From positions 52,193 through 116,192 of the forward strand of contig CAIVMQ010000051.1 of assembly GCA_903907075.1 (NCBI GenBank): 64,000 nucleotides of DNA, read 5' to 3'. This document shows positions 1 to 64,000 of the stretch, in pieces (the first letter of the stretch is position 1; each line of letters begins with the position of its first letter). The stretch comes from an uncultured Bacteroidia bacterium (GTDB taxonomy: Bacteria; Bacteroidota; Bacteroidia; Bacteroidales; Prolixibacteraceae). A program made the position numbers and the translations under genes. The notes under the pieces are model-generated. The model had not been told where the DNA came from. It made no database searches and saw only the letters and a program-made list of their open reading frames with translations.

Positions 1-1459
1 TAAATACCGTTCCTACCCGTTTTAATCCAGGATGCAGGGTTTGAATCAGCTTAATTAGCCCTTCAAAATCACTCATCGTAGATGTTCCGCAGAAATTACT
101 CAGATGATCAGTGTCCGATTTTCCCAATCCTGCAGCCATTGGATCACCAACATTGGAAAAAACAATCCTCGCCTCGGGCAACTTCTTGGCAAATAGCTGC
201 GCAGTAGGCGTTGAAAGGGCAAAAACCAAATCCCAGGTCTCATTACCGATCGTTCCGGCAATGCTGTTCAAGGTAGATATATCACCCTGTGCATTATAAA
301 CTTTCAATTTATAATCAGCCCCTTCAATTAGCTTCTTATCTTCCAATGCTTTGCGTATTCCTTTTTCACAATCTTCAGAATTTGGACTGTCGACATAATG
401 TACAAGGGCAAACTTTCGTCTATTAACTTCAGCAGAAGGTTCTTTTGCTGGAAGGTAAAGTTTGGGTATCGTTAGGCCAAGTACTCTGGCCTTTTCCATA
501 TTGATTATGACCTCCTCGTTTGAAAAGTTCTCGAGAGGAATCGTATCCGGTAAAGCACCGTTTAACATTAAAGCAATAAGGTTCGCTGAATGATAACCAA
601 CACCTTTCCAGCCTGGCCCGATAGCTGCCAAAGCACCCTTTGAGATCAGGGGTGAATCGTTTACAATCACCGGTATAGAACTCTTGCTACAAAGTCCTGA
701 TACGGCATCAAATGCCTGCGTTACAGTGTTGTCACCAGAGATAAACATCGCATCAATCCCTTTACTTAGAATAGCTTGAGTAGCCTGATAGACTTCTGAA
801 CTGTTTATTACCGGTATCTCAACCAGTTCAACATGTTTGTCTTGGGCCACCTTGCGCATAAGGCCAACCACACTCCGGGAGTTCGCCTCTGCATTGTTAT
901 AAATAGTCCCGATCTTTTTAACTCCGGGAACCGTTTCGAGAATAAACTGAATCGTTTTCTCAACAGGAGGAAAGGACCCAATTCCTGAAATACCTTTTTC
1001 ATGATCCCTATAACTCTTACCTGCACCTGCAGCTATTGGATCAGAACAAAATGTAAAAGCAACAGGATGCTTTTTGATCGTAGTCAATGCTCCGGTAACG
1101 CAAGGAGTCGATGTTACCAGTACCAGGTCGAGCACCTCGTTATCCATATTCATGAGTATCGGAGAGATATTTCCTATCTCGCCATTGGCATGAGATTCCA
1201 TGACTTTTAAATTTTTGCCCCGGTCAAAACCCAACTCCCCAAGACGCTTCCATAACCCTGAAAGCAATTCATCATGAGAAGCTTCAGGAGCAAAATAACA
1301 TAGACCCAGCGTATATTTTTTCCCCGGTACCGCTTCAGATCCAATCTGATTCGGAGTTGGCACCTTGCTCTTCTTTTTGTTTCTATTCTGCAGATCAGAT
1401 AGAAGTAAAATTGATGAAACAATGATTAACGCAAGAATCCCACGTGAAAATGATTTCAT
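1..1459 (-). CDS. ABC transporter substrate-binding protein (ABC_sub_bind/PF04392-like), two tandem domains, partial at left edge
   Basis: Manual reverse-strand translation from ATG at 1459 stays open to base 1 (MKSFSRGILALIIVSSILLLSDLQNRNKKKSK...KKYTLGLCYFAPEASHDELLSGLWKRLGELGF...STPCVTGALTTIKKHPVAFTFCSDPIAAGAGKS...STPTAQLFAKKLPEARIVFSNVGDPMAAGLGKS...). Absent from the ORF track because no stop lies in the window. Confidence 0.85.
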   Translation of the reverse strand, partial: MKSFSRGILALIIVSSILLLSDLQNRNKKKSKVPTPNQIGSEAVPGKKYTLGLCYFAPEASHDELLSGLWKRLGELGFDRGKNLKVMESHANGEIGNISPILMNMDNEVLDLVLVTSTPCVTGALTTIKKHPVAFTFCSDPIAAGAGKSYRDHEKGISGIGSFPPVEKTIQFILETVPGVKKIGTIYNNAEANSRSVVGLMRKVAQDKHVELVEIPVINSSEVYQATQAILSKGIDAMFISGDNTVTQAFDAVSGLCSKSSIPVIVNDSPLISKGALAAIGPGWKGVGYHSANLIALMLNGALPDTIPLENFSNEEVIINMEKARVLGLTIPKLYLPAKEPSAEVNRRKFALVHYVDSPNSEDCEKGIRKALEDKKLIEGADYKLKVYNAQGDISTLNSIAGTIGNETWDLVFALSTPTAQLFAKKLPEARIVFSNVGDPMAAGLGKSDTDHLSNFCGTSTMSDFEGLIKLIQTLHPGLKRVGTVF

Positions 1460-1728
1460 GATAAATTAATTCAAAATTTCAGGTTTGAGAGGCCGTATAA
1501 AATTAGATGATGCAATTTAAGGAAATTTTGATCATTAAAAAATCTGTTAATTTAAATTAGCTCAAAATTCATTTTCGCTATAAACTTCAATTACGTTCCA
1601 ATTTTGATTTAGCTATCCGACCTTGAACCCGGCAGGTATCTTACCATAAATAACTTATCGATTATAATTATTGCCATTGACTATCCTTTCAACAATGTAA
1701 TCCTAATTATTGAATAAGACGGTGAAAT

Positions 1729-2682
1729 TTAATTAATGATTCTGTTTGCTTTGCCGATTACTTTCTCAGGTATTGATAACCCTTGTTGTGCAGAGGCATT
1801 CCGATTAATAATCAGGTCGTATTTCAGTATTGGTTCAATCTTGTTTTGCGTGGGGGGTCTTCCTTTGAGAATTTCCACAGCCTTAAGTCCGGCGAGGTAA
1901 CCCCATTGATCGTAATTGACCCCTAGTCCAATTGAAGCGCCCTTTTCAGCTTGCAAAGGATCTGTAACAAACAACGGGATTTTATGATCGGCAGCCACCT
2001 TTGCCAAAACAGACAATCCCATATAAATCGTATTGTCAGCAGCTGCAACTAGTGCATCAATTTGTTGTCCTGCAAGATATTGACCTGCCTGAAGAATATC
2101 ATTCGAACTGGTTACCGATGCCGTGATAAGCGAAATTCCGCGCTGGCCAAATTCCTTGCTCAGCACTTTCACCGAATATTCGGCATTGGGTTCAGAATTA
2201 TTATAGGGTATTCCGACCCGTTTCAGATCAGGAACACATTCCAACATTAGGTTGACAAACGAACTGGCATCTAACGGATCGAAAACGCCATATAGATTTT
2301 CTGGGATTGTTTTAAAACCTATCTGTTCCGGACCAAAGGAAACCGTAAAAACGATCGGGATAGTTCTAATCGTCTGAGATGCTGCGGTCATACACGGAGT
2401 ACTATTTGTAATAACAAGATCCACATTTTGCGAAATAAAGGATTGTAAGATCGTATTAATCATCGAAAGATCGCCTTGGGCATTATTATCCAATATGTTA
2501 ATATTCTGGCCATTTACAAATCCTGAATCTGACAGTGCCCGAAAAAGACCAGATTTAGCCGCATCTAATACCTGATCCTGAGTGATCTGAATATACCCAA
2601 TTGTAATTTTACGCGGTGTTGTTTGGCATGCCGCAAGTGTGAACACAAAGGCAATAGTAAGAAAAAAAGGAAACCGGTTCAT
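1729..2682 (-). CDS. ABC transporter substrate-binding lipoprotein (ABC_sub_bind/PF04392-like)
   Basis: Lipobox FTLAAC; ITIGYIQITQDQVLDAAKSGLFRAL, STPCMTAASQTIRTIPIVFTVSFGPEQIG; same family as the upstream-edge ORF. Confidence 0.85.
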   Translation of the reverse strand: MNRFPFFLTIAFVFTLAACQTTPRKITIGYIQITQDQVLDAAKSGLFRALSDSGFVNGQNINILDNNAQGDLSMINTILQSFISQNVDLVITNSTPCMTAASQTIRTIPIVFTVSFGPEQIGFKTIPENLYGVFDPLDASSFVNLMLECVPDLKRVGIPYNNSEPNAEYSVKVLSKEFGQRGISLITASVTSSNDILQAGQYLAGQQIDALVAAADNTIYMGLSVLAKVAADHKIPLFVTDPLQAEKGASIGLGVNYDQWGYLAGLKAVEILKGRPPTQNKIEPILKYDLIINRNASAQQGLSIPEKVIGKANRIIN

Positions 2683-3450
2683 ATCAACTGTTTCGTATTT
2701 AATTTTTATTCCCGAATAGCCTACTCGCCAAAGAAGGTAATAAGCTTATGGAATAAAATATTGCCGAAAGCTCGTTTCATTTCGTTTTTGGTTGAATCTA
2801 TGTATAAATAACTTTTTAAATTTTAATACAAAAAACTTAATATCAACACAATAAACAAAATAAAAACAAGAATTCATCAGCTTAAAATTTAGTACTATAA
2901 AAAATATTCCGTATCTTTTTTTAGTATTGAAGCTGAAGGTTATCAAGTCAGATTAACTATTCGTATTTAGAATATAACGTTTTCTAAAAATTAAATAGAT
3001 CCCGAAAGGATATTATTCTTAGCGTACGTTGGTCTATTTTGAGTATCAAAGATAGGATTAATTTCCTGCAACCAGGACGATTCGTTATTCATTGTGAACA
3101 ATTAAATAGGAACCAGTTTGCGAAAATACTGGCCGTAAAACAGTAAATCTGAAAACAAGGGTGGGTAAGAAGCAAGGGGAAAGAGGATAAGCCAAGTTCA
3201 ATATCTAATTGTAAAACAGTATATAACAAAATAATACTTGAACGATTTATTTGCATGTTGTCTATAAAAACTCGAATGCGCCAAGCAATCAAAAAATTAT
3301 AACCGCACTATAGGGTTAAGGCAAAATTGCCACTTAAAATTAACTGAAGAATGACAATAAGTCATAATTTAAATATTATTTTTAGGCTCTCATATTTTTA
3401 GGGATTAATCTTCAGTAATGTATTAATTTTTATTCTTAATTTAAATAATC

Positions 3451-4290
3451 ATGAAAAACTTTTGTTTGAAACACTTATTTACAATAACGCTTGCAACCAT
3501 TCTGATGATTGGGTGTGCAAATTCCCCTAAACAGTCCAAAGAGACTAAATCCATAGAAAAAAATGGATCAATAGCAGCAACAGACACTGCTAATTTAAAG
3601 AGCAAGATTTTGGCAATCGTCACGAATGCGCCAAAAGGCTATGAATTGATTGAGATGCTAAATAATGCTGGCGCTTCTTACATGATTGACCTTACCCTTC
3701 CTGTTGAAAACGCTGAAAAAATGATATCCAAAAATTCGAAAAGTCTTGGAATCGGTTTTTATGCAGTTGACACAAAATATGCTTCAGTTTATAATCGGGG
3801 TGATATGGAGCTGAAGATTAATAAGGTACTACGTGGTCTTGTCTTAGATCTTGGAATAGGCGGTGAGTTCGAAGGCATAAAAAAATTAAATGCAAGAATA
3901 ACCAATAATCAATCAAATAAAGATTCTGTCAAAATCCTTACCAGCTTGATATTTAGTGAAGTTCATAAGCAGATGTCAGTAGGCACTCATTCCAAAATAT
4001 ATGGATTATCCATAATGGGTGCAAACGTTGAGGCATTATATATACTTACCCAGATATGTCTATATGCACATGACAACTATGAATTCCTTGAATTAATGAG
4101 CAATCAAAAGGCGCGTGTTTCAACCGTTTTTAAACTTCTGGAGGTTATGTCGGTAGATGAAACCATAAAGCCATATTTTGAAAGTATGAAACCAATTATG
4201 AAGTTCTTCGAAGAGACCAAAGTAATTGGTGATCCAGAACTTAAAATAATTGCACCCCAAATTCAAAAGCTACGAAATAGCATGATCTAG
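3451..4290 (+). CDS. hypothetical lipoprotein
   Basis: 279 aa ORF with lipobox (LMIGCANS); no recognised domain. Confidence 0.75.
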   Translation: MKNFCLKHLFTITLATILMIGCANSPKQSKETKSIEKNGSIAATDTANLKSKILAIVTNAPKGYELIEMLNNAGASYMIDLTLPVENAEKMISKNSKSLGIGFYAVDTKYASVYNRGDMELKINKVLRGLVLDLGIGGEFEGIKKLNARITNNQSNKDSVKILTSLIFSEVHKQMSVGTHSKIYGLSIMGANVEALYILTQICLYAHDNYEFLELMSNQKARVSTVFKLLEVMSVDETIKPYFESMKPIMKFFEETKVIGDPELKIIAPQIQKLRNSMI

Positions 4291-4298
4291 TTAGTTCG

Positions 4299-4339
4299 AA
4301 ATCTACGGATATTGACAAGTACCAATATCCGTAGATTTT
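4299..4339 (+). terminator. Rho-independent-type terminator hairpin
   Basis: AAATCTACGGATATTG-acaagtac-CAATATCCGTAGATTT: perfect 16-bp stem, 8-nt loop, 9 nt after the stop of the 3451-4290 ORF. Confidence 0.75.
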
Positions 4340-4378
4340 AATCCTTTGGTATTCATCCGGTAGAAATTTAAATATGCA

Positions 4379-7300
4379 ATGAACGAGACAACCCTAAATG
4401 CCTTAATAAATCTTTTTGCCTTATTCTCTGCAATTACCGGTTCGAAAAAAGAAGATGCACTTCGGAATTTTTCCCAGTATCTTCAATTGCACCTGGGAAT
4501 CTCATCCTCTGACGAGTATCTGGAGTTATTTAAAGAGTTGCTTGATTTTTATGATCTTGATGGTGAATCACCCTTCACGGGCGATTTAGATGAGCAGGCT
4601 TTGGGAATCAGTACCCGGATCAAAGGGAGGCTTCAGAAGGATGAACAGATCATGGTTTTTCTCAGATTTCTCGAATTAGCCAAAGGAGGTGATACAGAAA
4701 GAGCAAGAAAACTATTTAATATCCTGGCACAAGTATTTGATATCAATGAGGCTGAAGTTGCCAAATTTATCGACTTTATCTTTCATACCTCAAACGATCA
4801 GGTTGATTCTGAGGATTTCTTACTGATTGACAATAAGGAAAAAACACCTGGCACCAGCTCCAAACACATCAGGAAAAAAAATATTGATGGCGATATTTTG
4901 TTTATGCGATCCTCGCAGATCGGACATTTTATTTTTATTTTACAGGGTAGGGAGGAATTGACGCTGGAAGGAAATCTTATTTTACCTGGACGTTTTTATG
5001 CATTCAGGGAGGGTGGGATTATACGAGGGCAACGTATAGAACCTATTTACCATATCGATATTGCGAATAGTTTTATAGACCGGAAAACAGATATCCAATT
5101 TGTATTTAGTGGCAATAATTTAGAATTCAGATTTCCAAACAGCAAAAACGGACTTTATAATTTCTCATTCGCTGAACACTCAGGACAATTAATTGCAGTT
5201 ATGGGAGGCAGCGGAGTTGGAAAATCTACGTTGCTGAATATTCTTAACGGGAATATTGTTGTCCAGCAAGGTGAAATTAAGATTAACCAGTTCGATATCC
5301 ATCGGAACAAGAAGGAAATTGAAGGTTTAATCGGTTTTGTTCCCCAGGATGATCTATTATTTGAAGACTTAACCGTTTGGGAAAACCTTAATTTTAATGC
5401 CAGGCTCTGTTTCGATGAATTATCAAATGCAGATATTGAGAAGAAGGTTTTTGATATTCTTAATGAGCTGGAGCTTTATGATTTCAAAGATCTCAAAGTC
5501 GGAAGCCCACTTAGAAAAACCATTAGTGGAGGTCAGCGGAAAAGGCTAAATGTTGCCTTGGAGCTTATCCGTGAACCATATATCCTTTTTGTTGATGAGC
5601 CTACTTCCGGTCTCTCCTCAACAGATTCGGAAATGGTGATGTTGCTGCTAAAACAACAGGCGAGGAAAGGTAAATTAATCATCGTTAATATTCATCAGCC
5701 ATCGTCAGCGATCTTCAAATTATTCGATCAGTTATGGATTATGGACAAGGGGGGTAGGCCAATTTACACTGGAAATCCCCTTGATGCAATAATATATTTC
5801 AAACAACAGGTAAATCATATAAATTCTGACACCTGCGAATGCTTAAATTGTGGCAATGTAAATCCTGAGCAGGTTCTTGAAATAGTGGAAACCAAACAAA
5901 TTAATAGTTCCGGATATTTCACTTCTGACCGGCGTTTTACGGCTCAATACTGGCATCAGTTATATCTGGAGAAGTCGAAAAAACTAGCGCAGGAAAGTCG
6001 TATACCTGATCCCCAATTGCCACAAACAGCATTTAAAAAGCCCGGATTATTCAAACAATTCAGGATTTTCTTCGAACGCAACCTCCGTATTAAGGTGACT
6101 GACAAGCAATATATGCTTGTTAACCTTATGGAAGCACCAATTTTGGCAATCATCGTGGCATATTTCACCCGCTTTGCGGTGAATAATGAATATGTTTTCT
6201 TTGAAAATAAGAGCCTGATATCCTACATGTTCATGTCAATAGTTGTAGTGCTTTTCATGGGGATGAGTATTAGTGCTGAAGAGATCGTGAAAGATCGTAA
6301 AATTTTACAGCGGGAATCATTTCTTAACCTAAGTCGATTTAGCTACATTAACTCGAAGGTCATTTTTCTAATCCTGCTGTCGGCATTTCAAGCCCTGAGT
6401 TTTGTAATTATAGGGAATTTGATCCTGGGTATCTATGGAATGAATATAACCTATTGGCTGATCCTATTTTCCGTTGCCGTATTTTCCAATCTGCTGGGTT
6501 TAAATATTTCTTCAGCATTTGATTCGGTTGTCACTATTTATATCCTTATTCCTTTGCTCCTCATTCCTCAGATCCTCCTCTGTGGTGTAATCGTAAAGTT
6601 TGATGATCTGCAAGACAAAAGTTCCCCGAAAGATGCAATTGTCATGGCAGGAGAAGTAATGGTTTCCAGATGGGCATTCGAAGCACTTGCTGTTGAGCAA
6701 TTTAAGAGCAATGTCTATATGGATCATTTTTTTGATTTAGAAAAAAAAATAGCCCAGGCACGCTTTCGTTCGGAAATTCTTATTTCTGATTTAATCGGCA
6801 AGATCGACCTTGTTACGGGATGGCAGAAAACGGGTAAGACCGCTGAGGAGATAGAAAAAAAGCTGGTTCTTATTAAGAATGAGATACAAAAACTTGACAA
6901 TGAAAATCAATTTGCCCCATTTAGTGAGATAAACAAACTCAACCCGGAGCAATTCAATTTTAATATTGCAGAACTTGCCAAAGACCATCTTAACAAGCTA
7001 AAAACTTATCATTCCGAAACTAGTGAAGCTCTTCAGAATAAAAAAGATAAAATCATTACTGATATTTCGCTTCAGAATGGAGAAAACTTCCTCTACAACC
7101 AAAAGATGAAATATTACAATAAATCTCTTGAAGTAATGGTCTTAAATGCTGAAGCCAAAGACTTTTACAGAGAAACTCCAGTGAGTATAATGCAAAAAGC
7201 AGCCCCAATTTACAAAGATCCTGATTTTAATAATGGAAGGGCCCATTTTCTGGCCTCCCAAAAACGAATTGCCGGAAAATTAGTTGACACTTTTTGGTTC

Positions 7301-7402
7301 AATCTTTCTGTAATCTGGTTGATGTGTTTAGCTTTATACCTGGCACTTTATTTCGATTGGATGCGTAAACTCCTTTCAATAAACATAATAAAGATAAAAT
7401 GA
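4379..7402 (+). CDS. ABCG-like ABC transporter (fused ATPase and ABC-2 type permease)
   Basis: Walker A GGSGVGKST, signature ISGGQRKR, Walker B ILFVDEPTSGL, then a C-terminal transmembrane region; long N-terminal extension. Confidence 0.88.
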   Translation: MNETTLNALINLFALFSAITGSKKEDALRNFSQYLQLHLGISSSDEYLELFKELLDFYDLDGESPFTGDLDEQALGISTRIKGRLQKDEQIMVFLRFLELAKGGDTERARKLFNILAQVFDINEAEVAKFIDFIFHTSNDQVDSEDFLLIDNKEKTPGTSSKHIRKKNIDGDILFMRSSQIGHFIFILQGREELTLEGNLILPGRFYAFREGGIIRGQRIEPIYHIDIANSFIDRKTDIQFVFSGNNLEFRFPNSKNGLYNFSFAEHSGQLIAVMGGSGVGKSTLLNILNGNIVVQQGEIKINQFDIHRNKKEIEGLIGFVPQDDLLFEDLTVWENLNFNARLCFDELSNADIEKKVFDILNELELYDFKDLKVGSPLRKTISGGQRKRLNVALELIREPYILFVDEPTSGLSSTDSEMVMLLLKQQARKGKLIIVNIHQPSSAIFKLFDQLWIMDKGGRPIYTGNPLDAIIYFKQQVNHINSDTCECLNCGNVNPEQVLEIVETKQINSSGYFTSDRRFTAQYWHQLYLEKSKKLAQESRIPDPQLPQTAFKKPGLFKQFRIFFERNLRIKVTDKQYMLVNLMEAPILAIIVAYFTRFAVNNEYVFFENKSLISYMFMSIVVVLFMGMSISAEEIVKDRKILQRESFLNLSRFSYINSKVIFLILLSAFQALSFVIIGNLILGIYGMNITYWLILFSVAVFSNLLGLNISSAFDSVVTIYILIPLLLIPQILLCGVIVKFDDLQDKSSPKDAIVMAGEVMVSRWAFEALAVEQFKSNVYMDHFFDLEKKIAQARFRSEILISDLIGKIDLVTGWQKTGKTAEEIEKKLVLIKNEIQKLDNENQFAPFSEINKLNPEQFNFNIAELAKDHLNKLKTYHSETSEALQNKKDKIITDISLQNGENFLYNQKMKYYNKSLEVMVLNAEAKDFYRETPVSIMQKAAPIYKDPDFNNGRAHFLASQKRIAGKLVDTFWFNLSVIWLMCLALYLALYFDWMRKLLSINIIKIK

Positions 7403-7443
7403 TTGTGCGATGTGCATAATCTCCGTTAGAATCGGCACCGTAA

Positions 7444-8172
7444 TCATTTACCAACTTTTCGCTCTAACGTATTAAATATTCTATCCCAAAAGGTAAAATA
7501 CAATCCATAATTGTTTTTAGAATTCTCATGATGCAGGTTATGATTTATTGATGTGTTTATCCATTGGCCAAGGAATGAATTGGTGATACGTTTTGGAATT
7601 AATTCATAGCCCAAATGCGCATAAATATTATATGAAATCTGTACCGACATAAAAAGAAAAAATGAAATTTTATGAATAGGAATTGTAGATACAATAATCA
7701 AAATCACTGCTCCTTCAATAATAGCTTCGGATGGATGGAAAGAGTATGCCGTAAACGGAGTAGGATTAGTAGATTTATGATGAACCAAATGCACTCGTCT
7801 GAATAGCTATCTGTGATGTAAGGCCCGGTGCATAAAATAAAAATAGGTATCGTGAATGATAATGGCCAGCACCACACTGAATAGCATATAGATCGTGCTG
7901 TGATCATGAATGTTGTCGTATATTTTGGTCCATTTTTTAAAATTAGCACCAAAAATTAAAAATCCATACCCTGCATAAATCAAGATGGTCAATAGTGAAT
8001 GTATAATTTCTCTAACATAGTCTTTAAGTTTTGGGAACTTCTGTTGTATTTTTAATTGGACCACCTTTAGGCTAAATATCTTATAAAAGAGCAAATAGGT
8101 CAAACCAGTTAGAATAAAATATCTTAAACAAAGAAATAACGCTAATACGATATAATTCTTTCCGGTAATCAT
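7444..8172 (-). pseudogene. sterol desaturase/fatty acid hydroxylase family gene interrupted by one in-frame TAG
   Basis: ORFs 7807..8172 and 7444..7794 are in the same frame (offset 378 nt). Junction reads FMHRALHHR-TAG-LFRRVHLVHHKSTNPTPFTAYSFHP; His boxes HDTYFYFMHRALHH, HLVHH, HNLHHE are retained. Confidence 0.8.
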
Positions 8173-8456
8173 GATTTATAAAATTGGGATTGTAACAGTG
8201 AAGACCTTTTCATTGGTGGAAGATTCTAAAATTTAGTTTATTTAATTACTTTTTAAAATGGTTTGGATTTTACATTGATGATCACCTAATTTGATGACTT
8301 CTGCTAATCAAATTTGAATTTAAATACTCTCAAAGATCTCTTTCTCATTAGAAATAGCCTGTCTAATTAATCAGTTAGCCATTTTGGCTGTTATTGAATC
8401 AATTAAATTCAACTAAAAAAATGCAACTTTTTGGTTTCGAAGTAGAATAAACTTCA

Positions 8457-8493
8457 AAACAGGGAGGGAATTTAATAATTTCCTTCTCTGTTT
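8457..8493. terminator. hairpin, terminator-like
   Basis: AAAACAGGGAGGGAATTTAATAATTTCCTTCTCTGTTT: imperfect inverted repeat with G-T pairs, in a non-coding region. Confidence 0.35.
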
Positions 8494-8569
8494 CTAGAAA
8501 ATAAGTTATTTTACCCCTAAAGTCCTAGTATAGCATCTTCTTTATGAACAAAGATATACTATTGAAATA

Positions 8570-8900
8570 GTATTGCAAAGTATTCCACCGTGAAGTTAAG
8601 CGCAATAGTTATTGACGATATTCTGTTTTAAGGCCTCCTTAGCCCTATGTAAATATGAGCTTAGAAGGGAAATAAGCCCAAGAATGTTCGATTTGAGCTA
8701 GAACTTAAGTCCAGGTTAATAATACTGATTGAAGCGGATTATACTCCTGAGCAAATTTCGGGAGTCTTTAAGAAAAAAGGTATTAAATCTATATCCAATT
8801 AAATGAATACTCAGTTTACTAGGGAAGATTAGAAGTAAAAAGGAACTCTGTTTACTCACCTAAGGCGAAAAAGAAGGAGGTATCGTAAACGAGAATCAAC
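8570..8900 (+). mobile_element. degenerate IS30-family-like transposase remnant
   Basis: Broken fragments in several frames: KYELRRE, LKSRLIILIEADYTPEQISGVFKKKGIKSIS (compare IS30 'SPEQISG.LK..GI.VS'), then KGTLFTHLRRKRRRYRKRE (compare IS30 'LYKHLRR..KRYRKR'); multiple stops. Confidence 0.6.
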
Positions 8901-9086
8901 CAATGTCAAAAAAATGTAACATCTTTTAATTGTTTTGCAACAAGTTTGTAACAATAATAATTGAAAATTTAGACTTTGAAAATGGATGTCTGGCAGAGGG
9001 GAAAGCGATAAAACGAACGCTAAAATATCTCATAAAATACTTATTATCAATATTTTATAAAAATATTTTAATTGTACATTAATTAG

Positions 9087-9094
9087 TATATTTG
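9087..9094 (+). promoter_or_regulatory. possible Bacteroidota -7 box
   Basis: TATATTTG matches TAnnTTTG, upstream of the ORF at 9262; no convincing -33 TTTG. Confidence 0.3.
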
Positions 9095-9261
9095 CACATT
9101 AGTTAAAAACGTGGAATAAACATAATTCGGAATTCTCTCCTACAGTGCCAGGATTAAAACACGATTAGAAATAAAACCGTTTTTCATAATTAGAGTGGAT
9201 GGAAATGTCTGATAGAAGTCCTATTCATTAATATGCATCGGTATAAAAACAACAATTTAGC

Positions 9262-10860
9262 ATGATTGAAATTATAAGCAGAGTCCTTTTAGGTTTGGGA
9301 TTAATGTTTACCGGAGTTCAGATGTTATCCGCTGGACTAAAACAAATGGGAAGCAGACCCTTCCGCATGTTTGCCGCAAAGTCAGCATCATCCAATGGCA
9401 AGGCGTTGTTATTTGGAATGGGTTCTGGGGTCATTATGCAGAGTACTTCGGCTGCACTGATGATCCTTGCAAGCCTTATCTCTGCAGCAATGCTCAATGT
9501 TCCTCAGGCAATCGCGATTTTAACAGGATTCAGCGTCGGGAATTGTGTATTATTATTCATCGTTTCAATGAATATTTCGGTCGGGATAATGTTCCTTGTG
9601 GGTGTTAGCGGGATTTCGATGTTTTTGACCAAGGATGAGAGATATCTTATCTATTTAAGGGTTGCACTTGGGCTAGGCTTGATTTTCTTTGGAAATATAA
9701 TGATGGCGGCAGGAGTTAAACCGTTACGTCAGGAGGCTTGGTTTGAAGGGGCGATGGAGTTTAGTCGCAATTATTCAATGCTTTCAATAATTGTTGGTGC
9801 CGTACTTGGGTTTATTGTACAATCATCTACGGCCGTGGGACTAGTTGCTATTGGGTTGGCAAGAGAGAATATACTCTCAGGGCCCCAAACATTTTTGTTT
9901 ATGTATGGTGCTGCAATAGGTTCAACGATGTTTAAGGTTTTGATAGGTCAAGCGTTTCGCGGAACATCACGGCAGCTTGTAAGATTTGTCAACATTTTTA
10001 ACGTTTTCGGGGCAACAGTTTTTATTCTTCTGTATTATATTGAAGTTTATTCTAATATACCCCTATTAATGGCAATGCTCAATTATTTCGAATTGGACCT
10101 TGTTCATCAGGCAGCTTGGGTATTCCTCCTTTTTAATCTCACCTCAGCGATTTTCTTCATCGCCATTAATGGCCCATTAACCCGCTGGTTGGCCAGATCA
10201 CTCCCTCCGTCGGAAGAGGAGGACTTGTCAATTCCCAAGTATATGTTAGAATCTAACGACCAGGATCCTGAAACAGCCATTGAGATGATCCATCTAGAGC
10301 AAATCAGGGAGTTGGAACAGATTGCCGCTTTTATTACAACGGCAAGAGAAAACTATCAGGGACCAGCATTGGCCTTGCGTCTTGAAGCATTCCAGTCCTT
10401 GGCAGGACAGGTCGCATCGTCGACAGCCGCTGTAGCAGCAATGCCCATGCTCCCAAAAACAACAAAAGAGCATGCTTACATCCAGACGCGTCAGACTTTA
10501 CTTGATCAGCTAGCTGAGAGTACTTTTTCTGGTGTGCAAATTATTATTCAGGCAAGGGCTTATTCTAATATGAGCGGACTGTCAGACGCATGTATGGAGT
10601 CTATTGAATTTCTGATTAATTTTGCCGCTGAAATAGAAAAATCAAAGGATGCCGATGATATTCAAATGATTCTAAATCTGAGTTCCTCCAGTGGACCATC
10701 AATGGAAAAGCTTAGAAAAGCCTACATTGAAAGTGATAAGCTCGACTCGGTACAAAGCAAAGGATGCCTACTTGATCTGACAATGGGGACTGAGAAAATC
10801 TTTTGGCTTTTAAACTGCATGATGGTCTATCTGGTTTCGGACACGGGAAAAGCGAATTAA
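9262..10860 (+). CDS. Na/Pi cotransporter family protein
   Basis: Duplicated Q-S-S/T motifs (GVIMQSTSAALMILA; GFIVQSSTAVGLVAIG), multiple TMs, PhoU-like helical C-terminus. Confidence 0.88.
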   Translation: MIEIISRVLLGLGLMFTGVQMLSAGLKQMGSRPFRMFAAKSASSNGKALLFGMGSGVIMQSTSAALMILASLISAAMLNVPQAIAILTGFSVGNCVLLFIVSMNISVGIMFLVGVSGISMFLTKDERYLIYLRVALGLGLIFFGNIMMAAGVKPLRQEAWFEGAMEFSRNYSMLSIIVGAVLGFIVQSSTAVGLVAIGLARENILSGPQTFLFMYGAAIGSTMFKVLIGQAFRGTSRQLVRFVNIFNVFGATVFILLYYIEVYSNIPLLMAMLNYFELDLVHQAAWVFLLFNLTSAIFFIAINGPLTRWLARSLPPSEEEDLSIPKYMLESNDQDPETAIEMIHLEQIRELEQIAAFITTARENYQGPALALRLEAFQSLAGQVASSTAAVAAMPMLPKTTKEHAYIQTRQTLLDQLAESTFSGVQIIIQARAYSNMSGLSDACMESIEFLINFAAEIEKSKDADDIQMILNLSSSSGPSMEKLRKAYIESDKLDSVQSKGCLLDLTMGTEKIFWLLNCMMVYLVSDTGKAN

Positions 10861-11040
10861 ACCAATTGGCTATACCCTATTTTTGAGTAGGCTACAGTAA
10901 ACTTATTTTTCGAAAGGCCCCCATTTTATACCAATTCAGGTCTCGCTGATACCCCTGGCTTTCTATATTTTAGGGCCTAAAATTGCAATGCTATTTTGGA
11001 GAGTGAGAGGTAGAATCTGCAACACATCAAAAATATTGGT

Positions 11041-13296
11041 TTAGAAATTTCCCCTTAAAGCGATAAAAAAGTTTCTTCCCGAACCATTTATTCCACTTGC
11101 AAAGGTCCGATATTGGGCATCTAAGATATTGTCTATCCCTGTCTGAACGGTAATTATCTTATTTATCTTCCACGATCCGTGAAGGTTAAGGGTGTACCAG
11201 GCAGGCATGCCCAATGGTGTTGCATAATTGAGATTATCCTCGCCTGCGGAATCACTACAATAATCGGCCACTCGCTTCCATCCGTTAAAATTAACGAAAA
11301 ACTCCGAACTAAATTTCCTATCAGCATACGCAATCTGACCGCGCGCCATAAAAGGGGCAATGTGGTTAAGTGGCGTTTCGCCAGATGCGGCTTTAATCCT
11401 GCCATAGGTATAATTTATCATCGCAGAGATCGTAAGCTTATCGCTTTGCCTTGTGATCAAATTAGAAGAGAATCCATAGATATAGGCCTTACTCTTATTC
11501 TGATTAGAGACAACCTTACACATAAATCCATCATATAGGATGGAATCTTTTCCATTAAATTTATCGGCGGATGTTACTACTGCATCAACGAACTGGGTAT
11601 AATAGACCGAGCTCTCCCACCGTGTATTTTCAGTAAGGAGTCTAGTCATTCCGATTTCATAATTGATGGTTCGCTCCGGTTTTAGATTCACATTAGGGAC
11701 GATAACCTCGCCGGGTGAGGGAGCAAATATTTTGCTCATATCATCAACATTGGGAATTCGATATCCTGTAGAAACTAAGAAAGAGAATTTCAGATGATCA
11801 GATGGAGAATGGTTTAGCCCTAAGCTGCCAGAATAAACAGGCGTTTTTTGATCGATAGCATGATATGGAAGATTAAACTGAGTCGGCAGATCAACCAATG
11901 TGGAGTGCATCGTTGAATAGCCCGCCCGAACGCCATCGTTAAGAATCAGCTGTTCGCTAATTTTCCAGGTGTGAGAAAAATAGGCTGCCACGTTATTCAT
12001 ACGGTTTACGCCATCAGGGAAACGGGTATCTAATTTAGCGATCGATTCGGTGATGATATCGGTGGTATGGGCAGTTGATTTTAAATTGTTTAATTGCATC
12101 TCGGCACCAAAACGGATATTATGCGCATTGACGATTTTCTGAAAATCAAGATTAGCACCTAAAACGCCAACTCTTTCAATCCTATTTTTAAGAATATCAC
12201 TCCCAAAATTACGGTTATGACGACTCTCTTCAAGAGCCTGATAGTTTATCCCAAAATGGATATTCTGAAATTTACTGACAGGATTAGCCAGGTTCAACTC
12301 GTAAGCGGTAAGTAAACGGTTCTGAGGACCATAATACCATTGGGCACTCTTGAGGTTATTTCCTAGTGGGTCGGTAAGCCTATCATAACGTGGAACATTG
12401 CCAGATGTGGAGTACTGTATATTAATGCGATGAGTAAGATATTCATCTTGTTTAAATACCAATTTTTGCAAAAGATCGGATTGGTTGTATCCTGTACCTC
12501 TTTGAAGAAAGCGATTATCATTCTTAACCAGAGAATCTTTTATTCCAAAACGCTTTGCATAGTATGGCCTCTCACCGTAAGAGGAGCCATAAAATGGACT
12601 TTGATTTTTACCTCCCATAAGATCGCCAAAATTTGAATGACTCATAGAGGTGAGCGAGGCAAATCTTCTGGTTCCGTAATTGAGGTCTATGTGCGCCGTG
12701 GTCTCATGATCTGCAGTGCCAAAACGGCTCATCGCATTAACATTAACAATGCGATTTTGAACCCCCGAAGCCAGCACCGGATTCTTCGTAAACAGATGGA
12801 TAACACCCCCAAGAGCATCACTTCCATAGATCGTCGATGAGGGGCCGAAAAGAATCTCGATCCGATCCAAGACAGTGTTGTCCGTCTTAATAATATCCTG
12901 CAGATGACCTCCCCGATAGATTAGATTATTCATCCTCACGCCATCAATAACAATGACATTTTGATTGGCATCGAAGCCCCGAATATTGATGTCTCCACCG
13001 CCAAGCTGACTCTTTTGCACCGCAACATTACCCAGATTTAAGAGAACATCAGCGGTAGTCTGCGACTGTGAATTTGCAATCTCAGCAGCGGTTAAGACCT
13101 GAAACTGTTGTGCAACAGCCTTTTTTGTCTCTGCAATTTTATTAACAGAAAAAACAATCTCATTCAGATTAATGACTCTCAACGGTAAGGAGTCGTTGAC
13201 ACTATGAATCTGTGCATTCAAATTTGAAGTTCCAAAAAGAACCAGAATAATTAGGAACAAACAAACGCGCATTACATTAATTTTCAAACTTTTCAT
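11041..13296 (-). CDS. TonB-dependent receptor
   Basis: Signal peptide; plug domain (TTADVLLNLGNVAVQKSQLGGGDINIRGFDANQNVIVIDGVRMNN, IEILFGPSSTIYGSDALGGVIHLFTK); barrel ending in F (FFIALRGNF). Confidence 0.92.
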   Translation of the reverse strand: MKSLKINVMRVCLFLIILVLFGTSNLNAQIHSVNDSLPLRVINLNEIVFSVNKIAETKKAVAQQFQVLTAAEIANSQSQTTADVLLNLGNVAVQKSQLGGGDINIRGFDANQNVIVIDGVRMNNLIYRGGHLQDIIKTDNTVLDRIEILFGPSSTIYGSDALGGVIHLFTKNPVLASGVQNRIVNVNAMSRFGTADHETTAHIDLNYGTRRFASLTSMSHSNFGDLMGGKNQSPFYGSSYGERPYYAKRFGIKDSLVKNDNRFLQRGTGYNQSDLLQKLVFKQDEYLTHRINIQYSTSGNVPRYDRLTDPLGNNLKSAQWYYGPQNRLLTAYELNLANPVSKFQNIHFGINYQALEESRHNRNFGSDILKNRIERVGVLGANLDFQKIVNAHNIRFGAEMQLNNLKSTAHTTDIITESIAKLDTRFPDGVNRMNNVAAYFSHTWKISEQLILNDGVRAGYSTMHSTLVDLPTQFNLPYHAIDQKTPVYSGSLGLNHSPSDHLKFSFLVSTGYRIPNVDDMSKIFAPSPGEVIVPNVNLKPERTINYEIGMTRLLTENTRWESSVYYTQFVDAVVTSADKFNGKDSILYDGFMCKVVSNQNKSKAYIYGFSSNLITRQSDKLTISAMINYTYGRIKAASGETPLNHIAPFMARGQIAYADRKFSSEFFVNFNGWKRVADYCSDSAGEDNLNYATPLGMPAWYTLNLHGSWKINKIITVQTGIDNILDAQYRTFASGINGSGRNFFIALRGNF

Positions 13297-13353
13297 TAAT
13301 CATCTCTTTCTCTCCAGTCCTATCAAAGATAATCTCAAAATAGAAAATAAATC

Positions 13354-13923
13354 TCATTGAGGAAGGGGACCTTTGAATTCAACACATGGAATCTCATTCC
13401 AAGAACAAAGCTTCTGGAAATTTACAGTCAGCGCTGAAGCTCTTCCCTCTCCGATTTCAAAAATAAAATCGGGTTGTTCATACCAACTTTGCAGGCACTC
13501 TTGTTGTATTACTGAGTAATTTGGTGTAGGGACAGAATAAATACGAAGCAGTTTATTCAAATAGGAGGTATCTTTTTTAAATTCATCAACGATGAAGTAT
13601 GTTCCGGATGGCAGCTGAACACTGATTTTTCCTACTGAATCGCTACAAGCCTCCATTAGCACCTCAGACGCAACTGTATTTTTATCCCCCTTTTTAATCA
13701 CTATTTTCTTCCCTGCCAGAGGCCGTGGAGTCTTCAATTCTCTAATCAGTTCCGGTGGGGGACTGATTCCTCCGCAATAGGAGGCAGTTTGAGTAACCAA
13801 AATCTCAATCGGGAATTGCATTGAAGGTGAATCAATTGTATTACTTACCGTTGTTTGCTGTAACCCATCACGGGTAAACCCAAGGCAAGCGGAGAGAAGA
13901 AAAACCAAAATTAAACTTCGCAT
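13354..13923 (-). CDS. hypothetical lipoprotein in the same orientation as the TonB receptor
   Basis: Track ORF 13354..13947; likely start is the internal Met MRSLILVFLLSACLG (lipobox LLSAC); 57 nt upstream of the receptor. Confidence 0.65.
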   Translation of the reverse strand: MRSLILVFLLSACLGFTRDGLQQTTVSNTIDSPSMQFPIEILVTQTASYCGGISPPPELIRELKTPRPLAGKKIVIKKGDKNTVASEVLMEACSDSVGKISVQLPSGTYFIVDEFKKDTSYLNKLLRIYSVPTPNYSVIQQECLQSWYEQPDFIFEIGEGRASALTVNFQKLCSWNEIPCVEFKGPLPQ

Positions 13924-14024
13924 AGATCCATCATTTAATATCGTCATAAGAATAAGAGCTAAAAAACTTATTCACAACAGGTCCAAAAAATCAATTTCTG
14001 AATTTCTTTAAACGAACAGTGTTA

Positions 14025-15389
14025 TCAGCTTCTTAAGTGGTAAGCCTTGGGCTGAGTAAACACGCGTAAACCCACTTTTGAGAGGGTGCTTCCAAAGCCA
14101 CTATGATTTCTTCCGCTCCATGGAAGTGCTGCACTGACTCTGTCGCAACAGTTCCAATATACCGTCCCTGCATTTAATTGCTGCTGTAATCCTAAAGCCC
14201 GCAGTTCATCGCGACAAAAAACGGCAGCGGTAAGACCATAGTGGGTATCATTCATTAATTCAAGTGCCTGAGCATCATCCTTCACTTTCATGATTCCGAT
14301 GATGGGGCCAAACGACTCTTCCATCATCACCTCCATTGTATGATCTACGTTAACTAATACAGTAGGTTCAAAATAGTTTCCATCCCCTGCAATGGATTTT
14401 CCTCCGCACTGCAGTGTTGCCCCTTTAGATAATGCATCCTTAACCTGTGCCGATAAAAAAGCCGGATGCTCCTTACGTGTTAATGCTCCAATATACGTAT
14501 TTTCCTGCATTGGTGTTCCAATCTGATATGATTTTACCTCAGCAACAAAAGCGGTTACATAGGCATCATAAACCTTCTCATGCACATATATCCGTTCGAC
14601 AGAACAACAGCTTTGGCCGTTATTATAAAATGCACCGTCAGCCGTATTTGCAGCTACCTTGGTAACATCATCGAGATCATCGGTAACATATAACGGATCT
14701 TTACCACCTAGTTCTAGTCCGCAAGGCTTCATCTTTTTACTCACCCGCTCATAGATATATTTTCCTGTTTTATATGATCCGGTGAAGAAATAACCATCCA
14801 GATCGGCGTTTAGCAATATCTCACCAGCCTCTTTTGCCCCAATAACGCACTGAAAAACCGCCTCTGGAACACCCGCCTGATGGAGGTATTTTTGAATCTC
14901 GAGCCCGGTTAATGTTGCCAGTTCAGAAGGTTTATAGAGCACTGCATTTCCTGCCAGTAAGGCCGGGACAAAAACATTCGTTCCTACAAGATACGGGTAG
15001 TTCCAGGCCGAAATATTGCACACAATACCCAACGGTTCGTAAGCAATCTTTTCGCGTGTTGAACCACTCTCAACGACCCACTCTTCAGCAAAGGCAGCAG
15101 CAGCATTGGCTGTCAGCCATTCAATTCGTGCAACAGCACCATTAATCTCATTTTTTGACTGTTGCAATGGCTTACCTACTTCACTGCTTAATATCTCAGC
15201 GGAGTTATTTATATGAGTCTGAAGAAGAGTTCCAAATTTTTGAAGAATTAATATTCGGGAATTAAGTGGCGTTGCAGCCCAACTCTTTTGACCAACTTTG
15301 GCAGTTGCTATTTTAGCATCTATTGTCTGTTGATCATCAGCAATCACCGAGGTGATCACTGCGTTTGTTGCAGGGTTTATTATGTTCAT
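14025..15389 (-). CDS. NAD(P)-dependent aldehyde dehydrogenase
   Basis: GLELGGKDPLYV, NNGQSCCSVERIYV, ESFGPIIGI motifs; ATGA overlap with the preceding hydrolase gene. Confidence 0.92.
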   Translation of the reverse strand: MNIINPATNAVITSVIADDQQTIDAKIATAKVGQKSWAATPLNSRILILQKFGTLLQTHINNSAEILSSEVGKPLQQSKNEINGAVARIEWLTANAAAAFAEEWVVESGSTREKIAYEPLGIVCNISAWNYPYLVGTNVFVPALLAGNAVLYKPSELATLTGLEIQKYLHQAGVPEAVFQCVIGAKEAGEILLNADLDGYFFTGSYKTGKYIYERVSKKMKPCGLELGGKDPLYVTDDLDDVTKVAANTADGAFYNNGQSCCSVERIYVHEKVYDAYVTAFVAEVKSYQIGTPMQENTYIGALTRKEHPAFLSAQVKDALSKGATLQCGGKSIAGDGNYFEPTVLVNVDHTMEVMMEESFGPIIGIMKVKDDAQALELMNDTHYGLTAAVFCRDELRALGLQQQLNAGTVYWNCCDRVSAALPWSGRNHSGFGSTLSKVGLRVFTQPKAYHLRS

Positions 15390-16087
15390 TGTTTAAATTT
15401 TCTTGCTTCCTCAAAGAACCAATTCTTGATATTTTGAGAAAGCGGATTTATCTGTTTATTCTCAATCCGCTCAGGATGCCATTGAACAGCAATCATTGGA
15501 GATCGATCTTTCTTTTCTCTCCACTCGATCCCTTCAACGATTTGGTCATCGGAATAACAATTCACAATTAGCGATTCCGCGAGGCGATCTATGGCCTGGT
15601 GATGAGCGCTATTGGCAAGGCCGCTGTCTACACCACAGATAGTGTGTAGCAAAGAGGTATGTTCTAAAATTACCGGATGGATGTAATCGACACCATTCAT
15701 ATTTCGATGATTTTTCTCCCCTGCGGCCTCGAGGTCTGCAATAAGCGTACCACCTAAAGCAATATTTATAAGTTGAAGACCGCGGCAAATCCCTACCACA
15801 GGCATCCTTAGAGTTTGAGCCATTTCAAACAGATCAAGCTCAAAGCGGTCTCTGATTCTGTTCCATTCTTTGGGCTGATTTGGATACCTTTTTAATCCCG
15901 CGTCAAAAAAGAAAGGGTCAATATCTACCCCACCGGTAAGAAGTATTACATGACACCGTTTCAAATCATCGAGGTTTTGCTTCTCCCAAAAGAGTTCAAT
16001 GAACTCAACATCCGTAGAGCCCTCCAATATCCATGCAGGAAAATTGGGATACTTTGTTTCAGAGAAGCAGATACCGATTGTTATCAT
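15386..16087 (-). CDS. gamma-glutamyl-gamma-aminobutyrate hydrolase family (peptidase C26, PuuD-like)
   Basis: LLTGGVDIDPFFF, MPVVGICRGLQLINIALGGTL, VNSAHHQ-type (ANSAHHQAID), AVQWHPE motifs. Confidence 0.9.
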   Translation of the reverse strand: MITIGICFSETKYPNFPAWILEGSTDVEFIELFWEKQNLDDLKRCHVILLTGGVDIDPFFFDAGLKRYPNQPKEWNRIRDRFELDLFEMAQTLRMPVVGICRGLQLINIALGGTLIADLEAAGEKNHRNMNGVDYIHPVILEHTSLLHTICGVDSGLANSAHHQAIDRLAESLIVNCYSDDQIVEGIEWREKKDRSPMIAVQWHPERIENKQINPLSQNIKNWFFEEARKFKQ

Positions 16088-16099
16088 AGTCGTAAAATA

Positions 16100-17239
16100 T
16101 TACAACGCCTTAGTATATAATAATTTAAAATCTTCGCGACTAACCGGCTTAGGGTTATTAGGATGAGCAAAATCAGCAAATGCGAGGTCTGCCAAAATTT
16201 CAATATGCGCTTCTTTTACACCTATACCACTAAGAGTTTTAGGAATTCCGAGTCTATCATTAAGGTCAAAAAGATATTCGATAACCCCCTCACCTGTTTC
16301 ATTTTTAACCCCGAGGGCCTTAGCCATGCGGACAAACCGATGTTCAAATCCGGCAAGATTAAATTGCATTCCATACGGAAGGTTTACCGCATTTGCCAAT
16401 CCATGATGGGTATCGAGGAGACTAGACAGGGGATGAGCTAAAGAGTGAACCACGCCCAGCCCTTTTTGAAAGGCTATCGCACCCATCATCGAGGCAAGCA
16501 ACATATTAGAGCGAGATTCGACATCGGGATTTTTAACCGCAGTTTCGATCGACTGTGCAATTAGGCGCATCCCTTCGAGGGCTATACCGTCGCAAAGTGG
16601 ATGGTAATTTTTTGCCAGGAAAGCTTCCATATTGTGCGTTAGCGCATCCATACCTGTGGCAGCCGTGATAAAAGAGGGAAGATCCATCGTCAACATCGGG
16701 TCGGCAAAGACTATCTTAGCCAATAATTTAGGGGAGAAGAGTATTTTCTTCTGATGGGTTTCATCATCTGCGATAATGGCCGAGCGGCCTACCTCAGATC
16801 CTGTTCCTGCCGTTGTAGGAATAGTGATAAAGTGAGGCACATCATTGGTGACGTAGACATCCCCACCGATTAGATCGTCGTATTTAAAAAGGTCTTCGCG
16901 GTGGTTAATCCGTAATAAGATCGCACGTGCCACATCAATTGCAGCACCTCCGCCAATACCGATGATACAATCGCATTGAGCGTTATCATAAGCGTCGCTC
17001 CCTTTATAAACATCACTCTTGACCGGATTTTTATGGATGTCGTGAAATACCGTCACCCGAAACCCCTGTGAAGTTAAGTCGGCCACAATCTGTTTAAAGA
17101 AATCTAGGCCTGCAATCGTGGGATCTGTAGAGATCAGCGGCTTTTTTAGCTGATTACTCTCTAGATAGGCTGGTAATTCAGCGATTACCCCCGCTCCAAA
17201 ACGGATGGTAGTGGGGAAATTAAATTGTGAAATTGACAT
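16100..17239 (-). CDS. iron-containing alcohol dehydrogenase
   Basis: GIGGGAAIDVARA, IPTTAGTGSEVGRSAI, GVVHSLAHPLSSLLDTHHGLANAVNLPYGM. Confidence 0.93.
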   Translation of the reverse strand: MSISQFNFPTTIRFGAGVIAELPAYLESNQLKKPLISTDPTIAGLDFFKQIVADLTSQGFRVTVFHDIHKNPVKSDVYKGSDAYDNAQCDCIIGIGGGAAIDVARAILLRINHREDLFKYDDLIGGDVYVTNDVPHFITIPTTAGTGSEVGRSAIIADDETHQKKILFSPKLLAKIVFADPMLTMDLPSFITAATGMDALTHNMEAFLAKNYHPLCDGIALEGMRLIAQSIETAVKNPDVESRSNMLLASMMGAIAFQKGLGVVHSLAHPLSSLLDTHHGLANAVNLPYGMQFNLAGFEHRFVRMAKALGVKNETGEGVIEYLFDLNDRLGIPKTLSGIGVKEAHIEILADLAFADFAHPNNPKPVSREDFKLLYTKAL

Positions 17240-17423
17240 GATGAAAGAGGATTTCTTGTTATTCTATTCTTGATATATTAACCAAAATTATTTTAAAAAG
17301 GGCTTAAAAAGAGGTAAGGTTCAAGAAAATCAAAATGGCCCCCCTTCGGAGTACTAATTTTATCTTTCCCATTTTCCCTCATTCTCACAGGAGGTTATTC
17401 AAATTAAAGTCCTTCGGACATGA

Positions 17424-18773
17424 TCAAATAATCTCGAAGTACCGTTTTGTTTCCCAGTCGGTAACTACTTTGGCAAACTGACGCACTTCCCAGTCGCGGG
17501 TTTGGGTAAAATGGGTTACAAAGGTCTCCCCGAATAACTCTTTTGCAACAGCCGAATTTTTCATTGCGTGATTGGCTTCATCGAGACTCTTGGGAAAGCG
17601 GCCATTGCGTTCATCGCGGTAGCCGTTGCCAGTAGTTTCATCCTGTAATTTCAGCCGATGTTTAATCCCGTAAAGACCCGAAGCCAGGCAAGCACTTAGT
17701 GCGAGATATGGATTGGTATCACTTCCGACCACACGAGTCTCGAGGCGACACGACTTGTTGCCACCTGTAATTGCGCGCAGCGCGACGGTACGATTATCGT
17801 TTCCCCAGGTCACTGTCGTTGGAGCCCAGGCTCCTTCAACAAGTCGTTTATATGAATTTATCGTTGGTGCAACCATTGGCAGGATATGGGGCAGGCAATA
17901 AAGCTGACCGGCAAGATAATGTTCCATGGTCTCACTCATCTGATGCTTTCCGGAAGGATCGTGAAAAACATTCGTCTTCTCTTTCCAGAGTGATTGGTGC
18001 ACATGACCGCTACAGCCGGGCAGATTTTCGTTAAACTTGGCCATAAAGCTGGCAAGAATTCCATGTTGATAGGCGATCTCTTTAACTGCAGTCTTAAACA
18101 GGGTAGCGTTATCGGCCGCCAAAAGGGCATCGCTATAGGTTATGGCCGCCTCGTAAACTCCTGGACCTGTTTCGGTGTGCAGCCCTTCGAGGGGAATATC
18201 AAAATCTTTAAGTTGATCAAAAAGGGCAGAGAAGAAATCGTTACGGGCGCTACTTCGCAATATCGAATAGCCAAACATCCCCGGTGTTAAAGGGGTGAGA
18301 TTACGACCCTCTTTTGCAGCAAAAGATTGCGGTGTCTCTTCAAAGTTAAACCACTCAAATTCCTGAGAACATTTTGCATGATAACCAGCATCGGTAGCTT
18401 GTCGAATTATTTTCTGAAGCAATTGACGTGGGCATATTGCCAGTGGATTACCCGCACCATCGATAAATTCACCGAGGAAAAAAGGGATTCCGTTTTCCCA
18501 AGGTATCTTCCGAAAGCTACTCATGCTGAGTTGAACTTTGGCATCAGGATAGCCAGTATGCCAACCGGTATAACTGGTATTATCATAAGCCAGGTCGTTC
18601 ATATCCCAGCCAAAGATTACATCGCAAAACCCCAGGTTACTAGTAGTGCTCGAGAGGAATTTCTCAACAGAAATATATTTCCCTCTCAGTACGCCATCGA
18701 TATCGGCAACAGCCACTTTAACCCTTCCAGAAGGGTGACTGCTTACATAGGCAATAATCTCTTCGTTATTCAT
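17424..18773 (-). CDS. glutamine synthetase family protein (gamma-glutamylamine ligase-like, PuuA/GlnA4 type)
   Basis: GLHTETGPGVYEAAI, PGCSGHVHQSLW, WGNDNRTVALRAITG...RLETRVVGSDTNPYLALSA. Confidence 0.9.
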   Translation of the reverse strand: MNNEEIIAYVSSHPSGRVKVAVADIDGVLRGKYISVEKFLSSTTSNLGFCDVIFGWDMNDLAYDNTSYTGWHTGYPDAKVQLSMSSFRKIPWENGIPFFLGEFIDGAGNPLAICPRQLLQKIIRQATDAGYHAKCSQEFEWFNFEETPQSFAAKEGRNLTPLTPGMFGYSILRSSARNDFFSALFDQLKDFDIPLEGLHTETGPGVYEAAITYSDALLAADNATLFKTAVKEIAYQHGILASFMAKFNENLPGCSGHVHQSLWKEKTNVFHDPSGKHQMSETMEHYLAGQLYCLPHILPMVAPTINSYKRLVEGAWAPTTVTWGNDNRTVALRAITGGNKSCRLETRVVGSDTNPYLALSACLASGLYGIKHRLKLQDETTGNGYRDERNGRFPKSLDEANHAMKNSAVAKELFGETFVTHFTQTRDWEVRQFAKVVTDWETKRYFEII

Positions 18774-18833
18774 CTATGAATTATTTAATTTAATTCCTGC
18801 AAACAGCAGGATAAAAATCCGCAAGAATCTAAT

Positions 18834-20168
18834 TTACTGTAGATTACTATGTTTAGGATCGTGTTTATGTTCCTTCTTAAGTACTTTAAACAGGATAAAG
18901 AAGAAGAGTAAGATTCCAAAATAATAAAGTGCTAACAGTCCGTTTTCATAACATAAAGCAAGAATACAAATTACAGATAAGACTAAGGCAACAATTGGTG
19001 TAAACGGATAAAAAGGGACTACAAACGGGCGTGGCAGCTCAGGAGCGGATCGGCGCAGTTTAATTAGCGAGAGCATTGAAAATGCATATATTGTGAGTGC
19101 TCCAAATACCGAGATAATGATGATCTCGGCGGTTTTCCCGGTGCAGAGTATGATTATTCCGATAAAACAATTAAAGACAAGAGCGTTAGCGGGAGTCTGA
19201 AAGCCTGAATGGATAACACCCAAGAAACGCGGAGCATTGCCTATTTTTGCGAATTCATAGGTTGCCCGTCCACTTGCCAAAAATAATCCGTGGAAAGAAG
19301 CTATAAGCCCAAATAATCCTATGCCGATAAGCAATTTATAAAATAAATGATCGGAAGCAAAGACATGACCCAGAGCAAGAGGTAAAGGGGAGTCAGAACT
19401 ACTTCCATCGGCTGCATATACGATGAATTCCCATCCTCCGACACCTATAGCAGCCACAAACACAAGCAGACATAATATAACCAGTGTAATCAAAGCCCAT
19501 CTAAAGCCTTTAATAATATCTTTTTGCGGATTAATAGTCTCTTCTGCGACATTTGCCACCCCTTCAATACCTAGAAACATCCATATTGCGAAAGGAATAG
19601 CAGCAAAAGCACCGCTCCAGCCATGAGGAAATGGGTTTTCGGTAAAATGAGAAGCCGAGAAATGGGGCAAGGTAAGACTAGAGAAAAGAATCAGCTCACC
19701 AACGGCCAAGACAGTTACGAATAGTTCAAAATTGGCAGCTGCATTTATCCCGTAAATATTTAGTGCAGTGAAAAAAACGTAAATCACGATTGCAGATGCT
19801 AAGATTGGAATTTCAGGAAAAGCAAGGTGAAAATAAGCACCAACTGCCATTGCAATAGCTGGAGGAGCAAAAACAAACTCGATAATTTGTGCCAAACCTG
19901 TAATAAATCCCACATCCTTTTTAAAAGCACGTTCGGCATAATCATAGGCACCACCTGCTTTAGGTATTGCACAAGCCAATTCGGCATAGGAGAAGGTAAA
20001 GCAAGAATAGAGAATTATTACCAATACGGTGGCTAGCGCCATACCCAGCGTTCCCCCTTTCTCGAGCCCCAGATTCCAACCAAAATACATTCCTGAAATT
20101 ACATATCCTACTCCTAGACCCCATAATAATAAGGGGGTTAACGTTCTTTTAAGTGTGCCGTGTCTCAT
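18834..20168 (-). CDS. APC-family amino acid/amine permease, resembles ethanolamine permease
   Basis: 12-TM-type ORF; LLLWGLGVGYVISGMYFGWNLGLEKGGTLGMALATVL...AELACAIPKAGGAYDYAERAF...AQIIEFVFAPPAIAMAVGAYF. Confidence 0.82.
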   Translation of the reverse strand: MRHGTLKRTLTPLLLWGLGVGYVISGMYFGWNLGLEKGGTLGMALATVLVIILYSCFTFSYAELACAIPKAGGAYDYAERAFKKDVGFITGLAQIIEFVFAPPAIAMAVGAYFHLAFPEIPILASAIVIYVFFTALNIYGINAAANFELFVTVLAVGELILFSSLTLPHFSASHFTENPFPHGWSGAFAAIPFAIWMFLGIEGVANVAEETINPQKDIIKGFRWALITLVILCLLVFVAAIGVGGWEFIVYAADGSSSDSPLPLALGHVFASDHLFYKLLIGIGLFGLIASFHGLFLASGRATYEFAKIGNAPRFLGVIHSGFQTPANALVFNCFIGIIILCTGKTAEIIIISVFGALTIYAFSMLSLIKLRRSAPELPRPFVVPFYPFTPIVALVLSVICILALCYENGLLALYYFGILLFFFILFKVLKKEHKHDPKHSNLQ

Positions 20169-20380
20169 AAATAAGCCAAAAAATTGATACTGCTTTTCTA
20201 AATTCCCTTAATTTTAATAAGTCAATGCCAAAGATAAGATAGTTTTTTATTTCCATCTAAGACTATTAAAACTTTTTGGAATAGAAATAGGATCAAAAGC
20301 GAGGGTTAAAAATAGCACTTAAAAGCCTGATGTTCAATTGATTTTAATCTCCTAATAAACAAAATTTCGAATCATTGCTT

Positions 20381-21238
20381 TTAGCCGATTTCAAAACTTG
20401 TCACACCATAAAGCCTATCTAAGGGTAAATCAGGGAATGGGCCCGTGTACATCCGCGCGGTTTCGAAAGAGATGGTCATCTTATGCCGGATAGCTAATGC
20501 GACAGCATCATTATTGATTTCAGGGACGTCTAGGAAAACTAGGGAATCATTGGAGGCAAAAGATTTAAGTCCTAAGAATAGTAGTTCTGCATACTCAGGT
20601 TTATCGGCAAACAAGGGACCGATTTTAAATCCACTTCTACAGGTTCGGATTACACCATAACCCGCTACTTTTCCGTTATCAAGAATTCCTAATGCTTCGC
20701 TTTGTGGCTGCTCTACCCAACACTTCAAAAAATCACGGCGCAGGGCAGGGAAGAACGGTTTGTCATAGGCACACAGCTCTTCAAACGGGACAGTGTCAAG
20801 CCTGACAATAGCACTATTAGCGGGGAAAGTCCCTCCACCAAAGCCTTGATAGCGAATATTTCGATAGGCCATTTTAAAGCCGAGGCTCTGATAGTTTAAT
20901 TGCTTTTCTACAACGCCATCCAGACCCACATTACACCCTTCAAGATAGGCAAGAGCAGCCTTTCCAATCAGAGGGCCATAATTTTTCCCGCGGTATCCCG
21001 GCTTCACAATATAAAACCCTATAAATCCAAACGTAGAGCTATATTTTACAGCCGAGATAACCGCTATTGGAACGCCATCAAGCAAGCCAATAATAAACCC
21101 CGACGGATCTGCACGATAAAAGCATTGTGCATCATGCAGTCCGGGATTCCATCCTTCCGAAGCCGCCCATTCGATTGCTATACCAACCTCAGAAGGAGTC
21201 ATCCATCGCACTTCGAAATTTAGTTCACTCATAAACAA
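20381..21238 (-). CDS. GNAT family N-acetyltransferase
   Basis: GFIGFYIVKPGYRGKNYGPLIGKAAL acetyl-CoA-binding-like motif; second C-terminal domain. Confidence 0.8.
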   Translation of the reverse strand: MFMSELNFEVRWMTPSEVGIAIEWAASEGWNPGLHDAQCFYRADPSGFIIGLLDGVPIAVISAVKYSSTFGFIGFYIVKPGYRGKNYGPLIGKAALAYLEGCNVGLDGVVEKQLNYQSLGFKMAYRNIRYQGFGGGTFPANSAIVRLDTVPFEELCAYDKPFFPALRRDFLKCWVEQPQSEALGILDNGKVAGYGVIRTCRSGFKIGPLFADKPEYAELLFLGLKSFASNDSLVFLDVPEINNDAVALAIRHKMTISFETARMYTGPFPDLPLDRLYGVTSFEIG

Positions 21239-21376
21239 TGGATTAATGTAATTTGGCTTGCGTAACCTGATAACATATTAATTCCTGCCGAAATAACAAT
21301 TCCAGACTCAACCGAAAACTAATAGAAAGATCTATAAATGATAGTTCTCCTATTTTAAAAAATCTTGAAATACCAA

Positions 21377-21916
21377 TTATAATTTTGATATCCGGTCAAA
21401 GGTTCCTTCACTTTTTTGAGTAACCACTCCGTCTAGTTTAACCGCGAAGTTTACCTTCATTGAATTTTCTCCCTTGAAAACCATATCAATGGTCTCGTTA
21501 TATTTCTTACCATCACGCAGGCTATTATGGCTTAACGCAAAATGGTCGGGAGATTTCCAGATGCAGAAGTGGTCATGAGCTGTTCCTGTATTGTCGACTG
21601 AATACCAATGAAGCTTTTTTGCAAATGGATCATAGCCAACAAGATTCGTGCAATAATAGTCACCAACTTCTTTACTTTTTGCAACCTCATCCATTGAAAC
21701 GCCATAACCGTCTCCAATTGAACGGATCGTAACGGTATAGTCAATTACATAGGTTTTACCTTCAGTAGTTAAATTTGCATTAGCGTGCCACGTTCCCATA
21801 TATTTGGAAAAGTTAGTAATACTCTGATCAATTTTCGGTGCCTGTTCCTGAGCATTGCCAGAGAATGCAAAGAGAATAATTAATACAGAGAGCCATGTTG
21901 TCCTTGTTTTTCTCAT
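21377..21916 (-). CDS. hypothetical secreted protein, DUF1579-like
   Basis: Signal peptide; KYMGTWHANANLTTEGKTYVIDYTVTIRSIGDGYGVSMDE. Confidence 0.6.
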   Translation of the reverse strand: MRKTRTTWLSVLIILFAFSGNAQEQAPKIDQSITNFSKYMGTWHANANLTTEGKTYVIDYTVTIRSIGDGYGVSMDEVAKSKEVGDYYCTNLVGYDPFAKKLHWYSVDNTGTAHDHFCIWKSPDHFALSHNSLRDGKKYNETIDMVFKGENSMKVNFAVKLDGVVTQKSEGTFDRISKL

Positions 21917-22037
21917 CTTAGTTCCTCCTAAATTTTAAGTAAAAGAGGTAAATTACACTAATTATTAGAGAATTACAACTAATTAATCGGGTTATAACCA
22001 ATCAGAGAACGTAGGCATAGAGAAAAGACAATATTGG

Positions 22038-22077
22038 GAAGAGATGGCAATACCACATACGTGATTGTCATCTCTTC
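22038..22077 (-). terminator. hairpin terminator candidate
   Basis: GAAGAGATGGCAAT-accacatacgtg-ATTGTCATCTCTTC: 14-bp stem with one G-T, between two minus-strand genes. Confidence 0.55.
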
Positions 22078-22087
22078 TCAGTTGATT

Positions 22088-22450
22088 TTATTTTGCTGCG
22101 TTATTTCTGGCCTTTCTTACGGCAATAAAGCTTTGAATAAAATAGACCATACTAACAGTACAGGAGAGCATCATAACCGCAACACGTGCAGCAGCACCAT
22201 TATCTCCGCGTCCAATTGCTCCAATAAGAGGCTTAATTAAAGCGATAATAAGGACAAATGTGAGTAATACGGCTAAATGGGAGATTACTTTATTTTCAGC
22301 TTTAACACCCTTTACAAAAGAGAGCAATAAAATTCCGGCAAATACAGGGATTAGTGCCGTTGGTGATGGGGTTAGTGATCCCATGTAACCCCAGAGACCA
22401 ACCAGAATAAGGACAAGAGCATTATACATGCTTACTGAATATACTTTCAT
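22088..22450 (-). CDS. hypothetical small membrane protein
   Basis: 120 aa, about 4 predicted TM helices. Confidence 0.65.
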   Translation of the reverse strand: MKVYSVSMYNALVLILVGLWGYMGSLTPSPTALIPVFAGILLLSFVKGVKAENKVISHLAVLLTFVLIIALIKPLIGAIGRGDNGAAARVAVMMLSCTVSMVYFIQSFIAVRKARNNAAK

Positions 22451-22542
22451 AACTTTAAATTATTTAACTAATTTGTTTAAGAACTAAATTATTAAGAGAT
22501 AACAACGAGCTATCACTGATTGTTCCAATTGGATTAAAATTC

Positions 22543-25230
22543 CTAATCTTCTTTTTCTTCGTGTTCATGGCCACTAAATTTTTTAGGATAGGACTCCTTC
22601 CCTTTCATTGCAAACCAGAGAATGCGGTTCATAAGATTGTCATCTCCAGCATCGATATGGTCAAATTGAGGCTCGAGGCTCTTACGTGCAAAATGGAGTG
22701 CCGCCCCTTTTAATTCGGCCAGACTCTTATTCATTTCATTCAATGGAATCTGATTCGCCACAGCATTAAATGGTGTGAAGTCGGGTGAAAAAGAGAAGCA
22801 ATCGAACATTGGCATTGCCGTTGCATCGCTGATATTCATAGGTGGTAATCCAAGGATCTGCTCTACGGTGCGAACCATAGAGACTTGATTATAATTTGTC
22901 CGGACTGTTTTCTTCAATCTGGAGTAAGGACTAACCACTGTACCTACCGTTCGGTAAGCCGACACATGATCCCAACCCGCTTGTGAATCATCTTCAGCCA
23001 TTAGAATAATGGTATTTTTCCAGAAACGGCTTTTCGAGATCGCCTCAACAATCTGACCATAGGCAAGATCATTATCAGCAACCATAGCGCGTGGGGTTGG
23101 GATTCCGGGACGGGTACCCGCAGTGTGATCATTTGAAAGGGCAACAACCATAAGTTCAGGCCATTGATCACCATCCAATTTATCATATGCGTTCATCTCG
23201 GCTATAAAGACCTTAGCTCTTTGAACGTCAGTAATCAAGTGGGTATCCGATCCGGGAAAATTCTGACTTAGGATCTTTTCGACCGTTTTTATGGTCGTGG
23301 TATTCTTAAAGTTTAGCGGTTCTCCCTTTTGGAATCGTTCATAAACAGAACTCCAGGTAATATTCTTATCGAGTTCAACATCGCAAGCTTCCCCATAAAT
23401 CCGAACACTCTTGCCATGTCTCAAGGCATTATCCCAGATAAAGCCGGTTGAGGGATATACTAATGCATCTCGCTGCACATGGGGATAACTTCTGATCCAT
23501 GCCCGTACATTTTTCTCGACATAATCGGTTACAATACCCATATCAGCCCATTGATGACCCTCGGCCGAACATTTTCCGGAGACATAAAAGTTATCCATCA
23601 ACAAGAAATCGGAAACTAATTTATGCGTATTTGGTGTAACAGTATTGCCAAAGGTACAAAGCGTAGAGTCGCCATCTCCTGTTTTAAGATCTCCCAGAAC
23701 CTGGTCATAGGTTCTATTTTCTTTAATTATATAGACTACATGTTTAAATACCGAAGGTTCTCCAATGCGCACCGGAACTGGCACAGGAGCGATATTCTTA
23801 CGGGGTAACTTATTTGTTAAAGCCAGCCTAGAAAATTGGTTTGCCTTCTCAACCTTAGCGGTATTTTTAAGCAACTGAGGCTGGTCAGGGACAGGGATTA
23901 CCGATACAGAAGCCATCATATGATGCGCATTATAGGAACTCTTACCCGTTATCTCAGAGATATCTGGGGTTCTTGCTCCTTCCGCTTCTATATTGGCAAC
24001 AAAGAGCAGGCTATCATGATAAATAGCCACACCTCCCGGATAGGCTCCTGTGGGGATAAAACCGGAGATTTTACTTTTATTCCCTTCTTTAGCCCCTTTG
24101 GAAGGATCAGCAAGAGAAACTACCGCAAGGGCATTGTCCATGCCGTTTGCAACGTAGAGCGTTTTCCCATCTGTTGTGATCCCTAAACCATTAGGAGAAT
24201 CCCCCCAATAATTATTTGTCGCACCAGAGAGGCGCACTGAAATCTCTTCTGATACCTGATCATTTTCGACATTAATGACCGATATTTTATCACTATTGGC
24301 ATTGGCAACATAGACAAATTTTTGCGCGGGATCAGCGAGGATATCATTAGGGTGCAGACCTACAACGATCTCCTTGAGAAGTTTTCCTGATTTGGCGTCC
24401 AATACAGACACTGTCCCTTCGCGTGTAGCACCGGTCTGGGGATCAACTTTTGCACTTCCCCATGGAACACCCGCAACATCAGGATCGTGCGCATCAGGAA
24501 CAGATCCGGCCCAATTGGAGACATAGAGTTTGCCATCAGCAGAGGTTATTCCAAAAGGAGCTACTCCAACCGGTACAGACCAAATAGTTCTTCCCGATTG
24601 GACATCTAATTTCTCAACGCTATTATTCCCATTTAAGACTACATAAATCACAGGAATACCGAGTTCAACGGCCACGATAATTTCATTTGGCAAAGCAGTC
24701 TCTGCGGGCTTAACAGGTTCAAATCCGAAAGTCTTAATAACCGAAAGTTTCTCTCCGTTCCACCTAGCCTGAACAACAAATGATTTGTCATTTTTCCCCA
24801 CCGCGCTCCAAAACAACTGGTAATCACTTCCTGATTTAAGCCACGAGATTCCCGAATAGGTATTCTGCAACCCCTCTTTTGTAAAATGACTCCTGAGGGG
24901 AAAGCGGGCTATAATTTTCTTGCTCTTCGGATCTATAATCACAACTGAATAACGTCCTTCCACAGCAATCCATTTTCCATCGGGAGAAGCTGAGCAGTCC
25001 AAGGCATGGTTCTCATCATCCTTATCTCCGAAATAAAGCTGTTCCCCTTCGGGATCAATCCAGCGGTTATAAGGCATCATGACCGGCAGCGTGTTACCTG
25101 CTAGGGTATTCTTCTCATATGAGGTGAGGTATTTCTTTTGTTGCCTGATATTCTTTCCCTGTTGTGCCGCTAATGGCAGAATTATAGAAAGGGTTAGAAT
25201 TCCGAATAGTTGAAGCCTAATGTTTTGCAT
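22543..25230 (-). CDS. bifunctional YVTN beta-propeller / phosphoesterase-family (alkaline phosphatase superfamily) protein
   Basis: Signal peptide; propeller repeats (FVYVANANSDKISVINVEND, TLYVANGMDNALAVVSL); C-terminal VVYIIKENRTYDQVLGDLKTGDGDS, AEGHQWADMGIVTDY, MAEDDSQAGWDHV. Confidence 0.85.
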   Translation of the reverse strand: MQNIRLQLFGILTLSIILPLAAQQGKNIRQQKKYLTSYEKNTLAGNTLPVMMPYNRWIDPEGEQLYFGDKDDENHALDCSASPDGKWIAVEGRYSVVIIDPKSKKIIARFPLRSHFTKEGLQNTYSGISWLKSGSDYQLFWSAVGKNDKSFVVQARWNGEKLSVIKTFGFEPVKPAETALPNEIIVAVELGIPVIYVVLNGNNSVEKLDVQSGRTIWSVPVGVAPFGITSADGKLYVSNWAGSVPDAHDPDVAGVPWGSAKVDPQTGATREGTVSVLDAKSGKLLKEIVVGLHPNDILADPAQKFVYVANANSDKISVINVENDQVSEEISVRLSGATNNYWGDSPNGLGITTDGKTLYVANGMDNALAVVSLADPSKGAKEGNKSKISGFIPTGAYPGGVAIYHDSLLFVANIEAEGARTPDISEITGKSSYNAHHMMASVSVIPVPDQPQLLKNTAKVEKANQFSRLALTNKLPRKNIAPVPVPVRIGEPSVFKHVVYIIKENRTYDQVLGDLKTGDGDSTLCTFGNTVTPNTHKLVSDFLLMDNFYVSGKCSAEGHQWADMGIVTDYVEKNVRAWIRSYPHVQRDALVYPSTGFIWDNALRHGKSVRIYGEACDVELDKNITWSSVYERFQKGEPLNFKNTTTIKTVEKILSQNFPGSDTHLITDVQRAKVFIAEMNAYDKLDGDQWPELMVVALSNDHTAGTRPGIPTPRAMVADNDLAYGQIVEAISKSRFWKNTIILMAEDDSQAGWDHVSAYRTVGTVVSPYSRLKKTVRTNYNQVSMVRTVEQILGLPPMNISDATAMPMFDCFSFSPDFTPFNAVANQIPLNEMNKSLAELKGAALHFARKSLEPQFDHIDAGDDNLMNRILWFAMKGKESYPKKFSGHEHEEKED

Positions 25231-25233
25231 TGA

Positions 25234-26748
25234 TTATTTTTTAGCCGCTTTTTCTGCTACCATCGTTATAACCGCATTATCACTCCATTCGGCACAGTGA
25301 CCCGCCATTGGGGTGAAAGAGATTTTTGCATCCGATTTTGGATTTTCAGTTTTGTCGAGATACATCTTCAGAAACCGTGTAGCCACATTCGAAAAAAGAC
25401 CATCCATATCGCCGGTCCAGATCCATATCTTCCCCTGCAGTTTAGGCCCTAGTGCAGACCAATTTTTCTGAAGTATCTTTTTGAGATCATACTTCTCCCA
25501 TTGTTCCGCTACCTTATGGTCGATTTTCCCGGTTATCGGATCAATCATCAACGAAGGGAGTCCATCCATACCTTTGGGTCCAAAAACAGCATTATAGGCT
25601 CCAAATTGTTCTCCTGAAATTAGGTAATTATTGGTCCTACTAAGCACATTCTCATCATGGATAGCCACCTCCATCGACCCTTTAGGTTCACCAAGTATTG
25701 AACGTGATTCGGGTTGAAGATATCCAAACCGGTTGATAAAAGCGCTTTCATCACTGTAAATATTAATAAGGCCATAATGCTCAAAATCAACAGGATCAGG
25801 GCTATAAGCCCATGCGCCATTGAAAAAATCGGGATAGAGAATCTGTAGCCCTAGCACTACCCATCCTCCGGTAGATGCTCCTGCCAAGAACCGCATTCCT
25901 GAATCTTTCTGATAGTGCACTAGTTTTTCAATTTCGGGTATCAGCTCTTCAGTAAGTGCTTTTCCACATGGGCCATTATTTTCGGAATCCACTTGATAAG
26001 AGTCTCCATAAGGACCTTGAGAATCAAGAAAGACATAGATTACCTGCGGGGCACTTCCTGAGAACCACCAGTCGGTAAATGTTGAATTCTTCATCATCCC
26101 ATTAACCCCATCATAGCGGCCATTTAAACCAGGTGCGCGATAACAAATCGGAAATGACTTATCCGGATTTTCAAAATAACTACTCGGTAGCAATAACGAA
26201 GCTTTTAAGTAGCGTGGGCGGCCCCAGAAATCAGAAAGCACCTTACTCTGAATAATCACCTTTTTTACATATTTATGCTCCACAATTTCATAAGGAGGGA
26301 TGATGGTATTGAGATTCAGTGAGAGGTTTAGAGCACCCGCAACAGTAACAGAATCTATATTACTATACATATTCCCGGGAACATTCGCTTGTCCGTCATC
26401 GATATTTTGTTTATAAACAGCCTGAAAATAGTATTTCTTAGGCAAAGGGATAAATCCTTCGGCCAGATCGGTATGAAGGATCCTTTTATCGCCTGAGTCG
26501 ACAAGATACGTAGAAGAGCCATCCCAGTTCTGTGGTGTAATTCCAACTGTTACATCTGCATTTCTACGCGGTTCTTTTCCACTCTGAGTCGTAAAATAGA
26601 GCAGCATACGCCCCCCCTTTACAAATGAAGATCTCATCTGCGGAGATAGCGAGATTTTAATTTTTTGAAATGGCAATTCCTCCGCAGATACCAGCACCGA
26701 AGATGCCACAAAAGAGAGGATTAATAATGTCTTGATTAGTTTACTCAT
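25234..26748 (-). CDS. secreted alpha/beta-hydrolase, esterase D-like
   Basis: Signal peptide; VIYVFLDSQGPYGDSYQ, FLAGASTGGWVVLGLQILYPDFFNGAWAYSPDPVD (nucleophile elbow GASTGG), AGHCAEW. Confidence 0.75.
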   Translation of the reverse strand: MSKLIKTLLILSFVASSVLVSAEELPFQKIKISLSPQMRSSFVKGGRMLLYFTTQSGKEPRRNADVTVGITPQNWDGSSTYLVDSGDKRILHTDLAEGFIPLPKKYYFQAVYKQNIDDGQANVPGNMYSNIDSVTVAGALNLSLNLNTIIPPYEIVEHKYVKKVIIQSKVLSDFWGRPRYLKASLLLPSSYFENPDKSFPICYRAPGLNGRYDGVNGMMKNSTFTDWWFSGSAPQVIYVFLDSQGPYGDSYQVDSENNGPCGKALTEELIPEIEKLVHYQKDSGMRFLAGASTGGWVVLGLQILYPDFFNGAWAYSPDPVDFEHYGLINIYSDESAFINRFGYLQPESRSILGEPKGSMEVAIHDENVLSRTNNYLISGEQFGAYNAVFGPKGMDGLPSLMIDPITGKIDHKVAEQWEKYDLKKILQKNWSALGPKLQGKIWIWTGDMDGLFSNVATRFLKMYLDKTENPKSDAKISFTPMAGHCAEWSDNAVITMVAEKAAKK

Positions 26749-26920
26749 GTGTACTAACGATGAATTAAAAATGTTTTTACTTTAAGGTAAACACTGCCCC
26801 AAGCTATGGGAAAAGGTTCAATTACTCGATCTAATTTAATAGATACCAAAGATAATTAAATACCTTTCTGTAAAAAAAATCGTATATTTAATCATGAGTC
26901 TTAACTAATACCTTAAAGTC

Positions 26921-28714
26921 ATGCTTATTAACTCGACAAATGGTAGTTTTTTCTTCACCTTATTTTATACACTAGCCTTTCTGGCAACCTTTATTATTCT
27001 AATTACCGAAGGGTACAAACGTAAAATCCCTATCGTCTCATGGGTGCTCTTGTTAATCTTCTCTAAGATCGCCTTTATTGTAGGCACGAAAATTTTCACC
27101 TTCAACTATGACGAGTGGCGGATGATGATAACCCAAACAACACTCATCCCAACATCGGAAAAGATTCTTCTTGGAGGCTTACTCCTTGGATTATTTGCCC
27201 TAATTTCAGGTAAATATATCTTACGAATCAAACAAAATATTTTTAATGCCTTTGCCCTAGCACTTCCTTTAGGTATTGGAATTCAAAAAATTGGATGTTT
27301 CTTAAATGGGTGTTGTTTTGGCAATCCAACCTCTAGTGGGTGGGGTGTCCATTATGGGGTTAATACCCTACCTCACTATCATCAATTCAAAGCCGGACTT
27401 ATCGGATCGACTGATTTTATTTCGCTTCCCATTCATCCGGTTCAGCTGTATGAGATGGCAGGAGCTTTTATTGCCGCATTTTTAGTTTATAAAACACGCA
27501 AGTCATGGAAGGCAAATGGCAGTTTAGTTGTTTTTTCGATCTTCTGCTATAGTGCAGTCCGATTTATTGCTGAGTTTTTTAGAGCTGTTCCAGCTCATAC
27601 CATAGGAGGCGAAATGGCAGGACCACTTAACCAAATTCAATGGTTCATGCTACTTATGATGGCTGTATTATCTTTTATTTTACTTCAAAGAGAGCGACAA
27701 TTAAAACCTCATACTCAACTAGTATCGATACCGTTAGGAATACACACCTACTTTGGTGTATTTATACTGGAAGCCATACTTATAACCACCTTGCACAAAT
27801 GGTTCTCAACGTCTGAGCTAATATCGATCCTGTTAACATTTTTAATCTCTTCCCTGATTCTCTTTATATATCTTCTTCGAGAGATTGCATCTTCAAAGAA
27901 ACGGATTATTTATGCCGGATTACTACTTCTGCCACTTCTTATTACGAGCCAAACTATTCAACCGACCAAACGTGATTCGACATTGGTTAACCGAACGCGC
28001 AAAATCAGTCTGGGAATGAGCTCGGGGAGTTTTAAAAATTCTTTAAGCCGAATATCAGGGACAGATTCTGAAGGTTGTAACACCTATGAAACAGAGTATT
28101 TCAAACAAAAATACTCCCTTGGGGGGGCTGGATATTCTATAAAAGATGAATATCCCAACAAGAAATTCTCAATTACGTACGGTGCCAATCTCTATTTTGG
28201 ACAAAATAAACAACTTATTGAGTCGAGTGGCCTAGAAACAAAAACCATGCTGTATGGAATAAATCCCTATTTCAAATTAGATGCCAAGTGGTACGGTCTT
28301 GGCGGTGGAATACATACAGGAAACATACTGACCTACAAAGATCAAATCGTAGACTATGGTAGCTTGTCTACCGGGGTAGAAAAAAATGTTATTTTTCCTC
28401 AACTCTATGTGCGTTTAGGAAATTGGAAGAGTATCTTCATTGATTACCATTTAGGGGATCAGTTTCCATCTCCATTCCCCGCTTCTGTTCAGCAAATTGC
28501 TATTGGAACAGGCTTTGGATCTAACGATGTAAGTTTCAGGATTGGTGGAAATATCTCTCCATTGAGTGGAACTTTTGTATCTGCTTATTTTCCGTTAAGC
28601 GAAAGTCTTTTGATCGAACCATTTTTTGTATTTCAAGACTCTAAAGTAACCCATTTTGCTCTTAGTCTTCACTATAAATTATCTTCGACTTCATTTTACA
28701 AGAATAGACGCTAA
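26921..28714 (+). CDS. Lgt-like (prolipoprotein diacylglyceryl transferase family) membrane protein with C-terminal beta-strand-rich domain
   Basis: N-terminus: GIGIQKIGCFLNGCCFGNPTSSGWGVHYG...HPVQLYEMAGAFIAAFLVY...RFIAEFFRAVP; C-terminus: ITYGANLYFGQNKQ...YGINPYFKLDAKWYGLGGGIHTG...FALSLHYKL. Confidence 0.78.
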   Translation: MLINSTNGSFFFTLFYTLAFLATFIILITEGYKRKIPIVSWVLLLIFSKIAFIVGTKIFTFNYDEWRMMITQTTLIPTSEKILLGGLLLGLFALISGKYILRIKQNIFNAFALALPLGIGIQKIGCFLNGCCFGNPTSSGWGVHYGVNTLPHYHQFKAGLIGSTDFISLPIHPVQLYEMAGAFIAAFLVYKTRKSWKANGSLVVFSIFCYSAVRFIAEFFRAVPAHTIGGEMAGPLNQIQWFMLLMMAVLSFILLQRERQLKPHTQLVSIPLGIHTYFGVFILEAILITTLHKWFSTSELISILLTFLISSLILFIYLLREIASSKKRIIYAGLLLLPLLITSQTIQPTKRDSTLVNRTRKISLGMSSGSFKNSLSRISGTDSEGCNTYETEYFKQKYSLGGAGYSIKDEYPNKKFSITYGANLYFGQNKQLIESSGLETKTMLYGINPYFKLDAKWYGLGGGIHTGNILTYKDQIVDYGSLSTGVEKNVIFPQLYVRLGNWKSIFIDYHLGDQFPSPFPASVQQIAIGTGFGSNDVSFRIGGNISPLSGTFVSAYFPLSESLLIEPFFVFQDSKVTHFALSLHYKLSSTSFYKNRR

Positions 28715-28741
28715 ATCTTTTAAATAATCTTTACTTTCGCG

Positions 28742-28789
28742 AACAAAGGGTAAAACTAAAATAGCTCTATTTTTGTTTTACCCTTTGTT
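28742..28789 (+). terminator. long near-perfect hairpin between the Lgt-like gene and the next lipoprotein gene
   Basis: AACAAAGGGTAAAACTAAAATAG-ct-CTATTTTTGTTTTACCCTTTGTT: 23-bp arms with one mismatch, 28 nt after the stop at 28714. Confidence 0.65.
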
Positions 28790-28802
28790 AAATACCTCTT
28801 GT

Positions 28803-29666
28803 ATGGGCAGACTACTAATATTTCTCTCGCTGATTCTATTTTTCATCTCCTGTAAGCGTGAAACTTTGGCGCCAATTCTCCCCACGCCTCCTGACTACTC
28901 AAAACCATTAGTCTATAAGGATGTTAGTTATGGCAGCCAATTGCTTCAAAAGATGGATATTGATCTTCCTGCAGGGAGAACCGTCGTATCTACGAAAACT
29001 ATCGTTGTTATTCATGGAGGCTCCTGGATCGAAGGAGACAAGGTTGATATGACTTTTGTTGTCGATTCAATTAAGAAACGAAATCCTGCTTATGCCTTTA
29101 TCAACCTCAATTATCGGCTTGCAATCAATGGTGCAAACGATGTTTTTCCGGCACAGGAACTAGATATAAAATCGGCTATCGAATTTTATCTGGCCAAATC
29201 GGCAGAGTACAATATCTCAAAAGATCTTATTGTCCTTGGAGCAAGTGCGGGTGGGCATCTGGCTTTGCTGCACAGTTATAAAAACGATCCAAATAAACAC
29301 GTAAAGGCAGTAGTTGATTTTTTTGGACCTACCGATCTGGTGGCCATCTGGAATGAAGGGTTTCTTATTCAATTTGGGCTTATTGTCGTTACCGGAGCCA
29401 GCTATACCTCTAATCCATCAATCTTCATACAATCAAGTCCAATCAATTTCGTCACCCCACAGAGCCCTCCGACGATTGCTTTACAAGGGGGATTAGACGA
29501 TATTGTGCTTCCTGAGCAAACCACTATGCTAATTACTAAACTCAATGCAAATAAAGTGGCCAATCAAGTGGTTTATTATCCCCTTGAGGGTCATGGATTT
29601 TCAGATGCCAATAATACCGATGCCCTTAATAAAATAATGCCATTTCTTTCAACCTATGCGAAATAG
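28803..29666 (+). CDS. alpha/beta-hydrolase lipoprotein (carboxylesterase-like)
   Basis: ATG at 28803 gives lipoprotein signal MGRLLIFLSLILFFISCKRE; TIVVIHGGSWIEGDK, VLGASAGGHLALLHS. The track start 28773 lies inside the hairpin. Confidence 0.85.
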   Translation: MGRLLIFLSLILFFISCKRETLAPILPTPPDYSKPLVYKDVSYGSQLLQKMDIDLPAGRTVVSTKTIVVIHGGSWIEGDKVDMTFVVDSIKKRNPAYAFINLNYRLAINGANDVFPAQELDIKSAIEFYLAKSAEYNISKDLIVLGASAGGHLALLHSYKNDPNKHVKAVVDFFGPTDLVAIWNEGFLIQFGLIVVTGASYTSNPSIFIQSSPINFVTPQSPPTIALQGGLDDIVLPEQTTMLITKLNANKVANQVVYYPLEGHGFSDANNTDALNKIMPFLSTYAK

Positions 29667-29741
29667 AGCTTGCCTGTGCAAGATGAAAGTATGATTTGCT
29701 CCATTTAAAGATGCTCCATTTTTCGGTCGCAAATCAACTAT

Positions 29742-32700
29742 TTAATGTTTTAGATACACTATTTTAGATGGAATGAGCCGTACAGGCCCTAGCAATCCGG
29801 AGAGTGGTAATTGTTTAAATCCAAATTCCCGAGGGGATTCGGCATTCTCTTTTCCGCCTCCAAAACGGGAGATTAGCTCCTGAGGAACAGGCGGTGGCTC
29901 CTTCATCGCAGCGATTCGGTTTATTAAGGTATTGGTCACAAAGACAACAAGTTTATTCTCTCCAGATTTTACCGCATCGGTAACGTCAAGACGCTGTGAG
30001 CGCATCCAGCTTGTTCCCAAAGGGCGATTATTGAGACTTACCTCGGCAATATTTCCTACCTTACCTAAGTCAAGTTCTAATTTAATCCCTTTCTCACTAT
30101 ATTCAGAAGGAAGTTTAAAGCTGATCTCATACTTTCCGGTACCACTAAAGTTGCGAGTCTCGGCATTGTTGATCCACGAAAACAACGACTCTGATTTCGT
30201 GAAAAAGAGGGGGAAGCCAATCCCCTTAAGTTCAATGCTCCATAGTCCGGAGATAAGATAAGGGGCAGGAATACCGTTAATATCCGAAGTTATTCGCTGC
30301 ACCTCTTTACCTATATGGATGATTGAATGATAGCTTCCATTTTGTAATGCTATGGCACTTAACTTTTGTGCTCCATCCGTACTAATCTCGACTAAATCAG
30401 ATTCAGAAACATACGACGCCGGTTCTCCAGGTGAGAATTCAAGAAACATCGACTCATAAGGGGCAAGGTTAAGTGGAACTTTGATTCCATCCTTGGCTTC
30501 ACTAAACCCTAATACGGGGGTAATCTGACCAGTAAAAGGGTTCCATTTCCGAATTATTTTATTCTTAACCCTAAAAGTTACTGGCACAGCGCTCGGTTTA
30601 TCCTGAATATTCGAAACAAAATAGAAATCCTTTTCACCAACCTTTCGGTGAATAAATGTTAGGCCCTCATTTTTACGCATCCCCTCTGCCGCAAAGTCAA
30701 TTCCGAAATCAGGAGCTATATGCTTTCTGATTGTCTCCAAAAAAGGATCAAGAGCGCTGCTCCTTTTATCCCACCATATCTGACGGTCAATTACATTTTT
30801 GAGCTGATAGCTCCTTCCTTTGCCATACGAGTTCATGATCACACCCTGTTCAGCCCTGGGCTCCTTGAGACCATAGGGATTATCGGCCTTTCCCTCAGAC
30901 CATTTAGGCTTGTTGAAAATATTATCAACCAGCAACTTAACTTTCTCGTCAGATTCTTTATATCCAATAAATCCGGTGGACTTTTCAGGTAATCGTTCCA
31001 ATGAAATAACGATACCTCCACCTTCAACATACTTCTCGATAAATTCCAATGTTTTTAAGGGAATCGTTTCAACATTAGGAAGGATAAGAACTTTATAATG
31101 CATAGCTCGGATATTTATCTCATCGCCATCAGCAGTGGCAAGATTTTGCAGTGCATCGTCATTAATCAGATCATAATTATATCCGTTTGAAATAAGCAGT
31201 CCACCCAATTCGCCCCAGTTAAATTCACGAGTCCACTTGCGCATATTCATTACATTAATAGCCCACTGATTAGCCAACGGAGAATAAAGAGCTATATCAG
31301 CCGAAAAATTACCCTGCCTGAGCAGGTATGCTGAGCGGGCAATATATTCTGCCAATTTGGGGTAATAGTTCCACCACACATTCTGAGGCTGAATATAAGC
31401 TGCGAAAGGGAGAGAACGTGTTGGTGTAACTATTTTTTCGGGAGAGAAGTTGAATCCATGGTTGTAGAATTTCGTTGCTCCGGCCAATAAATAGCCATCA
31501 CTGGCGATCTTGAGCTCCTCAAGAGTTTCGCGATAACGCTCCCAATGGATGAAGGTATATACTTCGGCAGAAACCACTTTCCGGCCATAGATATGTGCCC
31601 CCGAAGCCACATATTGTTTTGGACCAATTCGAGTATCAAACCAGTCGGCTGCATCCTTTTCTCCTGCAGTAATCTCCATCTCGGGAATATGAGCCATCCC
31701 CGAACCTTCGATATTATCAGTATTGAAACCATACGCTTGTATCCGACCTTGAATATGATGATCCTCACACCATCCAAGGAATGTCTTGAAAAAAACATTT
31801 AAGCCGGTTTTGTGGAGAAATTCATTCACATCATACCGTATCTTGGGGGAGATTTCGCCAACATTCCACCATATTGCAGGTAGATACGGAGCCAGGTCAT
31901 AACCCTTTTGAACCTTAAATTCTTCGAGTAAACCAGTCGACCAGTTAATTCCACTCGAGAGACTTGCAAGCTCGAAGCTATCGGCGAAGAATGAATCGAC
32001 CGTTTTCCCAAATTCATCGCCGAAGGCACTATAAAACTTATTCCCTAGAAAATCGCAATAGCTCATCATCGCCGTTTTACTAAAATGATCCACCGCATTA
32101 CTGATCCCATTTTTCTTAAGCCAAAATGCCATAAGGCGCCACTCCCCCTCCGGTACTTTCCAGCTAATAGTCTTATCTGTTACTGTGGAGGTTAGGTTAA
32201 TTAAGGATTGCTCATCAATCTTTCCATCTTTATCAATCTTACCTGCAATTACAGCCAGTAAGCTCTCGTTACCGTCAAGTTTCGGAGTGTAAAATTCCCA
32301 CGACCGTTTTGTTTTGATTAAAAAATCGGGTAATACACCCTGGTAAGTTTGGTTGCCACTAAGATCTCTAAATGTAGGGACTAAGTCCTTACTCTTATCC
32401 TCCTCTTTAACCCATTCTCCACCAATAATCCAGCCCGGCCCACCAAAGTTAAGAGAGACCTCCATTCCCAGTCGTTTGGCTTCGCTTACCGTATGTTTTA
32501 ACACCTCCATAAACTCATCAGAGAGATAGGGAATATTCCCTTTTTGGTATACTTCCCCCATTGATATTTGTTCGACACCTCGAATGCCATGACTGCGCAT
32601 TTGTTCCAGTTCAGAAGTAATCTCCTTTTTAGACACTGGATTTCCGGGCCACCACCAACGGGTATGTGGCCAACAGTCGGCAGGAGGATTCTTAAAATTT

Positions 32701-32798
32701 TCCGCTATGGTATTCAGATCATTCGCGGCAAAAGGCTGGGCAACGGAGAATGCGGTATAGAACAGAAGAAATAAAAGAACAAGGTAATTTTTTTTCAT
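29742..32798 (-). CDS. glycoside hydrolase, GH106-like (alpha-L-rhamnosidase type)
   Basis: Signal peptide; CWPHTRWWWPGNPVSKKEITSELEQMRSHGIRGVEQISMG...VSLNFGGPGWIIGGEWV; C-terminal galactose-binding-like LNNRPLGTSWMRSQRLDVTDAVKSGENKLVV. Confidence 0.85.
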   Translation of the reverse strand: MKKNYLVLLFLLFYTAFSVAQPFAANDLNTIAENFKNPPADCWPHTRWWWPGNPVSKKEITSELEQMRSHGIRGVEQISMGEVYQKGNIPYLSDEFMEVLKHTVSEAKRLGMEVSLNFGGPGWIIGGEWVKEEDKSKDLVPTFRDLSGNQTYQGVLPDFLIKTKRSWEFYTPKLDGNESLLAVIAGKIDKDGKIDEQSLINLTSTVTDKTISWKVPEGEWRLMAFWLKKNGISNAVDHFSKTAMMSYCDFLGNKFYSAFGDEFGKTVDSFFADSFELASLSSGINWSTGLLEEFKVQKGYDLAPYLPAIWWNVGEISPKIRYDVNEFLHKTGLNVFFKTFLGWCEDHHIQGRIQAYGFNTDNIEGSGMAHIPEMEITAGEKDAADWFDTRIGPKQYVASGAHIYGRKVVSAEVYTFIHWERYRETLEELKIASDGYLLAGATKFYNHGFNFSPEKIVTPTRSLPFAAYIQPQNVWWNYYPKLAEYIARSAYLLRQGNFSADIALYSPLANQWAINVMNMRKWTREFNWGELGGLLISNGYNYDLINDDALQNLATADGDEINIRAMHYKVLILPNVETIPLKTLEFIEKYVEGGGIVISLERLPEKSTGFIGYKESDEKVKLLVDNIFNKPKWSEGKADNPYGLKEPRAEQGVIMNSYGKGRSYQLKNVIDRQIWWDKRSSALDPFLETIRKHIAPDFGIDFAAEGMRKNEGLTFIHRKVGEKDFYFVSNIQDKPSAVPVTFRVKNKIIRKWNPFTGQITPVLGFSEAKDGIKVPLNLAPYESMFLEFSPGEPASYVSESDLVEISTDGAQKLSAIALQNGSYHSIIHIGKEVQRITSDINGIPAPYLISGLWSIELKGIGFPLFFTKSESLFSWINNAETRNFSGTGKYEISFKLPSEYSEKGIKLELDLGKVGNIAEVSLNNRPLGTSWMRSQRLDVTDAVKSGENKLVVFVTNTLINRIAAMKEPPPVPQELISRFGGGKENAESPREFGFKQLPLSGLLGPVRLIPSKIVYLKH

Positions 32799-33070
32799 AG
32801 TTTATGATTTAAACTAATGGTATCTTAGGTTAAGTTGTAGATATATTTGGAAATTCCCAATATGGTACTATTCTAAATTTTTATTCTTTCGTTGGTCCAT
32901 TAGTCTGTTGCAAATTAATCGCATTTAACAGAAATGAACTTCACCAATATTAGCTCATTTCAATAGATAATTATCTAATTTTGATAAAATAGCTTAGAAA
33001 TTACGACAAATCAGTTAAAAAACTATAAAGAAAAGGCAAAAACTAATAGTTTCTGTTCGTCAAAAATAAA

Positions 33071-33078
33071 TAAGTTTG
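33071..33078 (+). promoter_or_regulatory. possible Bacteroidota -7 box
   Basis: TAAGTTTG matches TAnnTTTG, 50 nt before the ATG at 33129, in the divergent intergenic region. Confidence 0.35.
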
Positions 33079-33128
33079 AATTCTAAAACTTCCAACAACC
33101 ATCAGAATCTATACTTAGCACTAAAAAT

Positions 33129-36100
33129 ATGAATGTCTTGGCTAAACCTAATACTCACCTAATTTTGAAGATCAGGTTGCGATTTCTAACCGTACTTCTT
33201 TTAATCACAATGACAGGGCTTTATGTCCAAGGCCAGAGTGTAAAACCGTTAAGAGATGGCAAATTATTACGTGGCGATAAATGGCTTCCGTTTGGTTATC
33301 CTACACAGGCTGATTTCTATGTTTCGGTAAAAGGGAATGATCAATGGTCAGGAACACTGCCCGAGCCAAATTCGACTGCTACAGATGGTCCTTTTTTAAC
33401 AATTCGGCGTGCCCAAAAAGCAGTTCGAGAATTAAAATTAAAAGTCTTCTTCGCCAAGGATAAGCCGATAGAGAAACGGTGGATCGGCTCTCCCCATCCT
33501 CTGGGAAGAGGGAAAGATATTCTGGTTTATATTCGGGAAGGGCACTATGCCTTAAACCAACGGTTAGTTTTTGAGGCTGCCGATGGTGGCGAGCGCGTAG
33601 AGACAAATCTCCCAACAGGAGCTTTTGAATATCATAAATTAAAGGATCATTATGTAACCTATGCCTCTTATCCCGGAGAAAAACCGGTGCTATCGGGTGA
33701 GGTGCCCGTTGTGGGATGGAAAAAAAACGGCAAAATATGGAGTGCTCATTTTGAAGCCGATACTGTAGCAATGTTAGTGGCAAATGGCAAGAAGCAGACC
33801 CTTGCCCGAACACCCAATAGTGGTTATTTTACCCCGCCGGCAATATCAAAATCAACAAGTGAGCTTAATTTTAAGCCGGGAGATCTGATGCAGTGGAATG
33901 GGATGGAAGGGAACCGTGTGATCATGCTGTTACGCTGGCATACCGGCATCAATACATTTACTTCGATCGATGAAAAAACGGGTGTTGCGACATTTAAATC
34001 ACCTCAAGAGGGTGTCGTTATCGTTCCCCCAAGGTATTATATTGAAAATATCAAATCACTATTAGACGCTCCCGGTGAATGGTTCTTTGATAAAAAGCTT
34101 AAGCAGATCAGCTACATCCCTGAAGAAGGTCTCAACAATCCGAATCAGGCTCAGATGGGTGTGGCAAGGATTAATCAATTGATTGAAGTTCGCGGTAAAC
34201 TAGGGGCACCGGTTCGCAATTTACGAATCTATGGGTTGACTTTCGAAGGGACGATCCTTGGCAATACTATTTCAGCCTATAATTATGACGGTGTCGATGG
34301 ATCAACAGGTATTGCAGAGGCACCGGTAGCCTCCAACAGTGCCCTAAGTTTTGAGTTTGCCCATGCCTGTGAATTTGCAAACAGCGAGGTTCGTTCCTGT
34401 AATGGCACAGGGATAACCGTGAAAAAAGGGTGCTATCAAACGCGAATTATCAATAGTCGTTTTGATTCGTTAGACGACGGCGGTATTTATGTGAGTGGCT
34501 TTGCGAAACCGGGAGATGGGAGGGAGATTATTCGGGAAACACTAATCCAGTATAATAAGTTCTACAACTGCGCAGGGGTTAATATTTTGGCCAACAATAC
34601 GCTAATGACGAACATTTCTCATAATTATCTCACAAAAACTCGAGGAAGGTACGGAATCGATATTGGCGGATGGTCGAATCAGGAAGAGGCAATCGATGGT
34701 GGATATACCGTTGAATATAATCATCTTGATGATGTTCAGCGCGATGCAGACGATTCGGGAGCGATAAAAACCGCCGGGTTAACGTTTAATTCAGTAATAC
34801 GAAAGAATCTGATTCACGATGTACGGGCCGGATTTTTTAATGATAATGTTGGTTTCTGGTTTGATAATATGTCGTCAGCCTGGGTTTCGGAAGAGAATAT
34901 CTATTATAATCTGGAGCAAGGTGAGATGAAACTCTGTGCAGCACTTCTTGAGGACAATACCTACCGCAATAATTTTAAAATTGAAGCGCCAGCAAATAGT
35001 CCCGAAATAATTATTGATGGAGAACCCGAGTTTGAGATGAGCAAGCTGAATATCAAAGTCTCCTCGCCAACGCCCTCCGGAGCAGCCATAGCGGGAAGTG
35101 TTGTGACCGTTCAATCATCCGTGTACAATAAAGGAGCTACAGGATCTGAAGATATTGAGCTTTATCTTGACGGTAAGGTGTTTGAGAAAAAGCTTTTCCC
35201 TGTCATTAAAAACAATAGCCGAACCATTGAATTTGAGATCCGAATTTACGATGCGGGAGAGCATACCCTGACTATTGGTTCTGCACCTTATCAGAAATTA
35301 ACTGTCGAAGGGGTTAAGCCATTGATGGTTTTCGAGAATCTAACGTTATCGGAGGAGCGATTATTAAAAGGGGAGAAACTTAAAGCTACCGTTACCGTCA
35401 AAAACCTTAACGCGCAACCCGGGAAGATGATAGCAAACCTCATTCTTGATCAATTAAACATTCAGAATCAGACTATTGAACTAAATGGAAACGAATCAAA
35501 AGTGATTAACTTTGAGATTGAGCCTTCGGTAGGAAGCCATCAAGTCCAGATAGAAAATAGCGCGACGAAGAATATCACTGTTGTGGATGCGACAACTATT
35601 GATTTATCCCGGACTCCGTTACATCAATATTGTTCAGTTAAGGCTCAGCCTTATACTATTGAATCAAATGCCAACGAGAATAGGTATAAGATTACTGCAG
35701 GAGGATCTGATTTTTACCATGCCGAGGATTCGTATGCGTCGGTATATCTCAAAGGGTTAAAAGGGGATTTTGTAGCCACGGTAAAAATTAATCGGTTTGG
35801 AGATCTTACGCACGAATGGTTTCGTTCGGGGCTTTTTGTTCGCAACGATATATCGCAGAGTTTTGATGTCGAGCCTGGAAGCAAAGGATCTGTATTAGTT
35901 TTCGGAACCCCCGGCAGGGCTGGAATACAATATGACGAATTTGCAAATGGGTGTATGCACAAGGCAAGCAGCCAGAATCTTCCTGAGAATTCGAAAACGC
36001 CTCTTTATCTTAAGATGGTACGTCATGGCAACCATTTTAGTGGCTACATCAGTCTTGACGGAAAAAACTGGATTATTGAACGACACACCGCAGATATTCC

Positions 36101-36203
36101 TGGCATCAATAGCTCGGTAGATCTGGGACTTGCTGCCGGAGGGCCCGACAAGCGTCCTTATTGGGTTGAATTTACAGACTGGAAGATCGAAATAGCAAAG
36201 TAA
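33129..36203 (+). CDS. right-handed parallel beta-helix protein with CARDB-like and C-terminal DUF1349/concanavalin-like modules
   Basis: DFYVSVKGNDQWSGTLPEPNSTATDGPFLTIRRAQKAVREL; beta-helix region; LKATVTVKNLNAQPGK; YHAEDSYASVYLKGLKGDFVATVKINRFGDLTHEWFRSGLFVRND. Confidence 0.83.
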   Translation: MNVLAKPNTHLILKIRLRFLTVLLLITMTGLYVQGQSVKPLRDGKLLRGDKWLPFGYPTQADFYVSVKGNDQWSGTLPEPNSTATDGPFLTIRRAQKAVRELKLKVFFAKDKPIEKRWIGSPHPLGRGKDILVYIREGHYALNQRLVFEAADGGERVETNLPTGAFEYHKLKDHYVTYASYPGEKPVLSGEVPVVGWKKNGKIWSAHFEADTVAMLVANGKKQTLARTPNSGYFTPPAISKSTSELNFKPGDLMQWNGMEGNRVIMLLRWHTGINTFTSIDEKTGVATFKSPQEGVVIVPPRYYIENIKSLLDAPGEWFFDKKLKQISYIPEEGLNNPNQAQMGVARINQLIEVRGKLGAPVRNLRIYGLTFEGTILGNTISAYNYDGVDGSTGIAEAPVASNSALSFEFAHACEFANSEVRSCNGTGITVKKGCYQTRIINSRFDSLDDGGIYVSGFAKPGDGREIIRETLIQYNKFYNCAGVNILANNTLMTNISHNYLTKTRGRYGIDIGGWSNQEEAIDGGYTVEYNHLDDVQRDADDSGAIKTAGLTFNSVIRKNLIHDVRAGFFNDNVGFWFDNMSSAWVSEENIYYNLEQGEMKLCAALLEDNTYRNNFKIEAPANSPEIIIDGEPEFEMSKLNIKVSSPTPSGAAIAGSVVTVQSSVYNKGATGSEDIELYLDGKVFEKKLFPVIKNNSRTIEFEIRIYDAGEHTLTIGSAPYQKLTVEGVKPLMVFENLTLSEERLLKGEKLKATVTVKNLNAQPGKMIANLILDQLNIQNQTIELNGNESKVINFEIEPSVGSHQVQIENSATKNITVVDATTIDLSRTPLHQYCSVKAQPYTIESNANENRYKITAGGSDFYHAEDSYASVYLKGLKGDFVATVKINRFGDLTHEWFRSGLFVRNDISQSFDVEPGSKGSVLVFGTPGRAGIQYDEFANGCMHKASSQNLPENSKTPLYLKMVRHGNHFSGYISLDGKNWIIERHTADIPGINSSVDLGLAAGGPDKRPYWVEFTDWKIEIAK

Positions 36204-36214
36204 TCGTCTTATCA

Positions 36215-38038
36215 ATGAAGATATTTCTCTACATAGTTTTCGTTTATGGGTTATTTTCGACTCAGAGTTGTTCACAGTCACCGCGGCAGCCAAAGGATAT
36301 ACAGGCCCTTGCTATTGAGCGAAAATCAGATCTTAAACTTGGTGTGTATATTATCGCCCAAACGATTAATGAGCTATTTTCGACCGAAGAAGGGCGCAGA
36401 GAGGTGCTTTCAGTTTTGCACTGCAATGGAATTACCCGCATTTACCTCGAGGCCTATCGCAGTGGCTTAGTGATTTCACCAGAGCTATTGCGCAGCAGTG
36501 CTACGTTTCTCAAAGAAAATGGGTTTCAGGTGATAGGCGGCATAGCTACCGTTCCGGGATTAAATTACGGAGTTCAGCAGCAGGGACCCCTTGCCTGGTT
36601 AAACTGGCAAAGTCCCAAAACACAAAACGACATGCGCAAAATAATCGAAGAGTCGGCACCAATCTTCGATACCTTTATCATTGATGATTTCTTTTGCACT
36701 GCCGATACAAGTTTGGAATCTAAGCAAGCCAAGGGAGACCGTAACTGGTCAGAATACCGAAGAGCCCTTTTAACTGAGCTTGCAGAGTCTGTTTTTATCA
36801 AACCGGCAAAAGCGAAAAATCCGAATATTAAACTGATCATCAAATATCCACAGTGGTACGATCGCTTTCACCTCTTCGGATATGATGTGGCTACAGAGCC
36901 GAAGTTATTTGATGGCGTATGGGTAGGCACAGAGACCCGAGGTCAATATACCCAGCGATTTGGATTTATTCAGCCCTACCTGGGATTTATTAACTTTCGT
37001 TGGATCTCAACCTTGGCGGGCGATAAGATCGGAGGGGCATGGTTTGATCATGGCGACTGTACCGACATCGACTTTATCGACCAGGCCTATCAATCAGTAC
37101 TAGCAGGTTCCAAAGAGCTGGTATTTTTCAATTTCGACAGCTTTATTGCAGGGTACCCAGGTCACCATCTCTTGCGTCAGGATTTTGGAAAACTAGCCGA
37201 TCTGGCTAAGGCAGTAGCAAATAGTCCTATCATCGGACCAGTTGGATATAAACCTCCGAATAGTGATCCCGGAGGCGATCTTTACCTCATGGATTATATC
37301 GGAATGTTTGGGATATCTTTGATCCCAGATTCCCAATATCCGATTAATAGTAAGGTAATTTTTCTCCCCACACAGGCAGCTGCTGATCGTGAGATATACT
37401 CAAAGATTATGATTTCATTGGATCACGGCGCAAAAATCATCCTTACTTCAGGCTTTCTGGCCAATGTCTCAGAAGGGGAAAAACTCGCAAAGATTGCAGG
37501 AATCCAATGGCCGCTAACTCCCTTACAGAGCAGTACTGAAGCTATCGAAACTCAAGGTAGGATAGCAAAATTAAAATTTCCGTTACGTATGGATTATCAA
37601 ATTGTTCCATCGGGCGCAGATATTATGCTCCAAGCCAGCATCAAGCAACCATTTCTCACGCAGAAGGGGAATATTTATGTGCTCAACACGCATACCTTCT
37701 CGCAGCCCGATTTTGACGCTGTAGGTGAGGTATTACTAGCTCCGCGACAAATTGGATTACTCGAACTACCCCAGGAGTGGCTAAATACTATACGCGAAAT
37801 ATTTGCCAATACCGATGAACCAATCCTCGATGCCGCGTCTCGGGTAACGATGCAACAACTTAGCGACAAGAGCCTATTTATTCAAAATTATAACCAACAG
37901 GTGGAAACAGTAAAAATTCATTTTCCCAAAGCGCAATCGTATACCGATCGGTTAACCGGTAAATCAATACCGACAGTAGGAAAAACGATAGAATTATCGA
38001 TGTCGGCCCGCTCTCGAGTTTGGGTGATGGCTCATTAG
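36215..38038 (+). CDS. uncharacterised lipoprotein, putative TIM-barrel hydrolase with a GATase-like second domain
   Basis: Lipobox-like TQSC; DTFIIDDFFCTAD, NIKLIIKYPQWYDRF, LFDGVWVGTETRGQYTQR; DHGAKIILTSGFLANV. Confidence 0.6.
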   Translation: MKIFLYIVFVYGLFSTQSCSQSPRQPKDIQALAIERKSDLKLGVYIIAQTINELFSTEEGRREVLSVLHCNGITRIYLEAYRSGLVISPELLRSSATFLKENGFQVIGGIATVPGLNYGVQQQGPLAWLNWQSPKTQNDMRKIIEESAPIFDTFIIDDFFCTADTSLESKQAKGDRNWSEYRRALLTELAESVFIKPAKAKNPNIKLIIKYPQWYDRFHLFGYDVATEPKLFDGVWVGTETRGQYTQRFGFIQPYLGFINFRWISTLAGDKIGGAWFDHGDCTDIDFIDQAYQSVLAGSKELVFFNFDSFIAGYPGHHLLRQDFGKLADLAKAVANSPIIGPVGYKPPNSDPGGDLYLMDYIGMFGISLIPDSQYPINSKVIFLPTQAAADREIYSKIMISLDHGAKIILTSGFLANVSEGEKLAKIAGIQWPLTPLQSSTEAIETQGRIAKLKFPLRMDYQIVPSGADIMLQASIKQPFLTQKGNIYVLNTHTFSQPDFDAVGEVLLAPRQIGLLELPQEWLNTIREIFANTDEPILDAASRVTMQQLSDKSLFIQNYNQQVETVKIHFPKAQSYTDRLTGKSIPTVGKTIELSMSARSRVWVMAH

Positions 38039-38084
38039 AACAGAAAATATTGATCTTATATAACAACAAACTAAAACCTTTTTT

Positions 38085-39437
38085 ATGACAAATCTATCTC
38101 GCAGATCATTCCTTGCGAAATCTGCGGCAGTAGCTGCAGGAGCGGCATTACTTCCGGGACTCTCATCGTGCAAACCGGGGAAAGTTAATATCGCATTTAT
38201 TGGTGTTGGTGGTCGTGCACTGGACCATCATGCCGATTGTGCAACAGAAAATGTGGTTGCCTTATGCGATGTTAATGATATCGCTGCAGCAGAAGGGTTT
38301 AAGACCTTTCCAAATGCGAAAAGATTTAAAGACTTCCGGGTTATGTTCGATCAGATGGCCAATCAGATTGACGCTGTAATTATTGCTACTCCGGATCATG
38401 TTCACTTTCCTGCAGCCATGGCTGCCATGCAACTGGGAAAACATGTATATGTCGAAAAACCACTTGCACACAATATCTGGCAGATCCGCACACTTCGCAA
38501 AGCAGCCAAACATTACAATGTTATTAACACCATGGGGATCCAGGGGCATGCAACTATGGGAATTCGGTATGTCAAGGAGTGGTACGAAGCGGGCATCTTA
38601 GGTGAAGTAAAAGAGGTTCTTGCCTGGTTTGAAGGTCCACAATTTGATCCGAAAGGATACTTCACAAAACCAGAAAGCTATCCACCTAAAGAAGAGCCGA
38701 TACCTGCGACCTTAGACTGGAATACATGGGTAGGGCCGGCAGCAATGCGGCCATATAGCCCAATGTATCTTCCCCGTTTCTGGAGAAGTTGGTACGACTT
38801 TGGTAATGGTGGCCTAGGCGACTGGGGTTGTCATACCCTTGATGCCCCAAATTGGTCACTAGATTTAGGATTGCCACTTTCTGTTGATGCAACATTAAGA
38901 TCTCCTTCTGGCGAAGGCTTCGTGAGTGACAAATCAATTATTAAATTCGAGTTCGGTGCGCGTGGAGCTAAGCCACCAGTAACCCTAACCTGGCACGACG
39001 GTGGCGAGAAGCCCGAAAACAGACCTGAATGGGGATTAAAAACAATGCCTGGACGGGGTATGATTATGGTTGGAAGTAAAGCATCCTTAATAACTGGCGG
39101 TAGACCTGCCGATCCAAAACTACTTATCCCAGAGAATGACTGGAAGAATTTTCTCAAGAACATGCCGAAGCAGACCATTCCGCGTGTCGAAGGTGGACCA
39201 GTGGCTGAATGGATTAGAGCAATCAAAGGGACTGGACCAATTCCGGGTGCTAACTTTGAATATTCCGCACCATTAAGTGAATTAGCTGCTGTAGGAATTT
39301 TGGCTCAACGTTTCAATACCCGTTTTGAATACGATGCCGTTAACATGAAGGCAATTGGTCATCCAGAACTAGATCAGTTCATCAAAGAACCAGTCCGCGA
39401 AGGTTGGTCGTATGGCGAAGAGCTTTGGAAGAGCTAA
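38085..39437 (+). CDS. Gfo/Idh/MocA family oxidoreductase, Tat-exported lipoprotein
   Basis: SRRSFLAKSAAVAAGAALLPGLSSC (twin-Arg plus lipobox); VNIAFIGVGGRALDHHADC; VIIATPDHVHFPAAMAAMQLGKHVYVEKPLAHN. Confidence 0.93.
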   Translation: MTNLSRRSFLAKSAAVAAGAALLPGLSSCKPGKVNIAFIGVGGRALDHHADCATENVVALCDVNDIAAAEGFKTFPNAKRFKDFRVMFDQMANQIDAVIIATPDHVHFPAAMAAMQLGKHVYVEKPLAHNIWQIRTLRKAAKHYNVINTMGIQGHATMGIRYVKEWYEAGILGEVKEVLAWFEGPQFDPKGYFTKPESYPPKEEPIPATLDWNTWVGPAAMRPYSPMYLPRFWRSWYDFGNGGLGDWGCHTLDAPNWSLDLGLPLSVDATLRSPSGEGFVSDKSIIKFEFGARGAKPPVTLTWHDGGEKPENRPEWGLKTMPGRGMIMVGSKASLITGGRPADPKLLIPENDWKNFLKNMPKQTIPRVEGGPVAEWIRAIKGTGPIPGANFEYSAPLSELAAVGILAQRFNTRFEYDAVNMKAIGHPELDQFIKEPVREGWSYGEELWKS

Positions 39438-39444
39438 AAGATCT

Positions 39445-39486
39445 GAGAATTAGGGGGCTGAATAGTTAATCAGCCCCCTAATTCTC
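39445..39486 (+). terminator. strong terminator hairpin
   Basis: GAGAATTAGGGGGCTGA-atagttaa-TCAGCCCCCTAATTCTC: perfect 17-bp stem, 8-nt loop, 7 nt after the stop of the Gfo/Idh gene. Confidence 0.85.
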
Positions 39487-39646
39487 TTGCTGTATCTCTG
39501 GATTGAATCGCCATAAGCTTACTTTTTAGAATGAACTACAGCTTATTGCATGCTTATTAAAGAATATCCAACTCTCTTTTGCTTTAGTTAAAATGGAGGA
39601 GATAGTGTTCTAAATTTTCAAATTCACCCATAAATGAGAAATTAAG

Positions 39647-40945
39647 ATGAATCGAAGACTGCTTATTATTAGTGCACTACTATCACTTTTGCTCAATTTT
39701 TCTTCTTACGGAGCTAAGCTCAAGGCTGGTGTGGCATCAATAGATATTACGCCTCCCATCGAGATGAAATATACCTTAGGGGGTTATGGAGAACGGATGA
39801 ACAAACCTGTTGAGGCTATTCACGATCCTATCTGGGCCAAAGCGCTGGCTTTGCAAATGGGGCAGAAGAAATATATGCTAATCACACTCGATCTGTTAGG
39901 GCTTCCTTCAAATGTCAAGGGTGATCTGCTCAAGAAAATCCCGGGAATGGGTTGGAATGCAGAAAATATAATGCTCCTTCCCAGTCACTCGCACGGAAGT
40001 CTTGAGATGGCAGCACTTAACAGCAAGAATATTTTAAATAACCCAAACCTCGGAATTTTTCAACCCGAACTGCTAACGTTTATCCTTAATAAACTGGAAA
40101 AATTAGTTCGGGAAGCGGATCAGAATTACCGGCCGATAAAAATAGCAACGGGAAGTGCAACCTTGGAAGGGCTTAACAGAAACCGCCGTAAAGATCCTGA
40201 TATCGATAAAGAACTGATCGTTACGCGTATCGATCTTAAAAATGGAGAGCCGTTGGCCGTTTTAGTAAACTGGACAGCCCATCCCACATTTATAAGTGGT
40301 CAGGATATGCTCCTCTCGGCTGAGTGGCCCGGATATTTACAAACTTACTTACAAGAGCTAATCGGACACGGCGTAACCGCAATGTATTTTAATGGATCTG
40401 AAGGTGACCAATCGACGGTGCTAGCCAGCGATAAGAAAGCATATGACAAAATAGAGATCTACGGTAAAGAAATTGCATCTAAAGCATTTAATTTATATAA
40501 TGCTATTAAACCAATTGAATCAAAGAAATTTAAATACAGTTATAATACCCTAAAATTACCTGAACATGTTGCCCATCCCTCCTTTATGAAAACCGGAGGT
40601 GAGGAATACGGATTAACAGAAAAGAGCGTTAAAATAGTAATGGATGTATTGGGACCAAGAGAAGTTGGATTAGGTGCTGTAAGAGTTGGAGATTTAATTA
40701 TCTCAGGAATACCCGGTGAGATGACAGCTATTTTAGGGCAAAAAATAAAGAAATCATTAAAAGGAAAAGGAATATCGTATGTGGCAATTGGCGGGCTCGC
40801 CAATGAATGGATAAGCTATATTCTCAGCCGCGACCAATACCTTCTTGGCGAGGGTTACGAATCGAGCGTAAGTTTCTACGGTCCCAACTTAGGAGCTGTA
40901 ATCTCTGATGAGGCAATAAAAATCGCGCAACCGTTAACACATTAA
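39647..40945 (+). CDS. neutral/alkaline non-lysosomal ceramidase-like protein, copy 1
   Basis: Signal peptide; KAGVASIDITPPIEMKYTLGGYGERMNKPVEAIHDPIWAKAL, LLPSHSHGSLEM, VLVNWTAHPTF, YFNGSEGDQS. Confidence 0.83.
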   Translation: MNRRLLIISALLSLLLNFSSYGAKLKAGVASIDITPPIEMKYTLGGYGERMNKPVEAIHDPIWAKALALQMGQKKYMLITLDLLGLPSNVKGDLLKKIPGMGWNAENIMLLPSHSHGSLEMAALNSKNILNNPNLGIFQPELLTFILNKLEKLVREADQNYRPIKIATGSATLEGLNRNRRKDPDIDKELIVTRIDLKNGEPLAVLVNWTAHPTFISGQDMLLSAEWPGYLQTYLQELIGHGVTAMYFNGSEGDQSTVLASDKKAYDKIEIYGKEIASKAFNLYNAIKPIESKKFKYSYNTLKLPEHVAHPSFMKTGGEEYGLTEKSVKIVMDVLGPREVGLGAVRVGDLIISGIPGEMTAILGQKIKKSLKGKGISYVAIGGLANEWISYILSRDQYLLGEGYESSVSFYGPNLGAVISDEAIKIAQPLTH

Positions 40946-40952
40946 AACAATT

Positions 40953-42263
40953 ATGAAAAATCAACTCTGTCTAATTCTTGCCTTGCTTATCTTTCCTTTC
41001 GCCACAGCAGTTAATGGGACGAATTTAAGTGCGGGTATTTCAACTATTAATATTTCCCCACCATTAGCGATGAAATTTGCCCTGGGAGGATATGGCGAAA
41101 GGATGAATAAACCTGCCGAAGGTATTCACGATTCAATTTGGGCCAAGGCACTAACCCTAAAATCGGGTAACCGAAAATATGCACTGATCACTCTTGACCT
41201 TCTGATGCTTCCCGACAATGTCAAAAGTGATCTGATTAAAAGGGTTCCAAAAATGGGATGGAACATGGGGAATATCATGCTGTTGCCCAGCCATTCACAT
41301 GGCTCTCTTGAAATGGATGCTTTAAACAGTAAAAACAACCTTAACAATCCAAATCTAGGTATTTTCCAACCTGAACTACTGGAATTTCTGATTGATAAAT
41401 TGGCTACATTACTAAATGAGGCAGACAAGAATTATCAGCCGGTGCGGATTGGCACGGGGAGTCAGGTGATTGAGGGTCTAAACCAAAATCGACGCAAAGA
41501 TCCGGAGATTGAGAAAGAACTTATTGTTACACGTGTTGACCTTGAAAATGGAAAACCACTCGCAGTTCTGGTTAATTGGACTGCACACCCCACTTTTCTG
41601 GATGGACCCGACATGCTCCTCTCTGCTGAATGGCCTGGATATCTGCAAACAAACCTTGAGCAGATGATTGGCAATGGAGTGACAGCGATGTATTACAATG
41701 GATCAGAGGGTGATCAGGCACCATTGTTAGAAGGGGCACAAACAGGGTATGAAAAAATTGAATCCTATGGCAAAAAAATAGCCGATCATGCATTTGATTT
41801 ATATAAAAAAATCAAATCACAAGAGTCCACCGAATTTAAATACAATTCCAATTCACTTAAATTACCTAAACATATTGCACACCCCTCATTTATGAAAACC
41901 GGAGGGGAGGAATACGGACTTAATGAAAAAACGGTCAAAATCGCGATGGATATGTTGGGACCAAAGAGAGTTATCCTTTGTGCCGTAAGGATAGGTGATT
42001 TAATTATTTCGGGGGCTCCGGGTGAGATGAGTGCAGTTCTTGGACAACATATTAAGAAGATATTAAAAGCCGACGGCATAAAATTCGTGGCCATCGGAGG
42101 GTTAGCCAACCAATGGATTAGCTATATCCTAAGTAAGGACCAATATCTCTATGGTGAAGGCTACGAATCTAGCATGAGCTTTTATGGCCCTAATTTAGGA
42201 GCCGTAATCTCTGATGAAGCAATAAAAATTGCTCAACCTCTAATTAAAAATGATAAAAATTAA
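40953..42263 (+). CDS. neutral/alkaline non-lysosomal ceramidase-like protein, copy 2
   Basis: High identity by eye to the 39647-40945 product (LGGYGERMNKPAEGIHDSIWAKAL, LLPSHSHGSLEM, AHPSFMKTGGEEYGL). Confidence 0.83.
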   Translation: MKNQLCLILALLIFPFATAVNGTNLSAGISTINISPPLAMKFALGGYGERMNKPAEGIHDSIWAKALTLKSGNRKYALITLDLLMLPDNVKSDLIKRVPKMGWNMGNIMLLPSHSHGSLEMDALNSKNNLNNPNLGIFQPELLEFLIDKLATLLNEADKNYQPVRIGTGSQVIEGLNQNRRKDPEIEKELIVTRVDLENGKPLAVLVNWTAHPTFLDGPDMLLSAEWPGYLQTNLEQMIGNGVTAMYYNGSEGDQAPLLEGAQTGYEKIESYGKKIADHAFDLYKKIKSQESTEFKYNSNSLKLPKHIAHPSFMKTGGEEYGLNEKTVKIAMDMLGPKRVILCAVRIGDLIISGAPGEMSAVLGQHIKKILKADGIKFVAIGGLANQWISYILSKDQYLYGEGYESSMSFYGPNLGAVISDEAIKIAQPLIKNDKN

Positions 42264-44595
42264 TGGTATGATAACCCGACTACTCCTAAGTATAATGCTT
42301 CTATTTTCGGCTGTAAGAGGTTCGGCACAGGTTATCGACCTGAGTAAAGCCAAAATAATATCGCCAGCGAATAGTCAATTTAACATAATAAAAACTTCTA
42401 TTCGCATGCTGCAAGAAGAGGTAAATAAGCGTACATCTATCAATCTTTCAAGCACATACTCGTGGATCAAAGAACCAATCATTGCATTGGCTACGAATCA
42501 GGATTTAAACCTGTATGGGATGGAGGTCCCTAAACGATCAGGGGTGAATTTACCAGAATCAAAACGTGAAGGTTACCGGATTTTTTGCGCCAAAAGAGAT
42601 GGGAAAGATGTGGTTTGGGTCATTGGTGCGGATGAGCGGGGAGTAATGTTTGGAGTTGGGAAATTGCTCCGAACAGCGATCATGAAGAAAAATAAATTTT
42701 CACTTGAAGGGGCACTGGATTTTGCCAGTTCACCTATGCAATCGATACGTGGTCATCAGTTAGGGTATCGCAACACCAATAATTCTTTAGACGCCTGGGA
42801 TGTAAAGAAGTACGAGCAATACATCAGAGAGTTAGTTATTTTTGGCACCAATGCCGTTGAGACTATTCCTCTGGACGATAACGATCATAGTCCGCTGATG
42901 CCTATACCACCTGCGGAGATGAACAGGCATATTAGTGAGATTTGTGCTGCCTATGGTATCGAAAACTGGATCTGGACACCGGCCACGATCGACTTAAAGA
43001 ATAAGGATTTACGTGAAAAAGAGCTTATAAAGAACGAGAAGATCTACAAAGATCTGCCTCAACTTGACGGGGTATTTTTTCCGGGAGGTGATCCGGGAGA
43101 TAACCATCCCCGAGAAGTTCTCCCATTCCTTAAAGAGCTGCATGAGAGGCTGATAAAATATCATCCAAACGCAGGTATTTGGATCTCGTTACAAGGGTTT
43201 AGTGAAGAACAGATCGATTATTTTTACACCTATCTGGATGAGCATAAACCGGATTGGCTAGCTGGAGTAGTCTCTGGACCGAGTAGTCCGCCAATTGCAG
43301 AGACCAGATTTCGTCTTCCGGCAAAATACAAACATCGCCAGTATCCTGATATAACGCACAATGTGAGATGTGACTATCCTGTTGTAAACTGGGATCAGGC
43401 TTATATGCTTACCATTGGTCGGGAGGGTATCAATCCGATGCCTAATTACTACGCTAAGATCCATCAGGCCTATGCTCAGTTTACCGATGGTTTTATCTCC
43501 TATTCGGATGGCATCCATGATGATGTAAATAAGGTAACCTGGAGTATGCGTGGGTGGGATATCGAAAACGAGCCAATTGATATTATGACCGATTACTGCC
43601 GCTTCTTTTTTGGCTTCGAGGTGGCTCAAAAGAGCGCAGCGGGGATTATGGCCCTTGAACAAAACTGGGTAGGTCCAATCCGGAAAAACGGCGCCATAGA
43701 ACCTACCTTTGAATACTGGGAAAACCTCGAGAAGGCAAATCCGCAACTTGCCAACAACTGGAGATGGCAACTCTTAGTCGTACGTGCCTATTACGACACG
43801 TACCAACGCAGAAGAAAGATTTATGAAGAAGGACTTGAGAAACAAGCGAATAAAATCCTTGCTACAGCCAATGAACTAGGCTCAGAAAAAGCGATGACCC
43901 AGGCATTGGAACTGGTAAATCTGGCTGAGACCAATCCGCAAAATCAGGATTTACACGCTAAGATTGTGAGCTATTGCGATCAACTTTTTAATTCAATTGG
44001 CTATCAATCGGATGTTGAAAAATACCATGCCTCTAATTCACAACGAAGCTGTATCCTACAATTTGTGAACTATCCGCTCAATAACCGCTGGTGGCTTGCT
44101 GATGAATTTAAGAAGATCAGTGCGATGGATAGTGAGGCAAAGAAACTTGAAAGACTTGAAGTTATTCGGAAATGGGAGAATCCGGGACCGGGAAGTTATT
44201 ATGACAATGTATCCAATATTGAAACGGGTCCACGTGTACTCACAATATCCGATGATGCAACAGATGTTGCGTGGTGGGAAGGGGGCAAAACACGAAAACG
44301 GCTCTCCTCTCAGCTCTTTCAGCAGCAACCAATATTGGAATATACGAACCTCGATTTAAATGGGAGGTATAACATCCGTGTGTCCGGTAGAGGAGAAGCC
44401 CTTCTGCGTGCCGATGGACTCAGACTCGATCCGATAGTTTACGATAAGGAGATTGGCGGTTTTAAGGAGTTTGTAGTTCCAAAAAACCTCACTCAGGATG
44501 GCACGTTAAGAGTTACCTTTGACAGGCCCGAGGAGTCGCATATCAGGTGGAGCAGTCAGTCGCATGTCTCCGATGTGTGGCTGATCAAAAAATAA
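42250..44595 (+). CDS. GH67/GH20-like glycoside hydrolase, copy 1
   Basis: Signal peptide; N-terminal zincin-like fold (REGYRIFCAKRDGKDVVWVIGADERGVMFGVGKLLR), then barrel region (SIRGHQLGYR, GVFFPGGDPGDNHPREV). An internal Met at 42268 is an alternative start avoiding overlap. Confidence 0.75.
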   Translation: MIKINGMITRLLLSIMLLFSAVRGSAQVIDLSKAKIISPANSQFNIIKTSIRMLQEEVNKRTSINLSSTYSWIKEPIIALATNQDLNLYGMEVPKRSGVNLPESKREGYRIFCAKRDGKDVVWVIGADERGVMFGVGKLLRTAIMKKNKFSLEGALDFASSPMQSIRGHQLGYRNTNNSLDAWDVKKYEQYIRELVIFGTNAVETIPLDDNDHSPLMPIPPAEMNRHISEICAAYGIENWIWTPATIDLKNKDLREKELIKNEKIYKDLPQLDGVFFPGGDPGDNHPREVLPFLKELHERLIKYHPNAGIWISLQGFSEEQIDYFYTYLDEHKPDWLAGVVSGPSSPPIAETRFRLPAKYKHRQYPDITHNVRCDYPVVNWDQAYMLTIGREGINPMPNYYAKIHQAYAQFTDGFISYSDGIHDDVNKVTWSMRGWDIENEPIDIMTDYCRFFFGFEVAQKSAAGIMALEQNWVGPIRKNGAIEPTFEYWENLEKANPQLANNWRWQLLVVRAYYDTYQRRRKIYEEGLEKQANKILATANELGSEKAMTQALELVNLAETNPQNQDLHAKIVSYCDQLFNSIGYQSDVEKYHASNSQRSCILQFVNYPLNNRWWLADEFKKISAMDSEAKKLERLEVIRKWENPGPGSYYDNVSNIETGPRVLTISDDATDVAWWEGGKTRKRLSSQLFQQQPILEYTNLDLNGRYNIRVSGRGEALLRADGLRLDPIVYDKEIGGFKEFVVPKNLTQDGTLRVTFDRPEESHIRWSSQSHVSDVWLIKK

Positions 44596-44722
44596 TCCAG
44601 AAATTAAATAAACAGTAAAAATCAAAAATGATCACCTAATTTCAATTCTTAAATTCATCTTAAACAACATTAAGTAACAATTCAACAAATCAATATAACT
44701 AAATAATTAGCAATAAATTAAA

Positions 44723-47062
44723 ATGAAAAGAATAATTAATTCCTGGCTGACAGCAGCGCTTGTCGTACTCGTAGCCTCATGTACTGGCGAGGCAAATCAA
44801 AAGCTTGATTTATCGAATGCGGCAATTCTTATTTCTCAGAAAATAGATTCTCCGATCAAAGAAACAGCAGGTATAATTCTGCGTGAAGAGATTGGCAAAC
44901 GAACAGCCTTAGCGCTAAAGGAGGAGAACAACTGGAGAAGCAATACGATCATTGCATGTGCACGTGTCACGGATAGTGATTTATTCGGAGAGTCAATTCC
45001 CAAGCGAGAAGGGGCTAATTTACCCGAGTCCAAGAGGGAGGGTTATCGTCTGTTTCATGAAATCAGAAACGGGAAGAATATCCTATGGATTATTGGAGCC
45101 GATGATCGGGGTATTATTTATGGCATAGGGAAATTACTTATGACTGTTCAAACGCGAGACAAGCAGATCACTTTAGCGGCAGGCACTGATGTTGCTTCAT
45201 CGCCCGAATATTCGATTCGAGGTCATCAATTTGGCTATCGTATGACGGCTAATTCATGGGACTCATGGACCATTGCTCAGTTCGATCAGCATATTCGCGA
45301 GCAGGTCCTTTTTGGGGCAAACAGCATTGAAGGGATTCCCTTTCAAGACGAACGTATAGACACGCTAATGAAATATCCACGTTCAGTGATGAATGTAGAG
45401 CTGAGTAAAATATGTGATAAGTACGGTGCTGATTACTGGGTGTGGGCGGCTGCCGAAGTAGATTTGAAAAACAAGAAACAACGTCAGGATCTATTGGATA
45501 AATACGAAATCTTCTTCAAGGAGTGCCCCCGTTTTGACGGTGTATTTTTCCCAGGTGGTGATCCTGGCGATAACCATCCTTCTGAGGTGATGCCCTTTCT
45601 TGAAGATATGACTGCCATACTGCACAAATATCATCCCAAAGCAGGAATGTGGATCTCACTCCAGGGATTCAACAAGGAAAAGGTAGATTATTTCTTTAAA
45701 TACCTGGAGGAGAAAAACCCCGACTGGCTTACTGGTGTTGCCAATGGACCGAGTAGTCCACCGATTAGCGAGGAGCGTGAGCGTTTACCCAAAAAATACA
45801 AACTTCGCTCCTATCCCGATCTGACTCATACCGTGCGTTGTCAATTTCCGGTGAAGAAATGGGATCAGGCATTTGCGTTAACTGAAGGGCGCGAGTGTAC
45901 CAATCCGCAGCCGATGTATTACGCCGAAGTTCACAATCATGATGCTCCATTTACGGATGGTTTCATATCCTATTCGGATGGTGTTCATGATGATGTGAAT
46001 AAAATTGTCTGGAGCCAGATGGCCTGGAACACAAAAAATAACGTGAGAAGTGTCGTTGTTACCTATTGCAGTTTCTTCTTCGGATCACAAATTGCCGATG
46101 AGGCTGCTGACGCTATTCTTGCGCTGGAGCAAAACTGGGTTGGATCACTTACCGGAAATCCGTTAATAGAAAAAACCTTGAATCGCTGGAAAAAACTCGA
46201 GAGTGAGAATCCTCAGCTTTCAGCTAACTGGAGATGGCAGCAACTGGTTATGCGTGCCTATTATGACGCGTATATTCAGCAACGACTTGCCTACGAGAAG
46301 AAGCTTGAGGCGGAGGCCAACGATATACTAGCTAATGCAAAAACTGCTGGCGCCGATAAGTCGATGGATTCAGCTTTAGCACATATCCAGCTAGCGGACA
46401 AAGAATTTGTCGCACAGGATTTAAAGCAAAAAGCAATTCAATATATCGATGATTTGTATAAATCTGTAGGATTGCAAACCAGTGTGAAACTTTACAATGC
46501 TGCCGGTGCCGAGCGTGGTTGCGTGCGCGACTTTATCGATTATCCACTCAACAACAGGTGGTGGCTCGAAGATGAGTTTAAAAAGATTAAAGAACTTAAG
46601 TCAGAGGAGGAGAAGCTGACGAAAATCGAGTTTATTCGAACTTATGAGAATCCCGGAGAGGGGAGTTTTTACGACAATATCTCAAGTACCGATGCCAAAC
46701 ATGTAACTTCAGAAACGGAAGACGCGATTGACTACCTTTGGGAGAATGACGGAATAAGCCGAAAACGCCTCTCTACGCAACTCTTCCAGTTCACTCCTGA
46801 GTTACAATACACAGAACTTGATCCCAATACAAACTACCTAATTCGGGTCTCCGGATTCGGAGAGGCTCTCTTGCGCGCGAATGGAGAACTTCTAAAACCT
46901 ACGAAATACGAAAAAGGATTCGAGCACTTTAAAGAATTCCCCCTTTCAAAAACATTGTTAAAGGATGGCAAACTGAAAATCACATTCGATAAACCAAACG
47001 AAGAAAATATGAACTGGAGAAGTCAATCGAGGGTAACCGATGTTTGGGTTCTCAAACAATAA
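44723..47062 (+). CDS. GH67/GH20-like glycoside hydrolase, copy 2
   Basis: Lipobox VASC; colinear with copy 1 (REGYRLFHEIRNGKNILWIIGADDRGIIYGIGKLL, SIRGHQFGYR, GVFFPGGDPGDNHPSEV, FTDGFISYSDGVHDDVNK). Confidence 0.75.
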   Translation: MKRIINSWLTAALVVLVASCTGEANQKLDLSNAAILISQKIDSPIKETAGIILREEIGKRTALALKEENNWRSNTIIACARVTDSDLFGESIPKREGANLPESKREGYRLFHEIRNGKNILWIIGADDRGIIYGIGKLLMTVQTRDKQITLAAGTDVASSPEYSIRGHQFGYRMTANSWDSWTIAQFDQHIREQVLFGANSIEGIPFQDERIDTLMKYPRSVMNVELSKICDKYGADYWVWAAAEVDLKNKKQRQDLLDKYEIFFKECPRFDGVFFPGGDPGDNHPSEVMPFLEDMTAILHKYHPKAGMWISLQGFNKEKVDYFFKYLEEKNPDWLTGVANGPSSPPISEERERLPKKYKLRSYPDLTHTVRCQFPVKKWDQAFALTEGRECTNPQPMYYAEVHNHDAPFTDGFISYSDGVHDDVNKIVWSQMAWNTKNNVRSVVVTYCSFFFGSQIADEAADAILALEQNWVGSLTGNPLIEKTLNRWKKLESENPQLSANWRWQQLVMRAYYDAYIQQRLAYEKKLEAEANDILANAKTAGADKSMDSALAHIQLADKEFVAQDLKQKAIQYIDDLYKSVGLQTSVKLYNAAGAERGCVRDFIDYPLNNRWWLEDEFKKIKELKSEEEKLTKIEFIRTYENPGEGSFYDNISSTDAKHVTSETEDAIDYLWENDGISRKRLSTQLFQFTPELQYTELDPNTNYLIRVSGFGEALLRANGELLKPTKYEKGFEHFKEFPLSKTLLKDGKLKITFDKPNEENMNWRSQSRVTDVWVLKQ

Positions 47063-47144
47063 ACGGAAGATTCTTTAATCGATATTTACAGCTTCAGATT
47101 AGTCCAGATTACAAAATCATGATGTGCTTTAAATAGAATATTTC

Positions 47145-47193
47145 ATACCTCTTTTGAATCAGCGCCTAAGGGTTGTTAATTCAGAAGAGGTAT
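47145..47193. promoter_or_regulatory. inverted repeat overlapping a possible promoter box
   Basis: ATACCTCTTTTGAAT-N19-ATTCAGAAGAGGTAT (15 bp, one G-T); TATATTTG (TAnnTTTG) at 47191-47198, 35 nt before the ATG at 47233. Confidence 0.4.
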
Positions 47194-47232
47194 ATTTGTT
47201 AAAACTTCATAACAGAGGTCAAGAATAAATAC

Positions 47233-48141
47233 ATGAAAGAATTATACCCACTCAACGGAATCGTAACGGTATTAAACACCCCGTTTAAGTCGGACGATTC
47301 AATTGATTTCGGGGCCCTAAAACACAATATCAGGGAAGCGATAGCTGCTGGCGTTGCCGGATTTTTAGTCCCTGCGATGGCCTCCGAGGTATACAAGCTT
47401 TCCGAAACCGAGCGATTAAATATGGTTGAAGCAGTCTTGCAAGAGGTTCAAGGAAGGGTGCCTGTTATCGCTGGTGCTGGAGAGATCGATTTATCGCGAA
47501 CCAAAAAATTATTGAAAGCGTATGTGGATTTAGGTTGTAGAAATGTGCTTTTCCAGATCCCCTATGAAAATGACATTCAGTTTAAGGATCATTTTATGAA
47601 CCTTGCAGATATAGATCTGGATATGATTATGCTACAGGACTGGAATGCCTCCGGCTATGGGCTTCCTGATGGGCTGATTTGCGAACTATTTGAGACTGTT
47701 CCCGCTTTTCGATGTCTGAAAATCGAAACCGTGCCGGCGGGAATTAAATACTCACGGATACTTGAGCTCACTCAAGGGCGATTAAATATCAGCGGCGGCT
47801 GGGCTGTTACTCAAATGACTGAAGGGCTAAGGCGCGGAGTTCATGCGTTTATGCCAACGGGAATGCATTGGATCTATGCCAAAATCTATGCCCTTTGGAA
47901 GGAAAATAAAGAAGAGCAGGCAACCGAGTTATTTCAAATGATATTACCTGTGCTTAGTTTTTCTAACCAGCACCTCGATATCTCGATCCACTTTTTTAAA
48001 CGATTGCTTTATAATCAGGGGATTTATCCAACAGATCGTGTGCGTGATCCAATCCTCCCATTCGACACTATTCACAAACAGATAGCCGATAAACTTATTG
48101 ATCAAATTATACCTTTAGAGAATTATCTTAAAGAGAAATAA
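47233..48141 (+). CDS. dihydrodipicolinate synthase/N-acetylneuraminate lyase family aldolase
   Basis: GIVTVLNTPFKSDDSIDFGALKHNIREAIAAGVAGFLVPAMASEVYKLSETER; VIAGAG; candidate Schiff-base Lys in CLKIETVPAG. Confidence 0.88.
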   Translation: MKELYPLNGIVTVLNTPFKSDDSIDFGALKHNIREAIAAGVAGFLVPAMASEVYKLSETERLNMVEAVLQEVQGRVPVIAGAGEIDLSRTKKLLKAYVDLGCRNVLFQIPYENDIQFKDHFMNLADIDLDMIMLQDWNASGYGLPDGLICELFETVPAFRCLKIETVPAGIKYSRILELTQGRLNISGGWAVTQMTEGLRRGVHAFMPTGMHWIYAKIYALWKENKEEQATELFQMILPVLSFSNQHLDISIHFFKRLLYNQGIYPTDRVRDPILPFDTIHKQIADKLIDQIIPLENYLKEK

Positions 48142-48180
48142 GCACCTTAAACACGAGCTATAACACTCAAAAAACACACT

Positions 48181-50337
48181 ATGAAACACCTTGGATTTGC
48201 AATTGCCTTAGTATGTGTAATCTTTCTATCCTCAACAAACAAATCTATTGCAGAGCCTGTTGCCGGTATCAAGGAGGGTAAATATCTTCAGGAGATCAAG
48301 AGCGAAGTGAAACTTCCAAATCAGGCAGAGACTCCGGTAATCAACTTATTTAATGAGCACAACCAATTCGTTGTGGTAACTGTAAATGGGGTCTTTCGAA
48401 CTTTGAATGGGAACTGGAGTGGCGAACCTTTTGGTGCAGGATGGCGTACTTCCGCTATAGACAGTCGTGGTAAAATCTGGTTGGCGGCTATTCACTCGAT
48501 ACAAAAGGAGGGTGATTCTCAACAAATTGATTTACCCGATTATGCACTTAATGACACCATCACTTGCATGACCTGGGAGGATGATAAGACATTACATGTC
48601 GGTACAAACCACAATCTTTTGACATTTAGTGGTGTTTGGCAATCCCTTTCTATTGCCAAGGGAAAGAAAATTACTTCAATTCTTACGGATACAACGGGTG
48701 ATCTTTGGGTTGCCACCAATGATGGCCTACTACGCCGAATGAATGGTAAATGGGTAAATCTTGATGATGACCTGATGGCAGCGGGTCTGAAACGGAGCTA
48801 TTTTGCTCTCGAGAATGGCTTCCTCAACGGTGATCTGCTATTTGGTGGGTTATTCTCTGTGGGATGCATTGCAAAAGATGGAAATCATTGGCTCTTAAGA
48901 GGCTCTGATGGGTTACCTTATGGTCCCATTACTACCATCCGAAGCCTAAAAAATACACTTTGGCTGGGCACAGACCGCGGCGTAATTAAAAAAGATAAAA
49001 ACTGGCACTATTACAACGGCAAACGGTGGCTTGCTGACAATAAAGTCAATGACATCCTACCGATAGACCCGAATACCACCTGGGTGGCTACAGCAAAAGG
49101 TATCAGCCAGATCCAGCAGGTTGAGATGACCCTTGCCCAAAAAGCTCAGGCCTTTGAGCAGCGGATTAAACTACGTCACGATCGATACGGATTAGTGAGT
49201 GGCTCGCGTTTAAAGATCCAGGGTGATCTTTCATCGAGTGAAACTGGTACCGATGATAATGATGGTCTCTGGACAGCGATCTATCTCGCGGCTGAATCTT
49301 ATCGATATGCCGTGACCAAGGATCCCGAAGCTAAGAAATGTGCCATAAAGGCTTTTGAGGCCATGGAGCGGCTCGAGGCCATTACAGGTGTCTCCGGATT
49401 TCCTGCGCGCTCTTTCGTATCTATAAATGAAGATACGGGTAAAGGTGGCGAGTGGCATCTAACTCCCGATAAGAGATGGAAATGGAAAGGAGACACAAGT
49501 TCAGATGAGATTGTTGGCCATATGTTTGCCTATCCCCTCTTTTATGACTTAGTTGCCGAAGGAAAGATGAAAGAGCGGGTAAAAAGCCTCGTTCAACGAA
49601 TTATGGACCATATAGTTGATCACAATTTTCAACTCGTTGATCTCGATGGCAAAGCTACACGATGGGCCGTCTGGACCCCCGATTCAATCAATTACTCCAA
49701 TAACTGGTGGTATGAGCGAGGGATCAATTCGATGCAGATTCTGGCCTTTCTCAAGGCAGCTCTTCATGTCACAGGTGATCAGAAATTTGAAAAAGCATAT
49801 CAGACATTGATCCAAAAACATCATTATGCAGAAAATATAGTTCCGCAAAAGATGTATGGACCATTCGACATAAACCATTCGGATGACGAACTGGCCTTTT
49901 TGCCGAATTACATCTTGTTAAGATATGCCAATGATTCGAAATTACTCCCTACCTACCTCAAGAGTACACAACGAAGCTGGAAGGTTGAACAACCCGATCG
50001 GATACCTCTATGGAATATCATATCGAGTGTAGCCCTTAAAAAAGATTGCGATTTAAAGATTGCATTAGAAGAGCTTCAGCAGATACCGATGGATTTGATA
50101 ACCTGGCGAATGGAAAATAGTCACCGCTGGGATCTTCCCGAAGATCAACTAAGTGATCGTTTTGGAAAGCCACAGGCAATCCACCCTATTCCGACCCCTG
50201 AGCGTGGAATAGCAAAATGGAATAGCAATACCTATCTGTACAATTCGGGCAATGATGGCTATGGAGAAGACGATGGAGCCTACTTTCTTTTACCTTATTG
50301 GATGGGGAGATATCACCATTTATTAATTGAAAACTAA
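48181..50337 (+). CDS. secreted beta-propeller (reg_prop-like) plus alpha-helical domain protein, copy 1
   Basis: Signal peptide; GDLWVATNDGLLRRMNGKWVNLDDD, TLWLGTDRGVIKKDKNWHYYNGKRWL; helical C-terminal half. Confidence 0.72.
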   Translation: MKHLGFAIALVCVIFLSSTNKSIAEPVAGIKEGKYLQEIKSEVKLPNQAETPVINLFNEHNQFVVVTVNGVFRTLNGNWSGEPFGAGWRTSAIDSRGKIWLAAIHSIQKEGDSQQIDLPDYALNDTITCMTWEDDKTLHVGTNHNLLTFSGVWQSLSIAKGKKITSILTDTTGDLWVATNDGLLRRMNGKWVNLDDDLMAAGLKRSYFALENGFLNGDLLFGGLFSVGCIAKDGNHWLLRGSDGLPYGPITTIRSLKNTLWLGTDRGVIKKDKNWHYYNGKRWLADNKVNDILPIDPNTTWVATAKGISQIQQVEMTLAQKAQAFEQRIKLRHDRYGLVSGSRLKIQGDLSSSETGTDDNDGLWTAIYLAAESYRYAVTKDPEAKKCAIKAFEAMERLEAITGVSGFPARSFVSINEDTGKGGEWHLTPDKRWKWKGDTSSDEIVGHMFAYPLFYDLVAEGKMKERVKSLVQRIMDHIVDHNFQLVDLDGKATRWAVWTPDSINYSNNWWYERGINSMQILAFLKAALHVTGDQKFEKAYQTLIQKHHYAENIVPQKMYGPFDINHSDDELAFLPNYILLRYANDSKLLPTYLKSTQRSWKVEQPDRIPLWNIISSVALKKDCDLKIALEELQQIPMDLITWRMENSHRWDLPEDQLSDRFGKPQAIHPIPTPERGIAKWNSNTYLYNSGNDGYGEDDGAYFLLPYWMGRYHHLLIEN

Positions 50338-50373
50338 TAATTTAGGAAGCTCAGTATAAATAAGGGGTTTAAT

Positions 50374-52545
50374 ATGAGTATCATAAAAGTATTTCTTATC
50401 CTTCTCGTGCTTACCATCTCTGCAAATGGGATGCCACTGAATGCCCAGGGCACTGCCGGCGTTCAATTAAAATCCTATTACCAGGAGGTTAAGACTGATT
50501 TAAGACTACCGGACAAGGCCTCGCCCACGATTATCAAACTCATTAAAGGTTCAGATCATCTTGTTGTTATTACCTCAAACGGCGTATTTAGGTATAAAAA
50601 TGGAACTTGGAGGGGCGAACCATTTGGAAGTGATTGGAAGAGTGCCACAGTCGATACAAAAGGGGCCATATGGCTTGCCTCTGCACAGAACATTCAGCGC
50701 GAAGGAGAAGTGACGAACTTACTCCTTCCCGAATTTGCTCAAAGAGACACCATTCTTTCGCTATTCTGGGAAGATGGAGAGACGTTACAGGTAGGGACGA
50801 CCAATGGACTATTAACCTACGACGGGAGTTGGAATTCTGTACCTATCACGATCGGAAAGCGAATAAATTCAATTGTTAATGATCACCTTGGGGATCTTTG
50901 GCTGGCAACCAACGATGGGTTAATTCGACGAATTGCACAAAAATGGTTCAATCTGGATGATCATATAATGGCCCAAGGCCTCAAGCGCCACTATTTCTCC
51001 CTTGAGAGTAATTCGGATAAAAAAGAGGTGCTCTTCGGAGGACTTTTTGCACTTGGGTGCATTTCAGAAGCGGGTGATGATTGGCTATTAAGAGGTGCCG
51101 ATGGTCTCCCCTACGGCCCAATTACCACAATCCACAGCAATGAAAAAACACTATGGCTTGGAACGGATCGCGGAGCGATTAAAAAGGATGCTAAATGGCA
51201 CTATTACAATGGCAAACGGTGGCTTCCGAGCAATAAAGTGAACGACATTCTCACCGTTAACGCACACGAAACGTGGATAGCTACAAATAAGGGAGTTAGC
51301 ATAATCTCAGAGACCTCTATGACACTGGATCAAAAGGCAAAAATATTTGAGAAACGGATTAAATTAAGGCACGACCGCTATGGTTTAATCAGCCGATCGC
51401 AATTAACGACTCCGGGCGATCTATCGTCCAGTAAGACCTTAACGAATGACAACGACGGACTGTGGAGTTCAATCTATCTGGCTGCCGAATCATTCCGATA
51501 TGCAGTCACCAAGGATCCTCAGGCGAGAAGTCGTGCTGCCCGAACCTATGAAGCGCTGGAGCGGCTTGAAACCGTTACCGGAATACCTGGGTTACCGGCC
51601 CGCTCATTTGCAGCAGCGGGCGATACGGTCATCCAGTCGCGCTCGCCACATCCCAAGAAGTGGCATCTCTCGAACGATGGGAAATGGCAATGGCTTGACG
51701 ATGCCAGTTCAGATGAACTTGCGGGCCACATGTTTGCGTTCGCACTTTATTATGACCTTGTTGCCGATGCAAAAACGAAGCAGCGGATAAGAGGGCTTGT
51801 TGATCGAATCATGACCCATATTATAACGAATAATTTCCAACTCATTGATTTCGATGGAGAGCCAACCAAATGGGCAATCTGGAATCCCGATTCACTGAAC
51901 AACATACCGGGAAGGTGGTACGAACGGGGTACAAACTCGCTACAGATACTCTCATTTTTAAAAACAGCGGTGCACATTACCGGCGATCAGAAATTTGAAA
52001 AGGCGTACGAGTTTCTGATACATAAACATCATTATGCACAGAATACGCTTGAGGCCAAGCGAGCTTATCCGTTTGAGAATAGCCATTCCGATGACATCTT
52101 AACCTATCTCCCCTATTACAATCTCTTAAAATATTCGGCTGAACCCGAATTACGGAAGATATATCTCCAAAGTTTGGACCGCGCATGGAATATTGCCCGG
52201 CCAGAGAAGACACCCCTGTGGAATATCATTGCCACAGTTTCGCTAATGAAAGAGTGTGATATACTACTCGCCAAGGAAGAACTGGAACTTATACCTATGG
52301 ATATGATTACCTGGACGATGGAGAATAGTCACCGTTGGGACCTCCCCTCCGATCAGCTTTTGGACCGTTCACAAAAAAGGCAATCGACCCGAATAATTCC
52401 GACTCCCGAAGCGTCAATAATAAAGGCGAATTCGAATCCACGCGAATATGATTCAGGTTCGGATGGGGCTTATGAGGATGACGGGGCCTATTTCTTACTC
52501 CCCTACTGGATGGGGAGATACCATAGGCTGTTTGTCGATAATTAA
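50374..52545 (+). CDS. secreted beta-propeller (reg_prop-like) plus alpha-helical domain protein, copy 2
   Basis: Colinear with copy 1 (GDLWLATNDGLIRRIAQKWFNLDD, TLWLGTDRGAIKKDAKWHYYNGKRWL, LRHDRYGLISRSQL, DDGAYFLLPYWMGRYHRL). Confidence 0.72.
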   Translation: MSIIKVFLILLVLTISANGMPLNAQGTAGVQLKSYYQEVKTDLRLPDKASPTIIKLIKGSDHLVVITSNGVFRYKNGTWRGEPFGSDWKSATVDTKGAIWLASAQNIQREGEVTNLLLPEFAQRDTILSLFWEDGETLQVGTTNGLLTYDGSWNSVPITIGKRINSIVNDHLGDLWLATNDGLIRRIAQKWFNLDDHIMAQGLKRHYFSLESNSDKKEVLFGGLFALGCISEAGDDWLLRGADGLPYGPITTIHSNEKTLWLGTDRGAIKKDAKWHYYNGKRWLPSNKVNDILTVNAHETWIATNKGVSIISETSMTLDQKAKIFEKRIKLRHDRYGLISRSQLTTPGDLSSSKTLTNDNDGLWSSIYLAAESFRYAVTKDPQARSRAARTYEALERLETVTGIPGLPARSFAAAGDTVIQSRSPHPKKWHLSNDGKWQWLDDASSDELAGHMFAFALYYDLVADAKTKQRIRGLVDRIMTHIITNNFQLIDFDGEPTKWAIWNPDSLNNIPGRWYERGTNSLQILSFLKTAVHITGDQKFEKAYEFLIHKHHYAQNTLEAKRAYPFENSHSDDILTYLPYYNLLKYSAEPELRKIYLQSLDRAWNIARPEKTPLWNIIATVSLMKECDILLAKEELELIPMDMITWTMENSHRWDLPSDQLLDRSQKRQSTRIIPTPEASIIKANSNPREYDSGSDGAYEDDGAYFLLPYWMGRYHRLFVDN

Positions 52546-52764
52546 AACGCGGTCTAGAATTGTAGCTTCACAGTGCTGTCACCATTCAGAAATTTAGTGC
52601 CAATTAGTCAATCCACTACCTAATTCTCAAATTCAAGAACCTACTTAATAAAGCTTATCACAGGTTCAGATGGGGCATTAAAGACATAGAAAGAAACTCA
52701 ATACTTTAGTGTAAGATCCCTAATTAAAAAGGATTTACTATTTAATCGAGGATATTAAATCTTC

Positions 52765-54396
52765 CTATTTTTTTAATTCTTCAGCCTGTTTTTGCATTTG
52801 TCTCCAATATGCATCAGGGCCAAATCGTTTTCGTTTCATTGGATAAGAACCATCGTCCATTCCGAGGGTAAGTAAAGTTGTAAGGACAATTAGAATTGGA
52901 ACAACGCTCCACCATCTCCAGAATTTCCAGCTCAGATTCCATTTTTTATCTTCGGGAAATGACACCGGTGTCGGAGGGCTTTCGAGATGATCTTTATTTC
53001 CTTCTGTTGTTATCAATATGAAAATAGTCAGAAATGCTAAAAAGAAATAACTCACATACTCAATAACATTATTTCCTGGTTTCCAGTCATTTATCCGGTG
53101 ACCGGCAATTCCAACAAGGCTAATTGTAATCAAGATCATAAATAGTACAATTCCTTTTTCAACTGCCGTTTTCGGAACCAGTATCAGTTTTCCTTTATGA
53201 TACAGCCACATACAATAAATCACTACGCCAATACAGAATAAGGCCGTAAGTAGAAACCATTGCCAGGCAAATAATCCATAATTGGGGCCATCGGGAAGAA
53301 TATGGTAACGATTACCCCAGTCGATTACATTCTTCTGTAAGTTCAAAACCATCATTACAATTACAAGGAAGAAAGCAGACAACAGATCAAGGTGCTTTTT
53401 ATTCCCGTCATCTGGTATTTTTGCCAGTCCTCCTTTGATGAATTTGGCGATTCCAAGAGCTATTCCCAGCCCCATAAAGAAGCCAAAACCTTCTTCGGCT
53501 AATTTCCATGCGAACACGGAAGGAATTCCCAGCCACCCTATCCGCACTGGCAGATGAATAAAAACGGCGATGATATATGCGATTGGACCTATCAGCATGG
53601 CATAATTGGTAAACATCAAAGCTGCCCTGTTTTTTTGGTTATAGTGGTGCACTAATAATACTACCAGAATTCCCAGATTGCCTCCCCAGCTTTCACTCCT
53701 GTTTGGTGGTGCTAGCTCTAATCCGCCAAATTTGGTTAAAGTAAGATATCCGACCCACCAGCCAACAGCGCATCTAACGTATAAAGCAGCTTCTTTCCTC
53801 TCTTTCGGACGTAACAGCCAATAAACGGATGAGATCAATAGTGTAGTGAGGGCTGCAAACCATTCACTATCGTTAAATACCTCAACACCAAAACGCTGAA
53901 AAGCAATATTTTGATCAGGAAGAAGTACGAAATACAGGTACTCAAGAAACCAGAAGCTAGCAATTACCAACGCTACATGGACATATTTTTCCAGTTCTGA
54001 GATTCTCTTTGTAAAAGCGAGTGCAAGGATAGCTGCACCTACCCCTGTCCAGAGGAGAGCGATAAAGCCAAATCCAAAATAACCATAAGCAACATCTGGG
54101 AAAGAATCAGAAGTAATGTAATAATTGTGTTCCATATAACTCATTGAACCGCCAAATGACCATCCAATTGCGCCAAATAAACCAATGATCAAAGTTCGAC
54201 GATACCAGTCTTCTCTTCCGGATCCAAATACGGCAGCCATAGCCATCAAGGCTCCGGGAAGCATTGCCCCGGCCTCATGTCCATAATTACCACGCCATCC
54301 CCAGCCAAATGCCATTACTACTGCGCATAACAAAGCCATTGACGTGATACCTGGCTTTAAAAAATTTGAAAAATTAAATTTAGTGTATGCCTCCAT
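52765..54396 (-). CDS. uncharacterised polytopic membrane protein
   Basis: Track ORF 52765..54468; Met at 54396 (MEAYTKFNFSNFLKPG) avoids overlap with the upstream gene. Many hydrophobic helices, no recognised family. Confidence 0.7.
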   Translation of the reverse strand: MEAYTKFNFSNFLKPGITSMALLCAVVMAFGWGWRGNYGHEAGAMLPGALMAMAAVFGSGREDWYRRTLIIGLFGAIGWSFGGSMSYMEHNYYITSDSFPDVAYGYFGFGFIALLWTGVGAAILALAFTKRISELEKYVHVALVIASFWFLEYLYFVLLPDQNIAFQRFGVEVFNDSEWFAALTTLLISSVYWLLRPKERKEAALYVRCAVGWWVGYLTLTKFGGLELAPPNRSESWGGNLGILVVLLVHHYNQKNRAALMFTNYAMLIGPIAYIIAVFIHLPVRIGWLGIPSVFAWKLAEEGFGFFMGLGIALGIAKFIKGGLAKIPDDGNKKHLDLLSAFFLVIVMMVLNLQKNVIDWGNRYHILPDGPNYGLFAWQWFLLTALFCIGVVIYCMWLYHKGKLILVPKTAVEKGIVLFMILITISLVGIAGHRINDWKPGNNVIEYVSYFFLAFLTIFILITTEGNKDHLESPPTPVSFPEDKKWNLSWKFWRWWSVVPILIVLTTLLTLGMDDGSYPMKRKRFGPDAYWRQMQKQAEELKK

Positions 54397-54403
54397 ATTT
54401 CGA

Positions 54404-56284
54404 TTATTTTGAGACAGCACTAAACTCGTCAATATAAAAGCGGGCATTTGCAACCGGCACATCGGCACCGTTAAGAGGAGCTGCCGGAGCTTGGTTTGGG
54501 GTTTTACGGCTTGGGGTATCCCGATACGGACCGGTACGAAAAGAGATCCGCTCTACGGACTTCACAGCTTCAGCAAGTTGACCATTTTTCAACATATTTT
54601 TACCGTTAATGGCTACAGAATAACTACCAAAGAGTTTAGTATCGATCGAAATACTCAGCTCATACCACTCTGCTGATTTATATTCTTGAAGAATCACTTT
54701 TTTGTTTCCCTCAATAGCCTCAATAACTCCCTGATCGTTAAAACTTATCCGCACGGGACGATTGCCATATCTATCTGTTACATCAATATCAAGTACTCCC
54801 TCCTTGGCTTGGCCGGGGAAAACTTTTACCCTAATTTCAGCTGCTGCAGTCTCTTCAAATACCCGAATAGCTCGTGCATAATCATACGGATCTTTATCCT
54901 GCAGCAATAGGCTTTTATTGCTTGTCGAAGGAAAATCGACCACGTCAACAGGTGCCCATTGGGGAGCATAGATGTTCCATTCATCGATCGTTCCTCCTGT
55001 ATTAAGGTTATCAAATGCATCATTTACAACACCCTTAACACTATATCGTATTGGCAAAGGAATTCTACTGATCCATATATCCTCTTTATTCATACTATAT
55101 GACAGCCACATATCGTTACCAGGAGGATTGCCATTACCCTCATCAATCCCTCGCATATAGCACGGTCCAAAATCTTTCCACCTCCCCATAAAGCGACGCG
55201 GTGGAACTTCTCCCTGCACCAGTATCATAGTGTCAAATATTATTCCATCATCACTCGATGTAATAATCAAGGGATAACGGTATTCGTCCATCTCTATTGG
55301 ATTGTAGCAAAGCGCATAGCGACCATCTTCTGTTGCTTGTCCCCACATTTTACCTCCAGGCATTATTAATGTTGGAGATTTTACCGGATCGCTGAAATGA
55401 ACTCCATCGTCTGATAATGCGCACAAGGAGCGTTTCCATAAACCAACAATCTTTCCATCTTTCCGGTGGAAATAATTAAATGCTGATCCTGATTTAGCAT
55501 TCGCATAAAACCCGTCGAGGCCACGATCTTCGTCCCACCATTGCATGGTTTTAAGTTTATCAGCCAACAGGGAGCTACAAGCTGCAATAAAACCTTTATC
55601 GGGAGATTTGGTATAAAACGGATAGCTGGTATTCGATTCATTCCAGTTGGCGTGGCTGGTATATCGAATAAAATAAATTGGGCCATAAGATCCATCTTTA
55701 AAAGCCTCACGAACCACACGTCCGATACCCCCTTTTTGAAATGGGTCTTCGGAATGTCCATAGAACCCAAGGACTAACAATCGGCCATCGGGTGCCACAT
55801 AAAACCCCATACGTTGATGCATCATATATCCGTTATACCCTTCAGGGATTTTCACCCCCGGGGGAGCGATGTAGGGAGGAAAAACAACATCGGGTTTCTT
55901 CCAGGTGCGGCCATCGGTGGAGGTTGTAATCAATGTTTGTCCTGGAGCAATATGTTCATCGACAGGATTGCTTAGATATTGCTGATAAAAATGGTTGTTC
56001 CAGTAACAAAGATTAGACCCATGATTGTAAGTCCAGCCATGATCATCCGACCATTCGGGATGCCTTCTGTTTGCACGCATCGTCTGATGGCTCTCGGTAC
56101 CTATTGCATACCGCAATCGTCCTTCATGAACATTTGGATCTATGGTGACGCCTCCAACATAACGAATCGGTTCATTCACACTTCCCGTTTGGGCTGCCAG
56201 ATGATTCGACAAGAAGGATATTACGATAAAAGAAAGGATAAAGGAGAAGCAGGAAATTTTATTGGAATTAAAAGAATATATCAT
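54404..56284 (-). CDS. secreted sialidase-like (BNR-type propeller) protein with C-terminal concanavalin-like domain
   Basis: Signal peptide; TLITTSTDGRTWKKPDVVFPPY, YPLIITSSDDGIIFDTM; C-terminal YARAIRVFEETAAAEIRVKVFPGQ...YIDEFSAVSK. Confidence 0.65.
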   Translation of the reverse strand: MIYSFNSNKISCFSFILSFIVISFLSNHLAAQTGSVNEPIRYVGGVTIDPNVHEGRLRYAIGTESHQTMRANRRHPEWSDDHGWTYNHGSNLCYWNNHFYQQYLSNPVDEHIAPGQTLITTSTDGRTWKKPDVVFPPYIAPPGVKIPEGYNGYMMHQRMGFYVAPDGRLLVLGFYGHSEDPFQKGGIGRVVREAFKDGSYGPIYFIRYTSHANWNESNTSYPFYTKSPDKGFIAACSSLLADKLKTMQWWDEDRGLDGFYANAKSGSAFNYFHRKDGKIVGLWKRSLCALSDDGVHFSDPVKSPTLIMPGGKMWGQATEDGRYALCYNPIEMDEYRYPLIITSSDDGIIFDTMILVQGEVPPRRFMGRWKDFGPCYMRGIDEGNGNPPGNDMWLSYSMNKEDIWISRIPLPIRYSVKGVVNDAFDNLNTGGTIDEWNIYAPQWAPVDVVDFPSTSNKSLLLQDKDPYDYARAIRVFEETAAAEIRVKVFPGQAKEGVLDIDVTDRYGNRPVRISFNDQGVIEAIEGNKKVILQEYKSAEWYELSISIDTKLFGSYSVAINGKNMLKNGQLAEAVKSVERISFRTGPYRDTPSRKTPNQAPAAPLNGADVPVANARFYIDEFSAVSK

Positions 56285-56458
56285 CTACTGTAGATTTTAA
56301 TAATCGGGCTGAATTATCTCAAAACTACTAAATATTTCGAATTTAATTGGATAGAGATTAGCGAATCTTGCTCTCTGATTCATCAATAGGTCACTATGGC
56401 CGACCAATCGTGGCTGCTAATTAAAACGAGTTATCGCTAAAACTTATTCGCAGCACAC

Positions 56459-57634
56459 TCAGCAGTATTTTTTTATTGCTTCGACGGCTTCTTCTGAGCC
56501 CATCGCGGCAGCTTGTTGAAAGTCGAGCGCTGCCTCATGTTGCTGACCTAGATCGAGACGTGTAAGTCCACGATAATACACCGACGCTGCATCGTTGGGA
56601 TCTAACTCCATAGCTTTGGTAAAGTCAGCTACTGCGCCGCCATATAACTTCAGGTTACATTTGGCATTACCCCGGTGCTGATAGACCAATGGATAATTTG
56701 GATCAAGCTCGATGACCCGTGAATAATCGGCTACAGAACCTCTGAAATCCTGCAATGCATTTTTCGCAAAAGCTCTACTATACCAAGCGAGAACATCATC
56801 GGATTCAAGATCAATAACTCGTGAATAATCGGCAACAGCCCCAGCATAGTCCTGAAGGTTTCCTTTCGCATGACCTCTGAGATTATAAATCAAGGTGTAT
56901 TTAGGACTTAAGGATAAGACGCTGGAGTAGTCGTCGATGGCACCACGGTAGTCATAGAGCGAATTTTTTGCCAATCCACGGTTATAATAGGCGATTACAT
57001 CCTCCGAATTTATGGTTATGGCCATAGTAAAATCACGAACTGCCCCATCAAAATCCTCGAGTGCTTTCTTGGCCAATCCTCTACTGCAATGAGCCATTCC
57101 ATCGTAAGGCTCGAGAGAAATTACACGCGAATAATCGGCTATTGCCCCCTTGTAATTACGCAGAAAGAAATTACTGACTCCACGGTTATAATAAGCTTCG
57201 ATATGGAGTGGATCAATAGCTATAGCAGCGGTATAGTCGACAACTGCACCGCGGTAATCCTCGATGGCATTTTTGGCATAACCTCTATTGTATAAGGCTG
57301 TTGCGTCTTCAGCATCGACAGCTATTGCGGCGGAATAATCGGCAATAGCCCCGCGAAAATCAGCAATAGCATTTTTTGCATTTCCCCGATTATTATAAAT
57401 CTCTATGTAGTTTGGATCGAGATCCAGGGCAAAGTTATAATCCGCAATAGAACCCTGAAAATCGTCCAGATTATATTTAGCATTACCTCTGTTGTAATAA
57501 TATTCAGATTCTTGTGGCGCAAGAACGATGGCCGAGGTATAATCGGCAATAGCACCGGTATAATCCTCAACAAGAAATTTTTCATTTCCAGTGTTATTAA
57601 AATCCGATGCTTCATTAATCTGCGCACTAACCAT
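56459..57634 (-). CDS. TPR-repeat protein
   Basis: About ten consecutive 34-aa repeats of type YNRGxAKxxLxDYxGAIADYSxAIxLDPxD. Confidence 0.93.
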   Translation of the reverse strand: MVSAQINEASDFNNTGNEKFLVEDYTGAIADYTSAIVLAPQESEYYYNRGNAKYNLDDFQGSIADYNFALDLDPNYIEIYNNRGNAKNAIADFRGAIADYSAAIAVDAEDATALYNRGYAKNAIEDYRGAVVDYTAAIAIDPLHIEAYYNRGVSNFFLRNYKGAIADYSRVISLEPYDGMAHCSRGLAKKALEDFDGAVRDFTMAITINSEDVIAYYNRGLAKNSLYDYRGAIDDYSSVLSLSPKYTLIYNLRGHAKGNLQDYAGAVADYSRVIDLESDDVLAWYSRAFAKNALQDFRGSVADYSRVIELDPNYPLVYQHRGNAKCNLKLYGGAVADFTKAMELDPNDAASVYYRGLTRLDLGQQHEAALDFQQAAAMGSEEAVEAIKKYC

Positions 57635-57941
57635 AGCTAAGAGTATAAACTTTAATAAGGGGATTTGGTTCTATATACTATCATTACAATAACCACAGGT
57701 AAAAAGTTTAACCGGATTGGAAATAGCTCGTCGAATTTGAATGACAAGAAAGAATTTCTAAATAAGTTGCTTATGAACTTCCAAGCAACCATTGCATTTT
57801 AATCGACATAGTTGCCCTATTTATTTAACTAAATTCTTTGAAATACAGTGAAATTATACTATTATTGATGAGTGAAATATAATCAACATAAGATATTTTT
57901 AAACCATGATCATATGTTAATCATCACCTAATTTTTAAACC

Positions 57942-58985
57942 ATGAAGACTATTTTTCGTTATTTGGGAATTGTTTTGGCGTCGTTGTCGATTCTTTCGTG
58001 CAATGTTAAGACTAAAGTTGAACCTGTTAAGAAAACAGAGGTCAGTGATTTTTTTGGGCAGTGGACCATTGATATCCGCGGTGGAAGTGTTGGCTGGCTA
58101 GAAGTTCGTCAGGAGAAGGACTATCTTGATGCCGATTTGCTTTGGGGCGGAGGAAGTGTAGTGCCTGTATCAAGTGTATATTTAAGTGAAGATAAAAATC
58201 TAATCGTCACACGTGTTGATAAGGTTATTCGAACTAAAGATGCAAACAACGAACCGATCCGTACCCAGATGAATACCAATTGGTTAGTCGTTCAGCGCAA
58301 AGGGGATAAGATTGTTGGGATTTTATATAATCCACGCCGGGATGGAAGTGGTGTTGACACTACCTCCTTTGTAGGGACAAAATTACCTGCTCCACCGGCC
58401 GTTCCGGATCTTACCAAGTTAAAGTTTGGAACACCGATTGCCCTTTTTAACGGTAAAGATCTTACGGGCTGGAGATTGATTAATGAGAAACAGAAGAATG
58501 GATTTTATGTTGAAAACGGACTTTTAACAAATAATCCTGTTCAAGTTGAGGGTGCACCTCGTGTAAGTTATGGCAACCTAAGGACAGATCAGGAATTTGA
58601 AGATTTCAATCTTACCCTTGAAGTGAATGTTCCAGAAGGGTCTAACAGCGGTGTTTACCTGCGTGGCATGTATGAGGTTCAGGTTATTGATTCCTATAAA
58701 AACAAGTTAGATCCTCATAATATGGGGGCTGTGTATAGTCGTATCACCCCTTCAGTAAGTGCAGAGAAACCCGGAGGAAGCTGGCAGACAATGGATATCA
58801 CCCTGTGTGATCGTCATGCTACGGTAATTTTAAACGGAGTAAAAATCATCGATAATCAGCCTATTTATGGCCCAACAGGTGGAGCAATGAAATCTGATGT
58901 GTTTTCACCAGGACCTATCTATCTTCAGGGAGATCATGGTAAGGTATCCTACAAAAATCTCATTCTTATCCCAATCATCAAGTAA
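57942..58985 (+). CDS. DUF1080 (PF06439, 3-keto-disaccharide hydrolase) lipoprotein
   Basis: Lipobox LSC; IALFNGKDLTGWRLINEKQKNGFYVENGLL...FNLTLEVNVPEGSNSGVYLRGMYEVQVIDSY...GDHGKVSYKNLILIPI. Confidence 0.9.
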   Translation: MKTIFRYLGIVLASLSILSCNVKTKVEPVKKTEVSDFFGQWTIDIRGGSVGWLEVRQEKDYLDADLLWGGGSVVPVSSVYLSEDKNLIVTRVDKVIRTKDANNEPIRTQMNTNWLVVQRKGDKIVGILYNPRRDGSGVDTTSFVGTKLPAPPAVPDLTKLKFGTPIALFNGKDLTGWRLINEKQKNGFYVENGLLTNNPVQVEGAPRVSYGNLRTDQEFEDFNLTLEVNVPEGSNSGVYLRGMYEVQVIDSYKNKLDPHNMGAVYSRITPSVSAEKPGGSWQTMDITLCDRHATVILNGVKIIDNQPIYGPTGGAMKSDVFSPGPIYLQGDHGKVSYKNLILIPIIK

Positions 58986-59081
58986 GGATAGAAAGTTCGC
59001 AACTGTGCAGTCCTATTAAAATTCTAATTTCTATTAACTTATAGGAATTAGATCGAGCAGCTGAGTGAGTTATTCAACTAT

Positions 59082-59126
59082 ATTACATCATAAAAGCCTC
59101 CATGACAGAGGCTTTTATGATGTAAT
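59082..59126. terminator. strong hairpin, likely bidirectional terminator between convergent genes
   Basis: ATTACATCATAAAAGCCTC-catgaca-GAGGCTTTTATGATGTAAT: perfect 19-bp stem, 7-nt loop. Confidence 0.85.
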
Positions 59127-59296
59127 GTTCAAAATTAAATTTGAAGTCATAGAAATTTATCCAATACGAATAAGGTTTTTTAATACAATACCATTAAAAT
59201 ACCAACCATTTTCCTTATCCGTAGAATGGGAAATTCCTAAAAAATTGAATTCATCCTTATTCTCAATACATAGACGATATAACTTTTATCGCCAGC

Positions 59297-60694
59297 TTAG
59301 AATCCACTTACATTCAACCTTCCTCCTGTTACACATTTACCTGAAAGAGATGCGGTTGGAGTTACAGCTGCAAGAATAGCTGCTTTTATCTGAGCAGCTG
59401 TTGAACCGGGATGCGTTGAGGCATATAAAGCTACAGCACCAGTCACATGAGGCGTCGCCATTGAAGTTCCGCTATAGCTGGCATATCCTGAAGCAACTGT
59501 CTTTTTAGACGATACCGGAACGGATGAATAGATTGCTTCTCCGGGAGCACCTAAATCGACCTTTGTTGCTGCATAATTTGACCAGCTCGACAATGCACCT
59601 ATTGAATTGATTGAAGCGACAGCAATAATATTTTCATTTGCATTTCCGGACGGATAACTGGTTGTCGATTCAGTATTTTTCCCATCATTACCCGCAGCTG
59701 CAATAAAAAGGATATTTGCGGCTTTTGCCCGCTCAATAGCGTCATAGAGTCCTTGCGAGTAGCCTCCTCCACCCCATGAATTATTCGTTGCCACAATATT
59801 GACCGGATTATTGGCGCGGGTTTTTAGATTCGTGAAATAATCTACGGCTTTAATTGCATTAGCAAGGGTTCCGCCATTGTTTCCAAGAAATTTTGCATTT
59901 AGAATCTTCACATTCCAGCAAACGCCTGCAACACCTTTGCCGTTACCACCAACTCCGCCAATAGTACCCGCTACGTGTGTTCCATGATCATCGCTAACCC
60001 CATCGAAAACAGAATTGTTATTTCCGGCAAAATCCCATCCATATACATCATCTTTATATCCATTACCATCATCATCGATGCCATTTCCGGCAATCTCACC
60101 CGGATTTTTTCCTGCATTAGCTGCAAGATCTTCATGGGTGTACATATAGCCTTCGTCAATAAGTCCTATATAAACAGTCGCTGATCCGGTATGGCCATTA
60201 GCCCATGCCTCGCCGGCATGACTGCCATAGGTATTTGTTTTTAACGGAGAGGCATCGCCATACATGCCCCACAATTTGCCATTGGTATAATAGGTGTCGT
60301 TCGAATTAATCTGGTGCGTATAAATGTAATTGGGTTCTGCATATTCTACTTCAGGAAGCCCTTTCATAGCTGTAATTGCATCATCTACTGTACCCGGCAT
60401 TGAAACTACTGCAATCCCCTGATTATCGCCTCGTCGGGTCATCTCATCGGTAAGTATCCGATCTCTGTGTTTTCCTTTAAATTTTCCAAAAACACGTATT
60501 TTGTTCGTTTCATCCACCCCCTTCTTAAACTTAACAAGTACCTCATTGGGGACCATGTCGTAAACTTGTTTCAGATTTGCGCTCTTCAGCAGTGCAGCAT
60601 TATCCTCCGGTTGAAGGAATTCAGTGTGTTTAACACATCCGGCAAGAACGATTAACATCAGTAGTGCCGAAAAAAAACTAATTTGCTTTTTCAT
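59297..60694 (-). CDS. S8 family serine peptidase (subtilase) lipoprotein
   Basis: Lipobox VLAGC; Asp in YIGLIDEGYMYTHEDLA, His in DDHGTHVAGTIGG, Ser in YSGTSMATPHVTGAVAL. Confidence 0.93.
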   Translation of the reverse strand: MKKQISFFSALLMLIVLAGCVKHTEFLQPEDNAALLKSANLKQVYDMVPNEVLVKFKKGVDETNKIRVFGKFKGKHRDRILTDEMTRRGDNQGIAVVSMPGTVDDAITAMKGLPEVEYAEPNYIYTHQINSNDTYYTNGKLWGMYGDASPLKTNTYGSHAGEAWANGHTGSATVYIGLIDEGYMYTHEDLAANAGKNPGEIAGNGIDDDGNGYKDDVYGWDFAGNNNSVFDGVSDDHGTHVAGTIGGVGGNGKGVAGVCWNVKILNAKFLGNNGGTLANAIKAVDYFTNLKTRANNPVNIVATNNSWGGGGYSQGLYDAIERAKAANILFIAAAGNDGKNTESTTSYPSGNANENIIAVASINSIGALSSWSNYAATKVDLGAPGEAIYSSVPVSSKKTVASGYASYSGTSMATPHVTGAVALYASTHPGSTAAQIKAAILAAVTPTASLSGKCVTGGRLNVSGF

Positions 60695-60876
60695 GGTTGA
60701 TATTTTAATTAAATCGTCTTACCAAATTTAAGTCACATTCTTCCCAAAGATTCGACTTTTTGAAGAAATATTTCAATTAACATACAACTTGGAAAGGATT
60801 AGAAATCCAGGCCCTTATTTTTTTATTTTCTGCATATCAGCAAATTAACATAACATAAGTAGAATAAACCTAATTT

Positions 60877-63240
60877 CTAATTTACCAAACCTTCAATACG
60901 AACACCCCACTTCTTATTTGGCACCGGACCCATCTCGAAAATAAGGAGGCCACCTTCGATGATCTGCTGATGAGAGAGCTGGGGACTGTTCAATGGTTTG
61001 CCATTTAATTCGGCGGACTGGATATAGATATTTGATTTCGAATTGTTATTCGCCTTAATAACGAATGTTTTTCCATCACCCAGATTGATTGTAATCTTAG
61101 TAAATGTTGGGGAACCGATCGCATAATTCAAGCTGCATGGCGTAACGGGATAGAATCCCATAGTACTAAAGACATACCAGGAGGATAGTGATCCCATATC
61201 CTCATTACCACAGAGTCCACCGGCACCTGTCTTATAGAGTTTTTCGCAGATAAACCGGATATAAGATTGCGTTTTCCATGGCTCGCCAGAATAATCGTAG
61301 AGATAGGCAATATGATGAGACGGTTGATTTCCCTGTACGTATTGTCCGATAGTCCCTACTGTTCCCACATATTTAAGACCGGCTTCACTGGGGGCCATAG
61401 TAAAGAATGTATCGAGTCGTGAGTTGAAATTCTTGCTTCCCCCCATCAATTTAATCAGACCCGGGATATCTTGCTGAACATTCCACAGGTAAGGCCATGC
61501 ATTCGATTCTGTAAAGTGTCTGTTAGGCATTCGGCCAATTAGCAGCGGATCAAAGAAGGCATACCAGGAGTGGTTCCCCTGTGTGTTGGTCTCCAAAAGG
61601 CGATCGGGAGAAGGGAGAAGATCGAGGAATTTTCCATCTGCCAAACGGGGCCTCATAAACCGTGTTTCAGGATCCCAGAGATTAACATAATTTCCTGCGC
61701 GAGTCATAAAATAAGAATAGTCGTCTGTTTTTCCCATTGATTTTGCCATCTGGGCAAGGCACCAGTCATCGAAAGCAAATTCAAGTGTGCAGGAGGCCGA
61801 TTCTTTATCCAAATCTGCAGCGACATAACCAAGGGTCATATATTCCTTCAAGCCTACCCGTGCCGCACCCAGTGGCACCGGAGGCTTAGGCTCTTCTGTC
61901 GCCTTAAGTTTCATAGCCTGATAGACAAACTCCGCATCAAAATCGCGAAATCCCTTAAGATAAGCATCAACAACGATAGGAATCATATGGTCTCCAATCA
62001 TCCCCTGACTAAACCGGTTATAGATATGCAGACCAGGAACCCAGCCGTATTCCCGAATCTTAGCCTCTACCGATTTCATCAGATCGTTAACGTGATCACG
62101 GTTTATAATGGTTAATAGCGGATGTTGAGATCTAAAGGTATCCCAGGTTAGAAACGAATGGTAGAAATCGTAGCCTTTAGCGGTCTGGATCTTATCATCC
62201 ATACCGAAATATTTCCCATCAACATCCTGAAAAATATTCTGAGAAACCAGTGAGCGGTAGATTGCGGTATAGAATTTCTGACGGTCGTTTGCCGTGGCAC
62301 CTTCCACTTGAATAGCATTAAGTTCTTTAGTCCAAACTTTTCGTGCCTGCTGATGAGTTTTCTCAAAGTCCCAATGGGGAATCTCGGCCTGCATATTTTT
62401 GCGTGCCCCTTCAAGGCTGACATACGAGATGGCTAGCTTTACCAATACTTGCTCGTTATTTTGAGTATTATACTGCACAAAGGCACCAATTTTATGCCCC
62501 TGTTCGCCACTTTTCATGGGATAGATTCCACCGTCTGACTCAGGTGATTTATAGGTGTTATCAAAGGTGCCATAGTACAAAAACGGTTTACTGAAATGGG
62601 CCACAAAATAGATATTCCCATTGGTGTCAACTGATTTTCGGGACCCTTCAATAACTGTGTCGCTCACAATACTTAAGTGTGCATCGTTGTTGGCATTCTT
62701 ACCATTTATATCGTGCCCAAGATCGAGTATAATGCGCGAAAACTGGGACTTGGGAAAGGTATAGCGATGAAAAGCCACGCGCTGCGTAGTGGTCAACTCT
62801 ACATTAACCTGATAATCCAAAAGTCTGACTTGATAATATCCCGGAGAAGCTTTTTCATCGTCATGGCTATACCGGGATCGATACCCTTCATCGGGCTTAT
62901 TTTTATCCCCGGGAATAACTTGCAGCTGCTGGTGTACCGTTGGCATCAGAAGGATCTCCCCTCCACTGCCTCCTCCATGGGTATGGCTAAATCCCATAAT
63001 ATTATCGTCGGTATAGATAAATCCTTTACGATAAAGCCAGCCTTGGTTATGGGTATCAGGGCTCACATGAATCAGCGAATAAGGGACGGTGGCCCCAGGA
63101 AAGACATCTCCGTAGAAGTCGGTACCAATAAATGGATCGACACTATCAATTGGGTTGATCTCCTTTTGTGCATAGCCATAATTAGGGATACTCAAAAGAG
63201 CGAGTAGAACGGCGAACGCAAGAAAATACTTAAGTGTCAT
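60877..63240 (-). CDS. GH92 family glycosyl hydrolase (alpha-1,2-mannosidase-like)
   Basis: DSVDPFIGTDFYGDVFPGATVPYSLIHVSPDT, GFSHTHGGGSGGEILLMPT, GLCGNEDMGSLSSWYVFSTMGFYPVTP. Confidence 0.93.
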   Translation of the reverse strand: MTLKYFLAFAVLLALLSIPNYGYAQKEINPIDSVDPFIGTDFYGDVFPGATVPYSLIHVSPDTHNQGWLYRKGFIYTDDNIMGFSHTHGGGSGGEILLMPTVHQQLQVIPGDKNKPDEGYRSRYSHDDEKASPGYYQVRLLDYQVNVELTTTQRVAFHRYTFPKSQFSRIILDLGHDINGKNANNDAHLSIVSDTVIEGSRKSVDTNGNIYFVAHFSKPFLYYGTFDNTYKSPESDGGIYPMKSGEQGHKIGAFVQYNTQNNEQVLVKLAISYVSLEGARKNMQAEIPHWDFEKTHQQARKVWTKELNAIQVEGATANDRQKFYTAIYRSLVSQNIFQDVDGKYFGMDDKIQTAKGYDFYHSFLTWDTFRSQHPLLTIINRDHVNDLMKSVEAKIREYGWVPGLHIYNRFSQGMIGDHMIPIVVDAYLKGFRDFDAEFVYQAMKLKATEEPKPPVPLGAARVGLKEYMTLGYVAADLDKESASCTLEFAFDDWCLAQMAKSMGKTDDYSYFMTRAGNYVNLWDPETRFMRPRLADGKFLDLLPSPDRLLETNTQGNHSWYAFFDPLLIGRMPNRHFTESNAWPYLWNVQQDIPGLIKLMGGSKNFNSRLDTFFTMAPSEAGLKYVGTVGTIGQYVQGNQPSHHIAYLYDYSGEPWKTQSYIRFICEKLYKTGAGGLCGNEDMGSLSSWYVFSTMGFYPVTPCSLNYAIGSPTFTKITINLGDGKTFVIKANNNSKSNIYIQSAELNGKPLNSPQLSHQQIIEGGLLIFEMGPVPNKKWGVRIEGLVN

Positions 63241-63265
63241 AGCCTGTTTTTTAGGTGTTAAGTTC

Positions 63266-64000
63266 TTAGTTACTCATCGAAGGGGGAGCATCCTGTGGTT
63301 TAATACCCCATTTTTTATTTGGAAGTGGCCCCATCTCAAAGGTAACCACGCCACCTGCAGTAATCTCCTGATGTGAAAGCCAGGTTTTTGTCATTGGTTT
63401 GCCATTGAGAATGGCCGACTGGATATATTTATTATCGTGTGAGTTATTATTTGTGCGAATTGTAAAGGTTTTGCCATTTCCAATCGTTATAGTAACCTTT
63501 TCAAACAACGGACTTCCAATAGCATAATAAGGACTGCCGGGGGTTACGGGGTAAAATCCCATAGAACTTAAGACGAACCACGAGGAGAGTGAACCCATAT
63601 CTTCTTCTCCGCATAAACCACCGGAGCCTGCGCGATAAAGTTCTTCGCAGACCTGCCTGGCCCGTTGCTGTGTTTTCCAGGGCTGACCGGCAAAATCGTA
63701 GAGGTAAGCCACATGATGAGAGGGCTGATTACCCTGAAAATATTGCCCGATAGTTCCAGCAACACCATCATATTTGGGAGGTGTGATATTGGGAGACATC
63801 TCAAAGAAGGTATCTAATTTAGCACTGAATGGTGCATTCCCGCCAAACAGATTTATCAACCCTTTTACATCATGCTGAACAGCCCAGATATATTGCCAGG
63901 CCGTCGATTCGGTATAATGACGGTTTGGACGTTCACCAAGCAGAAGAGGGTCGAAGTATTTATACCAGCAGTGATCTCCCGCTTTCACAATTTCCTGTTC
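63266..64000 (-). CDS. GH92 family glycosyl hydrolase, second copy, partial at right edge
   Basis: GLCGEEDMGSLSSWFVLSSMGFYPVTPGSPYYAIGSPLFEKVTI; open beyond the track's GTG start at 63988 (EQEIVKAGDHCWYKYFDPLLLG). Confidence 0.92.
   Translation of the reverse strand, partial: EQEIVKAGDHCWYKYFDPLLLGERPNRHYTESTAWQYIWAVQHDVKGLINLFGGNAPFSAKLDTFFEMSPNITPPKYDGVAGTIGQYFQGNQPSHHVAYLYDFAGQPWKTQQRARQVCEELYRAGSGGLCGEEDMGSLSSWFVLSSMGFYPVTPGSPYYAIGSPLFEKVTITIGNGKTFTIRTNNNSHDNKYIQSAILNGKPMTKTWLSHQEITAGGVVTFEMGPLPNKKWGIKPQDAPPSMSN

Follow-up and report, generated by a model that had tools for sequence, protein, structure and literature searches.

Ethanolamine catabolism with gamma-glutamylated intermediates is known from Chromohalobacter salexigens and Phaeobacter sp. 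MED193. This system consists of a TRAP transporter (EtoVWX), an ethanolamine gamma-glutamylase, an aldehyde dehydrogenase (ALDH), an Fe-dependent dehydrogenase and a hydrolase of the formylglutamate amidohydrolase family. The ethanolamine pathway of C. salexigens is represented by PF00120, PF00465, PF00171 and PF05013 proteins (PMC9397018, Table 2). In Phaeobacter sp. MED193, phosphoethanolamine induces the cluster proteins, and the Kd of EtoX for ethanolamine is 7.9 µM (PMC10132767). The GlnA4 cluster of Streptomyces coelicolor (SCO1610-1615) encodes a gamma-glutamylethanolamide synthetase, an ALDH, a glutamine-amidotransferase-type hydrolase, a short-chain dehydrogenase and the regulator EpuRI, and clusters of this type contain an ethanolamine/amino-acid permease in some species (PMC6529630).

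The DNA analysed here (the window) is a stretch of 64,000 nucleotides from an uncultured member of the Bacteroidota. Positions 14025-20168 of the window contain, all on the minus strand, five intact and uninterrupted open reading frames according to the ORF list and profile matches. Their order is that given in the original prediction: permease, glutamine synthetase (GS)-like ligase, iron-containing alcohol dehydrogenase (Fe-ADH), peptidase C26 hydrolase and ALDH. With a probability of roughly 0.8, these genes encode B12-independent, microcompartment-free ethanolamine catabolism via gamma-glutamylation. The permease would import ethanolamine, and the ligase would join its amine to the gamma-carboxyl group of glutamate in an ATP-dependent manner to give gamma-glutamylethanolamide. 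The Fe-ADH would then oxidize the alcohol group of this amide-protected compound to an aldehyde, and the ALDH would convert this aldehyde to gamma-glutamylglycine, from which the C26 hydrolase would release glycine, regenerating glutamate. The substrate, each of these reactions and their order are deduced from sequence and genome context. There is good support for an amino-alcohol substrate. Ethanolamine is the best candidate, because two independent modules agree: the Eat-type permease, whose family is found at eutBC loci, and the dehydrogenases, whose relatives are found in TRAP-GS-ALDH-FeADH clusters. The originally proposed route from ethanolamine to glutamate and glycine is thus supported by independent genome-context evidence.

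The intergenic gaps are 60, 184 and 12 bp in the order of transcription, followed by a 4-bp overlap. The overlap, between the stop of the C26 gene and the start of the ALDH gene, reads ATGA at 15386..15389 on the minus strand, as predicted. The 184-bp gap between the GS and Fe-ADH genes (17240..17423) lies at a junction that is wider or split in relatives, and possibly separates a unit for uptake and ligation from one for oxidation. The block would accordingly be transcribed as one or two units. Promoter and terminator scans give no more matches than shuffled sequence, and an Rfam search gives no RNA element. Upstream of the block, a large beta-propeller/phosphoesterase protein with a weak PF04185 match and a putative esterase are encoded at 22543-26748 on the minus strand. 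This order is kept in three congeners (L041, L042 and L047), but not in the others. A role of the phosphoesterase (22543-25230) in supplying ethanolamine is not claimed, because the PF04185 match is weak and the gene order is patchy.

The permease (18834..20168, minus strand; 444 aa) is predicted to be an Eat-type APC importer of ethanolamine. It matches the ethanolamine permease model TIGR00908 with 409.8 bits, above the curated cut-off of 381.75, in agreement with the likeness originally noted. It is the only one of the five proteins that passes an NCBIfam equivalog cut-off; the ligase, Fe-ADH, C26 hydrolase and ALDH remain below all of them. Its best plasmid relatives are annotated eat (40-44% identity) and adjoin eutBC in three of the four plasmids sampled. 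Of 12 EutB loci in Bacteroidota, 7 also read eat-eutB-eutC; their Eat, encoded directly upstream, is 42-47% identical to the window permease, indicating that two alternative modules for ethanolamine use transporters of one family. These results suggest, at the level of the family, that an ethanolamine uptake gene belongs to the block.

The ligase (17424..18773, minus strand; 449 aa), a predicted gamma-glutamylethanolamide synthetase, matches PF00120 with 324.8 bits. It remains below every cut-off of the NCBIfam GS and PuuA models. The best of these is GlnA, with 218.7 bits, and the score for the gamma-glutamylputrescine synthetase model (GGputSyn) is 194.6 bits. Active-site residues were read from an alignment to E. 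coli GlnA and are given in Salmonella numbering. Of the residues that bind glutamate and metal, those checked (E129, E131, E212, E220, H269, R321, R339, E357 and R359) are conserved in the ligase, but it has Trp for Glu327, Pro for Asn264 and Phe for Tyr179. Glu327 is part of the ammonia site of GS. At its position, Trp is found in the window ligase, in all its close relatives and in IpuC, Phe in 5dm3 and the Roseobacter and Paracoccus enzymes, and Tyr in PuuA. This residue pattern suggests a gamma-glutamyl ligase for an organic amine, without specifying which one. It is very improbable that the protein is an ordinary glutamine synthetase and that the adjoining dehydrogenases act on an unrelated alcohol. 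The PF00120 family and the top NCBIfam score to GlnA agree with such an assignment, but this score is half of the required 429.15 bits, Glu327 is absent, and an Fe-ADH accompanies this GS subtype even when the two genes are unlinked. In addition, the only other GS of the genome is a separate 733-aa type III enzyme, so that the window ligase is not required for ammonia assimilation. By sequence, the window protein is therefore a GS-like ligase and probably not a glutamine synthetase.

In a maximum-likelihood phylogeny of 76 GS-like proteins, the window ligase belongs to a clade of Bacteroidota sequences whose sister group consists of proteobacterial enzymes (Legionella lytica, Photobacterium, Burkholderia and Rhizobium), with IpuC next. 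The TRAP-linked ethanolamine-type ligases (5dm3 and those of Ruegeria, Paracoccus, Marinovum and Qingshengfaniella) form a separate clade with a support of 98.3/100. PDB 5dm3 is taken here to be the Csal_0679 protein of C. salexigens. The placement of PuuA, which has a long branch, is unstable. The window ligase shares 41.6% identity with IpuC, about 35% with enzymes of the Chromohalobacter/Roseobacter type and 29% with PuuA. Its separation from the Chromohalobacter/Roseobacter type in both identity and clade counts against the ethanolamine pathway, as do the neighbours of some sister sequences, which suggest other amines. Two alphaproteobacterial relatives (46-48% identity) adjoin an aminotransferase, polyamine-type ABC transporters and a dimethylformamidase-like gene, and other amines are therefore probably used within the wider clade. 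It is conceivable, although unlikely, that the same chemistry serves another physiological amino alcohol (L-alaninol, serinol or 3-aminopropanol) or a range of them. The ligase is nearer to IpuC, a named gamma-glutamylisopropylamide synthetase, than to the Chromohalobacter/Roseobacter type, and, like IpuC, has Trp and not Phe in place of Glu327. However, the permease belongs to the Eat family, whose Bacteroidota members flank eutBC, the block contains no ipu-type P450 or ferredoxin, and ethanolamine is the abundant amino alcohol in nature.

Related ligases occur in other arrangements. A plasmid of Legionella lytica, pLlyPCM2298_1, contains GS-ALDH-Fe-ADH-GATase with a window-type ligase (L122:7929-12576); its last gene, despite the annotation 'GMP synthase', probably encodes the gamma-glutamyl hydrolase of the pathway. 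Photobacterium has a GS-ALDH-FeADH cluster, and these two clusters bridge the window type and the TRAP-linked type. A Rhizobium leguminosarum plasmid (L119:3522-10702) contains a window-type GS, an ALDH and a C26 hydrolase, together with a GMC oxidoreductase that may replace the Fe-ADH at the alcohol oxidation. In an Arthrobacter U41 cluster with a layout similar to the GlnA4 type, the GS is 33.7% identical to the window ligase and belongs to the other clade.

The three remaining proteins retain their catalytic residues. The Fe-ADH (16100..17239, minus strand; 379 aa; PF00465/PF25137), a predicted gamma-glutamylethanolamide dehydrogenase, has intact metal ligands (D198/H202/H265/H279). The ALDH (14025..15389, minus strand; 454 aa; PF00171, 424.2 bits), a predicted gamma-glutamylacetaldehyde dehydrogenase, retains C261/E226/N130. 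The C26 hydrolase (15386..16087, minus strand; 233 aa; PF07722, 136.7 bits), a predicted gamma-glutamylglycine hydrolase, retains the nucleophile and the His/Glu motifs (C101/H204/E206). It is distantly related to characterised gamma-glutamyl hydrolases, with 30% identity to PuuD over 136 aa. The Fe-ADH is 38-42% identical over its full length to the enzymes of TRAP-GS-ALDH-Fe-ADH clusters, which provide its top plasmid matches, and five of its six top plasmid relatives adjoin GS and ALDH genes. These GS-ALDH-FeADH clusters mostly include TRAP transporter genes and often an N-formylglutamate amidohydrolase gene; those of Roseobacter and Paracoccus are made up of relatives of the window Fe-ADH and ALDH. 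In the ALDH tree, the window protein groups at 100/100 with the ALDHs of TRAP-GS-ALDH-FeADH clusters, apart from PuuC and the Ipu ALDHs. In the Fe-ADH tree, two Fe-ADHs that lack an adjacent GS gene fall within the group of GS-linked ones, and membership in this tree was therefore dropped as proof of function. The use of an Fe-ADH at the alcohol step, implied by the original prediction to be novel, is not new, because it has been published for C. salexigens (PMC9397018, Table 2). It is probably found in Phaeobacter as well (PMC10132767).

Genome-wide searches were done with the 3.59-Mb metagenome-assembled genome (133 contigs), which is 92% complete, so that gene absences are provisional. This assembly contains no homologue of EutB and no BMC shell protein; the absence of EutBC and microcompartment genes noted for the vicinity of the block thus extends, for EutB and BMC shell, to the entire assembly. 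A eutB gene elsewhere in the genome, considered as an explanation of the block, was not found. PF05013 has no match in the assembly either. PuuB has no match in it, an empty result that is weak by itself for a single genome, and the best DAO-family protein is ThiO/MnmC-like. The predicted absence of a PuuB-type FAD oxidase therefore holds across the assembly, in which neither EutB nor PuuB is available to account for the block. A Puu-like route for putrescine, with a homologue of alcohol dehydrogenases co-opted for amine oxidation, shares the GS-like, C26 and ALDH families with PuuA, PuuD and PuuC. It is nevertheless highly unlikely. Fe-ADHs act on alcohols and not on amines, PuuB is absent, the ligase is far from PuuA (194.6 bits against a GGputSyn cut-off of 650), the ALDH lies apart from PuuC, and the permease is Eat-type and not PuuP-type. 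The block is thus rejected as a Puu variant. The original description of a Puu pathway rewired through an Fe-ADH is correct as to the presence of this enzyme, but not as to the origin of the pathway, the ligase and ALDH not being close to PuuA and PuuC.

The five-gene order is found in five fully spanned congener loci and in seven further genomes from a draw of 396 genomes of the phylum. In this draw, 44 genomes contain a GS of the window kind, the block genomes being seven of these. At least 46 of 80 named loci have the permease, GS and Fe-ADH genes together, mostly with C26 and ALDH genes. The carriers include Chitinophaga, Pedobacter, Olivibacter, Solitalea, Parapedobacter, Aquirufa, Flavihumibacter and metagenome-assembled genomes. 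This recurrence in congeners, in the phylum draw and on dozens of Bacteroidota contigs indicates that the block is not due to chance. Nine loci have the GS gene (five with the permease gene) but no linked Fe-ADH gene. An Fe-ADH with 65-82% identity is encoded elsewhere in all nine genomes, in one of them divided between two contig ends. Eight of the distant Fe-ADH loci were examined; three of them contain C26 and ALDH genes and a fourth contains a C26 gene. In contrast, an Fe-ADH is found in neither of two genomes with a GS of the triad type described below. The presence of an unlinked Fe-ADH (9/9 versus 0/2) is the strongest in-silico evidence that the ligase and dehydrogenase cooperate.

Genes of the Bacteroidota ligase clade lie either in the five-gene block or in a triad that encodes GS, a 347-aa protein and a phosphatase of the HAD-IIA type (TIGR01460). 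The triad, found at L102:7455-10722 and about 30 other Bacteroidota loci, has a GS of a sister clade with the same active-site signature. Its 347-aa protein has no Pfam or NCBIfam match and looks kinase-like by eye. EutB is rare in the phylum (12 of the 396 genomes) and is present in none of the seven block genomes; with so few EutB genomes, this says nothing about mutual exclusion of EutB and the block (Fisher p = 1). The triad is present in 6 of the 12 EutB-positive genomes, a count that includes one uninspected genome (Fisher p ~1e-4, with kinship ignored).

A search of the open-access literature gave no paper on a Bacteroidota version of the pathway. The chemistry is already known; this version differs in its phylum, in the IpuC-side clade of its ligase, and in having a C26 hydrolase replacing PF05013 and an Eat permease replacing the TRAP transporter. 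It is tempting to speculate that ethanolamine gamma-glutamylation arose at least twice, with separate recruitments of the Trp-type and the Phe-type clade to pathways with homologous dehydrogenases, and that the sister triad ligases consequently belong to yet another, undescribed pathway for amines, although the odds are somewhat against this. If the ethanolamine pathway proposed for the block is correct, B12-independent ethanolamine catabolism extends to a large part of environmental Bacteroidota, in which eutB is rare. It would also suggest how Bacteroidota decomposers recover nitrogen and carbon from phosphatidylethanolamine head groups. It further offers a route to annotating those Bacteroidota 'glutamine synthetase' paralogues that are probably not glutamine synthetases.

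The locus resembles the C. salexigens/Phaeobacter system in the clustering of PF00120 ligase, PF00465 dehydrogenase and PF00171 ALDH genes and in the proposed intermediates (PMC9397018, PMC10132767). It differs from this system in having an Eat-type APC permease instead of a TRAP transporter, a C26 hydrolase (PF07722) instead of PF05013, a ligase of a separate clade with Trp and not Phe at the Glu327 position, the gene order GS-FeADH-C26-ALDH, and in its phylum. It resembles the GlnA4 cluster, judged by the published gene content of the latter, in the ligase role, the ALDH, the GATase-fold hydrolase and, in some species, the permease. However, the window has an Fe-ADH where Streptomyces has a short-chain dehydrogenase, and EpuRI is a Streptomyces feature. 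The originally noted likeness to the GlnA4 route is therefore valid for the type of route, but this is the less similar precedent. IpuC is the closest functionally named ligase, and the Ipu pathway also has a C26 hydrolase in its cluster, but the P450, ferredoxin and ferredoxin reductase of Ipu clusters are absent from the block. E. coli Puu shares the gamma-glutamylation logic, the C26 hydrolase and the ALDH, but differs in its PuuB, which is replaced by the Fe-ADH in the window, in its permease and in its distant ligase. The short Eat-EutBC pathway shares the permease family and the inferred substrate; in the window, glutamylation takes the place of B12-dependent deamination by EutBC. The window combines an Fe-ADH of the C. 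salexigens type, a GATase-fold hydrolase as in Streptomyces, an Eat permease of the kind found at eutBC loci and a ligase of a third lineage.
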